Of a DNA stretch of 64,000 bases, positions 1 through 64,000 are shown one piece after another. Source of the DNA: Kofleriaceae bacterium. Its GTDB lineage: Bacteria; Myxococcota_A; Polyangia; Haliangiales; Haliangiaceae. Location of the stretch: positions 1 through 64,000 of the forward strand of contig JAGPCY010000031.1 of NCBI GenBank assembly GCA_018057825.1, read 5' to 3'. The notes beneath the pieces were generated by a model. It worked only from the letters and a program-made list of their open reading frames with translations. It did not search any database and had not been told where the DNA came from. The number at the start of each line of letters is the position of its first letter. The stretch's first letter is position 1. Both the position numbers and the translations under genes were made by a program.

Positions 1-60
1 ACGTGTTGTGAGTAGGGGTCGGCGTCGTGGTGGGTGTCGGTGTAGTGTTCGGTGTCGGTT

Positions 61-297
<237 letters not shown>

Positions 298-334
298 CGC
301 GCCGCCGCGAGATGGTCCTACGATCATTTTTCGA

Positions 335-1597
335 ATGTCCCGCCGGCTCGCGCTCCTCGCGCTCCTCGCGGTCGTGGTCGCCGGCTGCCCGGCCGCACCG
401 ACGACCACCGCCCTCGACTGGCCTGAGCCCGGCCCGGTCGGGGCCGCGACCGCGATCTACGATCTGCGGTGGGACGGAGCGCTCATCGGCGAGGCGGCCC
501 AGCGCGACAGCCCGAGCCTGCTCGTGCGGACCGAGCGCGTGACCGTGCGCCGCGGCGAGGCCGTGGTCACCGACGAGCTGTACCTCGAGATCGCCCGGGT
601 CGACGGCGCGGCGACCGCGGTCCGCCTCGAGCGCGGCAGCGCCGGCGAGCGCCATCGCGGCCTGGCGGTGGCCACCGCCGCCGGCTGGGAGGTCCACCAG
701 GACGGCGAGGCGCCCGTGATCGTGCCACCGGCCCGGCCCTTCGAGGAGGTCATCGCCCGGCCGCCCGGGCCCGACGGCTTCGCCGGACCGGTGCTCCTGG
801 CCGGCTGGGGCTTCGCGGTCGCGCCGCTGGCGATCGTCGCCGACGGCGAGGACTGGCGCGCCACCCTCGAGCTCGACGGCGGCGCGGTCAGCGCTCGGCT
901 GCGCTACGCCGCCGACGGCGTGCTCGACCGGGTCGCCAGCGGCGACGGCGTGACCGCCGAGCGCCGTCGCCCCGACGCGCCACCGCCGCGGTTCGCGCCG
1001 ATCGAGGTGGTCGACGGCAACGCCCTCATCGTCGACGGCGGCGCCGCGGCCAGCCTCGAGTTCCCCGACGCCCTCGGGGCGGTGCCGGCCCTGCCCGGCC
1101 AGCGCGTCACGCCGCTGCCGACCGGCGGCTGGCGGGTCGACCTCGACGCCGCCGCGCCCGGCGGGTTGCCACCAGGCGCCCCCGGCCCCGATCGCAGCGC
1201 CGACCTGGCCGACCTGACCGCGATGGTGGCCGATCGGATCGCCGACGATCTGGGCGCGACCGCGCCGAGCCTGGGCGCGGCGCGGACCGCGACCCGCGGC
1301 GACTGCACGACCCACGCCCTGGCCCTGGTCGCGGCGGCCGACGACCTGGGCCTCACGACCCGGATCGTCACCGGGCTCCGCCTCGACGGCGACACCCTGA
1401 TCCGCCACCGCTGGGTGGTGGCCTGGACCGGCCAGCGCTGGCTGGCCCTCGACCCGACCTACCGCGAGAGCCCGGCCCGGCCGCGCCTGATCGGGCTGGC
1501 CAGCCACGGACCGCGCGCCGCCGAGCGGGCCGTGGTCGACGCCGCCGTGTTCGATCGCCTCGGGCGACGGGTCCGGGCCGCCGCGCCCCTCGACTAG
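335..1597 (+). CDS. Transglutaminase-like lipoprotein
   Basis: The 420-residue protein begins with a short lipoprotein signal (lipobox ending Ala-Gly-Cys18), so it should be a membrane-anchored exported protein. The C-terminal third carries a papain-like transglutaminase triad: Cys324 in GDCTTHA, His358 in RHRWV and Asp373 in LDPTY. The middle 300 residues are not recognised. I chose the ATG at 335 because the signal peptide starts there; translation upstream would run through the repeat. A TACGAT hexamer at 319-324 may be its -10 element. The family includes proteases and cross-linking enzymes, so the substrate is unknown. The stop codon abuts repeat R2. Confidence 0.8.
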   Translation: MSRRLALLALLAVVVAGCPAAPTTTALDWPEPGPVGAATAIYDLRWDGALIGEAAQRDSPSLLVRTERVTVRRGEAVVTDELYLEIARVDGAATAVRLERGSAGERHRGLAVATAAGWEVHQDGEAPVIVPPARPFEEVIARPPGPDGFAGPVLLAGWGFAVAPLAIVADGEDWRATLELDGGAVSARLRYAADGVLDRVASGDGVTAERRRPDAPPPRFAPIEVVDGNALIVDGGAAASLEFPDALGAVPALPGQRVTPLPTGGWRVDLDAAAPGGLPPGAPGPDRSADLADLTAMVADRIADDLGATAPSLGAARTATRGDCTTHALALVAAADDLGLTTRIVTGLRLDGDTLIRHRWVVAWTGQRWLALDPTYRESPARPRLIGLASHGPRAAERAVVDAAVFDRLGRRVRAAAPLD

Positions 1598-1598
1598 C

Positions 1599-1656
1599 CC
1601 TCGGCCTCGGTCTCGGTCTCGGTCTCGGCCTCCGCCTCGGCCTCGGTCTCGGTCTC
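1599..1656. repeat. Hexanucleotide repeat tract R2
   Basis: About nine to ten CTCGGY/CTCCGC units fill most of the 70-bp gap between two convergent stop codons (1597 on + and 1668 on -). The stop-proximal sequence TAGCCCTCGGCCTCGG is the same as the one next to the ptsI stop in tract R3, read on the other strand. Confidence 0.95.
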
Positions 1657-1667
1657 AGCGCTCGCCG

Positions 1668-2471
1668 TCACCGCCCAGCCGAGCGCCCGGTCCACGCCTC
1701 GTACTCGGCGATCCGCTTGGCCAGCGCCTCGAGATCCTCACCAGCGCGGCTACGCTCCTCGGCCGCCACCACCAGGAGGCCCATCGCGGCCTGCACGTAG
1801 CGACCGCCGGGCAACGCGAGGTTGGCGCCGCGCAGCGCGTAGTCGCGGACCTCGTCGATCCGGAACCCGATCTGGCCGATCTGCAGGTACGCGCCGTTGA
1901 CCGCGACCACGTCGGTGCCGACCGCCAGCGCGCGGCTGGCCTCCTTGCGCGCGGCCCGGCTGGCGTCGCCGGCCAGGCCGGCCGACAGCCGGCGCTTGGC
2001 GTCCTCGTAGACCTCGGGGCGCGCGATCGGCGCCGAGCGGGTGTAGGGCGCGAGCTGATCGGCGATCCGCTTGGCGGCCTCGGGGCCATCGGCGACGTGG
2101 AGCGCCACCTCGAGGTCGCCCAAGGCCAGCAAGAGATCGCGGTTGCGAGCCCGGCGCCGGGCCTCCGCCCCCCGCTCGAACGCGAAGTAGCCCAGGCCGG
2201 CGGCGACGATCAGGCCACCTGGCACGATCGCCAACACGCCCAGGGTCGCGCCGACCGCCGCCGCGCCCGCGGTCAGGGCCGCGCTCGTCGGCGATCGGCC
2301 GATCAGCTCGACCCGATCGAGCAGCCGAGCGTCGAGGCGGATCGCCGGATTGCCGGGCGGCGCGATCACCAGCTCGCAGCCGGACACGCCGATGCCACTG
2401 CGCGGCAGGAGGGCCGGCGGCCCACCCGCCTCCACCGGCGCGGCCACCGCCGCGGTCGCCGAGCGATCCAT
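1668..2471 (-). CDS. Hypothetical protein with one Gly/Ala-rich membrane segment
   Basis: A 267-residue protein with no family I recognise. A hydrophobic Ala/Gly/Val-rich segment at about residues 65-95 could form one or two membrane helices. It is followed by a soluble, Arg-rich, probably helical region containing ALGDLEVALHVADGPEAA, and a C-terminal part with predicted strands. Starts are ATG at 2471 or GTG at 2474, directly adjacent. A TACACT hexamer on the - strand (2485-2480) lies 8 or 5 nt before them. The gene is divergent from the thioredoxin-like gene at 2542. Confidence 0.7.
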   Translation of the reverse strand: MDRSATAAVAAPVEAGGPPALLPRSGIGVSGCELVIAPPGNPAIRLDARLLDRVELIGRSPTSAALTAGAAAVGATLGVLAIVPGGLIVAAGLGYFAFERGAEARRRARNRDLLLALGDLEVALHVADGPEAAKRIADQLAPYTRSAPIARPEVYEDAKRRLSAGLAGDASRAARKEASRALAVGTDVVAVNGAYLQIGQIGFRIDEVRDYALRGANLALPGGRYVQAAMGLLVVAAEERSRAGEDLEALAKRIAEYEAWTGRSAGR

Positions 2472-2479
2472 CACCGAGC

Positions 2480-2485
2480 AGTGTA
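2480..2485 (-). promoter_or_regulatory. -10-like hexamer, predicted leaderless start of the 1668-2471 gene
   Basis: The - strand reads TACACT, 5 nt before GTG 2474 and 8 nt before ATG 2471, with no Shine-Dalgarno sequence between. The placement fits a transcription start at or next to the start codon. The same arrangement recurs in the window. Confidence 0.45.
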
Positions 2486-2529
2486 GCAGGCTCGCGGCCG
2501 GACGCGGCTGGCGAGCCGGGCTGGTCTGC

Positions 2530-2535
2530 TACAGT
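2530..2535 (+). promoter_or_regulatory. -10-like hexamer, predicted leaderless start of the 2542 gene
   Basis: TACAGT lies 6 nt before ATG 2542 (spacer acgccc), leaving no room for a ribosome binding site if transcription begins about 7 nt after the -10 element. No good -35 hexamer is visible. Confidence 0.5.
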
Positions 2536-2541
2536 ACGCCC

Positions 2542-3168
2542 ATGTCGGACTCGCCCCCGTCGCACCTCGTCGATCTCCGCAAGGTGGTCGCCACGGCCAG
2601 CGTCCTGGTCGTGGTCGGCGGCCTGGCCGCCGGGATCGTGTGGATGACCCCGCGCGCCGCCGCCCGCGAGGTCGCGGCCGCGTGCGCCAGCCTCGAGTCG
2701 TCGGCCGATAACCCGAGCCTGGGCCAGATCCCGCGGCCGGCGCCCGACTTCACGGTCCAGAGCCACGACGGCCGCACGGTCAAGCTGTCGGACTACCGCG
2801 GCAAGGTCGTGCTGGTGAACTTCTGGGCCTCGTGGTGCAACGTCTGCAAGGCCGAGAAGCCGTCGCTGGCCGCCGCCACCGAGGAGCTCACCGGCCCCGG
2901 CTTCGCCGTGATCACCCTGGCCTCGGATCGGTCGTGGGACGACATCAAGAAGGCCCTGCCCAAGGGCGCCCCGTTCCAGGTCTTCCTCGATCCGCCGCCC
3001 GACGACGACGCCAACATCGGGTCGATCGCCGCGAGCTGGGGCATCAAGGCGGTGCCCGAGTCCTTCGTGATCGACAAGCAGGGCCGGATCCGCATGTACC
3101 TCATCAACAAGCGCGACTGGGACGCGCCGGTGACGCAGACCTGCTTGCAGGCCTTGATCGACGAGTAG
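2542..3168 (+). CDS. Membrane-anchored TlpA-like thioredoxin-fold protein
   Basis: A 208-residue protein with an N-terminal membrane anchor (about residues 14-34) followed by a TlpA/ResA-like redoxin domain. The start of the domain (APDFTVQSHDGRTVKLSDYRGK) and the active site WCNVC (Cys99, Cys102) are plain, as is the cis-Pro region KAVPES. It is expected to face the periplasm and exchange or reduce disulfides, but its partner is unknown; cytochrome c maturation and oxidative stress are common roles in the family. The receiver-protein gene begins 2 nt after its stop, so the two are probably co-transcribed. Confidence 0.88.
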   Translation: MSDSPPSHLVDLRKVVATASVLVVVGGLAAGIVWMTPRAAAREVAAACASLESSADNPSLGQIPRPAPDFTVQSHDGRTVKLSDYRGKVVLVNFWASWCNVCKAEKPSLAAATEELTGPGFAVITLASDRSWDDIKKALPKGAPFQVFLDPPPDDDANIGSIAASWGIKAVPESFVIDKQGRIRMYLINKRDWDAPVTQTCLQALIDE

Positions 3169-3170
3169 CG

Positions 3171-3529
3171 ATGGCCCGCATCCTGGTCGTCGACGACGAG
3201 CCCGACATCGTGCGGATGGTGGTGCGCACGCTCGAGGCGCGCGGCCATCAGGTCGTGGTGGCGCGCGACGGCGCCGCCGCCCTCGAGCTGTGCGCGACCA
3301 CGCCGCCCGAGCTGTTGATCGTCGACGCCAACCTGCCGCAGGTCGAGGGCGCCGAGGTGATCCGCCGGCTGCGCGCGTCGCCCCACACCCGGGCCCTGCC
3401 GATCGTGATGATGAGCGCCGCCGACGTCAGCCTGGGCGAGGCCAGCGAGGGCGCCGACGAGCTGGTGATGAAGCCGTTCGTCCGCGAGACCCTGGTGAGA
3501 AACGTCGAGCGCCTGCTCGCGCCGCGCCG

Positions 3530-3533
<4 letters not shown>
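3171..3533 (+). CDS. Single-domain response regulator
   Basis: This 120-residue protein consists only of a receiver domain. It has the acidic pair in VVDDEPD, the phospho-acceptor Asp52 in LLIVDANLP, the switch Ser82 in MMSA and Lys101 in MKPF, so it looks phosphorylatable. There is no output domain, so it should act by protein contact, as CheY-like proteins do. Its TGA overlaps the ATG of the next gene (COG0523 GTPase), which suggests translational coupling. No kinase is adjacent; the FIST-linked kinase at 13103 is the only histidine kinase in the window. Confidence 0.92.
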
Positions 3534-4471
<938 letters not shown>

Positions 4472-4478
4472 TCGCCGC

Positions 4479-7367
4479 TCACAGGCTGGTGGTGACCAGC
4501 ACCCAGGTGTCGGTCTGGCCGGGATCGACCAGGCCGCGGGCCGCCCCGACCTCGATCGTCGCCGGCACGTAGTAGCCGACCACAGCGTCGAGGCGCAGCG
4601 CCGCGCCCAGCGACGGCTTGACCGCGTCGAAGGTCGGCTCGCCGTCGTAGGCCACCCCGAGGTCGGCGAGGCCGGCGGCGTGCAGGCGACGGACGTAGGC
4701 CGGCAAGGTCGACGCGCCGCGCTCGATCGTCGCGAGCTGGTGGCGGTACTCGACGTTGACCAGCGTGAAGGTGTTGCCGGCCACCGCGCGCACTGGATAG
4801 CCGCGCAGGTAGCCAGTCGAGCCGACCCGGGTCGAGTCGATGATCGCGGCGATCGGATCCTGGATCGGCAGGCCGCCCAGGCCGAAGCTGCCACCGCGCG
4901 ACAGGTCGGCGACCCGGGTCGCGCCGTTCAACCGGGTCGCGAGGACCGGCGTGTCGCCCCACGGCAGCTTCCAGTGGTGCCGCCCCGACCAGCTCACGGT
5001 CAAGGCCCGCTGGCTGGCGCCCAGGTTCGGGTGATCGACGCGCAGGCCGATCGACACATCGGCCCCCGAGGTCGGGCCCAGGCCGTAGAGCTGACCGCGG
5101 ACCGTGCCGTAGGACAGCCGGACGCCGAGGCCGGCGTTGACGAAGTCGGAGCGCGGCACGCCGGGCAAGGGCTGGGTCGGATCGGCGGTGGTCGACGGGA
5201 TCCGCGCCCGCCGCACCCAGTCGATCGCGTAGTCGAAGCCGAGCGCGATCGCGCCGGCGTCGGCGCGCCGCAGCGGGACGCCGAGGCCAACCGACCCCGA
5301 CAGGATCTCTTCGTCCCACGGCCGGGTGGTGCCGTCGAGGCGCAGCGAGTTGCGGCGGGCCAGGGTCCGGCCGACCGCGGCGCGCACCGACGGCCGCCAT
5401 CCACCGTAGCCGTAGGCCGCGCCCAGGTTGACGTCGCCGCGCTCGAGCTCGACGGTGGTCGCCAGGCTGTAGCCGTGCAGGCCGGCGACGTCGCTGCCGT
5501 TGGTCGAGATCGTCGCGGCCTGGCCGAAGCTGCCCAGGGTGAGCTGGCCGATCCAGGCCTGGGGCGCCAGGCTCTCGAGGGCGCGGTACGGCCGCGCCGG
5601 CCCGAGGTCGATCGGGTCGTCGGGGATCGTGGTTGAGTCGGGCCGATCGTCGACGTAGGGCCGGGCCAGGGTCCACTGCGCCGGGTCGAGGTCGAGCTCG
5701 AACAGATCGCCGCCGGTGCCGACGAAGTCGACGTAGGCCAGGCGCCGACCGTCGGGCGACACCGCCAGCTCGAAGACGTTGCCGGCGCTGTTGGTCACCT
5801 GCCACAGCCGGCCGTCGGCCAGGTCGTGGGCGTAGACGTTGGCGATGCCGGTGCGGTCGCTGGTGAACAGGAGGTGGCGACCGTCCGGGGTCCACCGCGG
5901 GTTGTCCTCGAGGGCGCGGTCGTCGGTGACCGCGGTGACCGCGCCGGTGGCGACGTCGATGACCAAGATGTCGCGATAGCCGCCCGACCGCCACGCCACC
6001 CAGGCCAGGCGGGTGCCGTCGGGGGACCAGGCCGGCAGGAAGGCCTGGTCGAAGCGCCCCGGCCCGCCCCACAGCCGGCGGCGCACGGACGGCGAGCGCC
6101 GGTCCATGACCCACAGCTCCGAGGTGGCGCGCCCGTTCTTCGAGTACGCGATCCAGTCGCCGTCGGGCGACACCGCTGGATCCCGGGCGCGCTCCTCGAA
6201 GGTGAGCTGGGTGGTCCGGCGATCGCGGGGATCGAACCGCATCAGATCCTGGAACGCGTAGGCGTCGCGGTAGAACTGAGTCTGCTCGAAGACGATCGCG
6301 CCGTCGGGCTCGAGATCGAAGGTGCCGAGGCGATCGAGGGCCACGACGTCGCGCGCCGACCGGCGATCGCCGCCGACCGGGATGGCGCGGATCGCGTCGC
6401 GGCTGGCGCCGTCGTTCTCGGTGAAGTACAGCTCGCGGCCGTCGGGGGTGTAGCGCGGGTTGCGGACGTACTCGCCGACCACCGACAGCCGCCGCCCGAC
6501 CCGGGGCCGACGGCGCTCGTGGGCCTCGAGCTGGAGCGACGCGCGATCGCGCAGGTGGCGCCGCCAGGCCGGGTACAGCCCATCGAAGGTCTGACCGGCC
6601 GCGGCCTGGAGCTGACGGTTGACCCCGAAGGGCACCGTGGCCGAGCCCGAGGCCCACGACATGCGGCGCGCGGTGTCGTCGCCGTAGCGATCGAAGACGA
6701 ACTTGAGGAAGTGAGCGCCGTAGAGGTAGGCGGCGTTGCCGCGAGGGAACTTGAGCGGCGAGCCGGAGAACTCGTCGAGGCGCTGATCGTCGTCGGTCAG
6801 GACCGGCACCCGCAGGAACGCATCGAACAAGGCCGACCGGGTGCGGCCGCCGGCCGAGCGCTTGCTCTCCTGGTAGGTCGCCAGGCCCTCGATGATCCAC
6901 CGCGGCATGACCTGGTTCGGCGCCCAGGTCTTGCCGAAGATCCCGTTGTACAGCTTGGCCAGGCCGCCGATCGAGTCGAGGTGGAGGATGTGGGTGTACT
7001 CGTGGGCGAACAGGAGGTAGAGCCAGTCGTCGTGATCGGCCAGCACCGACGACGGCGTCGGCGCGCTGGCGTAGAGCGTGACCTGGTTGCGCGGCAGCAC
7101 CTGGGCGAAGCCGTTGGCGCCGTCGTTGTCGTCGACGATCACGATGTGCGTCTTGCCGCGCGGCCAGTGGCCGAAGACCGGCGCGAGGACCTGGTGCGAG
7201 CGCTCGGCCACCACCGCGACCCGCCGCGCGACCTCGTCTAGCTCCCCGGCGTAGCTGATCGCGAAGTGCTCGCTCTCGAGGGTCTTCCACACCCGATCGG
7301 GATCGCCCGCGGTGGCCGGCGCGGCGGTGACCGCGACCGCAGCGAGGGCCAAGGCCAGCCGGGACAT
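4479..7367 (-). CDS. Exported gluzincin peptidase / TolB-like propeller / beta-barrel protein
   Basis: A 962-residue protein with a signal peptide. The N-terminal domain carries HEYTH (His122, Glu123, His126), with EGLATYQE downstream as a possible third zinc ligand, as in the peptidase MA/gluzincin clan. The middle contains repeated WSPDG-like blades (for example LPAWSPDGTRLAWVAW and PRWTPDGRHLLFTS), typical of TolB/Tricorn-type propellers. The last 350 residues are rich in alternating strands ending LVTTSL, consistent with an outer-membrane surface-antigen-type barrel. I chose ATG 7367, which starts the signal peptide and sits 7 nt after a TACAAT hexamer. Substrate is unknown. Confidence 0.8.
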   Translation of the reverse strand: MSRLALALAAVAVTAAPATAGDPDRVWKTLESEHFAISYAGELDEVARRVAVVAERSHQVLAPVFGHWPRGKTHIVIVDDNDGANGFAQVLPRNQVTLYASAPTPSSVLADHDDWLYLLFAHEYTHILHLDSIGGLAKLYNGIFGKTWAPNQVMPRWIIEGLATYQESKRSAGGRTRSALFDAFLRVPVLTDDDQRLDEFSGSPLKFPRGNAAYLYGAHFLKFVFDRYGDDTARRMSWASGSATVPFGVNRQLQAAAGQTFDGLYPAWRRHLRDRASLQLEAHERRRPRVGRRLSVVGEYVRNPRYTPDGRELYFTENDGASRDAIRAIPVGGDRRSARDVVALDRLGTFDLEPDGAIVFEQTQFYRDAYAFQDLMRFDPRDRRTTQLTFEERARDPAVSPDGDWIAYSKNGRATSELWVMDRRSPSVRRRLWGGPGRFDQAFLPAWSPDGTRLAWVAWRSGGYRDILVIDVATGAVTAVTDDRALEDNPRWTPDGRHLLFTSDRTGIANVYAHDLADGRLWQVTNSAGNVFELAVSPDGRRLAYVDFVGTGGDLFELDLDPAQWTLARPYVDDRPDSTTIPDDPIDLGPARPYRALESLAPQAWIGQLTLGSFGQAATISTNGSDVAGLHGYSLATTVELERGDVNLGAAYGYGGWRPSVRAAVGRTLARRNSLRLDGTTRPWDEEILSGSVGLGVPLRRADAGAIALGFDYAIDWVRRARIPSTTADPTQPLPGVPRSDFVNAGLGVRLSYGTVRGQLYGLGPTSGADVSIGLRVDHPNLGASQRALTVSWSGRHHWKLPWGDTPVLATRLNGATRVADLSRGGSFGLGGLPIQDPIAAIIDSTRVGSTGYLRGYPVRAVAGNTFTLVNVEYRHQLATIERGASTLPAYVRRLHAAGLADLGVAYDGEPTFDAVKPSLGAALRLDAVVGYYVPATIEVGAARGLVDPGQTDTWVLVTTSL

Positions 7368-7374
7368 CGTCGGC

Positions 7375-7380
7375 ATTGTA
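7375..7380 (-). promoter_or_regulatory. -10-like hexamer, predicted leaderless start of the 4479-7367 gene
   Basis: The - strand reads TACAAT, 7 nt before ATG 7367. It is separated by a single base from the oppositely oriented TAGAGT hexamer at 7382-7387, so the two promoters should not be usable at once. Confidence 0.55.
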
Positions 7381-7381
7381 G

Positions 7382-7387
7382 TAGAGT
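7382..7387 (+). promoter_or_regulatory. -10-like hexamer, predicted leaderless start of the 7394 gene
   Basis: TAGAGT lies 6 nt before ATG 7394 (spacer cgcgcc), with no ribosome binding site. It is back to back with the TACAAT element of the divergent gene. Confidence 0.5.
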
Positions 7388-7393
7388 CGCGCC

Positions 7394-7744
7394 ATGAAGT
7401 TCGCCGCGATCGTCGTCGCCGTGGCCCTCGCCGCGTGCGGCGGTCAGTCCCCGCCCCCGACCACCCCACCGCCGAGCGGCCCAGCCCCCGACCCGGCCCC
7501 GGCCGCGATCGTGGTCGACCTGAACGCCCTCGGCACCGCGTGTGGCGCCGACGGCGCCTGCCCCGACGGCACGCTGTGCGCGCGCTACTACGGCATCGCC
7601 GGCGCGTCCGGGCCGGAGTTCTCGAGCTGCGAGATCGCCTGCGACACCGGGCAGACCTGCCCGGCCGGCAGCGAGTGCCTGACGATCGCCGACGGTCCGG
7701 GCGCGGTGTGCCGGCGCTATCAGGATCCGGCCGACGCGTCGTGA
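7394..7744 (+). CDS. Small Cys-rich lipoprotein, hypothetical
   Basis: A 116-residue lipoprotein (lipobox LAAC, Cys15) with a Pro-rich spacer. It is followed by a compact module with about eight cysteines (ACGADGACPDGTLCAR and CEIACDTGQTCPAGSEC). The spacing resembles the small disulfide-rich EGF/Dickkopf-like modules common in myxobacterial surface lipoproteins, but I do not recognise a named family. It is expected outside the inner membrane with its disulfides formed. The start is 26 nt from the start of the divergent peptidase-propeller gene. Confidence 0.75.
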   Translation: MKFAAIVVAVALAACGGQSPPPTTPPPSGPAPDPAPAAIVVDLNALGTACGADGACPDGTLCARYYGIAGASGPEFSSCEIACDTGQTCPAGSECLTIADGPGAVCRRYQDPADAS

Positions 7745-7748
7745 GCTA

Positions 7749-7889
7749 GGCCGAGGCGGAGACCGAGGCGGAGGCGGAGACCGAGGCCGAGGCGGAGACC
7801 GAGACCGAGACCGAGGCCGAGGCGGAGACCGAGGCCGAGGCCGAGACCGAGACCGAGGCCGAGACCGAGACCGAGACCGAGGCCGAGGG
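7749..7889. repeat. Hexanucleotide repeat tract R3 (opposite orientation)
   Basis: About 23 units, reading GAGACC/GAGGCC/GAGGCG on the + strand, which is the reverse complement of the other tracts. It fills the 145-bp gap between convergent stops at 7744 (+) and 7890 (-). It is the only tract whose A-free strand is the - strand. Confidence 0.95.
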
Positions 7890-9698
7890 CTAGCGCGGAC
7901 CGCCGAGCTGGACGCCCAGGCGCGCGGTGAACGAGGTGACGGCGGCCCGGATCTCGAGGGCGGTCGGTAGGCTGAGCAGCTCGTCGATGAGGTCGGCCAG
8001 GTCGGCCATGGTGGTGGCGCGGACCACGCCCTTGACCTCGGGGATCGCGACCGCGCTCATCGACAGCTCGGTCAGGCCCAGGCCGAGGAGCACCGGGGCG
8101 ACCAAGGCGTCGGCCGCCATCTCGCCGCAGATGCTGACCGGGATCCCAGCGCCGCGGGCCGCGGCGGCGGTGTCGCGCAGGAGTCGGAGGAGCGCCGGGT
8201 GCAGCGGCTCGTACAGGTACGACACCAGCTCGTTCACCCGGTCGACCGCCATCGTGTACTGGATGAGGTCGTTGGTGCCGATCGAGAAGAACGCGCACTC
8301 CTTGGCCAGCAGGTCGGCGATCATCGCCGACGCCGGCATCTCGATCATGATGCCGACCTTGAGGCCCTCGTCGAAGGGCAGGCCCTCGGCCCGCAGCTCG
8401 GCTTTGACGTCGTCGAGGACCGCCATCGCCGACCGCAGCTCGCCGACCCCCGAGATCATCGGGAACATGATCCGCAGCGGCCCGTGGGCGCTGGCCCGCA
8501 GGAGGCCGCGGAGCTGAGCGCGGAACAGCGCCAGGCCGAGATCGGCCAGGCACAGTCGGATCGAGCGCAACCCGAGGGCCGGGTTGACCTCGTCGAGGGC
8601 GGCCTCCTCGAGGAACTTGGCCAGCTTGTCGGCCCCCAGGTCGAAGGTGCGCATCGTCACCGGCCGCCCGGCCATCCGCTCGAGCACCTCGACCGCGGTC
8701 CGGTAGTGGGTCTCCTCGTCGGGGATCTGCTCGCCGACCATGAACAGGTACTCGGTCCGGTACAGGCCGATGCCGACCGCGCCGTGCTCGAGGGCGCCGT
8801 CGATCTCGTCGGGGCCGTCGATGTTGGCGTAGAGCTGAACCGCCACGCCGTCGCGGGTGACCGCTGGCAGGTCGCGGTTGCCCAGGAGCTGCTCCTCGAG
8901 CGCCACCTGCTTGCGCTGCTGATCGCGGTACTGCCCGACCGTGGCCGGGGTCGGGTTGACGATCACCACGCCGGCGGCGCCGTCGACGATCAGCAGGTCG
9001 TCATCGAGCACGACCTCGGTGATGTCCTCGAGGCCAACCACCGCCGGCAGCTCGTGGGCGCGGGCGATGATCGCGGTGTGCGAGGTCTTGCCGCCGGCGT
9101 CGGTGATGAGGCCGGCCACCGCGTGCTTGTGGAGCTGGGCGGTGTCGGCCGGCGACAGGTCGTAGGCGACGACGATCGCGTCGGGCGGCGGCTTGAGCGG
9201 GCCGGTGTCCTTGCCCAGGAGGTTGCGCAGGACCCGCTCACCGACGAAGTCGATGTCGCTGCGGCGCTCGCGGAAGTAGTCGTCGTCGATGGCGTCGAAC
9301 ACGCCGCGGATGTCGCCGACCGCCTTGTGCAGCGCCCACTCGGCGTTGATCAGCTCGTCCTTGATGTAGCCGATCGTGGCGTCGACCAGGTGCTCGTCGT
9401 GGAGCATGAGCTGGTGGGCGGTGATGATGTGGAAGTCGCTCGACGCCTCCTCCTCGGCCAGCTTGCTCTTGATCTTCTCGAGCTGGCGATCGGACGACGC
9501 GATCGCCTTGCGCAGGCGGGCCACCTCGGCGTCGACGTCATCGGCCTCGACGTGGTAGCGCGGCTCCTTGATCAGGTCGCGGCCGACCAGGAAGGCCCGC
9601 CCGATCGCGATGCCGGCCGACACCGCCACCCCGGCCTTGCGCAGCTCGCCGACCGGCCGCTCCCCCGACGACTCGCGATCGCGATCGCGCTCGTGCAT
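7890..9698 (-). CDS. ptsI: PTS enzyme I (phosphoenolpyruvate-protein phosphotransferase)
   Basis: A 602-residue enzyme I. It phosphorylates HPr from phosphoenolpyruvate. The phospho-histidine is His207 in GGKTSHTAIIAR and the catalytic cysteine is Cys524 in SICGEMA; the PEP-binding TIM barrel has IGLYRTEYLFM and IGTNDLIQY. There is no N-terminal GAF domain, so it is the EI rather than the EI-Ntr (PtsP) type. It is the last gene of hpf-ptsN-hprK-rapZ-ptsH-ptsI, 3 nt or less after ptsH. No sugar-specific EIIB/EIIC gene is in the window, so a regulatory role is likely. The TAG stop directly borders repeat R3. Confidence 0.96.
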   Translation of the reverse strand: MHERDRDRESSGERPVGELRKAGVAVSAGIAIGRAFLVGRDLIKEPRYHVEADDVDAEVARLRKAIASSDRQLEKIKSKLAEEEASSDFHIITAHQLMLHDEHLVDATIGYIKDELINAEWALHKAVGDIRGVFDAIDDDYFRERRSDIDFVGERVLRNLLGKDTGPLKPPPDAIVVAYDLSPADTAQLHKHAVAGLITDAGGKTSHTAIIARAHELPAVVGLEDITEVVLDDDLLIVDGAAGVVIVNPTPATVGQYRDQQRKQVALEEQLLGNRDLPAVTRDGVAVQLYANIDGPDEIDGALEHGAVGIGLYRTEYLFMVGEQIPDEETHYRTAVEVLERMAGRPVTMRTFDLGADKLAKFLEEAALDEVNPALGLRSIRLCLADLGLALFRAQLRGLLRASAHGPLRIMFPMISGVGELRSAMAVLDDVKAELRAEGLPFDEGLKVGIMIEMPASAMIADLLAKECAFFSIGTNDLIQYTMAVDRVNELVSYLYEPLHPALLRLLRDTAAAARGAGIPVSICGEMAADALVAPVLLGLGLTELSMSAVAIPEVKGVVRATTMADLADLIDELLSLPTALEIRAAVTSFTARLGVQLGGPR

Positions 9699-9701
9699 GC
9701 G

Positions 9702-10010
9702 CTAGCGCTCCTCGCCGAACCGGTCCTCGACCAGCTTGGCGAGCGCGGCGACCGCGTCGGCCGCCTGGGCGCCCTTGCCGCGGACGACGATCGTCGAGCC
9801 CTTCGAGGCCACCAGCATGAGCACGCCCATGATGCTCTTGCCGTTGACCTCATGGCCGTCCTTCTCGACGGTGACCTCGCATGGGAACTTGCCCGCCACC
9901 TGGACGAACTTGGTGGCGGCCCGGGCGTGCAGCCCGAGCTCGTTGACGATCACGAGCGTACGCTCGACCACGTTGGCGTCGGCGAGGTTGGTATCAGGTG
10001 GCGCGGGCAT
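9702..10010 (-). CDS. ptsH: HPr phosphocarrier protein
   Basis: A 102-residue HPr with a short N-terminal extension. His28 in GLHARAA is the site phosphorylated by enzyme I. Ser59 in NGKSIMGVLML corresponds to the regulatory serine phosphorylated by HPr kinase, and the hprK gene is in the same operon. It links EI to PtsN (EIIA) and, through the serine, to HprK/P control. It lies 2-3 nt from each neighbour, so it is surely part of the operon. Confidence 0.96.
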   Translation of the reverse strand: MPAPPDTNLADANVVERTLVIVNELGLHARAATKFVQVAGKFPCEVTVEKDGHEVNGKSIMGVLMLVASKGSTIVVRGKGAQAADAVAALAKLVEDRFGEER

Positions 10011-10013
10011 GGG

Positions 10014-10853
10014 TCACTCCCCTCGATCGACGTCGCGATGCCGGACCAGGATGTCCCACTCGTCGCCGAGCCGCCGGCGCAGCTCCTCGACGATCGCGAC
10101 CGACCGATGTCGGCCGCCGGTGCAGCCCACCGCCACCGTCACGTACAGCTTGCCTTCGGCGAGGAACTGCGGCAGCGAGAACCGCAGCAAGCTCTCGACC
10201 CGATCGATCAGCTCGCGGCCGCCGGCCGAGGCGCAGACGAAGCGCGCGACCTCGGGATCGCGGCCGTCGCGGTGGGTCAGGCTGGGCTCGAAGTACGGGT
10301 TGGGCAGGAACCGCACGTCGAACACCAGGTTGAACTCGACCGGGACCCCGTGCTTCCAGCCGAACGACACCAGGGTCACCGCCAGCCGACCGGTGCCGCC
10401 GTAGCGATCCTGGATGATGGCCTTCAGCTGGTGGGTGTTGAGGTTCGAGGTGTCGACCACCGCCGCGCCCACGCGCAGCTCAGTGATGAGCTCGCGATCG
10501 CGGCGCACGCCCTCGGTGATCTCGTCGCCCGACAGCGGGTGGCGACGCCGGGTCTCGGAGAACCGGCGGATCAAGACGTCATCGGTGGCGTCGAGGAACA
10601 TGACCTCGAGGCGGTGGCCGGCGCCGCGCAGCCGGGCCAGCTCAGCCGACCAGCCGTGCAGGTAGCGGCGCTGCCGCGAGTCGATCGCGACCGCCAGCTT
10701 GTCGGTCTGGCCGTCGCGGGCCAGGGTCTCGACCAGCTCGGTGACGAACGGCAGCGGCAGGTTGTCGATGCAGTAGAACTCGACATCCTCGAGGGCGCGC
10801 AGGGCGGTCGACTTGCCCGCGCCCGACAGTCCGGTGACAACGACGATCTGCAT
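10014..10853 (-). CDS. rapZ: RapZ/YvcJ-family nucleotide-binding protein
   Basis: A 279-residue protein with Walker A GLSGAGKST at residues 8-16, the family sequence FYCIDNLPLP, and the conserved C-terminal part with SFGWKHG and GCTGGRHRSV. In enterobacteria RapZ binds GlmY/GlmZ RNAs and controls glucosamine-6-phosphate synthase; in Firmicutes YvcJ is linked to cell-envelope metabolism. The role in myxobacteria is not established. Linkage to pts genes matches many other proteobacteria. It begins 3 nt after hprK. Confidence 0.95.
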   Translation of the reverse strand: MQIVVVTGLSGAGKSTALRALEDVEFYCIDNLPLPFVTELVETLARDGQTDKLAVAIDSRQRRYLHGWSAELARLRGAGHRLEVMFLDATDDVLIRRFSETRRRHPLSGDEITEGVRRDRELITELRVGAAVVDTSNLNTHQLKAIIQDRYGGTGRLAVTLVSFGWKHGVPVEFNLVFDVRFLPNPYFEPSLTHRDGRDPEVARFVCASAGGRELIDRVESLLRFSLPQFLAEGKLYVTVAVGCTGGRHRSVAIVEELRRRLGDEWDILVRHRDVDRGE

Positions 10854-10856
10854 CGG

Positions 10857-11824
<968 letters not shown>

Positions 11825-11825
<1 letters not shown>

Positions 11826-12286
11826 CAGTACTTGGCGTCTTCCTCGGTGATCACCGCGTACATCGCGTCGGCGTCGACGGCGTCGAGCAGGCGGCGACGG
11901 AACTGGCTGTCCTTGAAGACGCGGCTGATCCGGGCCAGGGCCTTCAGGTGGGCCCCGGTCGAGGACTCGGGCGCGACCAGCACGAAGAACAGGTAGGTCG
12001 GCTGCTTGTCCATGGCGTCGAAGTCGACGCCCGCCTGGACCCGGCCCAGGCACGCCACGATCTCGGTGACCGCCGGCAGCTTGCCGTGCGGGATCGCCAC
12101 GCCCTCGCCGATCGCGGTCGAGGCCAGGGCCTCGCGATCGACCAGCACCCGGGTCAGGGCCGCCCGATCGATGCGCGGCTGGTGCCGGGCGACGTGGGCG
12201 GCGAGCTCCTCGAGGATGGCGCGCTTGTCGGTGCCCGCGAGCGCCGGGACGATCATGTCGCGCGCGATCAGGTCAACGATCTTCAT
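11825..12286 (-). CDS. ptsN: Nitrogen-type EIIA protein
   Basis: A 153-residue PTS EIIA-2 domain. The phospho-acceptor is His67 in GVAIPHGKL. In the PTS-Ntr branch this protein receives phosphate from HPr and regulates targets such as potassium uptake and kinases instead of transporting sugar. Here it is probably the end point of the EI-HPr chain, since no EIIB/C is nearby. I chose ATG 12286 (MKIVDLIARDM); the upstream in-frame ATG at 12301 would add only five residues. It is separated from hpf by 70 nt containing a GC-rich inverted repeat. Confidence 0.94.
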
Positions 12287-12356
12287 GGCTCGTTGCGCCA
12301 CCGTACCACGGGACGCCGAGCCGCGCGGGTCCGCGGCGCCGGCCGGCCGCGCGATC

Positions 12357-12929
12357 TCACCCCGGGGTCTCGATCAGCCCGTACTTGCCGTCGTCGCGGC
12401 GGTAGACCACCGCGATCCGGCCGTCGGCGTCGGTCGAGCGGAAGACCAACACGGTGGCGTGGGCCAGGTTGAGCTGGGCGATCGCGTCCGACACCGTCAT
12501 CGGCTCGGCGTGGAACGACTCGGTCTTCTCGACCGAGTAGGCCGGCTCGGGCTCGGGCTTGACCTCGGGCTCGCCGCCGAAGGCCTCCTCGACGATCGTG
12601 TGCGACCACGGCAGCGGCTCGACGTGGTGCGGGCGGGTGCGTTGCTCTTCGACCTTGCCCTTGTACTTGCGGACCTGGCGTTCGATCTTGGCGATCACCA
12701 GATCGATCGACGAGTACATGTTCTCCGTCGTCTCGTGACCGGCGACGGTCAGGCCGTTGTGGAGCTGGAAGCTGACGTCGACCCGATGGTTGTGGCGCTC
12801 CGTCGAAAACGCGACGTGACAGGCGATGGGGTCCGGCATGTACTTACGGACCCGATCCATGCGCTCACGCGCGTAGGCCTTGAGGGCGTCCGAGGGCTCC
12901 ATGTGCCGGAACACGACCGAGAATTGCAT
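12357..12929 (-). CDS. hpf: Long-form ribosome hibernation promoting factor
   Basis: A 190-residue HPF. The N-terminal domain (about 1-100, MQFSVVFRHMEPSDALKAY) is the ribosome-binding S30AE fold. The C-terminal domain (about 130-190, with EPMTVSDAIAQLNLAHATVLVFRS) is the dimerisation domain that defines the long form and permits 100S ribosome formation without RMF. The linker is rich in Glu and Pro. It has a clear Shine-Dalgarno sequence (GGAGGCC at 12938-12932) before ATG 12929, unlike the leaderless genes nearby. It is the first gene of the pts operon, as hpf often sits next to ptsN. Confidence 0.95.
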   Translation of the reverse strand: MQFSVVFRHMEPSDALKAYARERMDRVRKYMPDPIACHVAFSTERHNHRVDVSFQLHNGLTVAGHETTENMYSSIDLVIAKIERQVRKYKGKVEEQRTRPHHVEPLPWSHTIVEEAFGGEPEVKPEPEPAYSVEKTESFHAEPMTVSDAIAQLNLAHATVLVFRSTDADGRIAVVYRRDDGKYGLIETPG

Positions 12930-12956
12930 TTGGCCTCCGAGCCGTTGTCTGGTCTC

Positions 12957-12962
12957 AGTGTA
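12957..12962 (-). promoter_or_regulatory. -10-like hexamer of the hpf-pts operon
   Basis: The - strand reads TACACT, the same hexamer seen at leaderless genes. Here it lies 27 nt before ATG 12929, leaving a short leader of about 20 nt with a strong GGAGG ribosome binding site. Confidence 0.45.
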
Positions 12963-13102
12963 ACGCCGTCGGCGCGAGCGGGAAGCCCCGCGGGCCGCGG
13001 TTCGTCAGCGGCGCGACGACGCGGCGATGACCGGTCGCCCGCGCTTCCCACCTGGCCGCGATCGGACGTACGATCACGCCGCGCGCCCGGCCTCCGCCCC
13101 GG

Positions 13103-14140
13103 TTACAGCGCCCGGGGCAAGAGCACGGTGAACTCGGTGTAGCGGCTCTCCTCGGAGTCGACGGTGATGAGCCCGCCGTGCAGCTCGACCAGGCCGCGGG
13201 CGATGTACAGGCCCAGGCCGGCCGAGTCGGGGCCGGCCGAGGTGTGGTGCTTGGCCGGCGCGACGTCGGTGAACGGCTCGAAGATGCGATGGCGATGGGC
13301 GGCCGGGATGCCGATGCCGTTGTCGCGGACCCGCAGCCGGGCCCAGTCGCCGGCGAACACCGCGGCCGGCGCGTCGTCGACCGCGACGGTGATGGCGCCG
13401 CCCTCGGGGGTGTAGCGGATCGCGTTGGAGATCAGGTTCACCACCACCTGGTGGATCTTGTCGGGGTCGGCCGAGATCGGCCGCAGGCGGGTGAGCTGGG
13501 TGGTGATGACGTGGCGCTTGTTGTCGGCCAAGGGCCGCAGCTCGGTGACCGCCTCGGCGGCGATCTCGTCGAGGCGGACCGCGGCCCGAGCCAGCCGGGC
13601 CCGCCCGGCCTCGATGCGCGAGAAGTCGAGCATCTCGTCGACCAGGCGCTTCAAGCGGTGGGCGTTGCGCTTGAGCGACGCCATCGGCCGCGCCTGGGCC
13701 TCGTCGAGGGCGCCGAACTTGCCCTCGACCAAGAGATCCAGGTAGCCGACGATCGCGACCAGCGGGGTGCGCAGCTCGTGGGCGACGATCGAGATGAACT
13801 CAGCCTTCAGCTGGCTCTGGCGTTCGAGCTCGGCGTTCTTGCGCAGGAGCTGGGCCTCGGACTCGGCGAGGGCCCGGGTCCGCTGCCGGACGATCTGATC
13901 GAGGTTGCCGGTCACCGCCTCGAGCTCGGCGCGCTTCTCCTCGAGCTCGCGGGTCCGGCGCTCGATCTGCTGCTCCATGCGCGCCGCGACCTCGAACAGC
14001 TCGGCCTGGGTCGGCTCGACCGCCCGCCGCTCGGCCCGCGCGATCAGGACGTCGATCGTCTTGCGCGCGGCCCGCAGCTCGGCGGCCAAGAGCTCGACGC
14101 CGGCCGGATCGGGGCCGCGGCCGCGGCGCTGCGGGCTCAC
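13103..14140 (-). CDS. Soluble sensor histidine kinase, partner of FIST protein
   Basis: A 345-residue kinase without membrane segments. A long coiled coil (about residues 50-115) precedes the HisKA domain with H-box [11 protein letters not shown], followed by an HATPase with N-box [10 protein letters not shown]1 DNGIGIP and G2 GLGLYIA. It should autophosphorylate on the H-box histidine. The GTG at 14140 overlaps the TGA of the FIST gene (GTGA), so the sensor input is probably supplied by the FIST protein. No response-regulator gene is adjacent. Confidence 0.9.
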
Positions 14141-15282
14141 GACCGGACCTCGCACCCGATCGCGAGGGCGACCAAGGTGTGGTTGACCAAGAGCGCCCCG
14201 AACTGCTCGCCGAAGCTATCGAAGCCGAAAAGCGGCGCGCTGGCGTAGGCGCGATCGAGGGCGCCGCGCAGGCGCTTGCGCTCGGCCTCGACGTTGCGCG
14301 CGGTGCACGAGCAGGTGAGGACGACGTCGAGAGGCCCGACCCGGGCCCGCAGCTCGTCGAGGGCGGCGGTGGTGCGGGCCACCAGATCGGTCGGTCGCAT
14401 GATCCGCAAGACCGCGCCGGCGTCGACCGCGGCCGCCACGCTCAGGTGGTCGCCGTCGACGTCGCGGATCGACCGGACGTAGGGCCGGCCGTCGATGTAG
14501 ACCGCGAACGGGTACTCGGCGACGAGCTGGTGATCGAGCGGGCCGACCGCGCCGAGCGCGCGGATCCGCGCCAGGTAGCGCGGCGCGGCCGGGAAGCCAT
14601 CGAGCTCGGTGATGAGCCGACGCGCCGGATCCGCGCCGGTCACGACCACCCGCTCCTGGGTCGGCGTCATGTGCTCGCACATGACGACATCGAACCGGCG
14701 CTCGGTGGCGAGGAGCACGACCAGGCCGGCGTCGCGCCACGCGCGACCGTCGACGAAGATCGCCGAGCGGCCCGGGGTCAGGCGGGTCTCCGACGACGAC
14801 CCGCCGACCATGCCGATGCGCGGCGCCGCCGCGGCGGTGCCCAGGCAGAAGCCCTCGGCAGCGGTCGCGCGGCCGTCGACCAGGGCGAAGCCGACGTGGC
14901 GCTCGCGGTCGAGCTCCTCGAGGGCGAGGCCGAGTTCGGCGGCGGCAGCGGCGGTCGCGGCGCGCCCGGCCGACAGCGGCCCGGCGGTGAGGCCGGTGGC
15001 CAGCCCGAGGCCGACCCGGACCGCCGGCGGCGCCAGCACCAGGGCGACCGCGGTGCCCTCGAGGGTGGCCCCGGCCAGCTCGCGCTCCGTGGTGCAGCCG
15101 ACCACCCGGGCCGGGGCCAGCGCGGCGGCCAGCGCCGGGGCCACCTCCTCGGGATCGAGCCGACTGGAGACGAAGACCAGCACCACCGCGCCCGGCCCAG
15201 GCGCCAGCCGGGCCCGCAGGTCGGCGGCGAGCTGGCCCACCGACTCGGCCGGGACCACGCAGCGCGGCAGCGGCTCGCTCAC
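14137..15282 (-). CDS. FIST-domain sensory protein
   Basis: A 381-residue soluble protein with FIST N- and C-terminal domains. Recognisable points are the [12 protein letters not shown] strand-turn, [12 protein letters not shown] in the middle, and the C-terminal end [40 protein letters not shown] (read as separate short stretches). FIST domains are predicted to bind small ligands such as amino acids and usually occur fused to or next to signalling modules. Here the downstream gene is a histidine kinase in GTGA overlap. The start is probably GTG 15282; no good ribosome binding site is visible. Confidence 0.85.
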
Positions 15283-15375
15283 CGCTCCATCACAGCACAG
15301 CCGGGCGGCGCTGTCGCGGCCGGTCCGGCAGCCGAAAAGTTGCCCCGGAGCGCGAGCGGTCGCTTCCATAAGGGC

Positions 15376-16323
15376 ATGGAGAAGCTCTGCAGCGTCTGCG
15401 GACAGTCGTTCCGCCCCGCCTACGTCTACCAGGTCGCCGTCACGGGGGACGGCCAGCGCGGGTACTACTGCTCGCTCGATTGCAGGAAGGACGGCCTCGG
15501 TGACGAGGCGTTCCGAGCCAAGCGCGCGCGCCGGGTCGCGGTCTTGAACCAGAAGGGCGGCACCGGCAAGACCACGACCTCGGTCAACCTGGCGGCCGGC
15601 GTCGCCGAGCGCGGCCACAAGGTCCTCCTGGTCGACACCGACGCCCAGGGCAACGTCGGGGTGTCGCTCGGCGTCGCCGGCGAGAAGTCGCTCTACCACG
15701 TGCTGGTCGAAGGCGCCGACCCGACCGAGGTCTCGGTCCCGGTGCGCAACCACCTCGACGTGATCACCAGCGACTCGACCTTGGCCGCCGCCGAGATCTG
15801 GCTGGCCCGCCAAGACCCCGCGCAGCGGTCGCGCATCATGACCAAGCGCCTGAACCTGATGCAGGTGTCGCGGCGCTACGACTACGTGATCATCGACTGC
15901 GGCCCGTCGCTCAACCTGCTCAACCAGAACGCGCTGTCGTACGCCGATGAGGTCGTGATCCCGGTGACCTGCGACTACCTGGCGCTGGTCGGCGTCAAGC
16001 AGGTGCTGCGGACCATCAAGGACGTCGAGCGCCACCTCGGCCACGCGGTCCGGGTGTCGGCGGTGCTGCCGACCTTCTACGACGGCCGGACCCGCCTGGC
16101 CCGCGAGGTCTACGAGACCCTGCAGGGCCACTTCAAGCAGAAGTGCCTCGACCCGATCCGCATGAACACCAAGCTCGCCGAGGCCCCCAGCCACCGCAAG
16201 AGCATCTTCGAGTACGCGCCGCAGTCGCACGGCGCGGCCGACTACAACCGCGTCGTCGACTGGCTCCTGGCCTCGACGGCGACGCACCACCAGACGACCG
16301 GCGACGCCACGGTCGCCGCGTGA
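15376..16323 (+). CDS. ParA-family ATPase with N-terminal zinc-finger
   Basis: A 315-residue protein. Residues 1-35 hold CSVCG and YCSLDC, a CxxC/CxxxC pair that should bind zinc. From residue 53 follows a complete ParA/MinD-type ATPase: [14 protein letters not shown] (deviant Walker A), VDTDAQGN (Walker A'), IIDCGPSLN (Walker B). It has no N-terminal HTH, so it is not a plasmid type Ia ParA. The role may be positioning of a cellular cargo on the nucleoid rather than plasmid partition. The next gene, 7 nt downstream, is a small ribbon-helix-helix-like protein and the likely partner. Confidence 0.87.
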
Positions 16324-16330
16324 GGTCGCC

Positions 16331-16642
16331 ATGAAGGAAGACAAGCTGCTCGCCCACGATCCCCTGGCCGACGCCGAGGCGATCCTGCGCGAGGACTTCT
16401 ACGGTCGGGCCGCGCCCGGCGAGGCCGCGCCGCGCAAGCGCCGAGGCGACGCCGCCGCCGCGCCGCGCCCGACCCACTACAAGGTGATCTGCATCTCGAT
16501 GTACACCCGCGACATCGAGGAGCTCGACGCCAAGGTGGCCGAGCTGAAGCGCCGGGGCTGGACCAAGGCCAACAAGAGCCAGCTCATCCGGCTGGCCCTC
16601 GCCCAGCTCGACCTCGACAGCCTGCCGGTCCCGCGGCAGTAG
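16331..16642 (+). CDS. Small ribbon-helix-helix-like protein, likely ParA partner
   Basis: A 103-residue protein. The basic, disordered N-terminal half ([12 protein letters not shown]) may stimulate the ATPase, as basic N-termini do in other ParA partners (inference). The C-terminal half, [18 protein letters not shown] and [17 protein letters not shown], has the strand-helix-helix pattern of CopG/Arc-like DNA-binding proteins. It follows the ParA gene by 7 nt, so both are in one transcript. Its TAG stop is followed directly by repeat R4. Confidence 0.75.
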
Positions 16643-16643
16643 C

Positions 16644-16893
16644 GGTCTCCTCGGCCTCGGACTCGGACTCGGTCTCGGCCTCGGACTCGGACTCGGACTC
16701 GGCCTCCGCCTCGGACTCGGGATCGGGTTCGGGTTCCGGTTCCGGTTCCGGCCTCGGTCTCGGTCTCGGCCTCGGCCTCGGTCTCGGCCTCCGCCTCGGT
16801 CTCGGACTCGGTCTCGGTCTCGGCCTCGGTCTCGGCCTCGGTCTCGGACTCGGTCTCGGCCTCCGCCTCGGCCTCGTTCTCGGCCTCCGCCTC
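16644..16893. repeat. Hexanucleotide repeat tract R4 (longest)
   Basis: About 42 units of CTCGGT/CTCGGC/CTCGGA/CTCCGC, interrupted by a degenerate GGGATCGGGTTCGGG/GGTTCCGG block like the one in R1. It fills the 261-bp gap between convergent stops at 16642 (+) and 16904 (-). The - strand would read as Glu-rich (EAET) dipeptides, but no start or gene context supports a protein. Confidence 0.95.
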
Positions 16894-16903
16894 CCCCGCC
16901 CGC

Positions 16904-18424
16904 CTAAAACTCGCGGCCCAGGCCGAGGGTGAGCACATGGTTCAGATCGGTGCGCGTGGCCTCGGTGACCCCGGTGATCCGGTTGGACTCGCCCGACCAG
17001 CTCGTCTTGCGGTAGCCGAAGCGATAGCCGGCCTCGAGGTTCCACGCGCCGCGCCACGCGTAGGCGCCGGCCAGCGCCAGGGTCGCGCCCATCGCGCCCT
17101 CGAGATCGCCGTCCTCGTTGTTCTCGGTCTGGCTGCGGGTGCCGGGATAGATCAGATCGAGCGACGCCCGAGCTCCGATCTTCGGCGTCACCTGGGGCAT
17201 GGTCACCCCGACCCCGAGCGACGGACCGCGGAAGGTCTCCGACGGGATGCTGGCCGCGTTCATCAGGTTGGCGATCGAGGTGATGCCGACGTGGTAGCCG
17301 AGGCGCCCCCACACCACGGTGCCGCGGCGATCGTGGAGGTCGTAGCCGCCGACCACGCGCAGGTCGACGTCGTGGGTCTTGAAGCCGATGTCCTCGTCGG
17401 CGAACCGGATGCCCGGGGTCGACCAGCAGCCGAGGTACTCGACGCCGCCGCCCAGGTAGTAGTCGCGCTGGTAGGCGTAGACCACCTCGACGCCCAGGTT
17501 GACGCTGAGCGCGGTGGGATCGACGGCGTAGTTGGCCGGCGGGTTGGTCGCGGTCTCGGGGCCGTTGCTGTTGAAGCGGCCGCCGAGGGACGCGAAGCCG
17601 ACCCGGGCCTTGGTCGCGATGACCCGCGGCCGCCGCGCCGCGCCGCGATCCTCGACCACGAAGTCCTCGACCGCCTCGGTCGAGACGTAGCCGGCGTCAT
17701 CGCCGAACTCGACCCGGGTCCAGGTGTCGCCGCGCTCGAGCACGGTCAGCTTGGCGCCGCGCCGGAGGGTCCGGGTGGCCTTGGCCTTGCGCGACGCCCG
17801 CGGATACAGGCTGACCTTGGAGGCGATCACGACGACCATATCGGGGGCCTCGGGCTCGACCTCATCGTCGTCGCCGCCCTCGTCGTCGTCGCCCTCGTCG
17901 TCGTCGCCTTCGTCGTCGCCTTCGTCGTCGGCGGTGCGGCGAGGCTTGGCCGGCTTGGCCGGCTTGGTCGGCTTGCGCGGCCGGACCTCGGGCTCGTCGT
18001 CATCACCCCCGCCATCGCCGCCGTCATCATCGTCTCCCACATCGACCGCGTCGGCGCCGACCCGGTCGTCCGGGGCGCTCGAACCCCAGCCCCGGCGCTG
18101 CGACCGGCCATCGACGAAGGGCCGGCGGCGGGTGTTGCGCGGCACGTCGTCGTCGCCGTCGAGGGAGGTCACCGTGGAGCGGGTGATCCAGCCAGTGCGG
18201 CCGTTGACCCGGACCTTGAGCCAGCGGCCGTCGCGCTTCAGCACGGTCAGGGTCGTGCCCTCGGCGACCTTGGTCACGACCGCCGATTGCTCGCCGATCT
18301 CGCGGTACACCTTGGTCGTGTCGGTGGTCTGGACGCGCTCGGCGGCGGCGCCGCCGGCCAGGGCGGCCACGCCGGCCAGGGCGAGGACGAGCCGGCGGAC
18401 GGCTCGTGCGGGATCGACACGCAT
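16904..18424 (-). CDS. SH3-domain / acidic linker / outer-membrane beta-barrel protein
   Basis: A 506-residue exported protein with a signal peptide ending near AAAERVQ. Two bacterial SH3-like domains follow (about residues 35-90, with [21 protein letters not shown], and about 195-260, with [21 protein letters not shown]). They are separated by a very acidic Asp/Glu/Gly linker and a Pro-Lys stretch ([11 protein letters not shown]). The last 230 residues have alternating aromatic strands and end in Phe (LGLGREF), as outer-membrane barrels do. It may tie the outer membrane to peptidoglycan through the SH3 domains; this is inference. The gene converges on the ParA pair. Confidence 0.78.
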
Positions 18425-18651
18425 GGCCGTATTCTCCTACAACCCGCGTGCCGAGGCTCGCGCGATGCCGCGCTTCTGGGCCAACCGGCTGATTTTGCTT
18501 GCCGGTGAGATCGGCGCCCCCAGGTCCCCTGGGGCCCAGGGCTCCCAGCCGGAGGTCCAGGCGAGGTCGGTGGACCTCGGGGGAGGATCCTGGGGCACCG
18601 TTCGTATTACGCTACGGTCAGGTCGTTTGCCCGACCTACCAGGAGCCGCGC
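18425..18651. other. Intergenic region with two GC hairpins upstream of the tail-tube gene
   Basis: This 227-bp stretch has no gene. It contains a perfect 7-bp hairpin at 18518-18534 (CCCCAGG, loop tcc, CCTGGGG) and a perfect 6-bp hairpin at 18563-18578 (GAGGTC, loop ggtg, GACCTC). Neither is followed by a T tract. The sequence just before the tube gene (TTCGTATTACG at 18601) is AT-richer and may hold its promoter. Confidence 0.5.
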
Positions 18652-19593
18652 ATGCCCTCGAATACGTACAACGTCAAGCAGCGCTCGTACGCCACCTCCC
18701 GCTTCGCGGTGCAGATCGACGGTCAGGACATCACGGCCTTCGTGAAGAACGTCGAGGGCGGCCTGGTCAAGACCGACGCCGTCGAGGAGAAGGCCGGCGT
18801 CGCGAACTTCCCACAGAAGCACGCGGGGACGCGCTCGGTCGAGCCGCTGACGCTCGACATCGGCATGTGCCGCAATAGCTGGGTGCTCGAGAAGGTCAGC
18901 ACCTGCATCAACAGCAAGAAGCACGAGCGGTTCTCCGGTCAGATCGACTACGTCGATGCCAACTATGGCGCGCGCTTCACCCACCAGTTCACGCGGGCGC
19001 TGATCACCGAGATCGGGTTCCCCACGTTCGATCCGACCGCGAAGGACGCCGCGTACATCAAGCTGAAGCTGCAGCCGGAGACGGCTGACTTCGACGTCGC
19101 CTCGGGTGGCAAGATCCAGACGACGTCGTTCGCCGAGCAGAAGCTCTGGCAGCCCAACGCGTTCTACCTGGAGATCGAGCGCGGCGGCGACAAGATCGAC
19201 TGCTCGAAGGTGACCAAGATCGAGGCGATGACGGTGAAGGTCGGCACCAAGCCCGGGCCCCAGGGCCCGCGGCAACTGCCGGCCTACCTGCCGACCACGG
19301 TGCAGATGCCGAAGCTGTCGATCCACCTGCCGCTCCACGGCGCCGAGTCCGCGATCAAGTGGTACCGCGAGGCGGTCGCGGCCACCCAGTCGCTCAAGTC
19401 CGACAGCACCGGCTACGAGGCCACCGGCGCGCTGGTGTTGCTCGACGCCTCGCGCAAGGAAGAGCTGTATCGCATCACCTTCGACGGGCTGGGCCCGGAG
19501 CTGGTGACGATCGTCAAGGGCGAGGGTGGCAGCACCAACCTGAAGACCTGCAAGCTCGACATGTACGTCACGTCGATGAAGCTCGGGAGCTGA
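18652..19593 (+). CDS. Contractile-tail tube protein-like (gp19/Hcp-type), orphan
   Basis: A 313-residue protein. The N-terminal part (RFAVQIDGQDITAFVKNVEGG) matches the tail-tube fold shared by phage T4 gp19 and extracellular contractile injection systems. The C-terminal part (KWYREAVAATQ, a glycine-rich strand, then TCKLDMYVTSMKL) resembles the second half of the same fold. Usual gp19 proteins are about 140-170 residues, so this one has a large insertion or a duplicated tube fold, as ring-doubling proteins do. The start is fixed by AGGAG 6 nt before ATG 18652. No sheath, baseplate or ATPase gene is near, so it is an orphan or belongs to a distant locus. Confidence 0.7.
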   Translation: MPSNTYNVKQRSYATSRFAVQIDGQDITAFVKNVEGGLVKTDAVEEKAGVANFPQKHAGTRSVEPLTLDIGMCRNSWVLEKVSTCINSKKHERFSGQIDYVDANYGARFTHQFTRALITEIGFPTFDPTAKDAAYIKLKLQPETADFDVASGGKIQTTSFAEQKLWQPNAFYLEIERGGDKIDCSKVTKIEAMTVKVGTKPGPQGPRQLPAYLPTTVQMPKLSIHLPLHGAESAIKWYREAVAATQSLKSDSTGYEATGALVLLDASRKEELYRITFDGLGPELVTIVKGEGGSTNLKTCKLDMYVTSMKLGS

Positions 19594-19635
19594 CGCTCCG
19601 AGCGTCGTGGCGGGCGGGTCGTTCGAGCGGGCGGG

Positions 19636-20004
19636 TCAGCGCGCCAGGTGCCAGGCGAGGGCGCAGGCCGCGAGCCCCGCGATCAGCGTGGCGGCGACGT
19701 AGCCCACCGCCAGGCCGACGGCGCGGCGCTCGAGGAGCGCGACGGTCTCGAGGGCGAAGGTCGAGAAGGTCGTGAAGCCGCCGAGGAAGCCGACCCCGAC
19801 CACGGCCCGCCAGCGCGCGGCGTCGGGCCGGGCCGCCGCCAGCGCCACGACCAGCCCGAGGGCGGCGGCGCCGACGACGTTGACCGCCAGCGTGGCCCAC
19901 GGGAAGCGCCCCGGGCCACCGCCGATCGCCAGCGCGACCGCGTAGCGGGCCAGCGAGCCGAGACCTCCGGCGATCGCGATCGCCACCGCCAGCGACGGGC
20001 TCAT
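19636..20004 (-). CDS. crcB: Fluc/CrcB fluoride channel
   Basis: A 122-residue four-helix membrane protein of the CrcB/Fluc family. Family motifs are GGLGSLARY near the N-terminus, the pore Asn in TLAVNVVGA and GFLGGFTTFSTF. Two subunits form an antiparallel dimer that exports fluoride. No fluoride riboswitch is seen, since the gene is translationally coupled to the upstream CPBP gene (ATGA overlap at 20001-20004). Confidence 0.93.
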   Translation of the reverse strand: MSPSLAVAIAIAGGLGSLARYAVALAIGGGPGRFPWATLAVNVVGAAALGLVVALAAARPDAARWRAVVGVGFLGGFTTFSTFALETVALLERRAVGLAVGYVAATLIAGLAACALAWHLAR

Positions 20005-20666
20005 CGCGCGACCAGCCCGACCCACAGGTCGTAGAGGACGTGGGCGTAGACCGCGTGGGCCAGCGAGCGCTGCCAGAACACCGCCGCGAAGCCGACCCCG
20101 GCGAGGACGCGGAACGAAAACGTCGCCAGCTCCCACGGCTCCCCCGCCAGGTGGTGAGCGGCGGCGAAGGCGAGGCTCGACGAGACCACCGCGGCGACCA
20201 CCGCGGCGCGCCGGCCGAGCCCCAGGTGGATCGCCAGCGCGGCCCCTCCGCCGACGCCGAGCAGGCGGAAGCCGAGCTCTTCGTGGACGCCGGCGCCCAG
20301 GGCCGCGACCACCGCGGTGCCGCCCAGGCCGACGCCCGACGCCAGGAGCGCGGCGACCGCGACCAGGGTGAGCGCGTAGAGCGCGGCCTCGCCGACCAGC
20401 GGCGCGAGGACGGAGAGAGACACGGCGCGGCGGCGGCCGCTCCGGGCGAGCCACGCCAGATAGGCCAGGCCCAGGCCGGCGTAGGCCGCGAGGTAGATCG
20501 CGCGCTGCCCGTCGCAGGCCGCCCACAGCGCCCGGGTCGGCAGATCGATCGCGCTGTGCTGGCCGGTCAACGCGACCGCCACGCCGTAAGCCAGGGCCAG
20601 CGGGCCGATCGCGGCCAAGCTGGCGGCGAGATCGCCGCGTCCGGCCCAGCCGACCCCGCGCCTCAC
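20001..20666 (-). CDS. CPBP-family intramembrane glutamic protease
   Basis: A 221-residue multi-pass membrane protein. It has the CAAX/CPBP motifs: the Glu-Glu pair in VHEELGFR, the histidine in FAAAHHL and the last motif HAVYAHVLYD. Family members cleave within membranes, process bacteriocins or modulate signalling; the substrate is unknown here. The start is GTG 20666 in GTGA overlap with the upstream M16-like gene, and its stop overlaps crcB, forming a tight three-gene operon. Confidence 0.85.
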   Translation of the reverse strand: MRRGVGWAGRGDLAASLAAIGPLALAYGVAVALTGQHSAIDLPTRALWAACDGQRAIYLAAYAGLGLAYLAWLARSGRRRAVSLSVLAPLVGEAALYALTLVAVAALLASGVGLGGTAVVAALGAGVHEELGFRLLGVGGGAALAIHLGLGRRAAVVAAVVSSSLAFAAAHHLAGEPWELATFSFRVLAGVGFAAVFWQRSLAHAVYAHVLYDLWVGLVAR

Positions 20667-22849
20667 CGCGCCCTCCGACGGCGGCGCCCGCGATGGTCGC
20701 GATGGCGGGCGACCGCGGGAGACTCGTCGCGCGGTCGGACGGTGGCGACGGTGAGATCGCCGGCGCCGAACAGCCGGGCGGCGAGCCGCGCCACCGCGGC
20801 GGCGTCGACCGCGGCGAGCCCAGGGCTCGGCGGCCGACCGGTCAGGCCGGCGATGGCCAGGGCGTCGAGGCGGCGCCGCAGCTCGGCGCCATCGACCAGC
20901 AGGCGGTCGCGCACCGCGGCCACGGTGGCGGCGTCCGGGGGCGCAGCGGCGAGGCGGGCCAAGGCGGCGCGCGCCGCCCAAACGGTGGCCGCGCGATCGG
21001 CCGGCTGGTCGAAGACCACCGCGAGGTAGCCGCGGTCGAGAGTGTCGGCGACGGCGATCCGGGTCGCGATCGCGCCGGCCCGCGCCGCCGCGAGCGGGCC
21101 GGCCGGCTCGGCCAGGTAGGCGGCCAGGACCTCGAGGGCCGCGCGATCGGGGTCGCCAGCGGGCAGGCCGTCGACCCCGACGGCGAGCGCCGCCTGCCCC
21201 GGAGCTCCGTCGACGAAGACCTCGCGCGCCCCGGCGGGCGCGAGGGGCGGCCGGGCGACGGCGGCCGGCGCGGACGGGCCCGCGGCGGTCGGCGGGCCGC
21301 TCGCCAGCGCCGCGGTCAGGTCGGCCAGCTCGATCGGGCCGATCGCCGCGACCGCCGCGTCGGCCAGGCGATGATGATCGCGCCACCACGCGGCGACGGT
21401 GCGCGCCGACAGACCGGGCGGCGGCGCGGCGGCGACCGCCGCCGCCAGCGGGTCGTCGCCGTACCGGGTCGCGACGAAGAGCGCGAGGGCCTGGCGCTGG
21501 GCGCTCCCGGCGAGGTCGCGGGCCAGCGCGGCCAGGCGCTCGCGATCGCGGGCGTGGCCGACCAGGCTCTCGTCGGGCGCCGCCAGGCAGCCGATGATGA
21601 CGCCGACGGCGTCGCGCCAGCCGTCGGCCGGCAGCTCGGCGCGGACGCCGACGCGGTCGCGCTCGACCACCACCTCGGCGCGGCCGCCGAGGGCGTCGAG
21701 GGCGCTGCCGTCGAGACATCGGGCCAGGCTGGCGGCGGCCAGCGCGGTCGCACCGCGGGCGGCGAGGTCCTCGACGGCCGGCGGGGTCGGCCACAGCCAG
21801 CGGAGGTGCACCGTGGCGCCGGGCCGATGCTCGAGGCGCACCCGCCCGACGGCGCGGACCGGGGCGAGCGCGGGTCGGGCCTGGCGTCGCGATCGCGGCG
21901 GCGCCGCGGCCGCGATCGCGCGCGCCGCCGCCAGGGCCGCCGCCGGCGTCACCGCCGCGACCGCCCGACGGTACCGTGCCGGCCACGTCGGATCGCCGGT
22001 CAGGTGGAGCGCCGCGGCCAGGACGCCCAGGGGGCCGCGAGCGCCCACGATGGGCAGGCGATCGGCCGACCTCCGGGCCTCGCGCCAGGCGTCGCGGTCG
22101 CCGGGCGCCGGCCAGGCCAGGCGCCCCGGCTCGATCAAGAGCGTCCCCGACAGCAGGGCGGCGCGCCCGGTGGCGGCGGCGGCCACCGCGACGACCGGGG
22201 CTCCAGCCGCCGTCGGCAAGGGCCCAGGCGCCAGGGCCCGCCCGGCCGGCGAGCGCAGCCACCGCCGCGGCCGCGCCCGACGCGTGCCAGGCCAGCGCCC
22301 GAGGAAGCCTGGGACCGAGGCGGCGACGAAACGCCCCCGCACGACCAGCGTCGCGCGGTGGGCCCGCCAGGCCTCGCGCCAGTGCGCGGCGACCGCCGCC
22401 GGGCCGCCCGACCGACCGACGCCCGGACGCTCGCCGCCGGGCTCGGCCGCCAGCGCCGCCAGCTCGGCCGCGACCACCGCGGGGTGAGCCTCGACCGCGG
22501 TCATCGCCCGCCACAGCGGGACCAACGTCTCGGCCAGGCCCGGCGCCGCCGCCCGCACGATGGTGGCCTCGGGGGTGACCCGACCGTCGAGGGCGCCGCC
22601 GGCCTGGGCCAGGGCGACGTGCTCCGCCAGATGCGCCAGGGGACGATGGTCGTCGTCGACGCCGCCGCCGAGCCAGGCCTCGGCCACGACGCCGTCGGCG
22701 GTGTCGTCGGGCACCGCGACCACGGTGAGGCCGTCGAGGTGCCAGGTGGTCGCGAGGTCGGGTGCGCGCATCGCCGCGGCCGCGATCGCCCCGGCCAGGG
22801 CGAGCGCGCCGAGGCCGACAGTGTAGGCACGACGCGACGTCAGGGGCAC
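20663..22849 (-). CDS. Membrane-anchored M16-like metalloprotease
   Basis: A 728-residue protein with an N-terminal hydrophobic anchor (about residues 10-28). The first domain carries HLAEH at about residue 73, the inverted zinc motif HxxEH of M16 peptidases (pitrilysin/insulinase). The rest has the size and Ala-rich helical character of two M16-like halves, but I could not locate the full second ligand set, so activity is not assured. The start is GTG 22849, preceded 9 nt upstream by TATGCT on the - strand. It is the first gene of the M16-CPBP-crcB operon and divergent from the lipoprotein at 22902. Confidence 0.72.
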   Translation of the reverse strand: MPLTSRRAYTVGLGALALAGAIAAAAMRAPDLATTWHLDGLTVVAVPDDTADGVVAEAWLGGGVDDDHRPLAHLAEHVALAQAGGALDGRVTPEATIVRAAAPGLAETLVPLWRAMTAVEAHPAVVAAELAALAAEPGGERPGVGRSGGPAAVAAHWREAWRAHRATLVVRGRFVAASVPGFLGRWPGTRRARPRRWLRSPAGRALAPGPLPTAAGAPVVAVAAAATGRAALLSGTLLIEPGRLAWPAPGDRDAWREARRSADRLPIVGARGPLGVLAAALHLTGDPTWPARYRRAVAAVTPAAALAAARAIAAAAPPRSRRQARPALAPVRAVGRVRLEHRPGATVHLRWLWPTPPAVEDLAARGATALAAASLARCLDGSALDALGGRAEVVVERDRVGVRAELPADGWRDAVGVIIGCLAAPDESLVGHARDRERLAALARDLAGSAQRQALALFVATRYGDDPLAAAVAAAPPPGLSARTVAAWWRDHHRLADAAVAAIGPIELADLTAALASGPPTAAGPSAPAAVARPPLAPAGAREVFVDGAPGQAALAVGVDGLPAGDPDRAALEVLAAYLAEPAGPLAAARAGAIATRIAVADTLDRGYLAVVFDQPADRAATVWAARAALARLAAAPPDAATVAAVRDRLLVDGAELRRRLDALAIAGLTGRPPSPGLAAVDAAAVARLAARLFGAGDLTVATVRPRDESPAVARHRDHRGRRRRRAR

Positions 22850-22858
22850 GTTTCCGGC

Positions 22859-22864
22859 AGCATA
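22859..22864 (-). promoter_or_regulatory. -10-like hexamer of the M16-CPBP-crcB operon
   Basis: The - strand reads TATGCT, 9 nt before GTG 22849, with no Shine-Dalgarno sequence between. Confidence 0.4.
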
Positions 22865-22889
22865 GCCCGACCCACCGCCCGTCCGGGGC

Positions 22890-22895
22890 TACACT
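22890..22895 (+). promoter_or_regulatory. -10-like hexamer, predicted leaderless start of the 22902 gene
   Basis: TACACT lies exactly 6 nt before ATG 22902 (spacer cggccc), the same geometry as at 2530 and 7382. Confidence 0.5.
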
Positions 22896-22901
22896 CGGCC
22901 C

Positions 22902-23381
22902 ATGGTTCGACCCTGGCTCCCCGTCCTGGCCCTCGCGGCGGCCTGCGGCAGTGACCCGGCGGATGTCGCCGGCTCCTATACGCTGGTCCTGACCAACGGC
23001 GACAACGGCTGCGCGATCGCCAACTGGACGCCCGGACCGATCAACGGCACGACCACGGTGGTCATCAGCCAGAACGGCGCGTCGGCGGCGGCCGACGTCC
23101 AAGGCCTGGCGGCGATCGCGCTCGACGCCCTGGTCGGCGGCCACGTCTTCACCGGCGATGTCGACGGCGCTAGCCTCGACCTGGCGATCGAGGGCACCCG
23201 CAGCATGAGCCAGGGCTCGTGCGCCTACACGATCGACGCGTTCCTCGACGCGACCCTGGCCGGCGACAACCTGAGCGGCGAGGTCACCTACCGCGCCCGC
23301 ACCAACGGCGGCAGCGACTGCGGGACGCTGACCGGTTGCGTCAGCCGGCAGGCCCTGGCCGGCGCGCGCCCACCCTCGTGA
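22902..23381 (+). CDS. Hypothetical lipoprotein
   Basis: A 159-residue lipoprotein (lipobox LAAAC, Cys15). The mature part looks like a small all-beta domain with alternating strands (YTLVLTNGDNGCAIANW, FTGDVDGASLDLAIEG, LSGEVTYRAR) and four or more cysteines. I recognise no named family. Similar single-domain beta lipoproteins are common in myxobacteria. Its stop overlaps the GTG of the next gene (GTGA), so it is co-translated with an acetyltransferase. Confidence 0.7.
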   Translation: MVRPWLPVLALAAACGSDPADVAGSYTLVLTNGDNGCAIANWTPGPINGTTTVVISQNGASAAADVQGLAAIALDALVGGHVFTGDVDGASLDLAIEGTRSMSQGSCAYTIDAFLDATLAGDNLSGEVTYRARTNGGSDCGTLTGCVSRQALAGARPPS

Positions 23382-23926
23382 TCACCCGCCTGCCGTCGGT
23401 CCAGCCCGAGCTCACCACCCCGCGGCTCCGGCTGCGCGCCTTCGTGCCGACCGACCGCGCGGCGGTGATGGCCCTGGCCGGCGACGCCGCGGTCGCCGAG
23501 TTCCTGCTGCACCTCGCGCATCCGATGACCGCCGAGGCCGCCGACGACTGGGTGCGGTCGGCGATCGACGACTGGGCGATCGGCGGCAGCCCGACCTGGG
23601 CGGTGACGCGGCGCCGCGGCGGCCGGGTGGTGGGCGCGGTCTGGCTGCGCTGGGCGCCGCGCCACGATCGGGCCGAGCTCGGCTACTGGCTGGGGCGGCG
23701 GTCCTGGGGCCACGGCTACGCCCGCGAGGCGGCGGCGGCGGCGGTCGGCTTCGGCTTCGACGTCCTGGGGGTGCATCGGGTCTTCGCCCAGCACCTCGAC
23801 GGCAACCTGCGCTCGGCGGCGGTGCTGGAGGCGATCGGCATGGCCTTCGAGGGCGTGCGGCGCGGGCACGTCAAACGCCGCGGCGCCTACCGCGACCTCT
23901 ACGGCTACGCCATCGTGCGACCGTGA
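23378..23926 (+). CDS. GNAT-family acetyltransferase (RimJ/RimL-like)
   Basis: A 182-residue N-acetyltransferase. It shows the RimJ/RimL start LTTPRLRLRAFVPTDRAAV, the acetyl-CoA binding stretch in YWLGRRSWGHGYAREAA, and the C-terminal NLRSAAVLEAIGMAFEG. It probably acetylates the N-terminus of a protein or an amino-sugar/antibiotic amine; the substrate cannot be told. The start is GTG 23378 within the stop of the upstream lipoprotein. Confidence 0.88.
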   Translation: MITRLPSVQPELTTPRLRLRAFVPTDRAAVMALAGDAAVAEFLLHLAHPMTAEAADDWVRSAIDDWAIGGSPTWAVTRRRGGRVVGAVWLRWAPRHDRAELGYWLGRRSWGHGYAREAAAAAVGFGFDVLGVHRVFAQHLDGNLRSAAVLEAIGMAFEGVRRGHVKRRGAYRDLYGYAIVRP

Positions 23927-24000
23927 CCGGCTGGCCCGCGGCTTGCTGCCGGTCCGGCGGGGGCCGTCGACCGGACCCCGGATCGCGAGGTTCCGCTGCC

Positions 24001-25422
24001 GTGACGTTGCCAATCGCAACCTTCGTCGTCGCCGCCGTCGCCGCCGCTGCGGCCGGGTGCGCCAACGCGCGGATGGACGATCCGCCGACCGACGCCGCCC
24101 CCGGCGACGCCGGCCGAGTCGATGGGGCGGGTCCCGACGGCGCGCCGACCGACGCCGCGCCCCTCGACGGCCCCAGCCCGGACGGCGGCGATGCCGCCCC
24201 GTCGCCCGACGGCGCCGCCGGCTGCCCGACCGACGCCACCGGGACAGCCTGCGTGCTCGCGCTGCACGCCCGGGCGCGCGCCGGCTGCGCGCCGGCCGAC
24301 GTGACGGCGCTGACCGCGGCCTTGACCGCGCGGCGCGGCGAGCTGCCGCTGTGGCACGACGGCACCGCGCTCTTCGCGGCCGATCGTGCGGTCGCGATCG
24401 CCGGCGCGTGGAACGCCTGGTCGACCACCGCCACGACCACCACCGCGCTGTGCGCCGGATCGCTCCACACCGCGACCGCTGCGGTGGCCACCGGCCACTG
24501 GCAGTACAAGATCGTGGCCGACGGCACCTGGACCCTCGACCCGTGGAACCGCGGCTTCGCGTTCGATGACTTCGCCGGCAACCCCGAGGGCCGCAACTCG
24601 GTGCTCAACACCCCCGACTCCGGTCGCGGCCATCTGGTGGCCCGGGCCGAGCCGCTGTGCTCGACCGCCCTCGGCAACTGCCGCGAACTCACCGCCTACC
24701 TGCCGCCGGGCTATCACGCCCCGGCCCAGGCCGCGACGCGCTACCCGGTGGTCTACCTTCACGACGGCCAGAACGTCTGGGACGACCACGACTGCTGCTT
24801 CGGCCACACCGGCTGGGAGGTCAACGTCGCCCTCGACGCCGAGCTAGCCGCCGGCCGGGTGGCGCCGGTGATCGCGGTGGCGGCGGGCCACGGCGGCGCG
24901 GCCCGCAACGCCGAGTACGGATGGTCGACGACGGTCGGCGGGGCCCAGGAGACCTTCATGGCCTTCCAGCTCGCGACGGTCCAGCCGACCGCGGAGGCGC
25001 TGTGGCGCATCGATCCGGCGCGCCGGGTGGTGGCCGGGTCGTCGCTGGGCGGGCTCATCTCCATGCGACTGGCCCTGGAGCACCCGACCGTCTACCGCGG
25101 CGTGGCCTCGATCTCCGGCGCGTTCTGGCCCGGCCAGGACACCGGCACCGCGATCCGCGATCGGCTGCCGGCGGTCGGCAAGGTGCCGATGGCGATCTAC
25201 CTCGACCACGGCGGCACCGCGGCCTCGGGCGGCGACGGCTACGCCGACAACCAGGCGGTGCGCGATCAGCTCGTCGGGCTGGGCTGGACCCGCGCTGACG
25301 CCCCGGCGTGTACCCGCGGCCCGGACGCGCTGTGCTACTGGCACGCGGTCGGCGCCAGCCACGACGAGCTGGCCTGGCGCGACCGGGCCTTCCGCTGGCT
25401 GCGCTTCCACTTCGCCCCGTGA
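24001..25422 (+). CDS. Lipoprotein esterase of the enterochelin-esterase/esterase D type
   Basis: A 473-residue lipoprotein. From GTG 24001 the signal gives a lipobox ending AAGC at Cys20, followed by a PTDAAPGDAG-type disordered linker. A beta-sandwich resembling the N-terminal domain of enterochelin esterases (AIAGAWNAWSTT, WQYKIVADGTWTLDPWN) precedes an alpha/beta-hydrolase with RYPVVYLHDGQNVWD, nucleophile GSSLGG and a C-terminal SHDELAW as likely acid/His region. An alternative GTG at 23923 overlaps the acetyltransferase stop but would bury the signal. Substrate is unknown. Confidence 0.8.
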   Translation: MTLPIATFVVAAVAAAAAGCANARMDDPPTDAAPGDAGRVDGAGPDGAPTDAAPLDGPSPDGGDAAPSPDGAAGCPTDATGTACVLALHARARAGCAPADVTALTAALTARRGELPLWHDGTALFAADRAVAIAGAWNAWSTTATTTTALCAGSLHTATAAVATGHWQYKIVADGTWTLDPWNRGFAFDDFAGNPEGRNSVLNTPDSGRGHLVARAEPLCSTALGNCRELTAYLPPGYHAPAQAATRYPVVYLHDGQNVWDDHDCCFGHTGWEVNVALDAELAAGRVAPVIAVAAGHGGAARNAEYGWSTTVGGAQETFMAFQLATVQPTAEALWRIDPARRVVAGSSLGGLISMRLALEHPTVYRGVASISGAFWPGQDTGTAIRDRLPAVGKVPMAIYLDHGGTAASGGDGYADNQAVRDQLVGLGWTRADAPACTRGPDALCYWHAVGASHDELAWRDRAFRWLRFHFAP

Positions 25423-25432
25423 GCGCGGCGGC

Positions 25433-25954
25433 TCACGGGCCGTCGAGGGGCAGGATCTCCTCGAGGATCGCCGGCTCGGTCGACGCGGTGACGTCGAACA
25501 GATAGATCGCGATCAACGTGTCGCCGTGCTCGAAGGCGCGCCACGAGCGGATGCGGTCGGGCAGCCCCTGGCGGGCGAACACCCGCTCGCGCGCGGCCTC
25601 GGACGGCGGGCCCAGGGCGGTGCGGCGGTCCACGAGCTGCCCCCAGCGCGCGGTCGCGCGATCGCGATCGGCCCAGCGCTCGAACCGCTGGACCCGCACG
25701 GTCCGACCACCGGCGTAGTGGGCCACGACCCAGGCGTCCCCGAAGACCGCGCCGGGCCGCCCGCACTGCGGGAAGACCTGCCGTCCGACGTCGGGCTCGC
25801 CGTTCGCGCAGAAGTCGTAGCGGCGCAAGGTCCGGGCGACCTCAGTCGAGGTCTGGCCCAGGCCGACCTCGAGCGGGCCGACCGCGCGCTGGGCTGCGCA
25901 ACCAGCGACGGCCAGCGCGCCGGCGACCACGAGCGAAAGCAATCGAGACCTCAC
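25433..25954 (-). CDS. Hypothetical lipoprotein
   Basis: A 173-residue lipoprotein (lipobox VAGC, Cys19) with GTG start. The mature region has GLGQTSTEVARTLRRYDFC and a FPQCGRPGAVFGDAWVVAHYAG strand pattern reminiscent of SmpA/BamE-like or similar small beta-alpha lipoproteins, but this is not firm. It converges on the esterase with a 10-bp gap and no repeat tract. Its start codon is only 23 nt from that of the divergent deacetylase-like gene. Confidence 0.68.
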   Translation of the reverse strand: MRSRLLSLVVAGALAVAGCAAQRAVGPLEVGLGQTSTEVARTLRRYDFCANGEPDVGRQVFPQCGRPGAVFGDAWVVAHYAGGRTVRVQRFERWADRDRATARWGQLVDRRTALGPPSEAARERVFARQGLPDRIRSWRAFEHGDTLIAIYLFDVTASTEPAILEEILPLDGP

Positions 25955-25962
25955 CGCCTCAT

Positions 25963-25970
25963 GATATAGC
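25963..25970. promoter_or_regulatory. Shared divergent -10 region between start codons 25954 and 25978
   Basis: The AT-rich octamer GATATAGC is the only plausible -10 sequence in the 23-bp gap. On the + strand TATAGC ends 7 nt before ATG 25978. On the - strand TATATC ends 8 nt before GTG 25954. One DNA site therefore seems to serve both genes, which makes their transcription mutually exclusive if both are leaderless. Confidence 0.45.
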
Positions 25971-25977
25971 GCCGCCC

Positions 25978-27297
25978 ATGTCGCCTCGCGTCCGCGCCCT
26001 CACGATCTTCCTGGCCGTCGCGCTGGCGGCGGGCTGCGCCGATCCGCTGGGCCCGCCCCGGGTCGAGCCGCCGACCGCGCCCACCGCCGACGACGCCCGC
26101 TACACCGTCGACGGCCCCGGCTGGTACTTGGTCGGCGACGCCGCCACCGCCGCCCAGGACACGATGGTGATCGAGGTCGTGGCCCCGGCCGGCGTCGACG
26201 CCGTCGACGTCTGGGTCGCCGGTCGGCCGGGCGTCCGCCTCACCGCCGAGGACGGTCACCGTTTCACCGGCAGCTTCGCGATCGGCGACCTGCCGGTCGG
26301 CAGCTACGACGTGCTCCTGGCCGCCGACGGCGCGACCACCGGGTTCGCCCGCCGCGAGCTCCACCGCTCGCATCCGCTGTACTTCGTGATGTCGACCGAC
26401 TGGGACTTCGCCGAGCCGGGCCAGAACTCCCTCGACATCCACGATCGCCTGCGCACCGATCACCCCGGCCTGCGCTACACGCACTTCGTCGGTCCCTACA
26501 CCTTCACCGACCCGGAGCTGACCGAGACCCGCAAGGCCGAGCTGGCGACCTGGCTGACCACGCGCCGCGATCAGCACGACGACGAGATCGGGCTCCACAT
26601 CCATCCGTGGTGCCACTTCGTCGCCACCTCGGGCCTGCCGTGCATCACCGATCAGTCGACGGTCTACCCCGAGGGCGATCCCACCGGGTACACGGTCAAG
26701 GTCGCGGCCTACGGCGAGGCTGACTTCGGCGTCCTCCTCGAGGCGGCCGACGCGGTGTTCGCCGCCCGCGGCCTGGGCAAGCCGGTGACCTTCCGCGCCG
26801 GCGGGTGGACCGCCTCGGTCGAGACCCTCCGGGCCCTGCACGCCAACGGGTTCGTCGCCGACACCAGCGCCAACAACTGGATGCGGATGGAGGAGTGGAA
26901 CGCCAATGGCGGCAGCGAACTCTATACGTGGAATATGGCCAACTGGTCGATGATCGGAGACACCAGCCAGCCGTACTATCCGAATATCGACGATGCCCAG
27001 TCGCCGGCCGCCCCCCAGATCGGGATTCTCGAGGTTCCCGACAACGCCATCATGGTGGACTACGTGACCGCGGCCGAGATGATCGCCATCTTCGGCGCCA
27101 ACTGGGACGGCGCGCCGCTGCCGGCGCCGCGCAGCTTCATGATGGGCTTCCACCCGTCGCCGCGCTTCGGTGGCTTCTACTTCTCGCGGCTGCAGGACAT
27201 CCTCAGCCACGCCGACCAGTTCCTGGCCACGAACCACGACGGCCCGGTCGTCTATGCGGTGCTGCGCGAGCTGGCCGAGGTGTGGACCGCCCCCTGA
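25978..27297 (+). CDS. Polysaccharide-deacetylase-like lipoprotein
   Basis: A 439-residue lipoprotein (lipobox AAGC, Cys20). A short Ig/beta-sandwich-like region (about 45-130) precedes a domain with NodB-fold features: FVMSTDWDF, with paired aspartates, and EIGLHIHPW, with two histidines spaced for metal binding, then a Trp-rich C-terminal half. It may deacetylate or hydrolyse a cell-surface glycan, but the assignment rests on these motifs only. The stop lies inside the stem of an intrinsic terminator. Confidence 0.62.
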   Translation: MSPRVRALTIFLAVALAAGCADPLGPPRVEPPTAPTADDARYTVDGPGWYLVGDAATAAQDTMVIEVVAPAGVDAVDVWVAGRPGVRLTAEDGHRFTGSFAIGDLPVGSYDVLLAADGATTGFARRELHRSHPLYFVMSTDWDFAEPGQNSLDIHDRLRTDHPGLRYTHFVGPYTFTDPELTETRKAELATWLTTRRDQHDDEIGLHIHPWCHFVATSGLPCITDQSTVYPEGDPTGYTVKVAAYGEADFGVLLEAADAVFAARGLGKPVTFRAGGWTASVETLRALHANGFVADTSANNWMRMEEWNANGGSELYTWNMANWSMIGDTSQPYYPNIDDAQSPAAPQIGILEVPDNAIMVDYVTAAEMIAIFGANWDGAPLPAPRSFMMGFHPSPRFGGFYFSRLQDILSHADQFLATNHDGPVVYAVLRELAEVWTAP

Positions 27298-27320
27298 CTC
27301 CGGCTGTCAGGGGATCTTTT
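27291..27320 (+). terminator. Rho-independent terminator overlapping the stop codon
   Basis: CCCCTGAC (27291-27298), a 7-nt loop and GTCAGGGG (27306-27313) form a perfect 8-bp stem followed by ATCTTTT. The TGA stop of the deacetylase-like gene lies inside the left stem arm. It is the only classical T-tailed terminator I see in the window. Confidence 0.85.
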
Positions 27321-27391
27321 CTGACGATCTGACTAGGCGTCTCACCGATTCCGTGTCAACCATCGGGGCAATCTAACTCTGGTGCTCCGAC

Positions 27392-27889
27392 ATGGCTGAT
27401 ATGGAAACTCGCATCAACGAACTCGTCGCCACCTTCGTCGCCGAGATCACTCGGCTGGCCCGGACGGCGGCGCTCGACACCCTCAACCGCGCCCTCGGCA
27501 CCGACGGCGGCTCCCCAGCCCCAGCGCCCGCCCCCATCGCGGCGGCGCCGGCGGCTCGTCCCGCCCGCGCCCCGCGCCCGGCCAGCGCCGCGAGCGCCAG
27601 CGCCAAGCGGGCCAAGGGCGAGAAGCGCCCCAAGGCCGAGATCGCGCAGATGCAGGATCAGGTGCTGGCTCACATCAAGGCCAACCCGGGTCAGCGGATC
27701 GAGCACATCAACAAGGTGCTCGGCACCAAGACCTCGGACCTGACGCTGCCGCTCAAGAAGCTCATCGCGGCCGGCGCGGTCACGACCAAGGGCGCGCGCC
27801 GCGCGACCACGTACTTCCCGGGCTCCGGCGACGGGACCGCGGCGGCCGGCAAGGCCAGCGGCGGCAAGAAGCGCAAGCGCGGCAAGTAG
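27392..27889 (+). CDS. Histone H1-like / winged-helix DNA-binding protein
   Basis: A 165-residue protein with three parts: an N-terminal helix (TRINELVATFVAEITRLART), a long Ala/Pro/Lys-rich linker, and a compact C-terminal helix-turn-helix (about 95-145, QMQDQVLAHIKANPGQRIEHINKVL cut into shorter pieces) followed by a basic KKRKRGK tail. The architecture resembles nucleoid-associated proteins that bind DNA by a winged helix and basic tails. No operon partners are visible. Leader positions 27321-27391 are AT-richer than average and probably contain the promoter. Confidence 0.72.
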   Translation: MADMETRINELVATFVAEITRLARTAALDTLNRALGTDGGSPAPAPAPIAAAPAARPARAPRPASAASASAKRAKGEKRPKAEIAQMQDQVLAHIKANPGQRIEHINKVLGTKTSDLTLPLKKLIAAGAVTTKGARRATTYFPGSGDGTAAAGKASGGKKRKRGK

Positions 27890-27922
27890 CGGTCGAGGGG
27901 CGGGTGGGACGAGCGCGCGGCC

Positions 27923-28023
27923 GCCGATGATGCGGTCGCCGATGGTGCGGTCGCCGATGGTGCGGTCGCCGATGGTGCGGTCGCCGATGGTGCGGTCGCC
28001 GATGGTGCGGTCGCCGATGGTGC
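27923..28023. repeat. 15-bp tandem repeat, about 6.7 copies
   Basis: The unit GCCGATGGTGCGGTC is repeated six full times plus 11 nt. The first copy differs by one base (GATGATG). It sits between the stop at 27889 and the promoter of the acyl-CoA synthetase. It is unrelated in sequence to the hexanucleotide tracts. Confidence 0.97.
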
Positions 28024-28065
28024 CGCGAAGTGAGCCGGCCGCTGGCCGGATTCACCGGCCGCGGC

Positions 28066-28071
28066 TACAGT
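28066..28071 (+). promoter_or_regulatory. -10-like hexamer of the acyl-CoA synthetase gene
   Basis: TACAGT lies 30 nt before GTG 28102. A TTGGAG ribosome binding site (28090-28095) precedes that start, so this gene appears to have a short normal leader. Confidence 0.45.
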
Positions 28072-28101
28072 GTCGCTCGGGGGAACCACTTGGAGTCCGA
28101 C

Positions 28102-29875
28102 GTGCCCGCACGCGACACGATCATCCATCGCTTCTTGGCGCAGGGCGTCGCACGCCCGGCCGCGCCCGCCTACTTCACCAAACAAGGTGGCGTCTGGCGC
28201 CCGACCACCTGGCGCGACTACGTCGTCGAGGTCCGCACCGCGGCCCGGGCGCTGATCGCGCTCGGGTTCCCGGCCGGCGGCAAGGTCGCCATCCTCGGGT
28301 TCAACCGCCCCGAGTGGGTGATCTTCGATCTCGCGGCGATGATGGCCGGCGGCGCGGCCGCCGGCATCTACACCACCTGCTCCGCCGAGGAGGTCCAGTA
28401 CATCGTCGATCACTCCGAGGCCCACGCGATCCTGATCGAGGATCGCGGGCAGTGGGACAAGCTGGCCGCGCAGCGCGACCGCCTGCCCCGGCTGCGCTGG
28501 GTGGTCGCCATGCGCGACTGCCCGCCGATCGATGATCCGCTGGTCCTGTCGTGGTCGGCCTTCCTCGACAAGGCCGCCGCGGTCACCGACGGCGAGCTCG
28601 ACGGCCGGATCGACCGCCTCGAGCAGGCCGCGCTGGCGACCCTGATCTACACCTCGGGCACGACCGGGCCGCCCAAGGGGGTGATGCTGTCCCACGCCAA
28701 CCTGGCCTGGACCGCGCGCGCGCTCCTCGATCAAGGCGGCGCGGCCAGCGACGACTGCGCGCTGTCGTACCTGCCGCTGTCGCACATCGCCGAGCAGATG
28801 TCGACGATCCTCGTGCCGGCGACCTCGGGCGCGACGATCTACTTCGCCGAGTCGATCGACAAGGTCCCCGACAACCTGAAGGAAGGTCCAGCCGACGGTG
28901 GTCTTCGGGGTGCCGCGGATCTGGGAGAAGTTCCACGCCGGCGTGACCGCCAAGCTGGCCGCCGCCACCGGCGCCAAGGCCCGCCTGGTGCGGTGGACCC
29001 AGGACGTCTGTCGTCGCGTCCAGGCCCTGCGCAACCGCGGCAAGGAGCCCGGTGGCCTCCTGGCCCTGCAGTATCGGCTGGCCGATCGACTGGTGCTGTC
29101 GAAGCTCAAGCCGGCCCTGGGCCTGGGCCGGGCCCGGCTGTGCGTCACCGGCGCCGCGCCGCTGGCCAAGGATGTCATCGAGTTCTTCGCGTCGATCGAT
29201 CTGCCGCTCTACGAGATCTACGGCCAGTCCGAGGACTGCGGACCGACCTCGTTCAACCTGCCGGGCAAGACCAAGTTCGGAACCGTCGGCAAGCCGCTGC
29301 CCGGGGTCGAGGTTCGGCTGGCCGACGACGGCGAGATCCTGGTGCGCGGCCCCAACGTCTTCCTCGGCTACTACAAGGAGCCCGAGGCGACCCGCGAGAC
29401 CATGGACGGCGAGTGGCTGCGCTCCGGCGACCTCGGGTCCTTCGACGAGGACGGCTTCCTGTCGATCACCGGGCGCAAGAAGGAGATCCTCATCACCGCC
29501 GGCGGCAAGAACATCGCGCCCAAGAACATCGAGGCCGCGATCAAGGAGTCGCCGCTGGTGGCCGAGGCGGTGGTGATCGGCGACCGCCGCAAGTTCCTGT
29601 CGGCGCTGATCGTGGTCGACGACGCCGCGGTGGCCGCGGCCCTGGGCCCGGCCGACGGCCCGCGCGACCGCCGGGCCGAGCTGCGGGCCGCCCTCGAGGC
29701 GCACCTTGCGGTGGTCAACGACAAGCTGGCCCGCGTCGAGCAGATCAAGAAGTTCACGATCCTCGAGCGGCCGTTCGCGATCGAGACCGGCGAGCTGACC
29801 CCGACGCTCAAGATCAAACGCAAGGTCGTGTCCTACAACTTCGCGACCGAGATCGAGGCGATGTACCAGGAGTGA
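28102..29875 (+). pseudogene. Long-chain acyl-CoA synthetase (AMP-forming), frameshifted
   Basis: Read through one +1 shift this would be an AMP-binding enzyme of about 590 residues, the usual length of FadD15-like long-chain acyl-CoA synthetases. The first part carries the phosphate-binding loop YTSGTTGPPKG and YLPLSHIAEQ and ends after IDKVPDNLKE. The second part resumes in the next frame with VVFGVPRIWEKFHAGV and has YGQSEDCG, the SGDLG motif and the C-terminal KKEILITAGGKNIAPKN. One extra base within 28879-28886 (aaggaagg, where aaggagg is expected) explains the break. All catalytic motifs remain, so sequencing error, recent inactivation or frameshifting are all possible. The start is GTG 28102, with SD TTGGAG. 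Confidence 0.85.
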
Positions 29876-29929
29876 CCGCGGCGGCGCCGGCGGACCGATC
29901 CGGTTCGCCCCGCGCCTCGTATCGGGGAC

Positions 29930-31135
29930 GTGCTGGTTCCCCTGCCGCGGCTCCGTGGCGCCAAGTCCTGGGTCCTGTCGTGTGGCGCAGTGGCGCTGGT
30001 CGGCGTGGTGGTGGCCGCGGTCACCGGCGCCCCCGGGCCGACCGACGGCGCGCCGGCGGTCCGCCGGCCACCGCCCGACGAGGTCATCGCGACCGTCGAC
30101 GCCCGCGATCGCGGCGCGCGCGCGGCGGCCGCCGCCGGCGACGTCGCCGCCGCCGCCGCGTTGGTGCGCGCCGATCTGGCAGCGGCCCGCGCGACCGGCG
30201 ATCCGCGGCCGCTGGGCCGGGCCCGCGCCACCCTGGCGGCGTGGGCCGCGGTCGCCGAGCCGCCCGCGCCCCTGGGCCTCCTGCGCGCCACCGTGGCCCA
30301 AGCCCTCCACGACTTCCCGGCCGCGCGCGCCGACCTCGACCGGCTGATCGCCGCCGCCCCCGACGACGCGCAGGCCCGGCTGACCCGGGCCGTGGTCGCC
30401 CTGGTCACCGGCGATCGCGCGACCGCCGCCGCCGACTGCGCCGCGGTCGAGCAGGAGGTCGGCGCGCTGTGGGGCGCCGCGTGCGCCGCGCCGCTGGCGG
30501 CCACCCGCGGCGGCGGTCCAGCCGGCCGGCAACGGCTGCGCGCCGCGCTGGCCTCGGCCGGCGATCACCCGGCCCGGGCCTGGGCGCTGACCGCGCTGGC
30601 CGAGCTCGAGCGGCAGCTCGGCGACGACCGCGCCGCCGAGCTGGCCTTGCGCCAGGCGGTGGCCGCCGACGCCGCCGACCTGTACGCCCAGGGCGCGCTC
30701 GCCGACCTCTTGCTCGACGCTGGCCGCCCGGCCGAGGTGGTCGTGCTCCTGGCCGAGGCCAGCGCCGAGCACCTGGTGGTGCGGCGCGCGATCGCCTTGC
30801 ACCAAAGCGCCCCGGGCTCGGCCGCGACCGCCGCCGATCGCGCCGCGTTGACCGCGCGCTTCGCCGACCGGGTCGACCCCGCCGACGAGCTGCACCTGCG
30901 CGAGCGAGCGCGCTTCCGTTTGGCGATCGTCGGTGACCCCCGCGGCGCGCTGGCCGACGCGGTCGCCAACTGGGCCCAGCAGCGCGAGCTGGCCGACGCC
31001 CGGTTGGTCCTGGCCGCGGCGCGGGCCGCTGGCGACCGCGCGGCCGCCGCCCCGGTGCTGGCCTGGCTCGACGCCGTCGGCGTCGACGACGCGGTCAGCG
31101 CTGGCGATCGCGCGGCCCTGGGCGGTGCGCCGTGA
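29930..31135 (+). CDS. TPR-like repeat protein, membrane-anchored
   Basis: A 401-residue Ala-rich protein with an N-terminal hydrophobic segment (about residues 15-35) and then helical pairs of TPR type (for example FPAARADLDRLIAAAPDDAQARL and ARAWALTALAELERQLGDD, quoted in part). It should form a protein-binding scaffold in the periplasm. The GTG start at 29930 is approximate. The gene overlaps the HupE/UreJ-like gene by GTGA, and with it begins a five-gene operon that ends with the DUF4331 protein and a small lipoprotein. Confidence 0.75.
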   Translation: MLVPLPRLRGAKSWVLSCGAVALVGVVVAAVTGAPGPTDGAPAVRRPPPDEVIATVDARDRGARAAAAAGDVAAAAALVRADLAAARATGDPRPLGRARATLAAWAAVAEPPAPLGLLRATVAQALHDFPAARADLDRLIAAAPDDAQARLTRAVVALVTGDRATAAADCAAVEQEVGALWGAACAAPLAATRGGGPAGRQRLRAALASAGDHPARAWALTALAELERQLGDDRAAELALRQAVAADAADLYAQGALADLLLDAGRPAEVVVLLAEASAEHLVVRRAIALHQSAPGSAATAADRAALTARFADRVDPADELHLRERARFRLAIVGDPRGALADAVANWAQQRELADARLVLAAARAAGDRAAAAPVLAWLDAVGVDDAVSAGDRAALGGAP

Positions 31136-32223
31136 AGGCCGGGCTATGCGCCGCCCTGGCGCTCGCGATCTGCGCCGTGACCGCGGCCCCGGCCGCCGCC
31201 CACCGCGAGAGCACCGGCTACCTGTCGCTCACCGTCGACGGCGCCACCGTCACTGGCCGCCTCGAGCTCACCGCCGGCGAGCTGGCCCGCGCGGTCGTCC
31301 TCGACGACGGTGACGGCGCCGTGCGCTGGCGCGAGGTCGAGGCGGCGGCGCCGGCGCTGACCGCGTACCTGGCGCCCCGCGTGGTGCTGACCGTGGCCGC
31401 CGGGCCGTGCCCGCTCCAGTTCGCGCCCGAAGGCGTCGTCGATCGCGACGACGGCCCAGCGATCGCGATCGCCCTGGTCGCGACCTGCCCCGGCCCGGCC
31501 GAGCCGCTCACGATCGACTATCGCGCGCTGGTCGAGGTCGACGCGCGCCACCGCGCGCTGATCCGGCTGACCACCGCCGGCGGCACCACCGCGGCGATCG
31601 CCCGCGGCGCCCCGGTCACCGTGCGCGGCGACACCGCCCCGCGGGTCCGCGACTTCGTGGCCACCGGGGTCTGGCACATCTGGATCGGCCTCGACCACGT
31701 GTTGTTCCTCCTCGCCCTGCTCTTGCCGGCGGTGTGGGTGCGGCGCGGGCGCGGCTTCGTGCCGGCGGCCACGCCGGGCGCGGTGGCCCGCGATGTCCTC
31801 GCGGTCGTCACCGCCTTCACGGTCGCGCACTCGATCACGCTGGCGGTCGCCACCGCGGGCTGGCTGACCGTGCCACCGCGGCTGATCGAACCGGCGATCG
31901 CGGTCTCGGTCGCGCTGGCCGCGCTCAACAACCTGTGGCCGGTGATCGACGGTCGCTGGGCCGCGGCCTTCGCCCTCGGGCTCCTCCACGGGTTCGGCTT
32001 CTCCGGCGTGCTCGCCGAGCTGGGCCTGCCACCAGCCGCCCTGGCCCCGGCGCTCATCGGCTTCAACCTCGGCGTCGAGCTCGGTCAGCTCGCGATCGTC
32101 GTCGCCGTCCTCCCGCTGGCCTACCTGGCCCGCGCCACCCGCGCGTACCGCGCCGTGGTCCTCCTCGGGTCGATCGCGATGGTCGCGATCGCCACGCTGT
32201 GGGCGATCACCCGCGCGCTGTGA
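31132..32223 (+). CDS. HupE/UreJ-family membrane protein with exported N-terminal domain
   Basis: A 363-residue protein. A signal peptide and a soluble beta-rich domain (about residues 22-170) precede a multi-helix membrane domain. The latter has HIWIGLDHVLFLLALLLP and LLHGFGFSG, typical of HupE/UreJ-2 proteins. HupE and UreJ are nickel/cobalt permease-like accessory proteins of hydrogenase and urease clusters, but no such enzyme is in the window, so the metal role is inference. Its position between TPR and DUF4331 genes is the more telling context. Confidence 0.82.
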   Translation: MKAGLCAALALAICAVTAAPAAAHRESTGYLSLTVDGATVTGRLELTAGELARAVVLDDGDGAVRWREVEAAAPALTAYLAPRVVLTVAAGPCPLQFAPEGVVDRDDGPAIAIALVATCPGPAEPLTIDYRALVEVDARHRALIRLTTAGGTTAAIARGAPVTVRGDTAPRVRDFVATGVWHIWIGLDHVLFLLALLLPAVWVRRGRGFVPAATPGAVARDVLAVVTAFTVAHSITLAVATAGWLTVPPRLIEPAIAVSVALAALNNLWPVIDGRWAAAFALGLLHGFGFSGVLAELGLPPAALAPALIGFNLGVELGQLAIVVAVLPLAYLARATRAYRAVVLLGSIAMVAIATLWAITRAL

Positions 32224-32234
32224 ACGGAGTCGTC

Positions 32235-32777
32235 ATGCACCTGCCCTCGCCGCTCGCCGCGATCCTGAGCCTCGCCGCCGTCGCCACCCTCGCCGCCTGC
32301 CGGGACCGCCCGACGACCGGGCCGACCGCCGCCGCCGCGCCCGCCCTGCCCGCGCCCACCGCCGCGACCCCGGCCGCCGCCGGCGCGGGCGGCGCCGAGC
32401 TGCGCTCCCTGGCCGGGCGTCTGGCCTTCGAGGCCGCCAACCGTCCGACCGGCACCCCGCGCCTCGAGGCGCTGGTGACCGCGGCCGCCGCCGCCGGGGT
32501 CGAGATCGTCGACACCCGCCAGTACCTCGGGCTGACCGCGGCCGCGGCCTACTGCGCCGGCGGCCGCACCGCCGATGGCCTGGCGGTGGCGGTGTGCGAG
32601 TACCCCGATCCCGCCGCCGCCGCCGCCGGGCGCGCCCACGTCGAGCGCCGGTTCCCCGACGTCGGTCTGTCCCGCCGGATCGTCGTCCGCGGCGCGACCA
32701 CCTTGACCACCACCGCGCACGATCCCGGCCTGACCGGGACCCAGGCCGCGGTCGAGCGCGTCTTCGCGACGCTGTGA
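32235..32777 (+). CDS. Hypothetical lipoprotein
   Basis: A 180-residue lipoprotein (lipobox LAAC, Cys22) with an Ala/Pro-rich spacer, then a domain with GVEIVDTRQYLGLTAAAAYC and LAVAVCEYPDPAAAAAG, which contains two cysteines. I recognise no named family. A GGAG 6 nt before ATG 32235 supports the start. It lies 11 nt after the HupE-like gene, inside the DUF4331 operon. Confidence 0.7.
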   Translation: MHLPSPLAAILSLAAVATLAACRDRPTTGPTAAAAPALPAPTAATPAAAGAGGAELRSLAGRLAFEAANRPTGTPRLEALVTAAAAAGVEIVDTRQYLGLTAAAAYCAGGRTADGLAVAVCEYPDPAAAAAGRAHVERRFPDVGLSRRIVVRGATTLTTTAHDPGLTGTQAAVERVFATL

Positions 32778-32844
32778 CCGCGGGCGCCGCCCGCTGGCTT
32801 CCGCGCCGATCTCGGCGCCGATTCATCAACCGACAGGAGGACCC

Positions 32845-34386
32845 ATGCACCCGAAGCTCGTGGGTGGAGCGCTGCTCATCGCCGCAGCGACTCTGCCCGC
32901 CCCGATCTACGCCTCGAGCCATCGCGAGGCGCCGTTCATCACCGAGAACCCGAAGGTCGACGCCACCGACTTCTACATGTTCTCGAGCTACGAGGCCGGC
33001 CGCGCCGGCTACGTGACGCTCATCGCCAACTACCTGCCGCTGCAGGCGGCCTACGGCGGCCCCAACTACTTCACCCTCGATCCCGACGCGCTCTACGAGA
33101 TCCACGTCGACAACAACGGCGACGCGGTCGAGGACCTGACCTTCCAGTTCGACTTCTCGCTGGCGCTGGCCAGCGGGGGCGCCGGGCTGCGCCTGCCGGT
33201 CGGCCCGTCGGCGAACCAGCGCATGGTCGCGGTGCCGTTCACCAACATCGGCGCGGTAACCGCGGCCGATCGCACGGCCCAGAACGTCCTCGAGAGCTAC
33301 ACGGTCACGCTGGTGCGCGGCGATCGCCGGACCGGCACCGCGACCCCGATCGCCAACGCGACCGGCGGCGCGACCACCTTCGCCAAGCCGCTCGACAACA
33401 TCGGCACCAAGTCGATCGCCAACTACGCGGCCTACGCCAACGCCCACATCTACGACGTCACGATCCCGGGCTGCACGCCGCCGGCCGGAACCTCGCCGCG
33501 GGTCTTCGTCGGCCAGCGCGCCGAGGGCTTCGCCGTCAACCTCGGCCAGATCTTCGATCTGGTGAACCTCGATCTCGACGCCGCCACGCCCCAGGCCAAC
33601 CCGATCGGCGCCCAGGATCAGAACGCCAACACGATCGCCGGGGCCAGCGTCACGACCCTGGCGATCGAGGTGCCGGCGAGCTGTCTGAACGACGCCGCCG
33701 ACACCAAGATCGGCGCCTGGACCACCGCCAGCCTGCGCCAGGCCCGGGTCTTGAACCCGGCCGCCGGCTTCGCCAACCCGACCCGCGAGGGCGGCGCCTG
33801 GACCCAGGTCTCGCGCCTCGGCATGCCGCTGGTCAACGAGGTCGTGATCGGCCTGCCCGACAAGGACAAGTTCAACGGCAGCGAGCCGTCGGGCGACGGC
33901 CAGTTCATCGATTACGTCACCCACCCGACCTTGCCCGAGGTCCTGGAGATCCTGTTCGGCGGGGTCGGCGTGGTCGCCCCCAACAACTTCCCGCGCACCG
34001 ATCTGGTGACCGCGTTCTTGACCGGCATCCCGGGCGTCAACGACACCGCGACGCCGTCGGAGATGTTGCGCTTGAACACCGGCGTGCCGGCGACCGCGGC
34101 CGCGGCGCAGAACTCGCTGGGCGCCGCGCTGTGCGTCGATCGCACCGCCACCGGCGCGGTGGTCGACCTGACCAACACCGGCTGCGATCCGGCCGGCTTC
34201 CCCAACGGCCGGCGCCCGGGCGACGACGTGACCGATCTGGCGCTGCGGGTGGCCATGGGCTACCTGGCGCCGACCGGGGACTCGCCGGCCGGCGCGCTGC
34301 CGTTCGTCGACGGCGCGTTCCTGGCGCCGACCTCGTTCGCGGTCACCTTCCCCTACCTCAACACCCCGCGACCGGGGGCGCCGTGA
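32845..34386 (+). CDS. DUF4331-family exported protein
   Basis: A 513-residue exported protein with a signal peptide ending near YASSHREAP. The sequence SSHREAPFITENPKVDATDFYMF is the hallmark start of DUF4331, and the later parts (FNLGQIFDLVNLDLD-like strands, GRRPGDDVTDLALRVAMGY) fit the family. Its function is unknown; it is expected in the periplasm or outside the cell. A strong GGAGG precedes ATG 32845, so it may be the most highly translated gene of the operon. The next lipoprotein overlaps it by GTGA. Confidence 0.9.
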   Translation: MHPKLVGGALLIAAATLPAPIYASSHREAPFITENPKVDATDFYMFSSYEAGRAGYVTLIANYLPLQAAYGGPNYFTLDPDALYEIHVDNNGDAVEDLTFQFDFSLALASGGAGLRLPVGPSANQRMVAVPFTNIGAVTAADRTAQNVLESYTVTLVRGDRRTGTATPIANATGGATTFAKPLDNIGTKSIANYAAYANAHIYDVTIPGCTPPAGTSPRVFVGQRAEGFAVNLGQIFDLVNLDLDAATPQANPIGAQDQNANTIAGASVTTLAIEVPASCLNDAADTKIGAWTTASLRQARVLNPAAGFANPTREGGAWTQVSRLGMPLVNEVVIGLPDKDKFNGSEPSGDGQFIDYVTHPTLPEVLEILFGGVGVVAPNNFPRTDLVTAFLTGIPGVNDTATPSEMLRLNTGVPATAAAAQNSLGAALCVDRTATGAVVDLTNTGCDPAGFPNGRRPGDDVTDLALRVAMGYLAPTGDSPAGALPFVDGAFLAPTSFAVTFPYLNTPRPGAP

Positions 34387-34670
34387 AGGCCGCCCTGCGC
34401 GCCGCCGCGCTGGCCCTGGTCGGCCTGGCTGCGGCCTGCGGCGACGACGGCACCCCCGCCGGTGAGGACGGCCGGCCGCCCGACGCGCCGATGGCGATCG
34501 ACGCCGGGATCGACGCCCCGCCCGACGCCAACACCTTCACGACGTTCGTGATCGATCAGATCCAGAACCAGACCACGGCGACCGCGAGCCCGGTGCCGTT
34601 CGCGACCTTCGGGACCCTGCCCGACCCCGACGTCGACAACCCGGCGGCCTACGCCCCGCTGTTCCCCTAG
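34383..34670 (+). CDS. Small hypothetical lipoprotein
   Basis: A 95-residue lipoprotein (lipobox LAAAC, Cys19) with a PDAPMAIDAGIDAPPDAN linker of the myxobacterial type. It ends in FTTFVIDQIQNQTTATASPVPF and DPDVDNPAAYAPLFP. This tail recurs in proteins encoded next to DUF4331 genes to my knowledge, but no function is known. GTGA overlap with the DUF4331 gene argues for obligatory co-expression. Confidence 0.7.
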   Translation: MKAALRAAALALVGLAAACGDDGTPAGEDGRPPDAPMAIDAGIDAPPDANTFTTFVIDQIQNQTTATASPVPFATFGTLPDPDVDNPAAYAPLFP

Positions 34671-34736
34671 CACCGAGACCGAGGGGTGGGCCGAGGATCG
34701 CCGGCCAGAAGTTGGTCGCGGCGGGGCCGGGTCCTG

Positions 34737-34742
34737 TACGAT
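34737..34742 (+). promoter_or_regulatory. -10-like hexamer upstream of the 34751 gene
   Basis: TACGAT lies 8 nt before ATG 34751, with no clear Shine-Dalgarno sequence apart from a weak gagggcg. Confidence 0.4.
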
Positions 34743-34750
34743 CGAGGGCG

Positions 34751-36898
34751 ATGCTGGCTCGGCGCGTGATCGCGCTCTCGGTCGACAAGGGCTTCGGCAA
34801 GGTCATCGCCACCGCGCTGCGCGCCGCCGGTGGCGTGGTCGAGCTGCACGCCGATCTGGCGGCCCTCGGCACCGGCGACCTCCAGGCCGCCCTGGTGGTG
34901 GTCCACCTCGACGGCGCGCTGGCCAGCAGCCTCGAGGAGCTGGCGCTCCGGCTGCGGCCCGACGCGTACCTCATCGCGATCTTGCCGACCCACGCCCTGG
35001 CGCTGTCGGTCGACGCGATGAAGCTGTCGGAGCGGATCGCGGCGGTCATGGTCCAGCCCGACCTCGATCCCGGCGAGCTGGCGGCGACCGCGACCCGGCT
35101 CCTGTCGGGCGACATCTTCGGCCTCGAGAAGATCGTGCCGTGGGGCACCCGGATCTACTCGACCCTGGTCGGCGACTACCAGGAGAAGTCGCTGTGCATC
35201 GCCCAGCTCCTCGAGTTCGCCGAGCTGATGGGGGTGCGGCGCAAGTACCGCGACAACATCGAGCGCTGCCTCGACGAGATGCTCATGAACGCGCTCTACG
35301 ACGCGCCGGTCGATGAGCAGGGCCAGCCGGTGTTCGCCGAGATCCCGACCAAGAGCCGGATCGGGCTGCGCATGGAGCAGAAGGTGGTCGTGCAGTACGC
35401 CTGCACCGGCGGGATGTTCGCGCTGTCGGTGCGCGACAGCTTCGGCCGCCTCGAGCGCGCGACCATCCTGCGCTACCTGTACAAGTGCCTGCACTCCGAG
35501 CAGCAGATCGATCGCAAGACCGGCGGCGCCGGGCTCGGCCTGTACTTCATCGCCTCGAGCTCGTCGCGGTTCGTCGTCAACGTCCTGCCCGGGGTCGCCA
35601 CCGAGTGCGTCGTCACCCACGACCTCGAGGCGCCCAAGATCGAGCTGACCCAGTTCGGCTACTTCGTCGAGAAGATCGACGCCGCCGGACGGCTGGCCGC
35701 CGGCCCGTCGCGGCTCTTGCCGCAGGGCGCGAGCCACCCAGTCGAGCGCCGCGCCCAGCCGCCGCGGGCGCCGCGCGGCGTGGTGATCGGGCTGTCGGCC
35801 GCGATCGCGCTCCTGCTCGCGCTGATCGCGATGGTCGCGGTGCCGCGGCTGTCGCGCCCGTCCACCACCTCGGTCCGGATCGCGGTCGAGCCGGCCGGCG
35901 CGACCATCGAGCTCGACGGCCACGCCCGCGGGGTGGCCACCGACGGCACGCTGCTGGTGACCGGCCTCGAGGTCGGGCGCGCCTACCGGGTGGCGGCGCG
36001 GCTCGACGGCTACAGCCCGACCGAGACCGTGTTCCAGCCGGCCGCCGGGCCGCCGACCAACCTCGATCTGCGGCTGGTGGCGCGCACCGCGGCGGTCGAG
36101 ATCGACTCCGATCCGCGCGGCGCGATCGTGACCATCGCCGGCCAGGAGGTCGGGGTCACGCCGACCACCCTGACCCGGCTGACCCCGTCGAGCGACGTGA
36201 CCTTGACCGTGCGCCGGACCGGCTACGCCGCGGTCGAGCGGACCATCCGGGTCCCGGCCGCCGGCGGCGCCGCGCAGATCGCCCTGGCGATGACGATGGA
36301 CCCGAGCTTCGCGTCGCTGGCGGTGACCTCGCGGCCGCCGGGGGCCGAGATCTACGTCGACGGCCAGCGCCAGGTCGGGCTGACCACGCCGACCAAGGAG
36401 CTCCTGGTCGAGGCCGGCCGGCCCCACGTGGTGTCGCTGCGCCTGCCCAAGCACGCCCCGGCCTCGATCCCGGTGACCGCGCAGGCCGGCGCCCGCGGGG
36501 TCGCGGTCGACGCCACCCTGGTCCCGGGCGCGGCGATCACCGCCAGCGCCAACGTCGACGGGCGCGTCACCGTCCGCGGGGTGCCGGCCTGCGCCGCCCG
36601 CCCCCTGCCCTTCGACTGCCCGGTGCCCGCCGGGCGCTACCAGGTCGAGGTCGAGGCGACGCGCCCGCCGGGCGTGGTCCGCCGCACGGTGGCGGTCGGC
36701 GACGACACCGTCGTGGTCGAGGTGCGGTTCGGCACCGTCGAGGCCCGCCCCGGCTCCCAGCTCGTGATCGGCGGGCGCCGCCTGACCCGGGTCGCCCTCG
36801 AGGAGGGCAAGCGGACGCTCCGGGTGGTCGACGGCGCCGGCGCCGAGGTCGAGGTCGAGGTCAAGGTGGTGGCGGGCAAGACCGTCACGGTCCCGTGA
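34751..36898 (+). CDS. Receiver-like / GHKL ATPase-like / TM / PEGA-repeat protein
   Basis: A 715-residue fusion. Residues 1-125 have the alternating pattern of a receiver domain (VIALSVDKGF, AALVVVHLDGA, YLIAILPTH) but lack the acidic pair and the conserved lysine. Residues 140-290 resemble a GHKL ATPase of the anti-sigma/kinase type, with CLDEMLMNALYDAP (N-box, about 173) and GGAGLGLYFI (G2, about 257), while G1 reads RDSFG. One membrane helix follows at about 344-366. The rest contains at least three PEGA domains (VEPAGATIELDG, SDPRGAIVTIAG, SRPPGAEIYVDG) expected in the periplasm. It may carry a signal across the membrane, but no partner is known. Confidence 0.78.
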   Translation: MLARRVIALSVDKGFGKVIATALRAAGGVVELHADLAALGTGDLQAALVVVHLDGALASSLEELALRLRPDAYLIAILPTHALALSVDAMKLSERIAAVMVQPDLDPGELAATATRLLSGDIFGLEKIVPWGTRIYSTLVGDYQEKSLCIAQLLEFAELMGVRRKYRDNIERCLDEMLMNALYDAPVDEQGQPVFAEIPTKSRIGLRMEQKVVVQYACTGGMFALSVRDSFGRLERATILRYLYKCLHSEQQIDRKTGGAGLGLYFIASSSSRFVVNVLPGVATECVVTHDLEAPKIELTQFGYFVEKIDAAGRLAAGPSRLLPQGASHPVERRAQPPRAPRGVVIGLSAAIALLLALIAMVAVPRLSRPSTTSVRIAVEPAGATIELDGHARGVATDGTLLVTGLEVGRAYRVAARLDGYSPTETVFQPAAGPPTNLDLRLVARTAAVEIDSDPRGAIVTIAGQEVGVTPTTLTRLTPSSDVTLTVRRTGYAAVERTIRVPAAGGAAQIALAMTMDPSFASLAVTSRPPGAEIYVDGQRQVGLTTPTKELLVEAGRPHVVSLRLPKHAPASIPVTAQAGARGVAVDATLVPGAAITASANVDGRVTVRGVPACAARPLPFDCPVPAGRYQVEVEATRPPGVVRRTVAVGDDTVVVEVRFGTVEARPGSQLVIGGRRLTRVALEEGKRTLRVVDGAGAEVEVEVKVVAGKTVTVP

Positions 36899-36918
36899 GC
36901 CGGCGCGGCGCCATGCGG

Positions 36919-36924
36919 TAGTAT
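36919..36924 (+). promoter_or_regulatory. -10-like hexamer, predicted leaderless start of the 36932 gene
   Basis: TAGTAT lies 7 nt before ATG 36932, with no ribosome binding site in between. Confidence 0.45.
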
Positions 36925-36931
36925 CGCGGCG

Positions 36932-38205
36932 ATGCGCGCTGCCGTCCTCGCGATCCTCGTCGCCGCCGCGGCGGTGGCGCGCGCGGCGCCGGTCGAGACC
37001 CGCTCGACGCCGTACCCCGGCGTGACCTTGATCCGCTGGACCGACGCCGCCGCCAACCAGCGCGCGTACCTGATCGTCCTCGATCTGTCGGCCGCGGCCC
37101 TGACCCTGCGGGTCACCGACGAGGTCGACCGCGGCCGCACCACCAGCGCCGCCGCCGCCGCCCACGGCGCCCAGCTCGCGATCAACGGCGATCTGTTCGC
37201 CCTGCCCGGGTTCGTCCCGGCCGGCCTCGCGGTTGGCCTCGCCGGGCCGTGGGCCTCGAGCCGCGACGATCAGCGCCAGGCGGTCCTGCGCTTCGGCAAG
37301 ACCGCGGCCGGCACCGACGCCCTGATCATCGTGCCGGAGTCGGTGGTGGCCCCGGCCGATCTGCCGCCGTTCGTGACCGGCGCGCTGGGCGGCCGGCCGC
37401 TGGTGGTGCGGGCCGGCCAGGTCCCGGCCAGCTTCGACTGCGCCGATCCGGCGGTGGTGGCGTGCCAGCGCGGGCCGCGCACCGCGATCGGCCTGTCGGA
37501 GGATCGCCGGACCATGACGATCGCGGTGGTCGATGGCTGGCAGGCCGGCGCGATCGGCATGACCGCGGCCGAGGTCGGCGCGCTCTTGCTCGGCCGCGGA
37601 GTGCGCGACGCCATGCTGCTCGACGGCGGCAGCGCGTCGACCCTGTTCGTCGCCAACCAGGGCGGGGTCGTCAACCAGCCGTCCGACGGCAGCGAGCGCG
37701 CGGTCGCCAACCACCTGACGATCGCGGTTGGGCCCAGCCCGACCCGGACGCTCTTCGGCGTGGTGCGCGAGGGCAACATCGTGACTGGGCCGTCGCTGGG
37801 CGGGGTCCGGGTCACCCTCGACGACGGCCGCGCGATCACGACCGCCGACGTCGACGCCAGCTACACCTTCACCGACGTGCCGATCCGCTACGTGTGCGTC
37901 GACGCGGTCAAGGCCGGCTACCAGCCGGTCCACCAGTGCAAGCAGATGGAGTCCGGCCCGGCGATGACCTTCAACTCGATCGCCATGGTCCGGGTCGGGG
38001 CCGGACCGGACGCCGGGGTCGACGCCGGACTCGACGCCAGCGTCGACGCGACCAGCGCCGACGCCCGCCTCGGCGACGGTAGCGTCGATGGGCCCAGCGC
38101 GGGCGGCGGCAGCGGCGGCTGCGCCACCGGCGGCGATCGCGCCGGCCTGGCCGGGCTCGTCGGCTTCATGGTATTGGCGAGGCGGCGCGCGCGCCGGATC
38201 CCGCG

Positions 38206-38209
<4 letters not shown>
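36932..38209 (+). CDS. Phosphodiester glycosidase (NAGPA)-domain protein with MYXO-CTERM-like anchor
   Basis: A 425-residue exported protein. The signal peptide is followed by a NAGPA-type domain with LAINGDLFALPGF, RTAIGLSEDRRTMTIAVVDG and MLLDGGSASTLFV. A small carboxypeptidase-regulatory-like beta domain comes next (VRVTLDDGRAITTADVDASYTF), then a PDAGVDAGLDAS linker. The C-terminus GGCATGG, a hydrophobic stretch and RRRARR form a MYXO-CTERM-like sorting signal, which indicates surface anchoring after processing. Its stop overlaps the ATG of the sigma-54 activator (ATGA), an unusual pairing. The glycan substrate is unknown. Confidence 0.85.
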
Positions 38210-39520
<1,311 letters not shown>

Positions 39521-39546
<26 letters not shown>

Positions 39547-40798
39547 GGCCCTGTCCTGCGGCGCGACCGCGCTGGCGCTGGCGCTGACCGCCGCCGCGGT
39601 CGGCTGCGGCGATGGCCGCGCCTTCCCGACCCCCGGGGCGAGCCCGACGGGGTCGGCCACGTCCGACGCCAACCTGGCCTGCGGCGCGGCGCTGGCCGAG
39701 GCGGCGACCGCGGCGCCGGCGGCCCGAGCCGGCATCCTCCTGCGCGGCTGCCCGGCGTGTGGCTCGAGCTTCGCGCCGCTGGTCGCGGCCGCCGACGGCG
39801 ACCTCGACGCCAACGCGGTGATCGCGGCGACCACCGCCTGCCAGCCGGCCTGCCCGCGCTCGGCGCTCGCGGCCTGGCGCGCCGGCGTGATCGACGCGGT
39901 CCCCGGCACGCCGACCAGCCGGCCGTGGCGCGCGCTGGCCGAGCGCTGCCAGGCCCCGTGGACCCTGGCCGACGCGCACCAGCGGTTCGCGTCGGCGCCG
40001 CTGTTCGCCCTGACCGCGATCGCCGCCCGCCACGGCGCGCAGCTCGCGGCGCCCCTGGCGATCCCGCTGCCGCCGCTGACCGCCACCGCGACCGCCTTGA
40101 TCGCGCCGCCGGGCGCCGCCCTGGCGCGCCTGCCGTGGCGCGCGATCGCGGTCTTCGATCGTCACGTCATGGTCGGGCGCCTCGCGGTCGCGATCGTCGA
40201 CCGCACCGGCCTGCGCATCGACGCGCCGGGCCCCGGCTACCCGGGCGCTGACGCCCCCGACCCGCTGGCCGCGCTGGCCGCGCTGCCGCCGCCACCGGTG
40301 GCCGACGACGAGCGCAGCGACGACCCGCTGGTGATCGCGCCGCGGGCGATGGCGGCCCAGCGCGTGCTCGGGGTGATGTCAAACCTGCTGGCCGGCCTCC
40401 GCGGCGACGACCTCCGCCTGGCGGTCGCGCTCTCGCCAGCGCTGGCGACCTGGCGCGGCGCGGTCGCGCCCCATCCGCTGCCGTGGCGCGGCGCCGCTGG
40501 CCCGCGGCTCCGCCTCGATCTGGCGCGCAGCCGGGTGGCCGCGGTGGCCGCCGACGGCGCGGTCGGTCCCGTGGTCGCGGCCCCGCCCGACCTGGCGACG
40601 CTGTGGCCCCTGGCCCGCGGCCGCGGCCTCGAGGTCGTGGCCGACGTCCCCGCCGAGCTCGACGTCGCCGCCCTGGTCGCGCTGGCCGACGCCGCCCACG
40701 CCGCCGGCGTGACCTACCTGGCGACCACCGAGGCGGCCCTGGTCGGCGAGGCCGCGCCCTTCGACGCCGCGCTCCTCGCGGCACCGCCGGCGCCGTGA
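39521..40798 (+). CDS. Hypothetical lipoprotein, possibly ExbD/TolR-like at the C-terminus
   Basis: A 425-residue lipoprotein (lipobox VGC near residue 29) whose ATG lies 26 nt inside the sigma-54 activator gene. The N-terminal part contains a cysteine cluster (RGCPACGSSF and ACQPACPRSA). The C-terminal part, GLEVVADVPAELDVAAL and ADAAHAAGVTYLATT, follows the strand-helix-strand pattern of ExbD/TolR periplasmic domains; this is a weak resemblance. No transport partner is adjacent. The overlap implies translational coupling to the regulator. Confidence 0.65.
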
Positions 40799-40811
40799 AC
40801 CCGGGTCGCGC

Positions 40812-40839
40812 TTGACGACCGGACGAGATCCGCGATCCT
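40812..40839 (+). promoter_or_regulatory. Candidate promoter of glpD
   Basis: TTGACG (40812-40817) and GATCCT (40834-40839) are separated by 16 bp. The -10 ends 7 nt before ATG 40847, again predicting a leaderless mRNA. This is the best -35/-10 pair I found. Confidence 0.5.
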
Positions 40840-40846
40840 TGGCGTC

Positions 40847-42499
<1,653 letters not shown>

Positions 42500-42544
42500 C
42501 GGCCCGACGCGCCCTGACGCGCGCCCCGCCGCCGCTCGGTCGAC

Positions 42545-44482
<1,938 letters not shown>

Positions 44483-44546
44483 GGGGCGATCTGTTACGGC
44501 CTATTGCCCCCCCACGCAATGCCCGATCGCACGCGATCGCGGATCG

Positions 44547-44665
44547 TCCTCCGCCTCGGCCTCCGCCTCGGCCTCCGCCTCGGTCTCGGTCTCGGCCTCG
44601 GTCTCGGTCTCGGTCTCGGACTCCGTCTCGGACTCCGTCTCGGTCTCCGCCTCGGTCTCGGTCTT
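44547..44665. repeat. Hexanucleotide repeat tract R5
   Basis: About 19 units of CTCGGC/CTCGGT/CTCCGC/CTCCGT/CTCGGA. Unlike the others it does not touch a stop codon; it lies 65 bp upstream of the speA start and 435 bp from tract R6. Confidence 0.95.
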
Positions 44666-44880
44666 CCTGGGCGTGGATCCGGTGATGACTCCGGAGGTGT
44701 GGGTTCACGGGACCGCCGACGTGGGCCTGCCCGCGTCGGTCACCCGCCGCGGTGGACGCCTCTCCGTTCGCTCCCTATGACGTCGCGACGTCGCCGCTCC
44801 CTCGGAGACCAGGGATCGATCCACTACCGACGTCCTAGCGTGGGAGCTCACGAGTTCGGCGCCACCGCGCGGTCTCCCAT

Positions 44881-45058
44881 AGAGCACCGAACGGTTTGAG
44901 ATGCCTGCTGCGACGCGGCCGTGTGGGCACCTCCGGGCGTACGTCCGATGCTCGCTCGTCGTGTAGTCGACTACACTCCTCGCTGCGCTTCGGGCGTGCG
45001 CCCGGATCTGCCTCACACGTCCGCGTCTCGCGACGGCATTCAAACCGTTCGGTGCTCT
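44881..45058. repeat. 178-bp imperfect palindrome
   Basis: Two arms of about 88-90 nt are inverted copies of each other at roughly 80% identity by eye. The outer ends match over 19 nt (agagcaccgaacggtttga and its complement) and the centre is the perfect 16-mer GTGTAGTCGACTACAC at 44961-44976. As RNA or single-stranded DNA it would form one long hairpin. I see no target-site duplication and no internal gene. Confidence 0.9.
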
Positions 45059-45100
45059 CGGGCGGCCGGCCCCCGTCGGCTCTCTGCGCGCACCATCCCT

Positions 45101-45183
45101 TCGGACTCCGTCTCGGCCTCGGTCTCCGTCTCGGCCTCGGTCTCGGTCTCGGTCTCGGCCTCGGCCTCCGTCTCCGCCTCGTC
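45101..45183. repeat. Hexanucleotide repeat tract R6
   Basis: About 13 units directly abutting the TAG stop (45186-45184) of the HelD-like gene on the - strand. Read past that stop in frame, the sequence would give an acidic Glu-Ala/Glu-Thr tail, but nothing indicates that readthrough occurs. Confidence 0.95.
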
Positions 45184-47562
<2,379 letters not shown>

Positions 47563-47619
47563 GGGGGACCGGCACTCTTATCAGAACCGCCGCCCGGCGC
47601 AAGACCCCGGGCCCGGGCC

Positions 47620-47745
47620 GCGGTCTCGGCCTCCGTCTCGGTCTCCGCCTCCGCCTCGGTCTCGCCTCGGCCTCCGCCTCGGTCTCGGTCTCGGTCTCGG
47701 ACTCGGTCTCGGTCTCGGCCTCCGCCTCCGCCTCCGCCTCCGCCC
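47620..47745. repeat. Hexanucleotide repeat tract R7
   Basis: About 21 units (CTCGGT/CTCGGC/CTCCGC) placed between two genes on the same strand. It abuts the TAG stop of the lipoprotein gene at 47746 and ends 58 bp before the start codon of the HelD-like gene. Confidence 0.95.
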
Positions 47746-49383
47746 CTACTGCAGGTCGCCCTGGATCACCAGGTAGTCGGCGTCCGCGCCGACCCGCAGG
47801 TCGTTCACCCGCAGGCCACCCGGCAGCGCCGGCAGCGGCACCGCCTGGAGCAGCGGCATGAACTGCTCGGTCATCTGCAGCGCCAGCCGCGGCAAGAGCG
47901 CCTCGAGGCCAGCCGGCGGAATGCCGGTCAGGTCGTGCATCACGTCGGCGCGGAGCGTCGGGGTGCCCAGCGCCAGCGTGACGAAGTTCGGCGCGCTCGG
48001 ATGCGGCAGGACCTGGAGCTGCGCGTCGACCGTCAGCGCCACCGTGGTCAGCTCGTCGCCGGCCGAGGTCAGGTGCAGGATCAGGTCGGGCATGGTCAGG
48101 CGCAGCGCGCCGTCGGCGCCGGTCGCCACGATCGGCGGCAGGAGCGGCTCGAGGCTCATCGCGTCGTAGTTGCCCAGGTGCTCGGGGATGGTGCGCGTCA
48201 GGCCCCCGGCCGACCAGAAGCCCGACAGCACCTGGTTGACGGCATCATCGGCGACCGCGAGCTGGAAGCCGTGGGCGCCGCGGACCGGCGGGTCCTGGGT
48301 GTCGGTGAAGACGAAGCCGTGGCTGCCGCCGGCCACCGTCAGCTTGGTGTCGAGGAGCATCTCGGCGCCGGCGGCGTCGAAGCCGATGCCGGCGGCCGCG
48401 AACTCGGCGGTCAGCGACTCGCCCAGGACCGCGATCGTCTGCGGGCCGACCTTCACCCCCGCCACGGTGTCCTCGACCATCGGGCCGATGAACTTCTCGA
48501 CGGCATCGGCCAGGACCCGGCCGATCTCGTCCTCGAGGTTGAGCAGCGAGATGACCGCGCCCGGCACGCCCGAGGCGTCGACGTCGAAGCCGGTGAAGGT
48601 GACCTGGGGCGCGACCAGCTCGACGTGGAAGCGCCCGCCGGCGACGTCGACCGCGATCGTGCCGCGCAGGCGCGCGGTGGTCGCGCGGATCGTGATGTTC
48701 GAGCTGCCGCGGACGCACGCGGCGGCGTAGCGGGCGTAGAGCGGGATGTGGAGCTGGCGCAGGGTGACGTCGACGGCGAGCCCGGCGTCGCCGGGGACCA
48801 GGGCCATGCTGGCGGTGTCGAGATCGAGGCCGGGCCGGACGTCGACCTTGCCGAACAGGCAGTCCTCTTCGCCGTCGGACAGCCCCTTGGCGATGACCGG
48901 GTTCATCGGCGCGACCAGGGCGCCCAGATCGGTGGTCGCCGCGAGCTGCGCCGCGGTGTTGCCGAGCACGGTGAAGGCCTCGGCCGAGACCGCCATCGCC
49001 ATGGCGTTGTCGACGGTGGCGCCGGCCGGGCGGAAGCTCCCGGTGACCACGCCGCGGGTGTCGTCGGCGACGCCGCCGTCGGTCGAGGTGGCCTTGGTCT
49101 CGATCAGGTTGGCGCCCGGGCGCACGGCGACGGTGGCCGAGAACTCGCCGGTCGGGGCGACCTCGGCGGCGACGCCGTTGACGGTCACCGCAGCGACCGA
49201 TGCGCCGCTGGCGCTGGGCCCCACCGTGCCGGTGACGGTCACCGTGGTCAGCCCCTCGCGCATCGTGCCGCGGGCCGGCGAGGTCACGGTCAGGGCCGGG
49301 GGCTCGGGGCGAGACGCCAGGTCGTCCGAGGTACACGCGACGGCGACGGTCAGGAGCGACGCGACGAGCAGACGGCTGCGCAT
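47746..49383 (-). CDS. Large lipoprotein with Ig-like domain, possibly lipid-binding
   Basis: A 545-residue lipoprotein (lipobox AVAC, Cys17). An Ig-like domain (about 28-110, ALTVTSPARGTMREG, NGVAAEVAPTGEFSATVAV) is followed by 430 residues with long amphipathic strands and helices (FHVELVAPQVTFTGFDVDASG, LRLTMPDLILHLTSAGDEL, NDLRVGADADYLVIQGDL). The latter pattern resembles BPI/LBP-type lipid-binding repeats, but I cannot confirm it. ATG 49383 starts the signal. The 176-bp region upstream holds the inverted repeat at 49499-49516. Confidence 0.7.
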   Translation of the reverse strand: MRSRLLVASLLTVAVACTSDDLASRPEPPALTVTSPARGTMREGLTTVTVTGTVGPSASGASVAAVTVNGVAAEVAPTGEFSATVAVRPGANLIETKATSTDGGVADDTRGVVTGSFRPAGATVDNAMAMAVSAEAFTVLGNTAAQLAATTDLGALVAPMNPVIAKGLSDGEEDCLFGKVDVRPGLDLDTASMALVPGDAGLAVDVTLRQLHIPLYARYAAACVRGSSNITIRATTARLRGTIAVDVAGGRFHVELVAPQVTFTGFDVDASGVPGAVISLLNLEDEIGRVLADAVEKFIGPMVEDTVAGVKVGPQTIAVLGESLTAEFAAAGIGFDAAGAEMLLDTKLTVAGGSHGFVFTDTQDPPVRGAHGFQLAVADDAVNQVLSGFWSAGGLTRTIPEHLGNYDAMSLEPLLPPIVATGADGALRLTMPDLILHLTSAGDELTTVALTVDAQLQVLPHPSAPNFVTLALGTPTLRADVMHDLTGIPPAGLEALLPRLALQMTEQFMPLLQAVPLPALPGGLRVNDLRVGADADYLVIQGDLQ

Positions 49384-49498
49384 GGCCGGGGGAAGAGCAA
49401 GAAAGGCGCCACTGTCCTACATCGGGCGCCGCGGCGTAAGTGGTCGGTCCGACACACGGCACGCCGCGTCATCCCTGGCGACTCGACTTGCCCAACCG

Positions 49499-49516
49499 GG
49501 GGTGGGGGTCCACCCC
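49499..49516 (-). terminator. GC inverted repeat 3' of the homogentisate dioxygenase gene
   Basis: GGGGTGG and CCACCCC form a perfect 7-bp stem with a 4-nt loop, about 44 nt after the HGD stop on the - strand. There is no T tract, so intrinsic termination is uncertain. Confidence 0.35.
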
Positions 49517-49559
49517 AGGCGCCACGCGGCGCGTCAGGAAGCGGCGCTGGCGGGGCGTC

Positions 49560-50711
49560 TCAGCGGAACGAGGCCATGTAGCCGTCGTCCTCGACCGCGC
49601 GCGCCGCGGCGGTGGCCGCCAGGGGCCGGAAGGTGTCGAGCATGACCGCCAGCTCATCCGTCCGGGTGGTGCCGATCGAACGCTCGTAGCTGCCGGGGTG
49701 GGGACCGTGGGGGATCCCGGCCGGATGGTGCGAGACGCTGCCCGGCCCAACGCCGCGGCGCGAGGTGAAGTTGCCGTCGCAGTAGAAGATGATCTCGTCG
49801 CACGACGGCGAGCTGTGCGGGTACGGGCACGGGATCGCTTCGGGGTGGAAGTCGACCAGGCGCGGCACGAAGGAGCACACCAGCGCGCCGCGGGCCCCGA
49901 ACGTGCCGTGCCAGGTCGGCGGCAGGTGGACCGACGACACCCGCGGCTGGAACGCGCGGATCGGGAAGGCCCACGGATAGACCGTGCCGTCCCAGCCGAC
50001 CACGTCGAGGGGCGAGGTCGGGACCTCGAAGCCGTGCCAGCGGCCGCCGCGCTTGACCACCAGGTGGCGCAGGCCCTCATCGCGGGGACCGACGAAGGTC
50101 GGGCGGCGGAAGTCGCGGTGGCAGTACGGCGCGTCCATGCGGAGCTGGCCGACAGCGTTGCGCCACTGCGTGAGCAGGTGCAGATCGTCGACCTCGAGCT
50201 GGAACCAGAACTGCGGCGCCGCGCTCGGCACCAGGCGATGCGGGATCGCGCGCGGCACGCACACGTAGTCGCCAGCCGAGAACGGGAGATCGCCCAGCGG
50301 CGAGACCACGGTGCCACCGCCGGCGTGGACGTAGATCAGGGTGTCGCCGTCGGCGTTGGCGACGTAGACCGGATCGGGCGCGTCGGGGAACGCGACGCCG
50401 CACACCAGATCGGCGTTGTGGAGCAGCGGCACGAAGGCGTCGACCGGGGCGCCGCCGCGGGCGCCGATCGCGCCGGCCCGGTAGTGGCGCTTGGCCAGGG
50501 CGCGTCCATCGTCGACGGTCGGCGCGGTCCAGCCGTGGGGCACGACCGCGGGCGCGTGCAGGTGCGGGCGCTCGCGGTGGTAGAGGATCGTGAAGGGGCC
50601 GTCGAAGCCATCGCGGGTGAAGCACTCCTCGAACCGGAGCGCGCCGTCGTCGCCGCGGAGCTGCAGGTGGTGCTTGGCCGGGACCTCGCCGGCGACGATG
50701 CGATCGAGCAT
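49560..50711 (-). CDS. hmgA: Homogentisate 1,2-dioxygenase
   Basis: A 383-residue iron dioxygenase that opens the ring of homogentisate to maleylacetoacetate in tyrosine catabolism. The N-terminus (GEVPAKHHLQLRG, EECFTRDGFDGPFTILYH) and the active-site region (FHPEAIPCPYPHSSPSCDEI, then SRRGVGPGSVSHHPAGIPHGPHPG, cited in part) match the family, with the conserved His/Glu/His iron ligands. It is shorter than the 430-residue Pseudomonas type, as in some other bacteria. The rest of the pathway (HPPD, MAI, FAH) lies 6 kb downstream in the window on the same strand. Confidence 0.93.
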   Translation of the reverse strand: MLDRIVAGEVPAKHHLQLRGDDGALRFEECFTRDGFDGPFTILYHRERPHLHAPAVVPHGWTAPTVDDGRALAKRHYRAGAIGARGGAPVDAFVPLLHNADLVCGVAFPDAPDPVYVANADGDTLIYVHAGGGTVVSPLGDLPFSAGDYVCVPRAIPHRLVPSAAPQFWFQLEVDDLHLLTQWRNAVGQLRMDAPYCHRDFRRPTFVGPRDEGLRHLVVKRGGRWHGFEVPTSPLDVVGWDGTVYPWAFPIRAFQPRVSSVHLPPTWHGTFGARGALVCSFVPRLVDFHPEAIPCPYPHSSPSCDEIIFYCDGNFTSRRGVGPGSVSHHPAGIPHGPHPGSYERSIGTTRTDELAVMLDTFRPLAATAAARAVEDDGYMASFR

Positions 50712-50768
50712 GGCGGAGACGATGCCATGGCGGCGGCGCGGCGGCAGGACGCCGGGCCGAAACCGCGG

Positions 50769-51854
50769 TCAGGCCATGAGGGCGTCGCCGACCGACGCCA
50801 GATCGCCCAGGCTATGGAGATCGTGCGCGGCCTCGGGGACGACGGCGATCGGCACCGCGGACGGCACCGCCTGCGCGAACCGAGCCCGGGCGGCGACCGC
50901 GGCGGCGGCCGCGGCGACCTCGTCGTCCCAGGCCGCCGACAGCCAGGCCCGGGCGGCGTCTGACGCGACCCCGGCGAGGGCGGCGGCGACCGCGGCCGGC
51001 TCGGCGACCGGCGGCACGACGACGCGGTTGTGGACGATCGCCGCCAGGCGGGCGCCGGCGGCGCGGGTCCGCGCGATCAGCGCGTCGGCCTCGCGCAGGG
51101 CCTCGGCCCGGGGCCCGACGACCAGGACGAAGCCGGTGGCCGGGTCGGCGAACAAGGCCCGGGCGCGCGCGGCTCGGCCGGCGATCACCCCGGCGATCGC
51201 CTCGAGGGCGGCGAACAGCGCCGCGGCGTCGGCCAGGGACCGCGCGCCAGCCGCGCCCTCGAGGCGGCGGGCCACGAACCGCGCCAGCGCGCCGGCGGCG
51301 CCGGCCGGCCGCGCCAGGGCCCCGAGCACGCCGCGCTCGAGGAGCGAGGTCAGTCGATCCGGCGCCCGCAGGAAGTCGGCGGCGTGCGCGGCCGGCGGCG
51401 TGTCGACGACGATCAGGTCGTAACCGCCGCCGTCGACCAGCCGGCACATCTCCTCGATCGCCATGTACGAGGTCGCGCCGGCGAAGGACGTGGCGACCCC
51501 GCGGTACAGCGGATTGCCGAGGAGCGCCGCGGCCCAGGCCGGGCTCGGGGCGTGGCGGCGCACGAAGTCGTCCCAGGCCTGGCGCTGATCGAGCATCGCG
51601 GCGTCGAGGGCGCCGGGCAGCGAGAGCCCAGCGGCGGCCAGCGCGGCGGGCGCGATCGGCGCGGCCACCGGACCCAGGGACGACAACCCGAAGGCGCGCG
51701 CCAGGGCTCGCGCCGGATCGATCGTGAGCACCGCGACCCGGCGCCCGCGGCGCGCCGCGGCCAGGCCCAGCGCGGCGGCGATCGTGGTCTTGCCGACGCC
51801 GCCGGTGCCGATCGTGACGATCAGCCGGGCCTCTTCGACGAGGGCGTCGATCAT
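50769..51854 (-). CDS. ArsA/Get3-like ATPase, subunit with intact P-loop
   Basis: A 361-residue anion-transporting-ATPase-like protein. The deviant Walker A GTGGVGKTTIAAALG is intact, followed by VLTIDPARALARAFG and DLIVVDTPPAAHAADFL. It lacks the arsenite-binding cysteines expected for an arsenic pump, so ArsA in name only. It overlaps the next gene by ATGA; paired ArsA-like ATPases of this kind also occur in actinobacteria, where they form a heterodimer. The cargo or partner is unknown. Confidence 0.85.
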   Translation of the reverse strand: MIDALVEEARLIVTIGTGGVGKTTIAAALGLAAARRGRRVAVLTIDPARALARAFGLSSLGPVAAPIAPAALAAAGLSLPGALDAAMLDQRQAWDDFVRRHAPSPAWAAALLGNPLYRGVATSFAGATSYMAIEEMCRLVDGGGYDLIVVDTPPAAHAADFLRAPDRLTSLLERGVLGALARPAGAAGALARFVARRLEGAAGARSLADAAALFAALEAIAGVIAGRAARARALFADPATGFVLVVGPRAEALREADALIARTRAAGARLAAIVHNRVVVPPVAEPAAVAAALAGVASDAARAWLSAAWDDEVAAAAAAVAARARFAQAVPSAVPIAVVPEAAHDLHSLGDLASVGDALMA

Positions 51855-52768
51855 GCGCACGCCTCCGCCAGCGGCGCGGCCAGGGCTCGGACCAAGCCCA
51901 GGGGCGCCTCGCTCCACACCCGCGGCAGCCGCGTCGGCGCGCACCCGGTGGCGGCGACCGTGGCGGCGATCGCGCGCTCGGCGACCGCGCTCCAGCCGTC
52001 GGCCCGACGCCCGACCGCGGCCAGCGCAGCGGCGGCCGGCGATCGCAGCCCGTCGAGGGCCTCGAGGGCGCCGGCGAGCTCGGGCGGCGGCGCCGGCCGG
52101 CACTGGTTCACGATCAGCGCGCCCACCGGCAGGCCGAGGCCGCGCAGCCGCGCGATCACCTCGGCGGCCTCGGCCAGCGGCATGTCCTCGGCGGTGGCGA
52201 CGACGTGGATCGCGGTGATCGCAGAGTCGGCGAGGAGCGCGGCGTTGACCGCGGCCTCGCGGTGGAGGAGCCCCGCGGCGAAGGTGGTCGCGGCCGCGGC
52301 CGGCATCCGCAGATGTTCGAGGGCGTGGCCCGAGGCGCCGGCGTCGACCACCACGGCGTCCCACCGCGGGCCATCGCCCAGGCGCTGCAGCACCAGCTCG
52401 TCGCGGATCTTGCCGACCGCGACCAGCTCGCGCAGGCCGGGGGCGGCGGCGACGAAGCCGAGGTACAGCGGATGCGCCAGGATCGCGCGGCCGAGACGGC
52501 CGAGATGCAGCCGTCGGGTCAGATACTCGGCGAGCGCGGCTGCCCCGTCGAAGTACGCCACCGACAGGCCCGGCACCGCGAGCACGGTCGCGATCGCGCC
52601 GGGCGCCATGGCCCGCGTGCCCACCGCCCGCGCCAGGCCCGCTGCCTCCCCGAGCTCGATCGCGAGGACGCGCCGACCCCGCCCGGCCAGGCCGACCGCG
52701 AGCCCGGCCGCGATCGTCGACGTGCCGACCCCGCCCTTGCCGGTGACGACGTGAAGGCCGCGGCTCAT
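51851..52768 (-). CDS. ArsA/Get3-like ATPase, subunit with degenerate P-loop
   Basis: A 305-residue ArsA-like protein encoded just upstream of its homologue, with ATGA overlap at 51851-51854. The P-loop reads GKGGVGTST: the signature lysine Lys11 is kept but the P-loop lysine before the hydroxyl pair is replaced by Thr16. The switch region keeps VVVDAGASGHALEHL. It may be a regulatory subunit in a heterodimer with the intact neighbour (inference). I chose ATG 52768 (MSRGLHVVTGKGG); an ATG at 52792 is possible. Confidence 0.82.
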   Translation of the reverse strand: MSRGLHVVTGKGGVGTSTIAAGLAVGLAGRGRRVLAIELGEAAGLARAVGTRAMAPGAIATVLAVPGLSVAYFDGAAALAEYLTRRLHLGRLGRAILAHPLYLGFVAAAPGLRELVAVGKIRDELVLQRLGDGPRWDAVVVDAGASGHALEHLRMPAAAATTFAAGLLHREAAVNAALLADSAITAIHVVATAEDMPLAEAAEVIARLRGLGLPVGALIVNQCRPAPPPELAGALEALDGLRSPAAAALAAVGRRADGWSAVAERAIAATVAATGCAPTRLPRVWSEAPLGLVRALAAPLAEACA

Positions 52769-52971
52769 GCCGATCGACCATGCACGCGGCATGCGCATGG
52801 CATGACCGCTGCACTTCGATCGAGCGTGCCCTTCCAGGCCTCCACCTGCCCGCTCGACGTCGCTCCGGCGCGGTGGTTGCGCGTCGACGCGCAAGCGATT
52901 CGCGGAGCGCGCGATGAGCCGGCCTCTCGCACCGCGCGCCCGACAACCTCCGGGGCCGCCAGGAGCTCGCC

Positions 52972-53913
52972 ATGATCAGCGCACGGACCTCCGCACCGCA
53001 CGGCGCCCTCGCCGCCGGGATCTGGCGCATCGCCGATCCCAAGATCACCCTGGCGTCGGTGGCGTCGATGATCGTCGGCGCGGCGGCGGCGGCCCTGGCC
53101 GGCCCGATCGCCTGGAGGTGGCTGGCCGCCACGGTGCTCGGCATCTTCGCGATCGAGGCGGCCAAGAACGCGTCGGGCGAGATCTTCGACTGGGACTCGG
53201 GCGCCGACACCGGCGTCGCCGAGGACGAGCGCTCGCCGTTCTCGGGAGGCAAGCGGGTGATCGTCGACGGCCTGCTGACCCGACGCCAGACCGCGTGGGT
53301 CGCGCTCGTCGCGTACGCCATCGGCGCCGCGATCGGCCTGGCGATCGCGATCGAGCGTGAGCCGGCGGTCGTGTGGCTCGGCCTCCTCGGCGTCGCCCTC
53401 GCGTACTTCTACCACGCGCCGCCCTTGGCCCTGGCCTACCGCGGCCTCGGCGAGCTGGCGGTCGCCCTGGCCTACGGACCGGTGATCGCCGCCGGCACGT
53501 ACCTCGTGCAGCGCCACACCGTCGATCGCCTGGTGCTCGCGCCCGCGGTGCCCCTCGGCCTCGCGATCGGCGCGTTCCTGTGGGTCAACGAGTTCCCCGA
53601 CGCTCGCGCCGACGCCGCGGCCGGCAAGCGCACGCTGGTCGTGCGACTCGGCCGTCGCCGCGCCGCGCGCGCCTTCAGCTGGTTGGTCGCCGCCGCCTAC
53701 GCCGCAGTCGTCGCCCTACCGCTCCTCGGCCTGCCGTGGTCGACCCTGGGCGGCCTCGTCGGCCTGCCGCTGGCGATCCGCGCCGCCGCCCGGCTGCGCC
53801 GCTTCCCCGAGACCCCGGCCGAGCAGATCCCGGCGCAGGCCGCGACCCTCGGCAGCTTCGTCGCGATGGCGCTCGGCCTGGGCGTCGGCCTGCTGGCCGC
53901 GCGCTGGCTGTGA
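52972..53913 (+). CDS. UbiA-family prenyltransferase
   Basis: A 313-residue multi-pass membrane protein. The first Asp-rich motif is NASGEIFDWDSGAD and the second is NEFPDARADAAAGKRTLVVRLG; both bind the Mg-diphosphate of the prenyl donor. The RSPFSGGKRVIVDGLL stretch is more like MenA-type than UbiA-type enzymes. It probably transfers a polyprenyl chain to an aromatic acceptor; homogentisate is conceivable because homogentisate genes are near, but menaquinone or another quinone is equally possible. AGGAG lies 6 nt before ATG 52972. Confidence 0.87.
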   Translation: MISARTSAPHGALAAGIWRIADPKITLASVASMIVGAAAAALAGPIAWRWLAATVLGIFAIEAAKNASGEIFDWDSGADTGVAEDERSPFSGGKRVIVDGLLTRRQTAWVALVAYAIGAAIGLAIAIEREPAVVWLGLLGVALAYFYHAPPLALAYRGLGELAVALAYGPVIAAGTYLVQRHTVDRLVLAPAVPLGLAIGAFLWVNEFPDARADAAAGKRTLVVRLGRRRAARAFSWLVAAAYAAVVALPLLGLPWSTLGGLVGLPLAIRAAARLRRFPETPAEQIPAQAATLGSFVAMALGLGVGLLAARWL

Positions 53914-53938
53914 ACCTGTCGTGTCCCCGGAGGACCCC

Positions 53939-54424
53939 ATGACCATCCCCGTCACCGAACGCGTCGCCGCCTACCTGGCCGATCACACCACCTTGAACCT
54001 CGCCACCGATGGCCCGGCCGGGCTGTGGGCCGCCGCGGTGCTCTACGTCGTCGACGGTCCCGACCTATGCTTCACGTCGGTGGCCGCCACGCGCCACGGC
54101 CAGAACCTGCAGGCGACCGGCCGCGCCGCCGGCACGATCAACGACGACGTCGCGACCTGGGAGGCGATGAAGGGCGTGCAGCTCGAGGGCGAGGTCGTCG
54201 CGATCGACGACGTCGCCGCGCGCACCCGGATCGCGGCCGCGTACCTCGCGCGCTACCCGTTCGCCGCCGCGCTGTGGCACGGCGAGCGCGATCCCGCGGT
54301 GATCGGCGCCGAGCCCGGCAGCCACGGCTTCTTCGCGCTGCGGCCGACCCGGATGTACTTCATGGATAACCAGCATCACCCCGAAGGTCGGCAAGAGGTG
54401 CCCCTCGATCGCGCCGTCCGGTGA
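53939..54424 (+). CDS. Pyridoxamine 5'-phosphate oxidase-like FMN-binding protein
   Basis: A 161-residue split-barrel protein. TLNLATDGPAGLWAAAVLYVVDGPDLCFTS (quoted in part) and the ATRHGQNLQATGRAAGTI strand pair match the PNPOx-like/UPF0306 fold. Such proteins bind FMN or F420; the reaction is unknown here. A strong GGAGG ribosome binding site precedes ATG 53939. It lies 25 nt after the UbiA-family gene, so the two are probably co-transcribed. Confidence 0.8.
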   Translation: MTIPVTERVAAYLADHTTLNLATDGPAGLWAAAVLYVVDGPDLCFTSVAATRHGQNLQATGRAAGTINDDVATWEAMKGVQLEGEVVAIDDVAARTRIAAAYLARYPFAAALWHGERDPAVIGAEPGSHGFFALRPTRMYFMDNQHHPEGRQEVPLDRAVR

Positions 54425-54952
54425 CCACGACGTCCCCGTCGACGCCCGGTCGCGCCCCACCGGAGGTCGCCACCGCCGGGCGTCGCCTTCCGACCGCCGG
54501 CGGCGGATCGATCCGGGACCGAAAAAGCGAGAAGGCGGGGGATCAGCCCGCCATCTCTATCGACGCTTCGCAATTTCGTTCCCAGTTACCTGCGATCGAG
54601 TGCGTGCGTGTTCTGGGCCAGGGCAGCCTCGGTCGCTCGGCTCTTCCGAGCGCCGCGTGTGTGGGACACGACCCATGACGTGGTCCCGACCGAAGTCAGG
54701 GGACCGCTAGCTTCACGCTAGGAAGCTGAGCCCTGGCGCGTGCGTGACTCGTTACCGGTTTCGGAATGGCTACGTCGCAAGGTACCTCCGGTGAAGGTGG
54801 CGTCGCTTCGTCGCTCCGTTTCCCGTGTCCGTGTCTTGAATCGACCGTAGTCCTCCCCGCTCGAGGGCGCAACTGGAAACTTTGTCGCGGGCGATCTTCC
54901 TCGACGCCCGCGGCGCGCTTGCGCGGTCCACGGCGGCGTCCGAAGCTGCGGC
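54425..54952. other. 528-bp non-coding interval with low GC and nested hairpins
   Basis: No gene is credible here. GC falls to about 55-60% in parts (for example 54541-54600), against about 70% or more around it. A GGCGGG/CCCGCC hairpin (54534-54552) followed by ATCTCTAT may terminate the upstream operon. Then comes the cloverleaf-like block at 54617-54737. Positions 54740-54900 remain AT-rich with no further feature I can name; they probably contain the promoter of the PLD-family gene. Confidence 0.7.
54617..54737 (+). ncRNA. Possible structured RNA, cloverleaf-like
   Basis: An outer 8-bp stem (GCCAGGGC 54617-54624 with GCCCTGGC 54730-54737) encloses three hairpins: CGCTCGG/CCGAGCG (54634-54652, loop ctctt), GGGAC-ACG/CGT-GTCCC (54663-54687) and CTAGC/GCTAG (54707-54721, loop ttcac). 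It has no TψC/anticodon features, no tmRNA, RNase P or SRP motifs. The strand and whether it is transcribed are not known; the structure was folded by eye. Confidence 0.3.
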
Positions 54953-57115
54953 GTGGCCGAGGCGCGCGCGCTCACCGATCGGCTCCTCGCCTTGATCGCC
55001 GAGGTGTGGCCGGGGCGCGACGCCACCGCGGCCGCCGACGGCGACGGCGCCCTCGCCGAGTTGACCGCCTGGGTCGAGCGCGGCCTGAGCGGCTGGCTGG
55101 CCGAGCGGCTGATGTTGGGCGCCGGGTTCGAGCGCGGCCTCGATCGCGTGGCGGCGGTCGGCCACCCGATCGAGCTCATCGCGCGGATCGAGCCGGGCAC
55201 CCCCGGCGGCCTCGAGGTCGAGTTCGCGATCGACGGCGCGATCGTCGGGCGCGGTCGCACGAGCGATCTGCCGGCCGCGGTGTGCACGTACACCCCCATC
55301 GCCCCCGGGCTGCACCAGGTGGTCGCGACCCTGCGCGGCGGCCCCGACGGCGCCCCGGCCGCCCACGCGGTCTCGTGGCTGCAGGTCGTGGGCGACGGCC
55401 CGCTGGTGGTGGCCGACGCCCGCCTCCTCGACGGCGAGGCCGGGCCGCTGGTGACCGCGGTCCGCGGCCTGGGCGCCGCCGGCGTCGAGCTGGCCTGGGC
55501 CGAGGTCCAAGACCTCGAGCAGATCGCGGCGCGGCGCGAGCGCCTGGCCGCCCTCGGTCTACCGCCGGCGGCGATCCTGGCGGTCGGGGCCCGCGCGCGG
55601 GACTTCGCCAGCCTCGGCCTCGACTTCGGCCCGGTCAACGCCCGCCTGCTGGTGCGCCGCCTGCGCGCGGCCGGCGTGCCCCTGGTCGCCGCGCTGGCCG
55701 CGGCCACCGCCACCGACGGCGCCGCGGCCGCGGGGCTCTCGGCGCTGACCGTGCCCGAGGTCGTGGTCCGCCTGGCCGCCGGCGATCCGCTGGCCGAGCT
55801 GACCGCGGCGGCGGCCGCCTTCGTCGCCGCCCGCGACCGCGCCCGCGGCCCGGCGGCGCTGCATCGCCGGCTCGATCTCATGACCGGGACCCGCGCGGTC
55901 GGCGGCCACGCCGTCGAGCTCGAGCTCGACAACCGGGTCGCCCGCGCCGCGCTGTTCGCCGACCTCGAGGCGGCGACGCGCAGCATCCACCTGCAGTTCT
56001 ACATCCTCAAGGCCGGGCGCTTCGCCACCGAGCTGGTCGCGCGCCTGCGCGCGCGGGCCGCCGCCGGGGTCGCGGTCCGGCTCGTGGTCGACGCCCTCTA
56101 CGCCGGCCACGAGCTGCTCGGGCGCGAGAACCCAGTGGTCGCCGAGCTCACCGGCGTGCCGGGGATCGAGATCGTCGCCAGCGATCCGGTGACCCTGGGC
56201 GCCGTCGACCGGGTCGGGCTCAAGCAGCGCGACCACCGCAAGCTCGCGATCATCGACGATCAGGTGGCCTACGTCACCGGCCGCAACGGCGCCGACGAGT
56301 ACTACCTGGGCTTCGACGAGGTCGCGATCGACGACGCCACGCCCCACGACGCCATCCCGTGGCTCGACGCCCACGCCCGCCTCCGCGGCCCGCTGGTCGG
56401 CGAGCTGGCGCGGCGGTTCGCGGCCAACTGGCTGCGCAACGGCGGTCCGGCGCTGGTCACCGAGCCCGACCCGCCAGCGCCGGCCGGCGCGGTCGCGGCG
56501 CGGCTGGTGTGGCACGACGGCGTCGACGACGCGCTGGCGATGGCGAGCTACGACGCGCTGTTCGCCGGCGCCACGAGCCGCATCATCGTCGTGAACGACT
56601 TCCCGATCATCACCGACCTAGCGCTGCGCCTGGTGGCCGCGGCCCAGCGCGGCGTCGTGGTCGACATCGTCACCGGCAGCGCCCTGGCCCGCCGCGGCGA
56701 CGGCACGTTCTTCCCCGGGCCGCGCCACCGCGAGGTGTTCGAGTACCTGGTCAAGCACTGCTACGAGGCGCTCCTGGCCGCCGGGGTCCGGGTGTGGGAG
56801 GTCACCGCGCCGCCGTCGCCGGCGCACACCGCGACCGGCGGGCCGATCCGCCCCTACGTCCACGCCAAGGTCGTGGTGGTCGACGGCGCGGTCGCCAGCG
56901 TCGGCACCGCCAACCTCGACGTCACCGCCAGCCACTGGGAGCGCGAGGTCAACCTGGTGATCGAAGATCCGGCCATCGCCGGCGCGCTGACCGCGACGCT
57001 CGACGACGTGATCGCGCGCGCGGTGCGCATCGATCCCGACGGCCCGGCCTGGCGGCGCGAGGCGGCGCGGCGCGCCCTGGCGGCGCGGCTGTGGCCCGAT
57101 CGCCTGTACTCGTGA
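54953..57115 (+). CDS. Phospholipase D-superfamily (cardiolipin synthase-like) protein
   Basis: A 720-residue protein. Residues 1-300 form an unfamiliar Ala-rich domain including an Ig-like strand section (about 65-145) and a segment resembling alpha/beta folds. The C-terminal 420 residues hold two HKD motifs: RDHRKLAIID (about 425) and YVHAKVVVVDGAVASVGTANLD (about 634, cited in part). These form the shared PLD active site. It may act as a cardiolipin synthase or phospholipase. It lacks N-terminal membrane helices, unlike ClsA. The GTG start at 54953 is the best guess. Confidence 0.82.
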   Translation: MAEARALTDRLLALIAEVWPGRDATAAADGDGALAELTAWVERGLSGWLAERLMLGAGFERGLDRVAAVGHPIELIARIEPGTPGGLEVEFAIDGAIVGRGRTSDLPAAVCTYTPIAPGLHQVVATLRGGPDGAPAAHAVSWLQVVGDGPLVVADARLLDGEAGPLVTAVRGLGAAGVELAWAEVQDLEQIAARRERLAALGLPPAAILAVGARARDFASLGLDFGPVNARLLVRRLRAAGVPLVAALAAATATDGAAAAGLSALTVPEVVVRLAAGDPLAELTAAAAAFVAARDRARGPAALHRRLDLMTGTRAVGGHAVELELDNRVARAALFADLEAATRSIHLQFYILKAGRFATELVARLRARAAAGVAVRLVVDALYAGHELLGRENPVVAELTGVPGIEIVASDPVTLGAVDRVGLKQRDHRKLAIIDDQVAYVTGRNGADEYYLGFDEVAIDDATPHDAIPWLDAHARLRGPLVGELARRFAANWLRNGGPALVTEPDPPAPAGAVAARLVWHDGVDDALAMASYDALFAGATSRIIVVNDFPIITDLALRLVAAAQRGVVVDIVTGSALARRGDGTFFPGPRHREVFEYLVKHCYEALLAAGVRVWEVTAPPSPAHTATGGPIRPYVHAKVVVVDGAVASVGTANLDVTASHWEREVNLVIEDPAIAGALTATLDDVIARAVRIDPDGPAWRREAARRALAARLWPDRLYS

Positions 57116-57155
57116 CCGCCGTCGACGCCGCCGCCGCCCCGGTCGCGCCTCGCGC

Positions 57156-58304
57156 CTACGATCGGGTCTGCTCGCGCTCGATGCTCTCGAACAGCGCGCG
57201 GAAGTTGCCGGCGCCGAAGCCGCGGTCGCCCTTGCGCTGGATGATCTCGTAGAAGAACGGGCCGGCCGCCGGGTCACCGTACAGGCCGGCCGACTCCTTC
57301 AGGAAGATCTGCAGCATGTAGGCGTGGTGGTGATCGCCGTCGACCAGGATCTCGAGGTCGCGCAGGACCTGGTGGTCCTCGTCGATCGCGCCGATGCCAG
57401 TGCGCTCGAGGCGCGCCGGCAGCATGTCGTAGTAACTGCCGGGGGTCGGCATGAAGGTCACGCCGCTGCCGCGCAGGCCGCGGACCCCTTCGACGATGTC
57501 GGCGATCGTCAGCGCCGCGTGCTGGACGCCGTCGCCGCGCAGCTCCTCGTTGAAGATGTTGATCTGCGACGCCTTGAAGAACGGCCGCGCCGGCTCGTTG
57601 TTGGCGAACTTGACCTGGCTCGTCGGGTCCCACATGACGATCGACTTGAGCCCCGAGCCGGTCTGGCGCCCGGGATCGACGTCGCTGGTGTGGAACGCGA
57701 CCTGCCAGAGCTGCTCGAGGCCCAGCACGTGCTCCATCCACAAGAGCGCCGGCTTCATCGTCTGGAAGTTCGACGTGACGTGATCGATGTGGCCGAAGCC
57801 GTAGCGGTTGTGCGGGCCGGCGGCCACCGCCTCGGCGCCCGGGTACAGCGGCGCGTAGCCCCGCCGCTCGACGAAGCGGAAGGTGGTGTCGCCGAACGGC
57901 GTCGTGATCGAGAACTGGCGCAGAGTGCCGCCGTCGCTGGTGAAGGTCGTGATCTCGTCGATCGGCGTGCCGCCCCGGGCCTCGAGCTCGCGGAAGGCGT
58001 GGTCGACGTCCTCGACCTCGAACACCAGGGTGCCGACGCCGTCGGGGTGCTTGGCGAGGAACCGCGCCGCCCGCGACGGCGGCCCGGCCGCGCCGGCGAT
58101 CGGCGAGCTGACCACGACCGCGACGTCGCCGGCGGTGAAGGCCGCCGAGCGCTGCCGACCGCGGGCCTCGAGGTCGGGGCTCGAGCGCCAGGTCTCGGCG
58201 AAGTCGAGGCGGTCGACGTAGAACCGCCGGCTGCGCTCGAGATCGCGGACGTAGTAGTGCAGGCCGGCGAGGCGGGTGATGCCGAGCGGGGCGAGCTTGC
58301 TCAT
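57156..58304 (-). CDS. hppD: 4-hydroxyphenylpyruvate dioxygenase
   Basis: A 382-residue HPPD that converts 4-hydroxyphenylpyruvate to homogentisate. Two VOC modules are present. The catalytic C-terminal one carries the iron ligands in FGHIDHV, GVQHAAL and FFYEIIQR. The PGSYYDMLPAR loop is also typical. It is the last gene of a cluster FAH-MAI-lactone oxidase-HPPD. A TACGCC sequence 8 nt before ATG 58304 might be a weak promoter. Confidence 0.94.
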   Translation of the reverse strand: MSKLAPLGITRLAGLHYYVRDLERSRRFYVDRLDFAETWRSSPDLEARGRQRSAAFTAGDVAVVVSSPIAGAAGPPSRAARFLAKHPDGVGTLVFEVEDVDHAFRELEARGGTPIDEITTFTSDGGTLRQFSITTPFGDTTFRFVERRGYAPLYPGAEAVAAGPHNRYGFGHIDHVTSNFQTMKPALLWMEHVLGLEQLWQVAFHTSDVDPGRQTGSGLKSIVMWDPTSQVKFANNEPARPFFKASQINIFNEELRGDGVQHAALTIADIVEGVRGLRGSGVTFMPTPGSYYDMLPARLERTGIGAIDEDHQVLRDLEILVDGDHHHAYMLQIFLKESAGLYGDPAAGPFFYEIIQRKGDRGFGAGNFRALFESIEREQTRS

Positions 58305-58354
58305 GGCGTCAGGGCGTAGCACGGCGGCCCGGGCCGGGGCCACCGCCGCCGTCG

Positions 58355-59635
58355 TCAGCCGCCGAGGATCCCGTCGAGCCAGGGGTTGCGGAACTTGCGC
58401 TCGGGGTCGTAGCGATCGGCCAGGGCCGCGAAGTCGTCGAGCCGCGCGTACTGCTGGCGCAGGTAGGCGCGATCGAAGCGCGCCTCCTTGCCCCAGTGCG
58501 GCCGGCCGCCGTGCGCCCGCGCGAAGTCGTCCATGCGCTCGAGCTGGGCCGGCCAGCCCGCCGGATCGATGTTGTAGAGCGACAGCCAGATCGTGTCGCG
58601 CTGGTAGCCCGGCGACAGCCACAGGTCGTCGGCGGCGCTCCACCGCAGCTCCTGGATGAAGTTGTAGGTGTGACCGCCGCCGAGGAGCAGCTCGCGGTAG
58701 GCCGGCAAGAGCCGGGGCGCGTCGGCGGCGGCGAAGGCCCACTCGCCCTCGCGGTGCACCGGCGGCACCGGCGTCAGGAAGCCGATCGTGCTCGGCACGA
58801 CCCGATCGACGGCGCGCCCGGCCTCGCGGGTGAGGAAGCGGTTGATGCCGGGGATCCAGCGGCGCCCCGAGGCCCGCCCGGCCGCGACCAGCGCCCGGTA
58901 CATCGCCACCGACACCACCCGATCCTTGACGAACCGCCGCAGCCGCGAGTCGTCGACCGCGCGATCGGTGCGACGGCGATCGTAGACGATCACGTCGTCC
59001 GACGGCGGCAGCCACCACAGCTTGTAGTGGTCGCTGGCGGCCAGCGCGGCGTCGAGGCCGGCCAGGGCCGTGGCCCAGCTCGCCCGGGTCGTGACGTCGT
59101 GGAGCTGGAACGCCGGCACGACGTCGAAGGTGACCGCGGTGGTGATGCCGAGCGCGCCCAGGCCGACCACCGCCCCGGCGAAGTCGGCGTCGCCGCGGGC
59201 CAGCGTCACGACCTGGCCGCGGCCGTCGACCAGCTCGAGCCGCGCCACCTGCGCGCTGATGCAGCGGAAGCGCGCGCCGCTGCCGTGGGTGCCAGTGGCG
59301 ATGATCCCGGCCACCGCCTGCTCATCGATCGAGCCCAGGCTGGTCAGCGCCAGGCCGTGGCGCGCCAGGTACGCGTTCAGCTCGTGGAGGCGCATGCCGC
59401 CCTCGACGGTCACCTGCCCGCGCTCGCGATCGAGGGCCAGCGGCCGGCGCAGGCGCTCGAGGGACACCAGGGTGTCGTCGGTGACGATCGCCGGCGACCA
59501 CGAGTGAGCGGCGCCGACCGCGCGCAGCGTGCGGGCGCCGCGGACGATCGCGATCACCTCGGCGCGGTCGCGGGGGCGCGCGATCACCCGCGGTCGGAAC
59601 CGCAGGTTGCGGCCGAAGTTGGTGACGCTCGGCAC
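58355..59635 (-). CDS. FAD-dependent sugar-lactone oxidase (ALO/GULO-like)
   Basis: A 426-residue oxidoreductase of the D-arabinono-1,4-lactone/L-gulonolactone oxidase group. The FAD domain has VGAAHSWSP, whose His is the covalent FAD attachment residue in relatives, and GTHGSGAR. The C-terminal HWGKE matches the family HWxK motif. It oxidises aldonolactones or alditols with oxygen. GTG 59635 is 7 nt after MAI, so it belongs to the homogentisate cluster although no role in that pathway is known. Confidence 0.88.
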   Translation of the reverse strand: MPSVTNFGRNLRFRPRVIARPRDRAEVIAIVRGARTLRAVGAAHSWSPAIVTDDTLVSLERLRRPLALDRERGQVTVEGGMRLHELNAYLARHGLALTSLGSIDEQAVAGIIATGTHGSGARFRCISAQVARLELVDGRGQVVTLARGDADFAGAVVGLGALGITTAVTFDVVPAFQLHDVTTRASWATALAGLDAALAASDHYKLWWLPPSDDVIVYDRRRTDRAVDDSRLRRFVKDRVVSVAMYRALVAAGRASGRRWIPGINRFLTREAGRAVDRVVPSTIGFLTPVPPVHREGEWAFAAADAPRLLPAYRELLLGGGHTYNFIQELRWSAADDLWLSPGYQRDTIWLSLYNIDPAGWPAQLERMDDFARAHGGRPHWGKEARFDRAYLRQQYARLDDFAALADRYDPERKFRNPWLDGILGG

Positions 59636-59642
59636 GAGCCGA

Positions 59643-60305
59643 TCAGGCCACCGCGTCGGGCTGCCGATCGGGGTGGGCCGCGGCGAAGGCCGGGTGGTCC
59701 GCGCAGGCGTCCTCGATCGCCCGCAGGCGCGGCAGGCCGTCGAGGGAGACGCCGAACCGGCGCGCCGAGTAGAGCTGCGGGATCAAGCAGCAGTCGGCCA
59801 GGGTCGGCGCGTCGCCGACCGAGAACCGATCGCCGCCGGCGACCGCGTCCTGGTAGGCCGCCAGGCCGCTGGCGATGAAGCCCTGGACCCAGGCGCGATC
59901 GTCGCCACCCATCGCCTTGACCCGGTTGGTCGTCGACAGGTTCTGCAGCGGCTGGATGCCGGCGTTGACCAGCTCGGCCAGGGCGCGGACCCGGGCTCGC
60001 AGCGCCATCGCCGCCGGCCCCGCGCCGCGCGGCAGAAGCGGCGGTTCGGGCCAGCGCTCGTCGAGGTACTCGATGATCGGCAGCGACTGCGCCAGGTAGA
60101 GCGGCGCGGCGTCGGGGTCGCGGACCTCGAGGGTCGGGACCTGGGCCATGGGGTTGCGCGCCTTGTACTCGGGCCGATGCTGCTGGCCGCCGTCGGCGAC
60201 GATGTTCACGACCTGATAGTCGTAGGCCAGGCCCTTTAGCCCGAGCGCGATCCGCACCCGGTAGCTGGCCGACGACCGCCAGTAGTTGTGGAGGATCAAG
60301 GTCAC
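59643..60305 (-). CDS. maiA: Maleylacetoacetate isomerase (zeta-class GST)
   Basis: A 220-residue zeta-class glutathione transferase that isomerises maleylacetoacetate to fumarylacetoacetate. The active-site motif SSASYRVRIAL (SSxSxRVRIAL in relatives) is at residues 11-21, followed by NPMAQVPTLEV and QSLPIIEYLDE. The GTG at 60305 overlaps the TGA of the hydrolase gene. Confidence 0.94.
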   Translation of the reverse strand: MTLILHNYWRSSASYRVRIALGLKGLAYDYQVVNIVADGGQQHRPEYKARNPMAQVPTLEVRDPDAAPLYLAQSLPIIEYLDERWPEPPLLPRGAGPAAMALRARVRALAELVNAGIQPLQNLSTTNRVKAMGGDDRAWVQGFIASGLAAYQDAVAGGDRFSVGDAPTLADCCLIPQLYSARRFGVSLDGLPRLRAIEDACADHPAFAAAHPDRQPDAVA

Positions 60306-61291
60306 GACGCCACCTCGGGGCCGATCACCACCTGGTCGATCTGACCGAAGGGGCTGCCGCCGTCGGGCAAGACCGCCTCGATCTGGATGCGATCGCCGAC
60401 CTTCATGAACGGCGTCTTGGGCGCGCCGGTCTCGATGGTCTCGATCATCCGGATCTCGGCCAGGCACGAGATGCCGCGGGCGCGCTCGGCGTTGGACACC
60501 GTGCCGGAGCCGAGGATCGTGCCGGCGGTGTAGCGCCGGGTCTTGGTCAGGTGAGCGATCAGATCGTGAAACGAGAAGTGCATCTCGGGGCCGGCGTCGC
60601 AGTCGCCGATGACCTGGCCGTTGTAGGTCGAGCGGACCCGGGCGTGGAGGCGGCCGTCGCGCCAGGCGTCGCCCAGCTCGTCGGGGGTGACCGCGAACGG
60701 CGAGAACGCGGTGGCGGGCTTGCTCTGGAAGAAGCCGAAGCCCTTGGCCAGCTCGTCGGGGATGAGGTTGCGCAGCGTGACGTCGTTGGCCAGCATGACC
60801 AGGCGGACGTAGGGCGCGGCGTCGGCGGCCGCCACCCCGCGCGGGGTGTCGCCGAGGATCACGACGACCTCCGACTCGTAGTCGAGCCCCCAGGCCGGAT
60901 CGGGCAGGACGATCGACTGGCGCGGCCCGAGCATGTCGCCCGAGCCGCCTTGGTAGACCAGCGGATCGGTGGTCAGGGTGGCCGGCGGCTCGGCCTTGCG
61001 GGCCTTGCGCACCAGGATCACGTGGTTCAGGTAGGCCGAGCCGTCGACCCACTCGTAGGCCCGCGGCAGCGGCGCGGCGAGCCGGCTGGGATCGACCGGC
61101 GTGCCGTCGAGGGCGCCGCCGTCGAGGGCGGCGGCGGTGGCCGCGAGCATCGGCCGGGCCTGGTCCCAGTCGTCGAGGGCGCGCTGCATCGTGGTCCAGG
61201 GCGCGGGCGCCGCGGTCGCGACCGCGCCGTCGCCGCGCACGACCAGGAGCCGGCCATCGCGGGAACCGTCGCGGAGTGTGGCGAGCTTCAT
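60302..61291 (-). CDS. Fumarylacetoacetate hydrolase-family protein
   Basis: A 329-residue FAH-family enzyme, expected to split fumarylacetoacetate to fumarate and acetoacetate. It shows the metal-ligand region DYESEVVVILG and the GTILGSGTVSNAERARG stretch. Its length is closer to the bacterial FAH-family type than to the 420-residue eukaryotic FAH, and it is placed first in the MAI-oxidase-HPPD operon, which supports the role. On the - strand TATGGT lies exactly 6 nt before ATG 61291. Confidence 0.9.
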   Translation of the reverse strand: MKLATLRDGSRDGRLLVVRGDGAVATAAPAPWTTMQRALDDWDQARPMLAATAAALDGGALDGTPVDPSRLAAPLPRAYEWVDGSAYLNHVILVRKARKAEPPATLTTDPLVYQGGSGDMLGPRQSIVLPDPAWGLDYESEVVVILGDTPRGVAAADAAPYVRLVMLANDVTLRNLIPDELAKGFGFFQSKPATAFSPFAVTPDELGDAWRDGRLHARVRSTYNGQVIGDCDAGPEMHFSFHDLIAHLTKTRRYTAGTILGSGTVSNAERARGISCLAEIRMIETIETGAPKTPFMKVGDRIQIEAVLPDGGSPFGQIDQVVIGPEVAS

Positions 61292-61297
61292 GCGCGG

Positions 61298-61303
61298 ACC
61301 ATA
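61298..61303 (-). promoter_or_regulatory. -10-like hexamer, predicted leaderless start of the homogentisate cluster
   Basis: The - strand reads TATGGT, 6 nt before ATG 61291 (spacer ccgcgc), with no ribosome binding site. Confidence 0.5.
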
Positions 61304-61473
61304 GGGCGCACGCATGCCCAAGTCATCCGATCGCGCGGCCGATCGATCCGGCCGCGGTCGCGACCGACGGCGACGACGTAAGCCCGAGCGCGCGCCGACG
61401 TTACGGCGGCGTACCTGCCGACGTTCCCCCGACGGCCCCTCCCCGGTCGTCCTCGCCTGCCAAGGAGCCTCCC

Positions 61474-62331
61474 ATGTCCGGTCCGTCTCGCGGCGCGCGC
61501 GCCGCCCTGCTCGTGGTCTGCCTCGCCCTCACCGCCTGTGGCGCCGCCCGCGCCGGCCACTTCGCCACCGCGCGCATGGCCGAGGCCCCGGTCGCCGCCG
61601 CGCCGCCGCCCCCGCCCCTCGAGCGCTCGCTGTTCGCCCGCGATCCGCAGGGCGCCCTGACCGAGGACGCGCTCCAGCAGATCCTGGCGGCGCCGATCGA
61701 GCTCGACCTGCCGGCGCGGGTCGGCGTCGTGCCGGTCGTGACCGCGACCGACTGGCGCGGTCCCAACCCCGACTACCTGCGGGTGCCGGCCGGGGTCGCG
61801 CCCTTCGTGCGCAAGCTGCGCGGCAGCGAGCCCTTCACGCTGGTCACCGAGATCATGCCGATCCCGTCGGGGGCGCTCGGCATGGAGGCCCTGCGCGAGG
61901 TCGCGGCGCGCTACCGCCTGCGCTACGTCATCTTGTACCGCGAGGTGATCGCGACCAAGAGCACGGTCGGCAAGCTGGCGTGGTTCTACGCGACCCTGGT
62001 CGGCACCGCCTTCGTGCCCGGCCAGGATCACGCGGCCTACGGCTACGTCGAGGCCAGCATGTTCGACGTGAAGACCGGGCTCCTCCTGTTCACGACGCGA
62101 CGCTCGGTGCTCGGCACCCGGCGCTCGAACCTGTGGCACCAGGACGACAAGCTGGCGCGGCTGGCGGCCGAGGCCGCGGTCCGCGGCGCCGAGCCGCTGG
62201 CCGACGACGTCAAGAGCGACCTGTTCCGGTTCGCCGACGCCGCCCGGGTCGAGAACGGCCGCCGCGGCGCCGGCGGGCCTCTCGTCGGCGGGCTGGCGCC
62301 GACGGCGCCGAGCGCCGTCGCGACCCCATAG
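61474..62331 (+). CDS. Hypothetical lipoprotein
   Basis: A 285-residue lipoprotein (lipobox TAC, Cys22). The mature domain has IELDLPARVGVVPVVTATDW, a LREVAARYRLRYVILYREVI helix-strand unit and a strand-rich C-terminal part. It resembles exported proteins of unknown function that share the NTPase-like or curli-secretion CsgG-like alpha/beta fold; the assignment is not firm. AAGGAG precedes ATG 61474. It converges on the methyltransferase gene, with repeat R8 in between. Confidence 0.7.
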   Translation: MSGPSRGARAALLVVCLALTACGAARAGHFATARMAEAPVAAAPPPPPLERSLFARDPQGALTEDALQQILAAPIELDLPARVGVVPVVTATDWRGPNPDYLRVPAGVAPFVRKLRGSEPFTLVTEIMPIPSGALGMEALREVAARYRLRYVILYREVIATKSTVGKLAWFYATLVGTAFVPGQDHAAYGYVEASMFDVKTGLLLFTTRRSVLGTRRSNLWHQDDKLARLAAEAAVRGAEPLADDVKSDLFRFADAARVENGRRGAGGPLVGGLAPTAPSAVATP

Positions 62332-62341
62332 GCCACGAGAT

Positions 62342-62518
62342 CCTCCTCGGGGTCGGGGTCGGGGTCGGTCTCGGTCTCGGCCTCGGTCTCGGCCTCCGCC
62401 TCGGTCTCGGTCTCCGCCTCGGTCTCGGTCTCGGTCTCCGCCTCGGTCTCGGTCTCGGTCTCGGTCTCCGCCTCGGTCTCGGCCTCGGTCTCCGCCTCGG
62501 TCTCGGCCTCGGTCTCCG
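62342..62518. repeat. Hexanucleotide repeat tract R8
   Basis: About 29 units, starting with GGGGTC variants and then CTCGGT/CTCGGC/CTCCGC. It fills the 187-bp gap between convergent stops at 62331 (+) and 62519 (-) and abuts the TAG of the methyltransferase. Confidence 0.95.
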
Positions 62519-63349
62519 CTAGGTCGCCGCCGCGACGATCCGGACGAAGCGCGCACTCGCGCGGTCGAGGTCGGGCAGCGCATGGGCGGTGGGATCGAGC
62601 AACGCCGCGGTGCGGAAGCCGGCGATCGCCAGCTCGCGCTCGGCGGCCGCGGGGTCCGCGAAATGGAAGTGGATGCGGCCGCGCACGAACACCCCGAGGG
62701 CGCCGGCGAACAGCCGCTCGATCGGCCCGGCGGCGTCGGCCAGGTGCAGGTCCGACAGGTACAGGCCGTGGGGGAAGCGCCCGAGCAGGGTCGCGAACCG
62801 CCGCCACATCCGCACCACGGCGATCGGATCGAAGTAGTTGAGCAGCCCCTCGGTGATGATGGCGGTGCCGCGCGCGGGATCGAAGCCAGCGGCCAGGGCG
62901 GCCAGCGAGGCCGGGCCGTCGTCGGCGGTGGCGTCGATCTCGACCACCCGGTGGTGGGCGCCGGTGCCGCCGACCCGGGCCAGGGTCGCGCGCTTCTTGG
63001 CGGCCATGCCCGGGAGGTCGGCTTCGACGTAGGTGATGCGATCGCCGTAGTCGCGGGCGAAGCGCCAGCCGCGCGGCGACAACCCACAGGCGACCTCGAC
63101 CACCTGACCGATCTCGCCGCGATCGATCGCGGCGCGGAGCTGAGCGTCGATCAGGTGGTGCCGCGCGAGGAGCAGGCCGTCGAGGTTGGGCTGGCCGGCG
63201 GCGCGCAGGAGCTTGTTGGCGGGCGCGAGGGCGCGGTAGAGGAACCGCCCCGACGGGGTCGCGAAGGCCGGGTCCGACAGGCCGTTGGCGAGCCACGTAT
63301 ATCCGGTGTAGTGGGCGGTCGGGCTGATGCGCGCGCTGTCCATGGTCAC
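62519..63349 (-). CDS. SAM-dependent O-methyltransferase of the LCM/TcmP type
   Basis: A 276-residue class I methyltransferase. The SAM-binding motif is VVEVACGLSPRGWRFA, followed by ITYVEADLP and AIITEGLLNYFD. These mark the leucine-carboxyl-methyltransferase/TcmP group that methylates carboxyl or phenolic groups of small molecules or peptides. The start is GTG 63349, exactly 6 nt after a TACACT hexamer; ATG 63343 is the alternative. No biosynthetic partner is visible. Confidence 0.85.
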   Translation of the reverse strand: MTMDSARISPTAHYTGYTWLANGLSDPAFATPSGRFLYRALAPANKLLRAAGQPNLDGLLLARHHLIDAQLRAAIDRGEIGQVVEVACGLSPRGWRFARDYGDRITYVEADLPGMAAKKRATLARVGGTGAHHRVVEIDATADDGPASLAALAAGFDPARGTAIITEGLLNYFDPIAVVRMWRRFATLLGRFPHGLYLSDLHLADAAGPIERLFAGALGVFVRGRIHFHFADPAAAERELAIAGFRTAALLDPTAHALPDLDRASARFVRIVAAAT

Positions 63350-63355
63350 GACGAG

Positions 63356-63361
63356 AGTGTA
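63356..63361 (-). promoter_or_regulatory. -10-like hexamer, predicted leaderless start at GTG 63349
   Basis: The - strand reads TACACT, 6 nt before GTG 63349. This is the same hexamer and spacing as at 22890. Confidence 0.5.
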
Positions 63362-63455
63362 TCGAGGGTGATCGCAGCGCGCCTGGCCTGCTTTGTAAGC
63401 GGCTTGAATCGCTAGACTTATTCGCGGTGATCGGGTGCTTGCGGACAGCGCCGCG

Positions 63456-63476
63456 GTTCTGTGCTATACACTGAAC
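63456..63476 (+). promoter_or_regulatory. Candidate LexA-type operator overlapping the imuB -10
   Basis: GTTC-t-GTG, five bases, CAC-t-GAAC: a dyad with seven matching base pairs per arm and one central T:T mismatch. Its right arm covers the TACACT hexamer at 63467-63472. GTTC/GAAC half-sites are known from several LexA boxes. Together with the ImuB-like gene this suggests SOS repression, but the myxobacterial LexA motif is not fixed by this sequence. Confidence 0.4.
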
Positions 63477-63504
63477 ATCAGACCAGTGCGGTAAGAGGTT
63501 TGCC

Positions 63505-64000
63505 GTGCGCATCGCCAGCATCCACATCCCATCCTTCCCGCTCCAAGCTGCCATCCAGTCGGGCTCCGAGCAGCGCCGTCTGGCCAACGCGCCGGTGGCG
63601 GTGCTGCACGCGTCGGCGCCGGTGGTCACCGCGTGCTCGCGCGCGGCCTGGGCCCTCGGGGTCCGGCCGGGGATGGCGGCGTCGGTGGCTCGCGCGCACG
63701 CGCCTGAGCTGATCGTGAAGGTGCGCTCTCCGGCCCGCGAGGCCGAGCTGGTGCGCGCGGTCGCGGATCGCCTGCTGGCGCTGTCGCCGCACATCGATCT
63801 CGGCGGCCCGATCACCGGGCTGCACCACGCGATGTACGTCGAGGTCCCGGCCGGCCGGCGCGGCGCGGCCTTCGGCGCCAAGCTGGTCGAGGCCTGTCGC
63901 GAGTTCGACCTCCACGTCCGGGTCGGCATCGCCGACGATCGCTTCACGGCGACGGTCGCTGCCACCGCGCCGAACACCCCACCGCTCCGAGGTCCAGGCG
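63505..64000 (+). CDS. imuB: ImuB-like Y-family DNA polymerase, cut by the window end
   Basis: The first 165 residues are visible. RIASIHIPSFPLQAAI, then PVAVLHASAPVVTACSRAAWALGVRPGM, is the typical start of ImuB, the inactive Y-family member of the ImuA-ImuB-DnaE2 mutagenesis cassette. The expected catalytic acid in the first motif is absent (IHIPSFP), as in ImuB. The GTG at 63505 has AAGAGG upstream. No imuA lies before it in the window; the region 63362-63504 is non-coding with the operator. The 3' end is beyond 64000. Confidence 0.75.
   Translation, partial: MRIASIHIPSFPLQAAIQSGSEQRRLANAPVAVLHASAPVVTACSRAAWALGVRPGMAASVARAHAPELIVKVRSPAREAELVRAVADRLLALSPHIDLGGPITGLHHAMYVEVPAGRRGAAFGAKLVEACREFDLHVRVGIADDRFTATVAATAPNTPPLRGPG

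Follow-up and report, generated by a model that had tools for sequence, protein, structure and literature searches.

Five predicted genes, all of them supported as real by ORF reading and profile searches, lie on the + strand at 29930-34670 of the window, i.e. of the whole stretch of 64,000 nt that was analysed. The genes and their features are as follows.

29930..31135, +: TPR gene; weak Pfam TPR_16/TPR_12 matches; N-terminal signal or membrane anchor
31132..32223, +: HupE/UreJ_2 permease of predicted anglerase type; signal peptide, exported Ang-like beta-sandwich, membrane permease domain
31201..31203, +: codon of the predicted mature His1 of the HupE-like gene (APAAA^HRESTGYL)
31675..31698, +: HX5DH permease motif (HIWIGLDH), from translation and alignment of 46 relatives
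32220..32777, +: LIP1 lipoprotein; start ATG at 32235 or overlapping GTG at 32220; lipobox LAAC
32835..32840, +: strong Shine-Dalgarno sequence AGGAGG before DUF4331, read from the sequence
32845..34386, +: DUF4331 gene; PF14224 match at 4.6e-139; exported; predicted single large beta-rich fold
32914..32922, +: Ser-Ser-His codons of the predicted mature DUF4331 N-terminus (IYA^SSHREAP), ATCUN-type NH2-X-X-His
34383..34670, +: LIP2 small lipoprotein, directly 3' of DUF4331; no family match

An earlier sequence-only reading had described a cluster of TPR, HupE-UreJ, lipoprotein, DUF4331 and lipoprotein genes joined mostly by GTGA overlaps. This gene content was borne out by the ORFs and by matches to PF13795 and PF14224. 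The overlaps were found at 31132 and 34383, and possibly also at 32220; the DUF4331 gene, however, starts after a 67-base gap that follows LIP1 and carries its own AGGAGG site.

The host genome (8.9 Mb in 84 contigs) has one DUF4331 gene and two PF13795 genes; the nearest named relatives of the complete cluster are deltaproteobacterial and myxobacterial, which makes a myxobacterial host likely. The lack of hydrogenase or urease genes, also pointed out in the earlier reading, holds for the immediate neighbourhood, where none adjoins the cluster, and in the case of urease for the entire genome; a [NiFe] hydrogenase is, however, encoded elsewhere (contigs C63 and C12). The HupE-like gene is thus not part of a hydrogenase or urease operon, the setting of accessory HupE/UreJ genes, and a direct hydrogenase accessory role at this locus was rejected, with the hydrogenases located on other contigs and no urease in the genome.

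Two side observations concern the DNA 5' of the TPR gene. The reading frame of a fatty-acid-CoA ligase gene (window 28030-29875) is broken near 28,880, with ESIDKVPDNLKE in one frame and VQPTVVFGVPRIWEKF in the next; this is a frameshift, either real or produced by a sequencing or assembly error. A short intergenic tandem repeat at 27780-28055 appears as PMVRS and HHRRP repeats in translations.

The HupE-like permease and the DUF4331 protein

The profile search placed PF13795, the C-terminal permease of anglerases, at residues 175-335 of the HupE-like protein (1.7e-47); as the match covers only these residues, the extra exported domain claimed for this protein was confirmed, at its N-terminal end. 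In an AF2 model of the protein built from 46 relatives pLDDT was 92. The top PDB match of the exported domain was 9GCE (Foldseek E 1.3e-5, prob 1.00), which is the Cu-bound Ang-1 domain of a HupE/UreJ-2 protein (PMC12537917). Alignment to 9GCE (Z 12.0 over 129 residues, 2.9 A, 22% identity) indicated the Ang beta-sandwich; the next-best folds, those of the zinc proteins ZrgA and PA4063, had Z of 8.7-10.3. A PDB sequence search with the HupE profile returned nothing relevant.

By sequence, the HupE-like protein has the His1 of anglerases, located immediately after the predicted cleavage site (APAAA^HRES). The signal peptide ends directly before His in 64 of 64 usable relatives, where the 100% is partly by construction, since the set was chosen for a His after a small residue; a crude signal-peptide score blind to residues downstream of the cut placed the cut exactly before His1 in 50 of 73 HupE proteins. 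In the permease domain H159, D165 and H166 (the HX5DH motif) as well as H210, E230, H263 and E293 are invariant in the alignment of 46 relatives. As modelled, the HupE-like protein has the anglerase architecture of signal peptide, His1, Ang domain and PF13795 permease. Anglerases with His1 bind Cu or Ni and were described in 2025, mainly by binding chemistry; Ang-1 has in vitro Kd values of 74 nM for Cu and 220 nM for Ni (PMC12537917).

The DUF4331 protein matched PF14224 over the full model (1-421) with 464.7 bits against a cut-off of 27. This widespread family has no stated function, and a search of a full-text collection for the name DUF4331 or PF14224 found no paper. The AF2 model had pLDDT 90.8 and pTM 0.92, with less confidence in the first ten residues (block mean 70). 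No PDB match was found for the model at Foldseek E<=0.001; the best matches, antibody-type Ig domains, had a VIA Z of 5.7. A single-domain match could be missed with a query of 490 residues, therefore we do not claim a new fold. A PDB sequence search with the DUF4331 profile gave nothing relevant.

X-X-His directly follows the predicted cut in 113 relatives, found in a search that itself required the His; residue -1 is Ala in 109 of the 113, residue -3 is A, S, V, T or G in 111, and the SSHREAP motif is present in 105. A crude signal-peptide model blind past the cut put the cut exactly before X-X-His in 79 of 114 proteins (69%), compared with 20%, 13% and 30% in three control families and 50% in TPR proteins. 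Across divergent DUF4331 proteins residues 1 and 2 vary, with His3 and its distance to the cut being fixed: N-halves of divergent split forms begin with ADH, SDH or IDH, and exported Acidobacteriota proteins with SSH, ANH, ASH, ADH or SDH. For the putative X-X-His start, these divergent members are a stronger argument than counts in the conserved set. The ATCUN rule is NH2-X-X-His (PMC12509749); the predicted mature DUF4331 begins in this way, a candidate Cu/Ni motif that is new here. SSHREAP (with near-invariant A6 and P7) is longer than ATCUN needs, so His3 could be structural within the predicted fold. Many invariant Asp and Arg residues are spread through the protein; a DNxGDxxED stretch and acidic conserved residues could bind calcium.

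In some loci (L148-L157, e.g. L150:7333-8673 and L149:7966-9398) DUF4331 is split into adjacent genes for an N-half and a C-half lipoprotein, mostly followed by a TPR gene; among the DUF4331 loci of the window's phylum, the N-half of the split form carries the X-X-His start and the C-half is the lipoprotein. DUF4331-like proteins of another kind (L211-L213, L215) begin with MSHH and have no obvious signal peptide and no TPR or HupE neighbours.

DUF4331 neighbourhoods in other genomes

The DUF4331 loci compared here come from three sources: the phylum of the window, a named genome collection, and the phylum to which an Acidobacteria record belongs. For a set of 76 loci, only the first two sources were used, and DUF4331 had to be flanked by 5 kb or more on either side; as retrieval was by similarity to DUF4331 and the loci are phylogenetically uneven, the fractions are descriptive. 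Within this set a HupE-like gene is located nearby in 56 loci, a TPR gene in 65, at least one of the two in 68 and a TonB receptor in 15. Over all loci, the median distance between DUF4331 and HupE genes is 1.4 kb, and 10 of 74 pairs are on opposite strands. PF13795 occurs in 196 of 284 genomes of the phylum, mostly in one to five copies; we estimate the probability of finding HupE within 10 kb by chance at ∼1% or less per locus. Given one to five copies per multi-Mb genome, its presence near DUF4331 in 56 of 76 loci, in varied orders and orientations, indicates an association beyond chance.

The order in Pseudomonadota is DUF4331-lipoprotein-TPR-HupE, in the window TPR-HupE-LIP1-DUF4331-LIP2, and other genomes have opposed genes. 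DUF4331, TPR and HupE genes occur together in Pseudomonadota, Myxococcota and Acidobacteriota, and one planctomycete has its DUF4331 and HupE genes close to each other. The genome-neighbourhood check suggested in the sequence-only reading thus found the co-occurrence in several phyla, whose absence elsewhere would have spoken against a common system. The same reading took the HupE-like protein to serve DUF4331: the linkage holds, but DUF4331 could equally serve HupE.

The permease next to DUF4331 may be exchanged. Five Acidobacteriota loci have a NicO-family nickel transporter beside DUF4331 instead of HupE; the start can be read in four of these transporters, and in all four the exported part has His as its first residue (AxA^HP[LM]GNF). 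DUF4198, a secreted nickel-binding protein with His1 after the signal peptide (PMC12537917), adjoins DUF4331 or HupE in nine fetched loci, some of which also have HupE. Neither NicO nor DUF4198 is present in the window. Among 113 loci with flanks of at least 4 kb, a His1 metal protein is present in 70, and counting TonB receptors as well raises the number to 79; the remaining 34 have no HupE, NicO, DUF4198 or TonB receptor within 6.5 kb, and these partnerless loci are a real limit on a metal-relay model. In Acinetobacter (L087, L091, L095, L098, L102) DUF4331-TPR is followed directly by a TonB-dependent receptor, which replaces HupE; one of these genomes has no PF13795 gene at all.

Against an HMM made from the TPR genes found at other DUF4331 loci, the TPR gene of the window scored 3.9e-91. 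A lipoprotein ORF (mostly of ∼75-100 residues) starts between -30 and +150 bases from the DUF4331 stop in 68 of 111 loci versus 3 of 387 shifted positions; none was found 3' of DUF4331 in the Acidobacteriota set (0/25). Close homologues of LIP2 are present in L046 and L066, and judging from this conservation LIP2 is probably a core component and not a stray gene. LIP1, which belongs to no family, has homologues in six loci only (L046, L049, L066, L092, L108 and L131), all myxobacterial or deltaproteobacterial where named; it appears to be a lineage-specific accessory. Homology of LIP1 to the Alteromonadales lipoproteins located 3' of DUF4331 was not supported (14-20% identity). A longer lipoprotein resembling a Big_9/cadherin-like domain protein follows DUF4331 in L101, L116, L129 and L142.

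ECF sigma genes are present in 48 of 114 loci, in 38 of them with an anti-sigma gene of RskA or ChrR type; for the ChrR cupin type, seen in several loci, NCBIfam gives cadmium, peroxide and UV as signals. The pattern TG[AC]ATC-N15-18-CGTA was found 5' of DUF4331 in 44 of 96 loci (0.1 expected), 5' of the ECF gene in 10 of 49 (0.15 expected), 5' of TPR in 1 of 63 and 5' of HupE in 0 of 74; the motif was derived from the same upstream regions, which makes the count in part a fit, but it far exceeds those for shuffles, TPR and HupE. This distribution fits a single ECF-driven operon led by DUF4331. Thirteen loci retain ECF without HupE. Unlike the ECF-controlled DUF4331 operons of Pseudomonadota, the window has no match to the promoter, and it contains neither ECF/anti-sigma genes of the families seen elsewhere nor a TonB receptor. 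Literature searches on PF13795, on ECF with HupE and on the promoter sequence gave nothing usable. Some loci of Duganella/Rugamonas type (L074, L081, L093, L103, L127) have a truncated-haemoglobin-like gene near the ECF pair.

A possible metal hand-off at the envelope

The sequence-only reading proposed an undescribed and possibly metal-related envelope system. The co-occurrence, the anglerase match, the His1 and X-X-His N-termini and the replacement by NicO or DUF4198 support the proposal, with the metal function itself being inferred. On balance, we think that the cluster probably encodes envelope machinery for binding Cu(II) or Ni(II) outside the inner membrane and handing it off. Export of DUF4331 and removal of its signal peptide would expose NH2-Ser-Ser-His, an ATCUN-type chelator, and the protein would carry Cu(II) or Ni(II) either in soluble form or tethered to a lipoprotein. 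From DUF4331 the metal would be handed to His1 of the Ang domain that is part of the HupE/UreJ permease, whose HX5DH permease domain would take it across the inner membrane. The exported TPR protein may scaffold carrier and permease, and LIP2 may anchor or position DUF4331. In other genomes a TonB-dependent receptor could join the pathway, and an ECF sigma/anti-sigma pair would activate the DUF4331-led operon.

Conservation of the genes, operon structure, domain matches, fixed N-terminal motifs and, in other genomes, a shared promoter are observed; where the signal peptides are cut, that metal is bound and which one, which way it moves and what TPR and LIP2 do are inferred. Copper and nickel are favoured because both motif types (X-X-His and His1) bind them. 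The published anglerase model, together with the TonB receptors that some loci contain, favours uptake over export; the metal may instead be exported, or buffered during stress. Against this module reading, the window lacks the ECF promoter, an ECF gene and a TonB receptor, and L211-L213 lack both the signal peptide and the partners.

The regulation seen elsewhere bears on a different explanation, in which DUF4331, LIP2 and TPR make up a module that acts in repair or quenching under oxidative or metal stress and is turned on by ECF factors (with ChrR- or RskA-type anti-sigma), and HupE, NicO or DUF4198 merely remove or buffer metal released by the stress. The frequency of ECF and anti-sigma genes, the stress-related annotation of the ChrR type, the promoter directly 5' of DUF4331 and the loci that keep ECF and not HupE all speak for it; we regard it as unlikely, as the genes that recur next to DUF4331 encode metal permeases and His1 metal binders, not peroxidases or repair enzymes, and the window copy has neither ECF gene nor promoter. 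It is similarly doubtful that DUF4331 is a metalloenzyme, of unassigned reaction, with His3 in its active site, supplied with metal (or relieved of it) by HupE-Ang or NicO and assembled by TPR and the lipoprotein. The long near-invariant SSHREAP, the many scattered invariant Asp and Arg residues and a predicted fold that is large, well defined and without a close PDB counterpart would suit an enzyme; against this, residues 1-2 vary in divergent members, the model is less confident exactly at these first ten residues, and the split form puts the X-X-His half and the C-terminal half on separate genes.

The DNxGDxxED stretch and the acidic conserved residues, together with the Big_9/cadherin-like domain in the lipoprotein after DUF4331 in some Alteromonadales-type loci, could also indicate a calcium-stabilised surface or adhesion protein whose HupE neighbour is conserved but functionally separate. 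Repeated linkage to two metal-permease families and to DUF4198, in varied gene order, makes this very improbable. Returning to the metal hand-off, we tentatively raise a broader proposal, which may well not hold: DUF4331 would found a class of exported protein metallophores, with an X-X-His chelator on a predicted fold that has no close solved relative, passing Cu(II) or Ni(II) to interchangeable His1 receivers (HupE-Ang, NicO, DUF4198) in an ECF-controlled relay that may reach a TonB receptor.

Through its links to a small lipoprotein, a TPR protein and anglerase-type permeases, DUF4331, a family with no stated function, acquires a concrete role that can be tested, and anglerases gain a recurrent partner set and a regulator. 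The linkage also suggests a recurring arrangement at the bacterial envelope, in which an X-X-His carrier is paired with a His1 receiver. The module is a previously undescribed gene set built around a known component, the anglerase permease. The window protein shares with the Ang-1/Ang-2 anglerases (PDB 9GCE) the signal peptide, His1, the Ang beta-sandwich with helices between strands 2 and 3, and the PF13795 permease (PMC12537917). Published anglerase neighbourhoods contain DUF4198, IndA, PfkB, metallophosphatases, DUF916 and unknowns; DUF4331, TPR, a small lipoprotein, ECF control and Myxococcota are not mentioned for them (PMC12537917). DUF4198 and DUF4331 are separate families, and the NicO (PF03824) nickel/cobalt transporters with an exported His1 domain belong to another permease family. 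ZrgA and PA4063 are stand-alone periplasmic Zn-binding proteins without a permease, and their fold match is lower than that of 9GCE. The hydrogenase-operon HupE of R. leguminosarum type (cited in PMC12537917) belongs to the same HupE/UreJ permease family and has the HX5DH motif; the window HupE, in contrast, is fused to an Ang domain and lies outside any hydrogenase operon.
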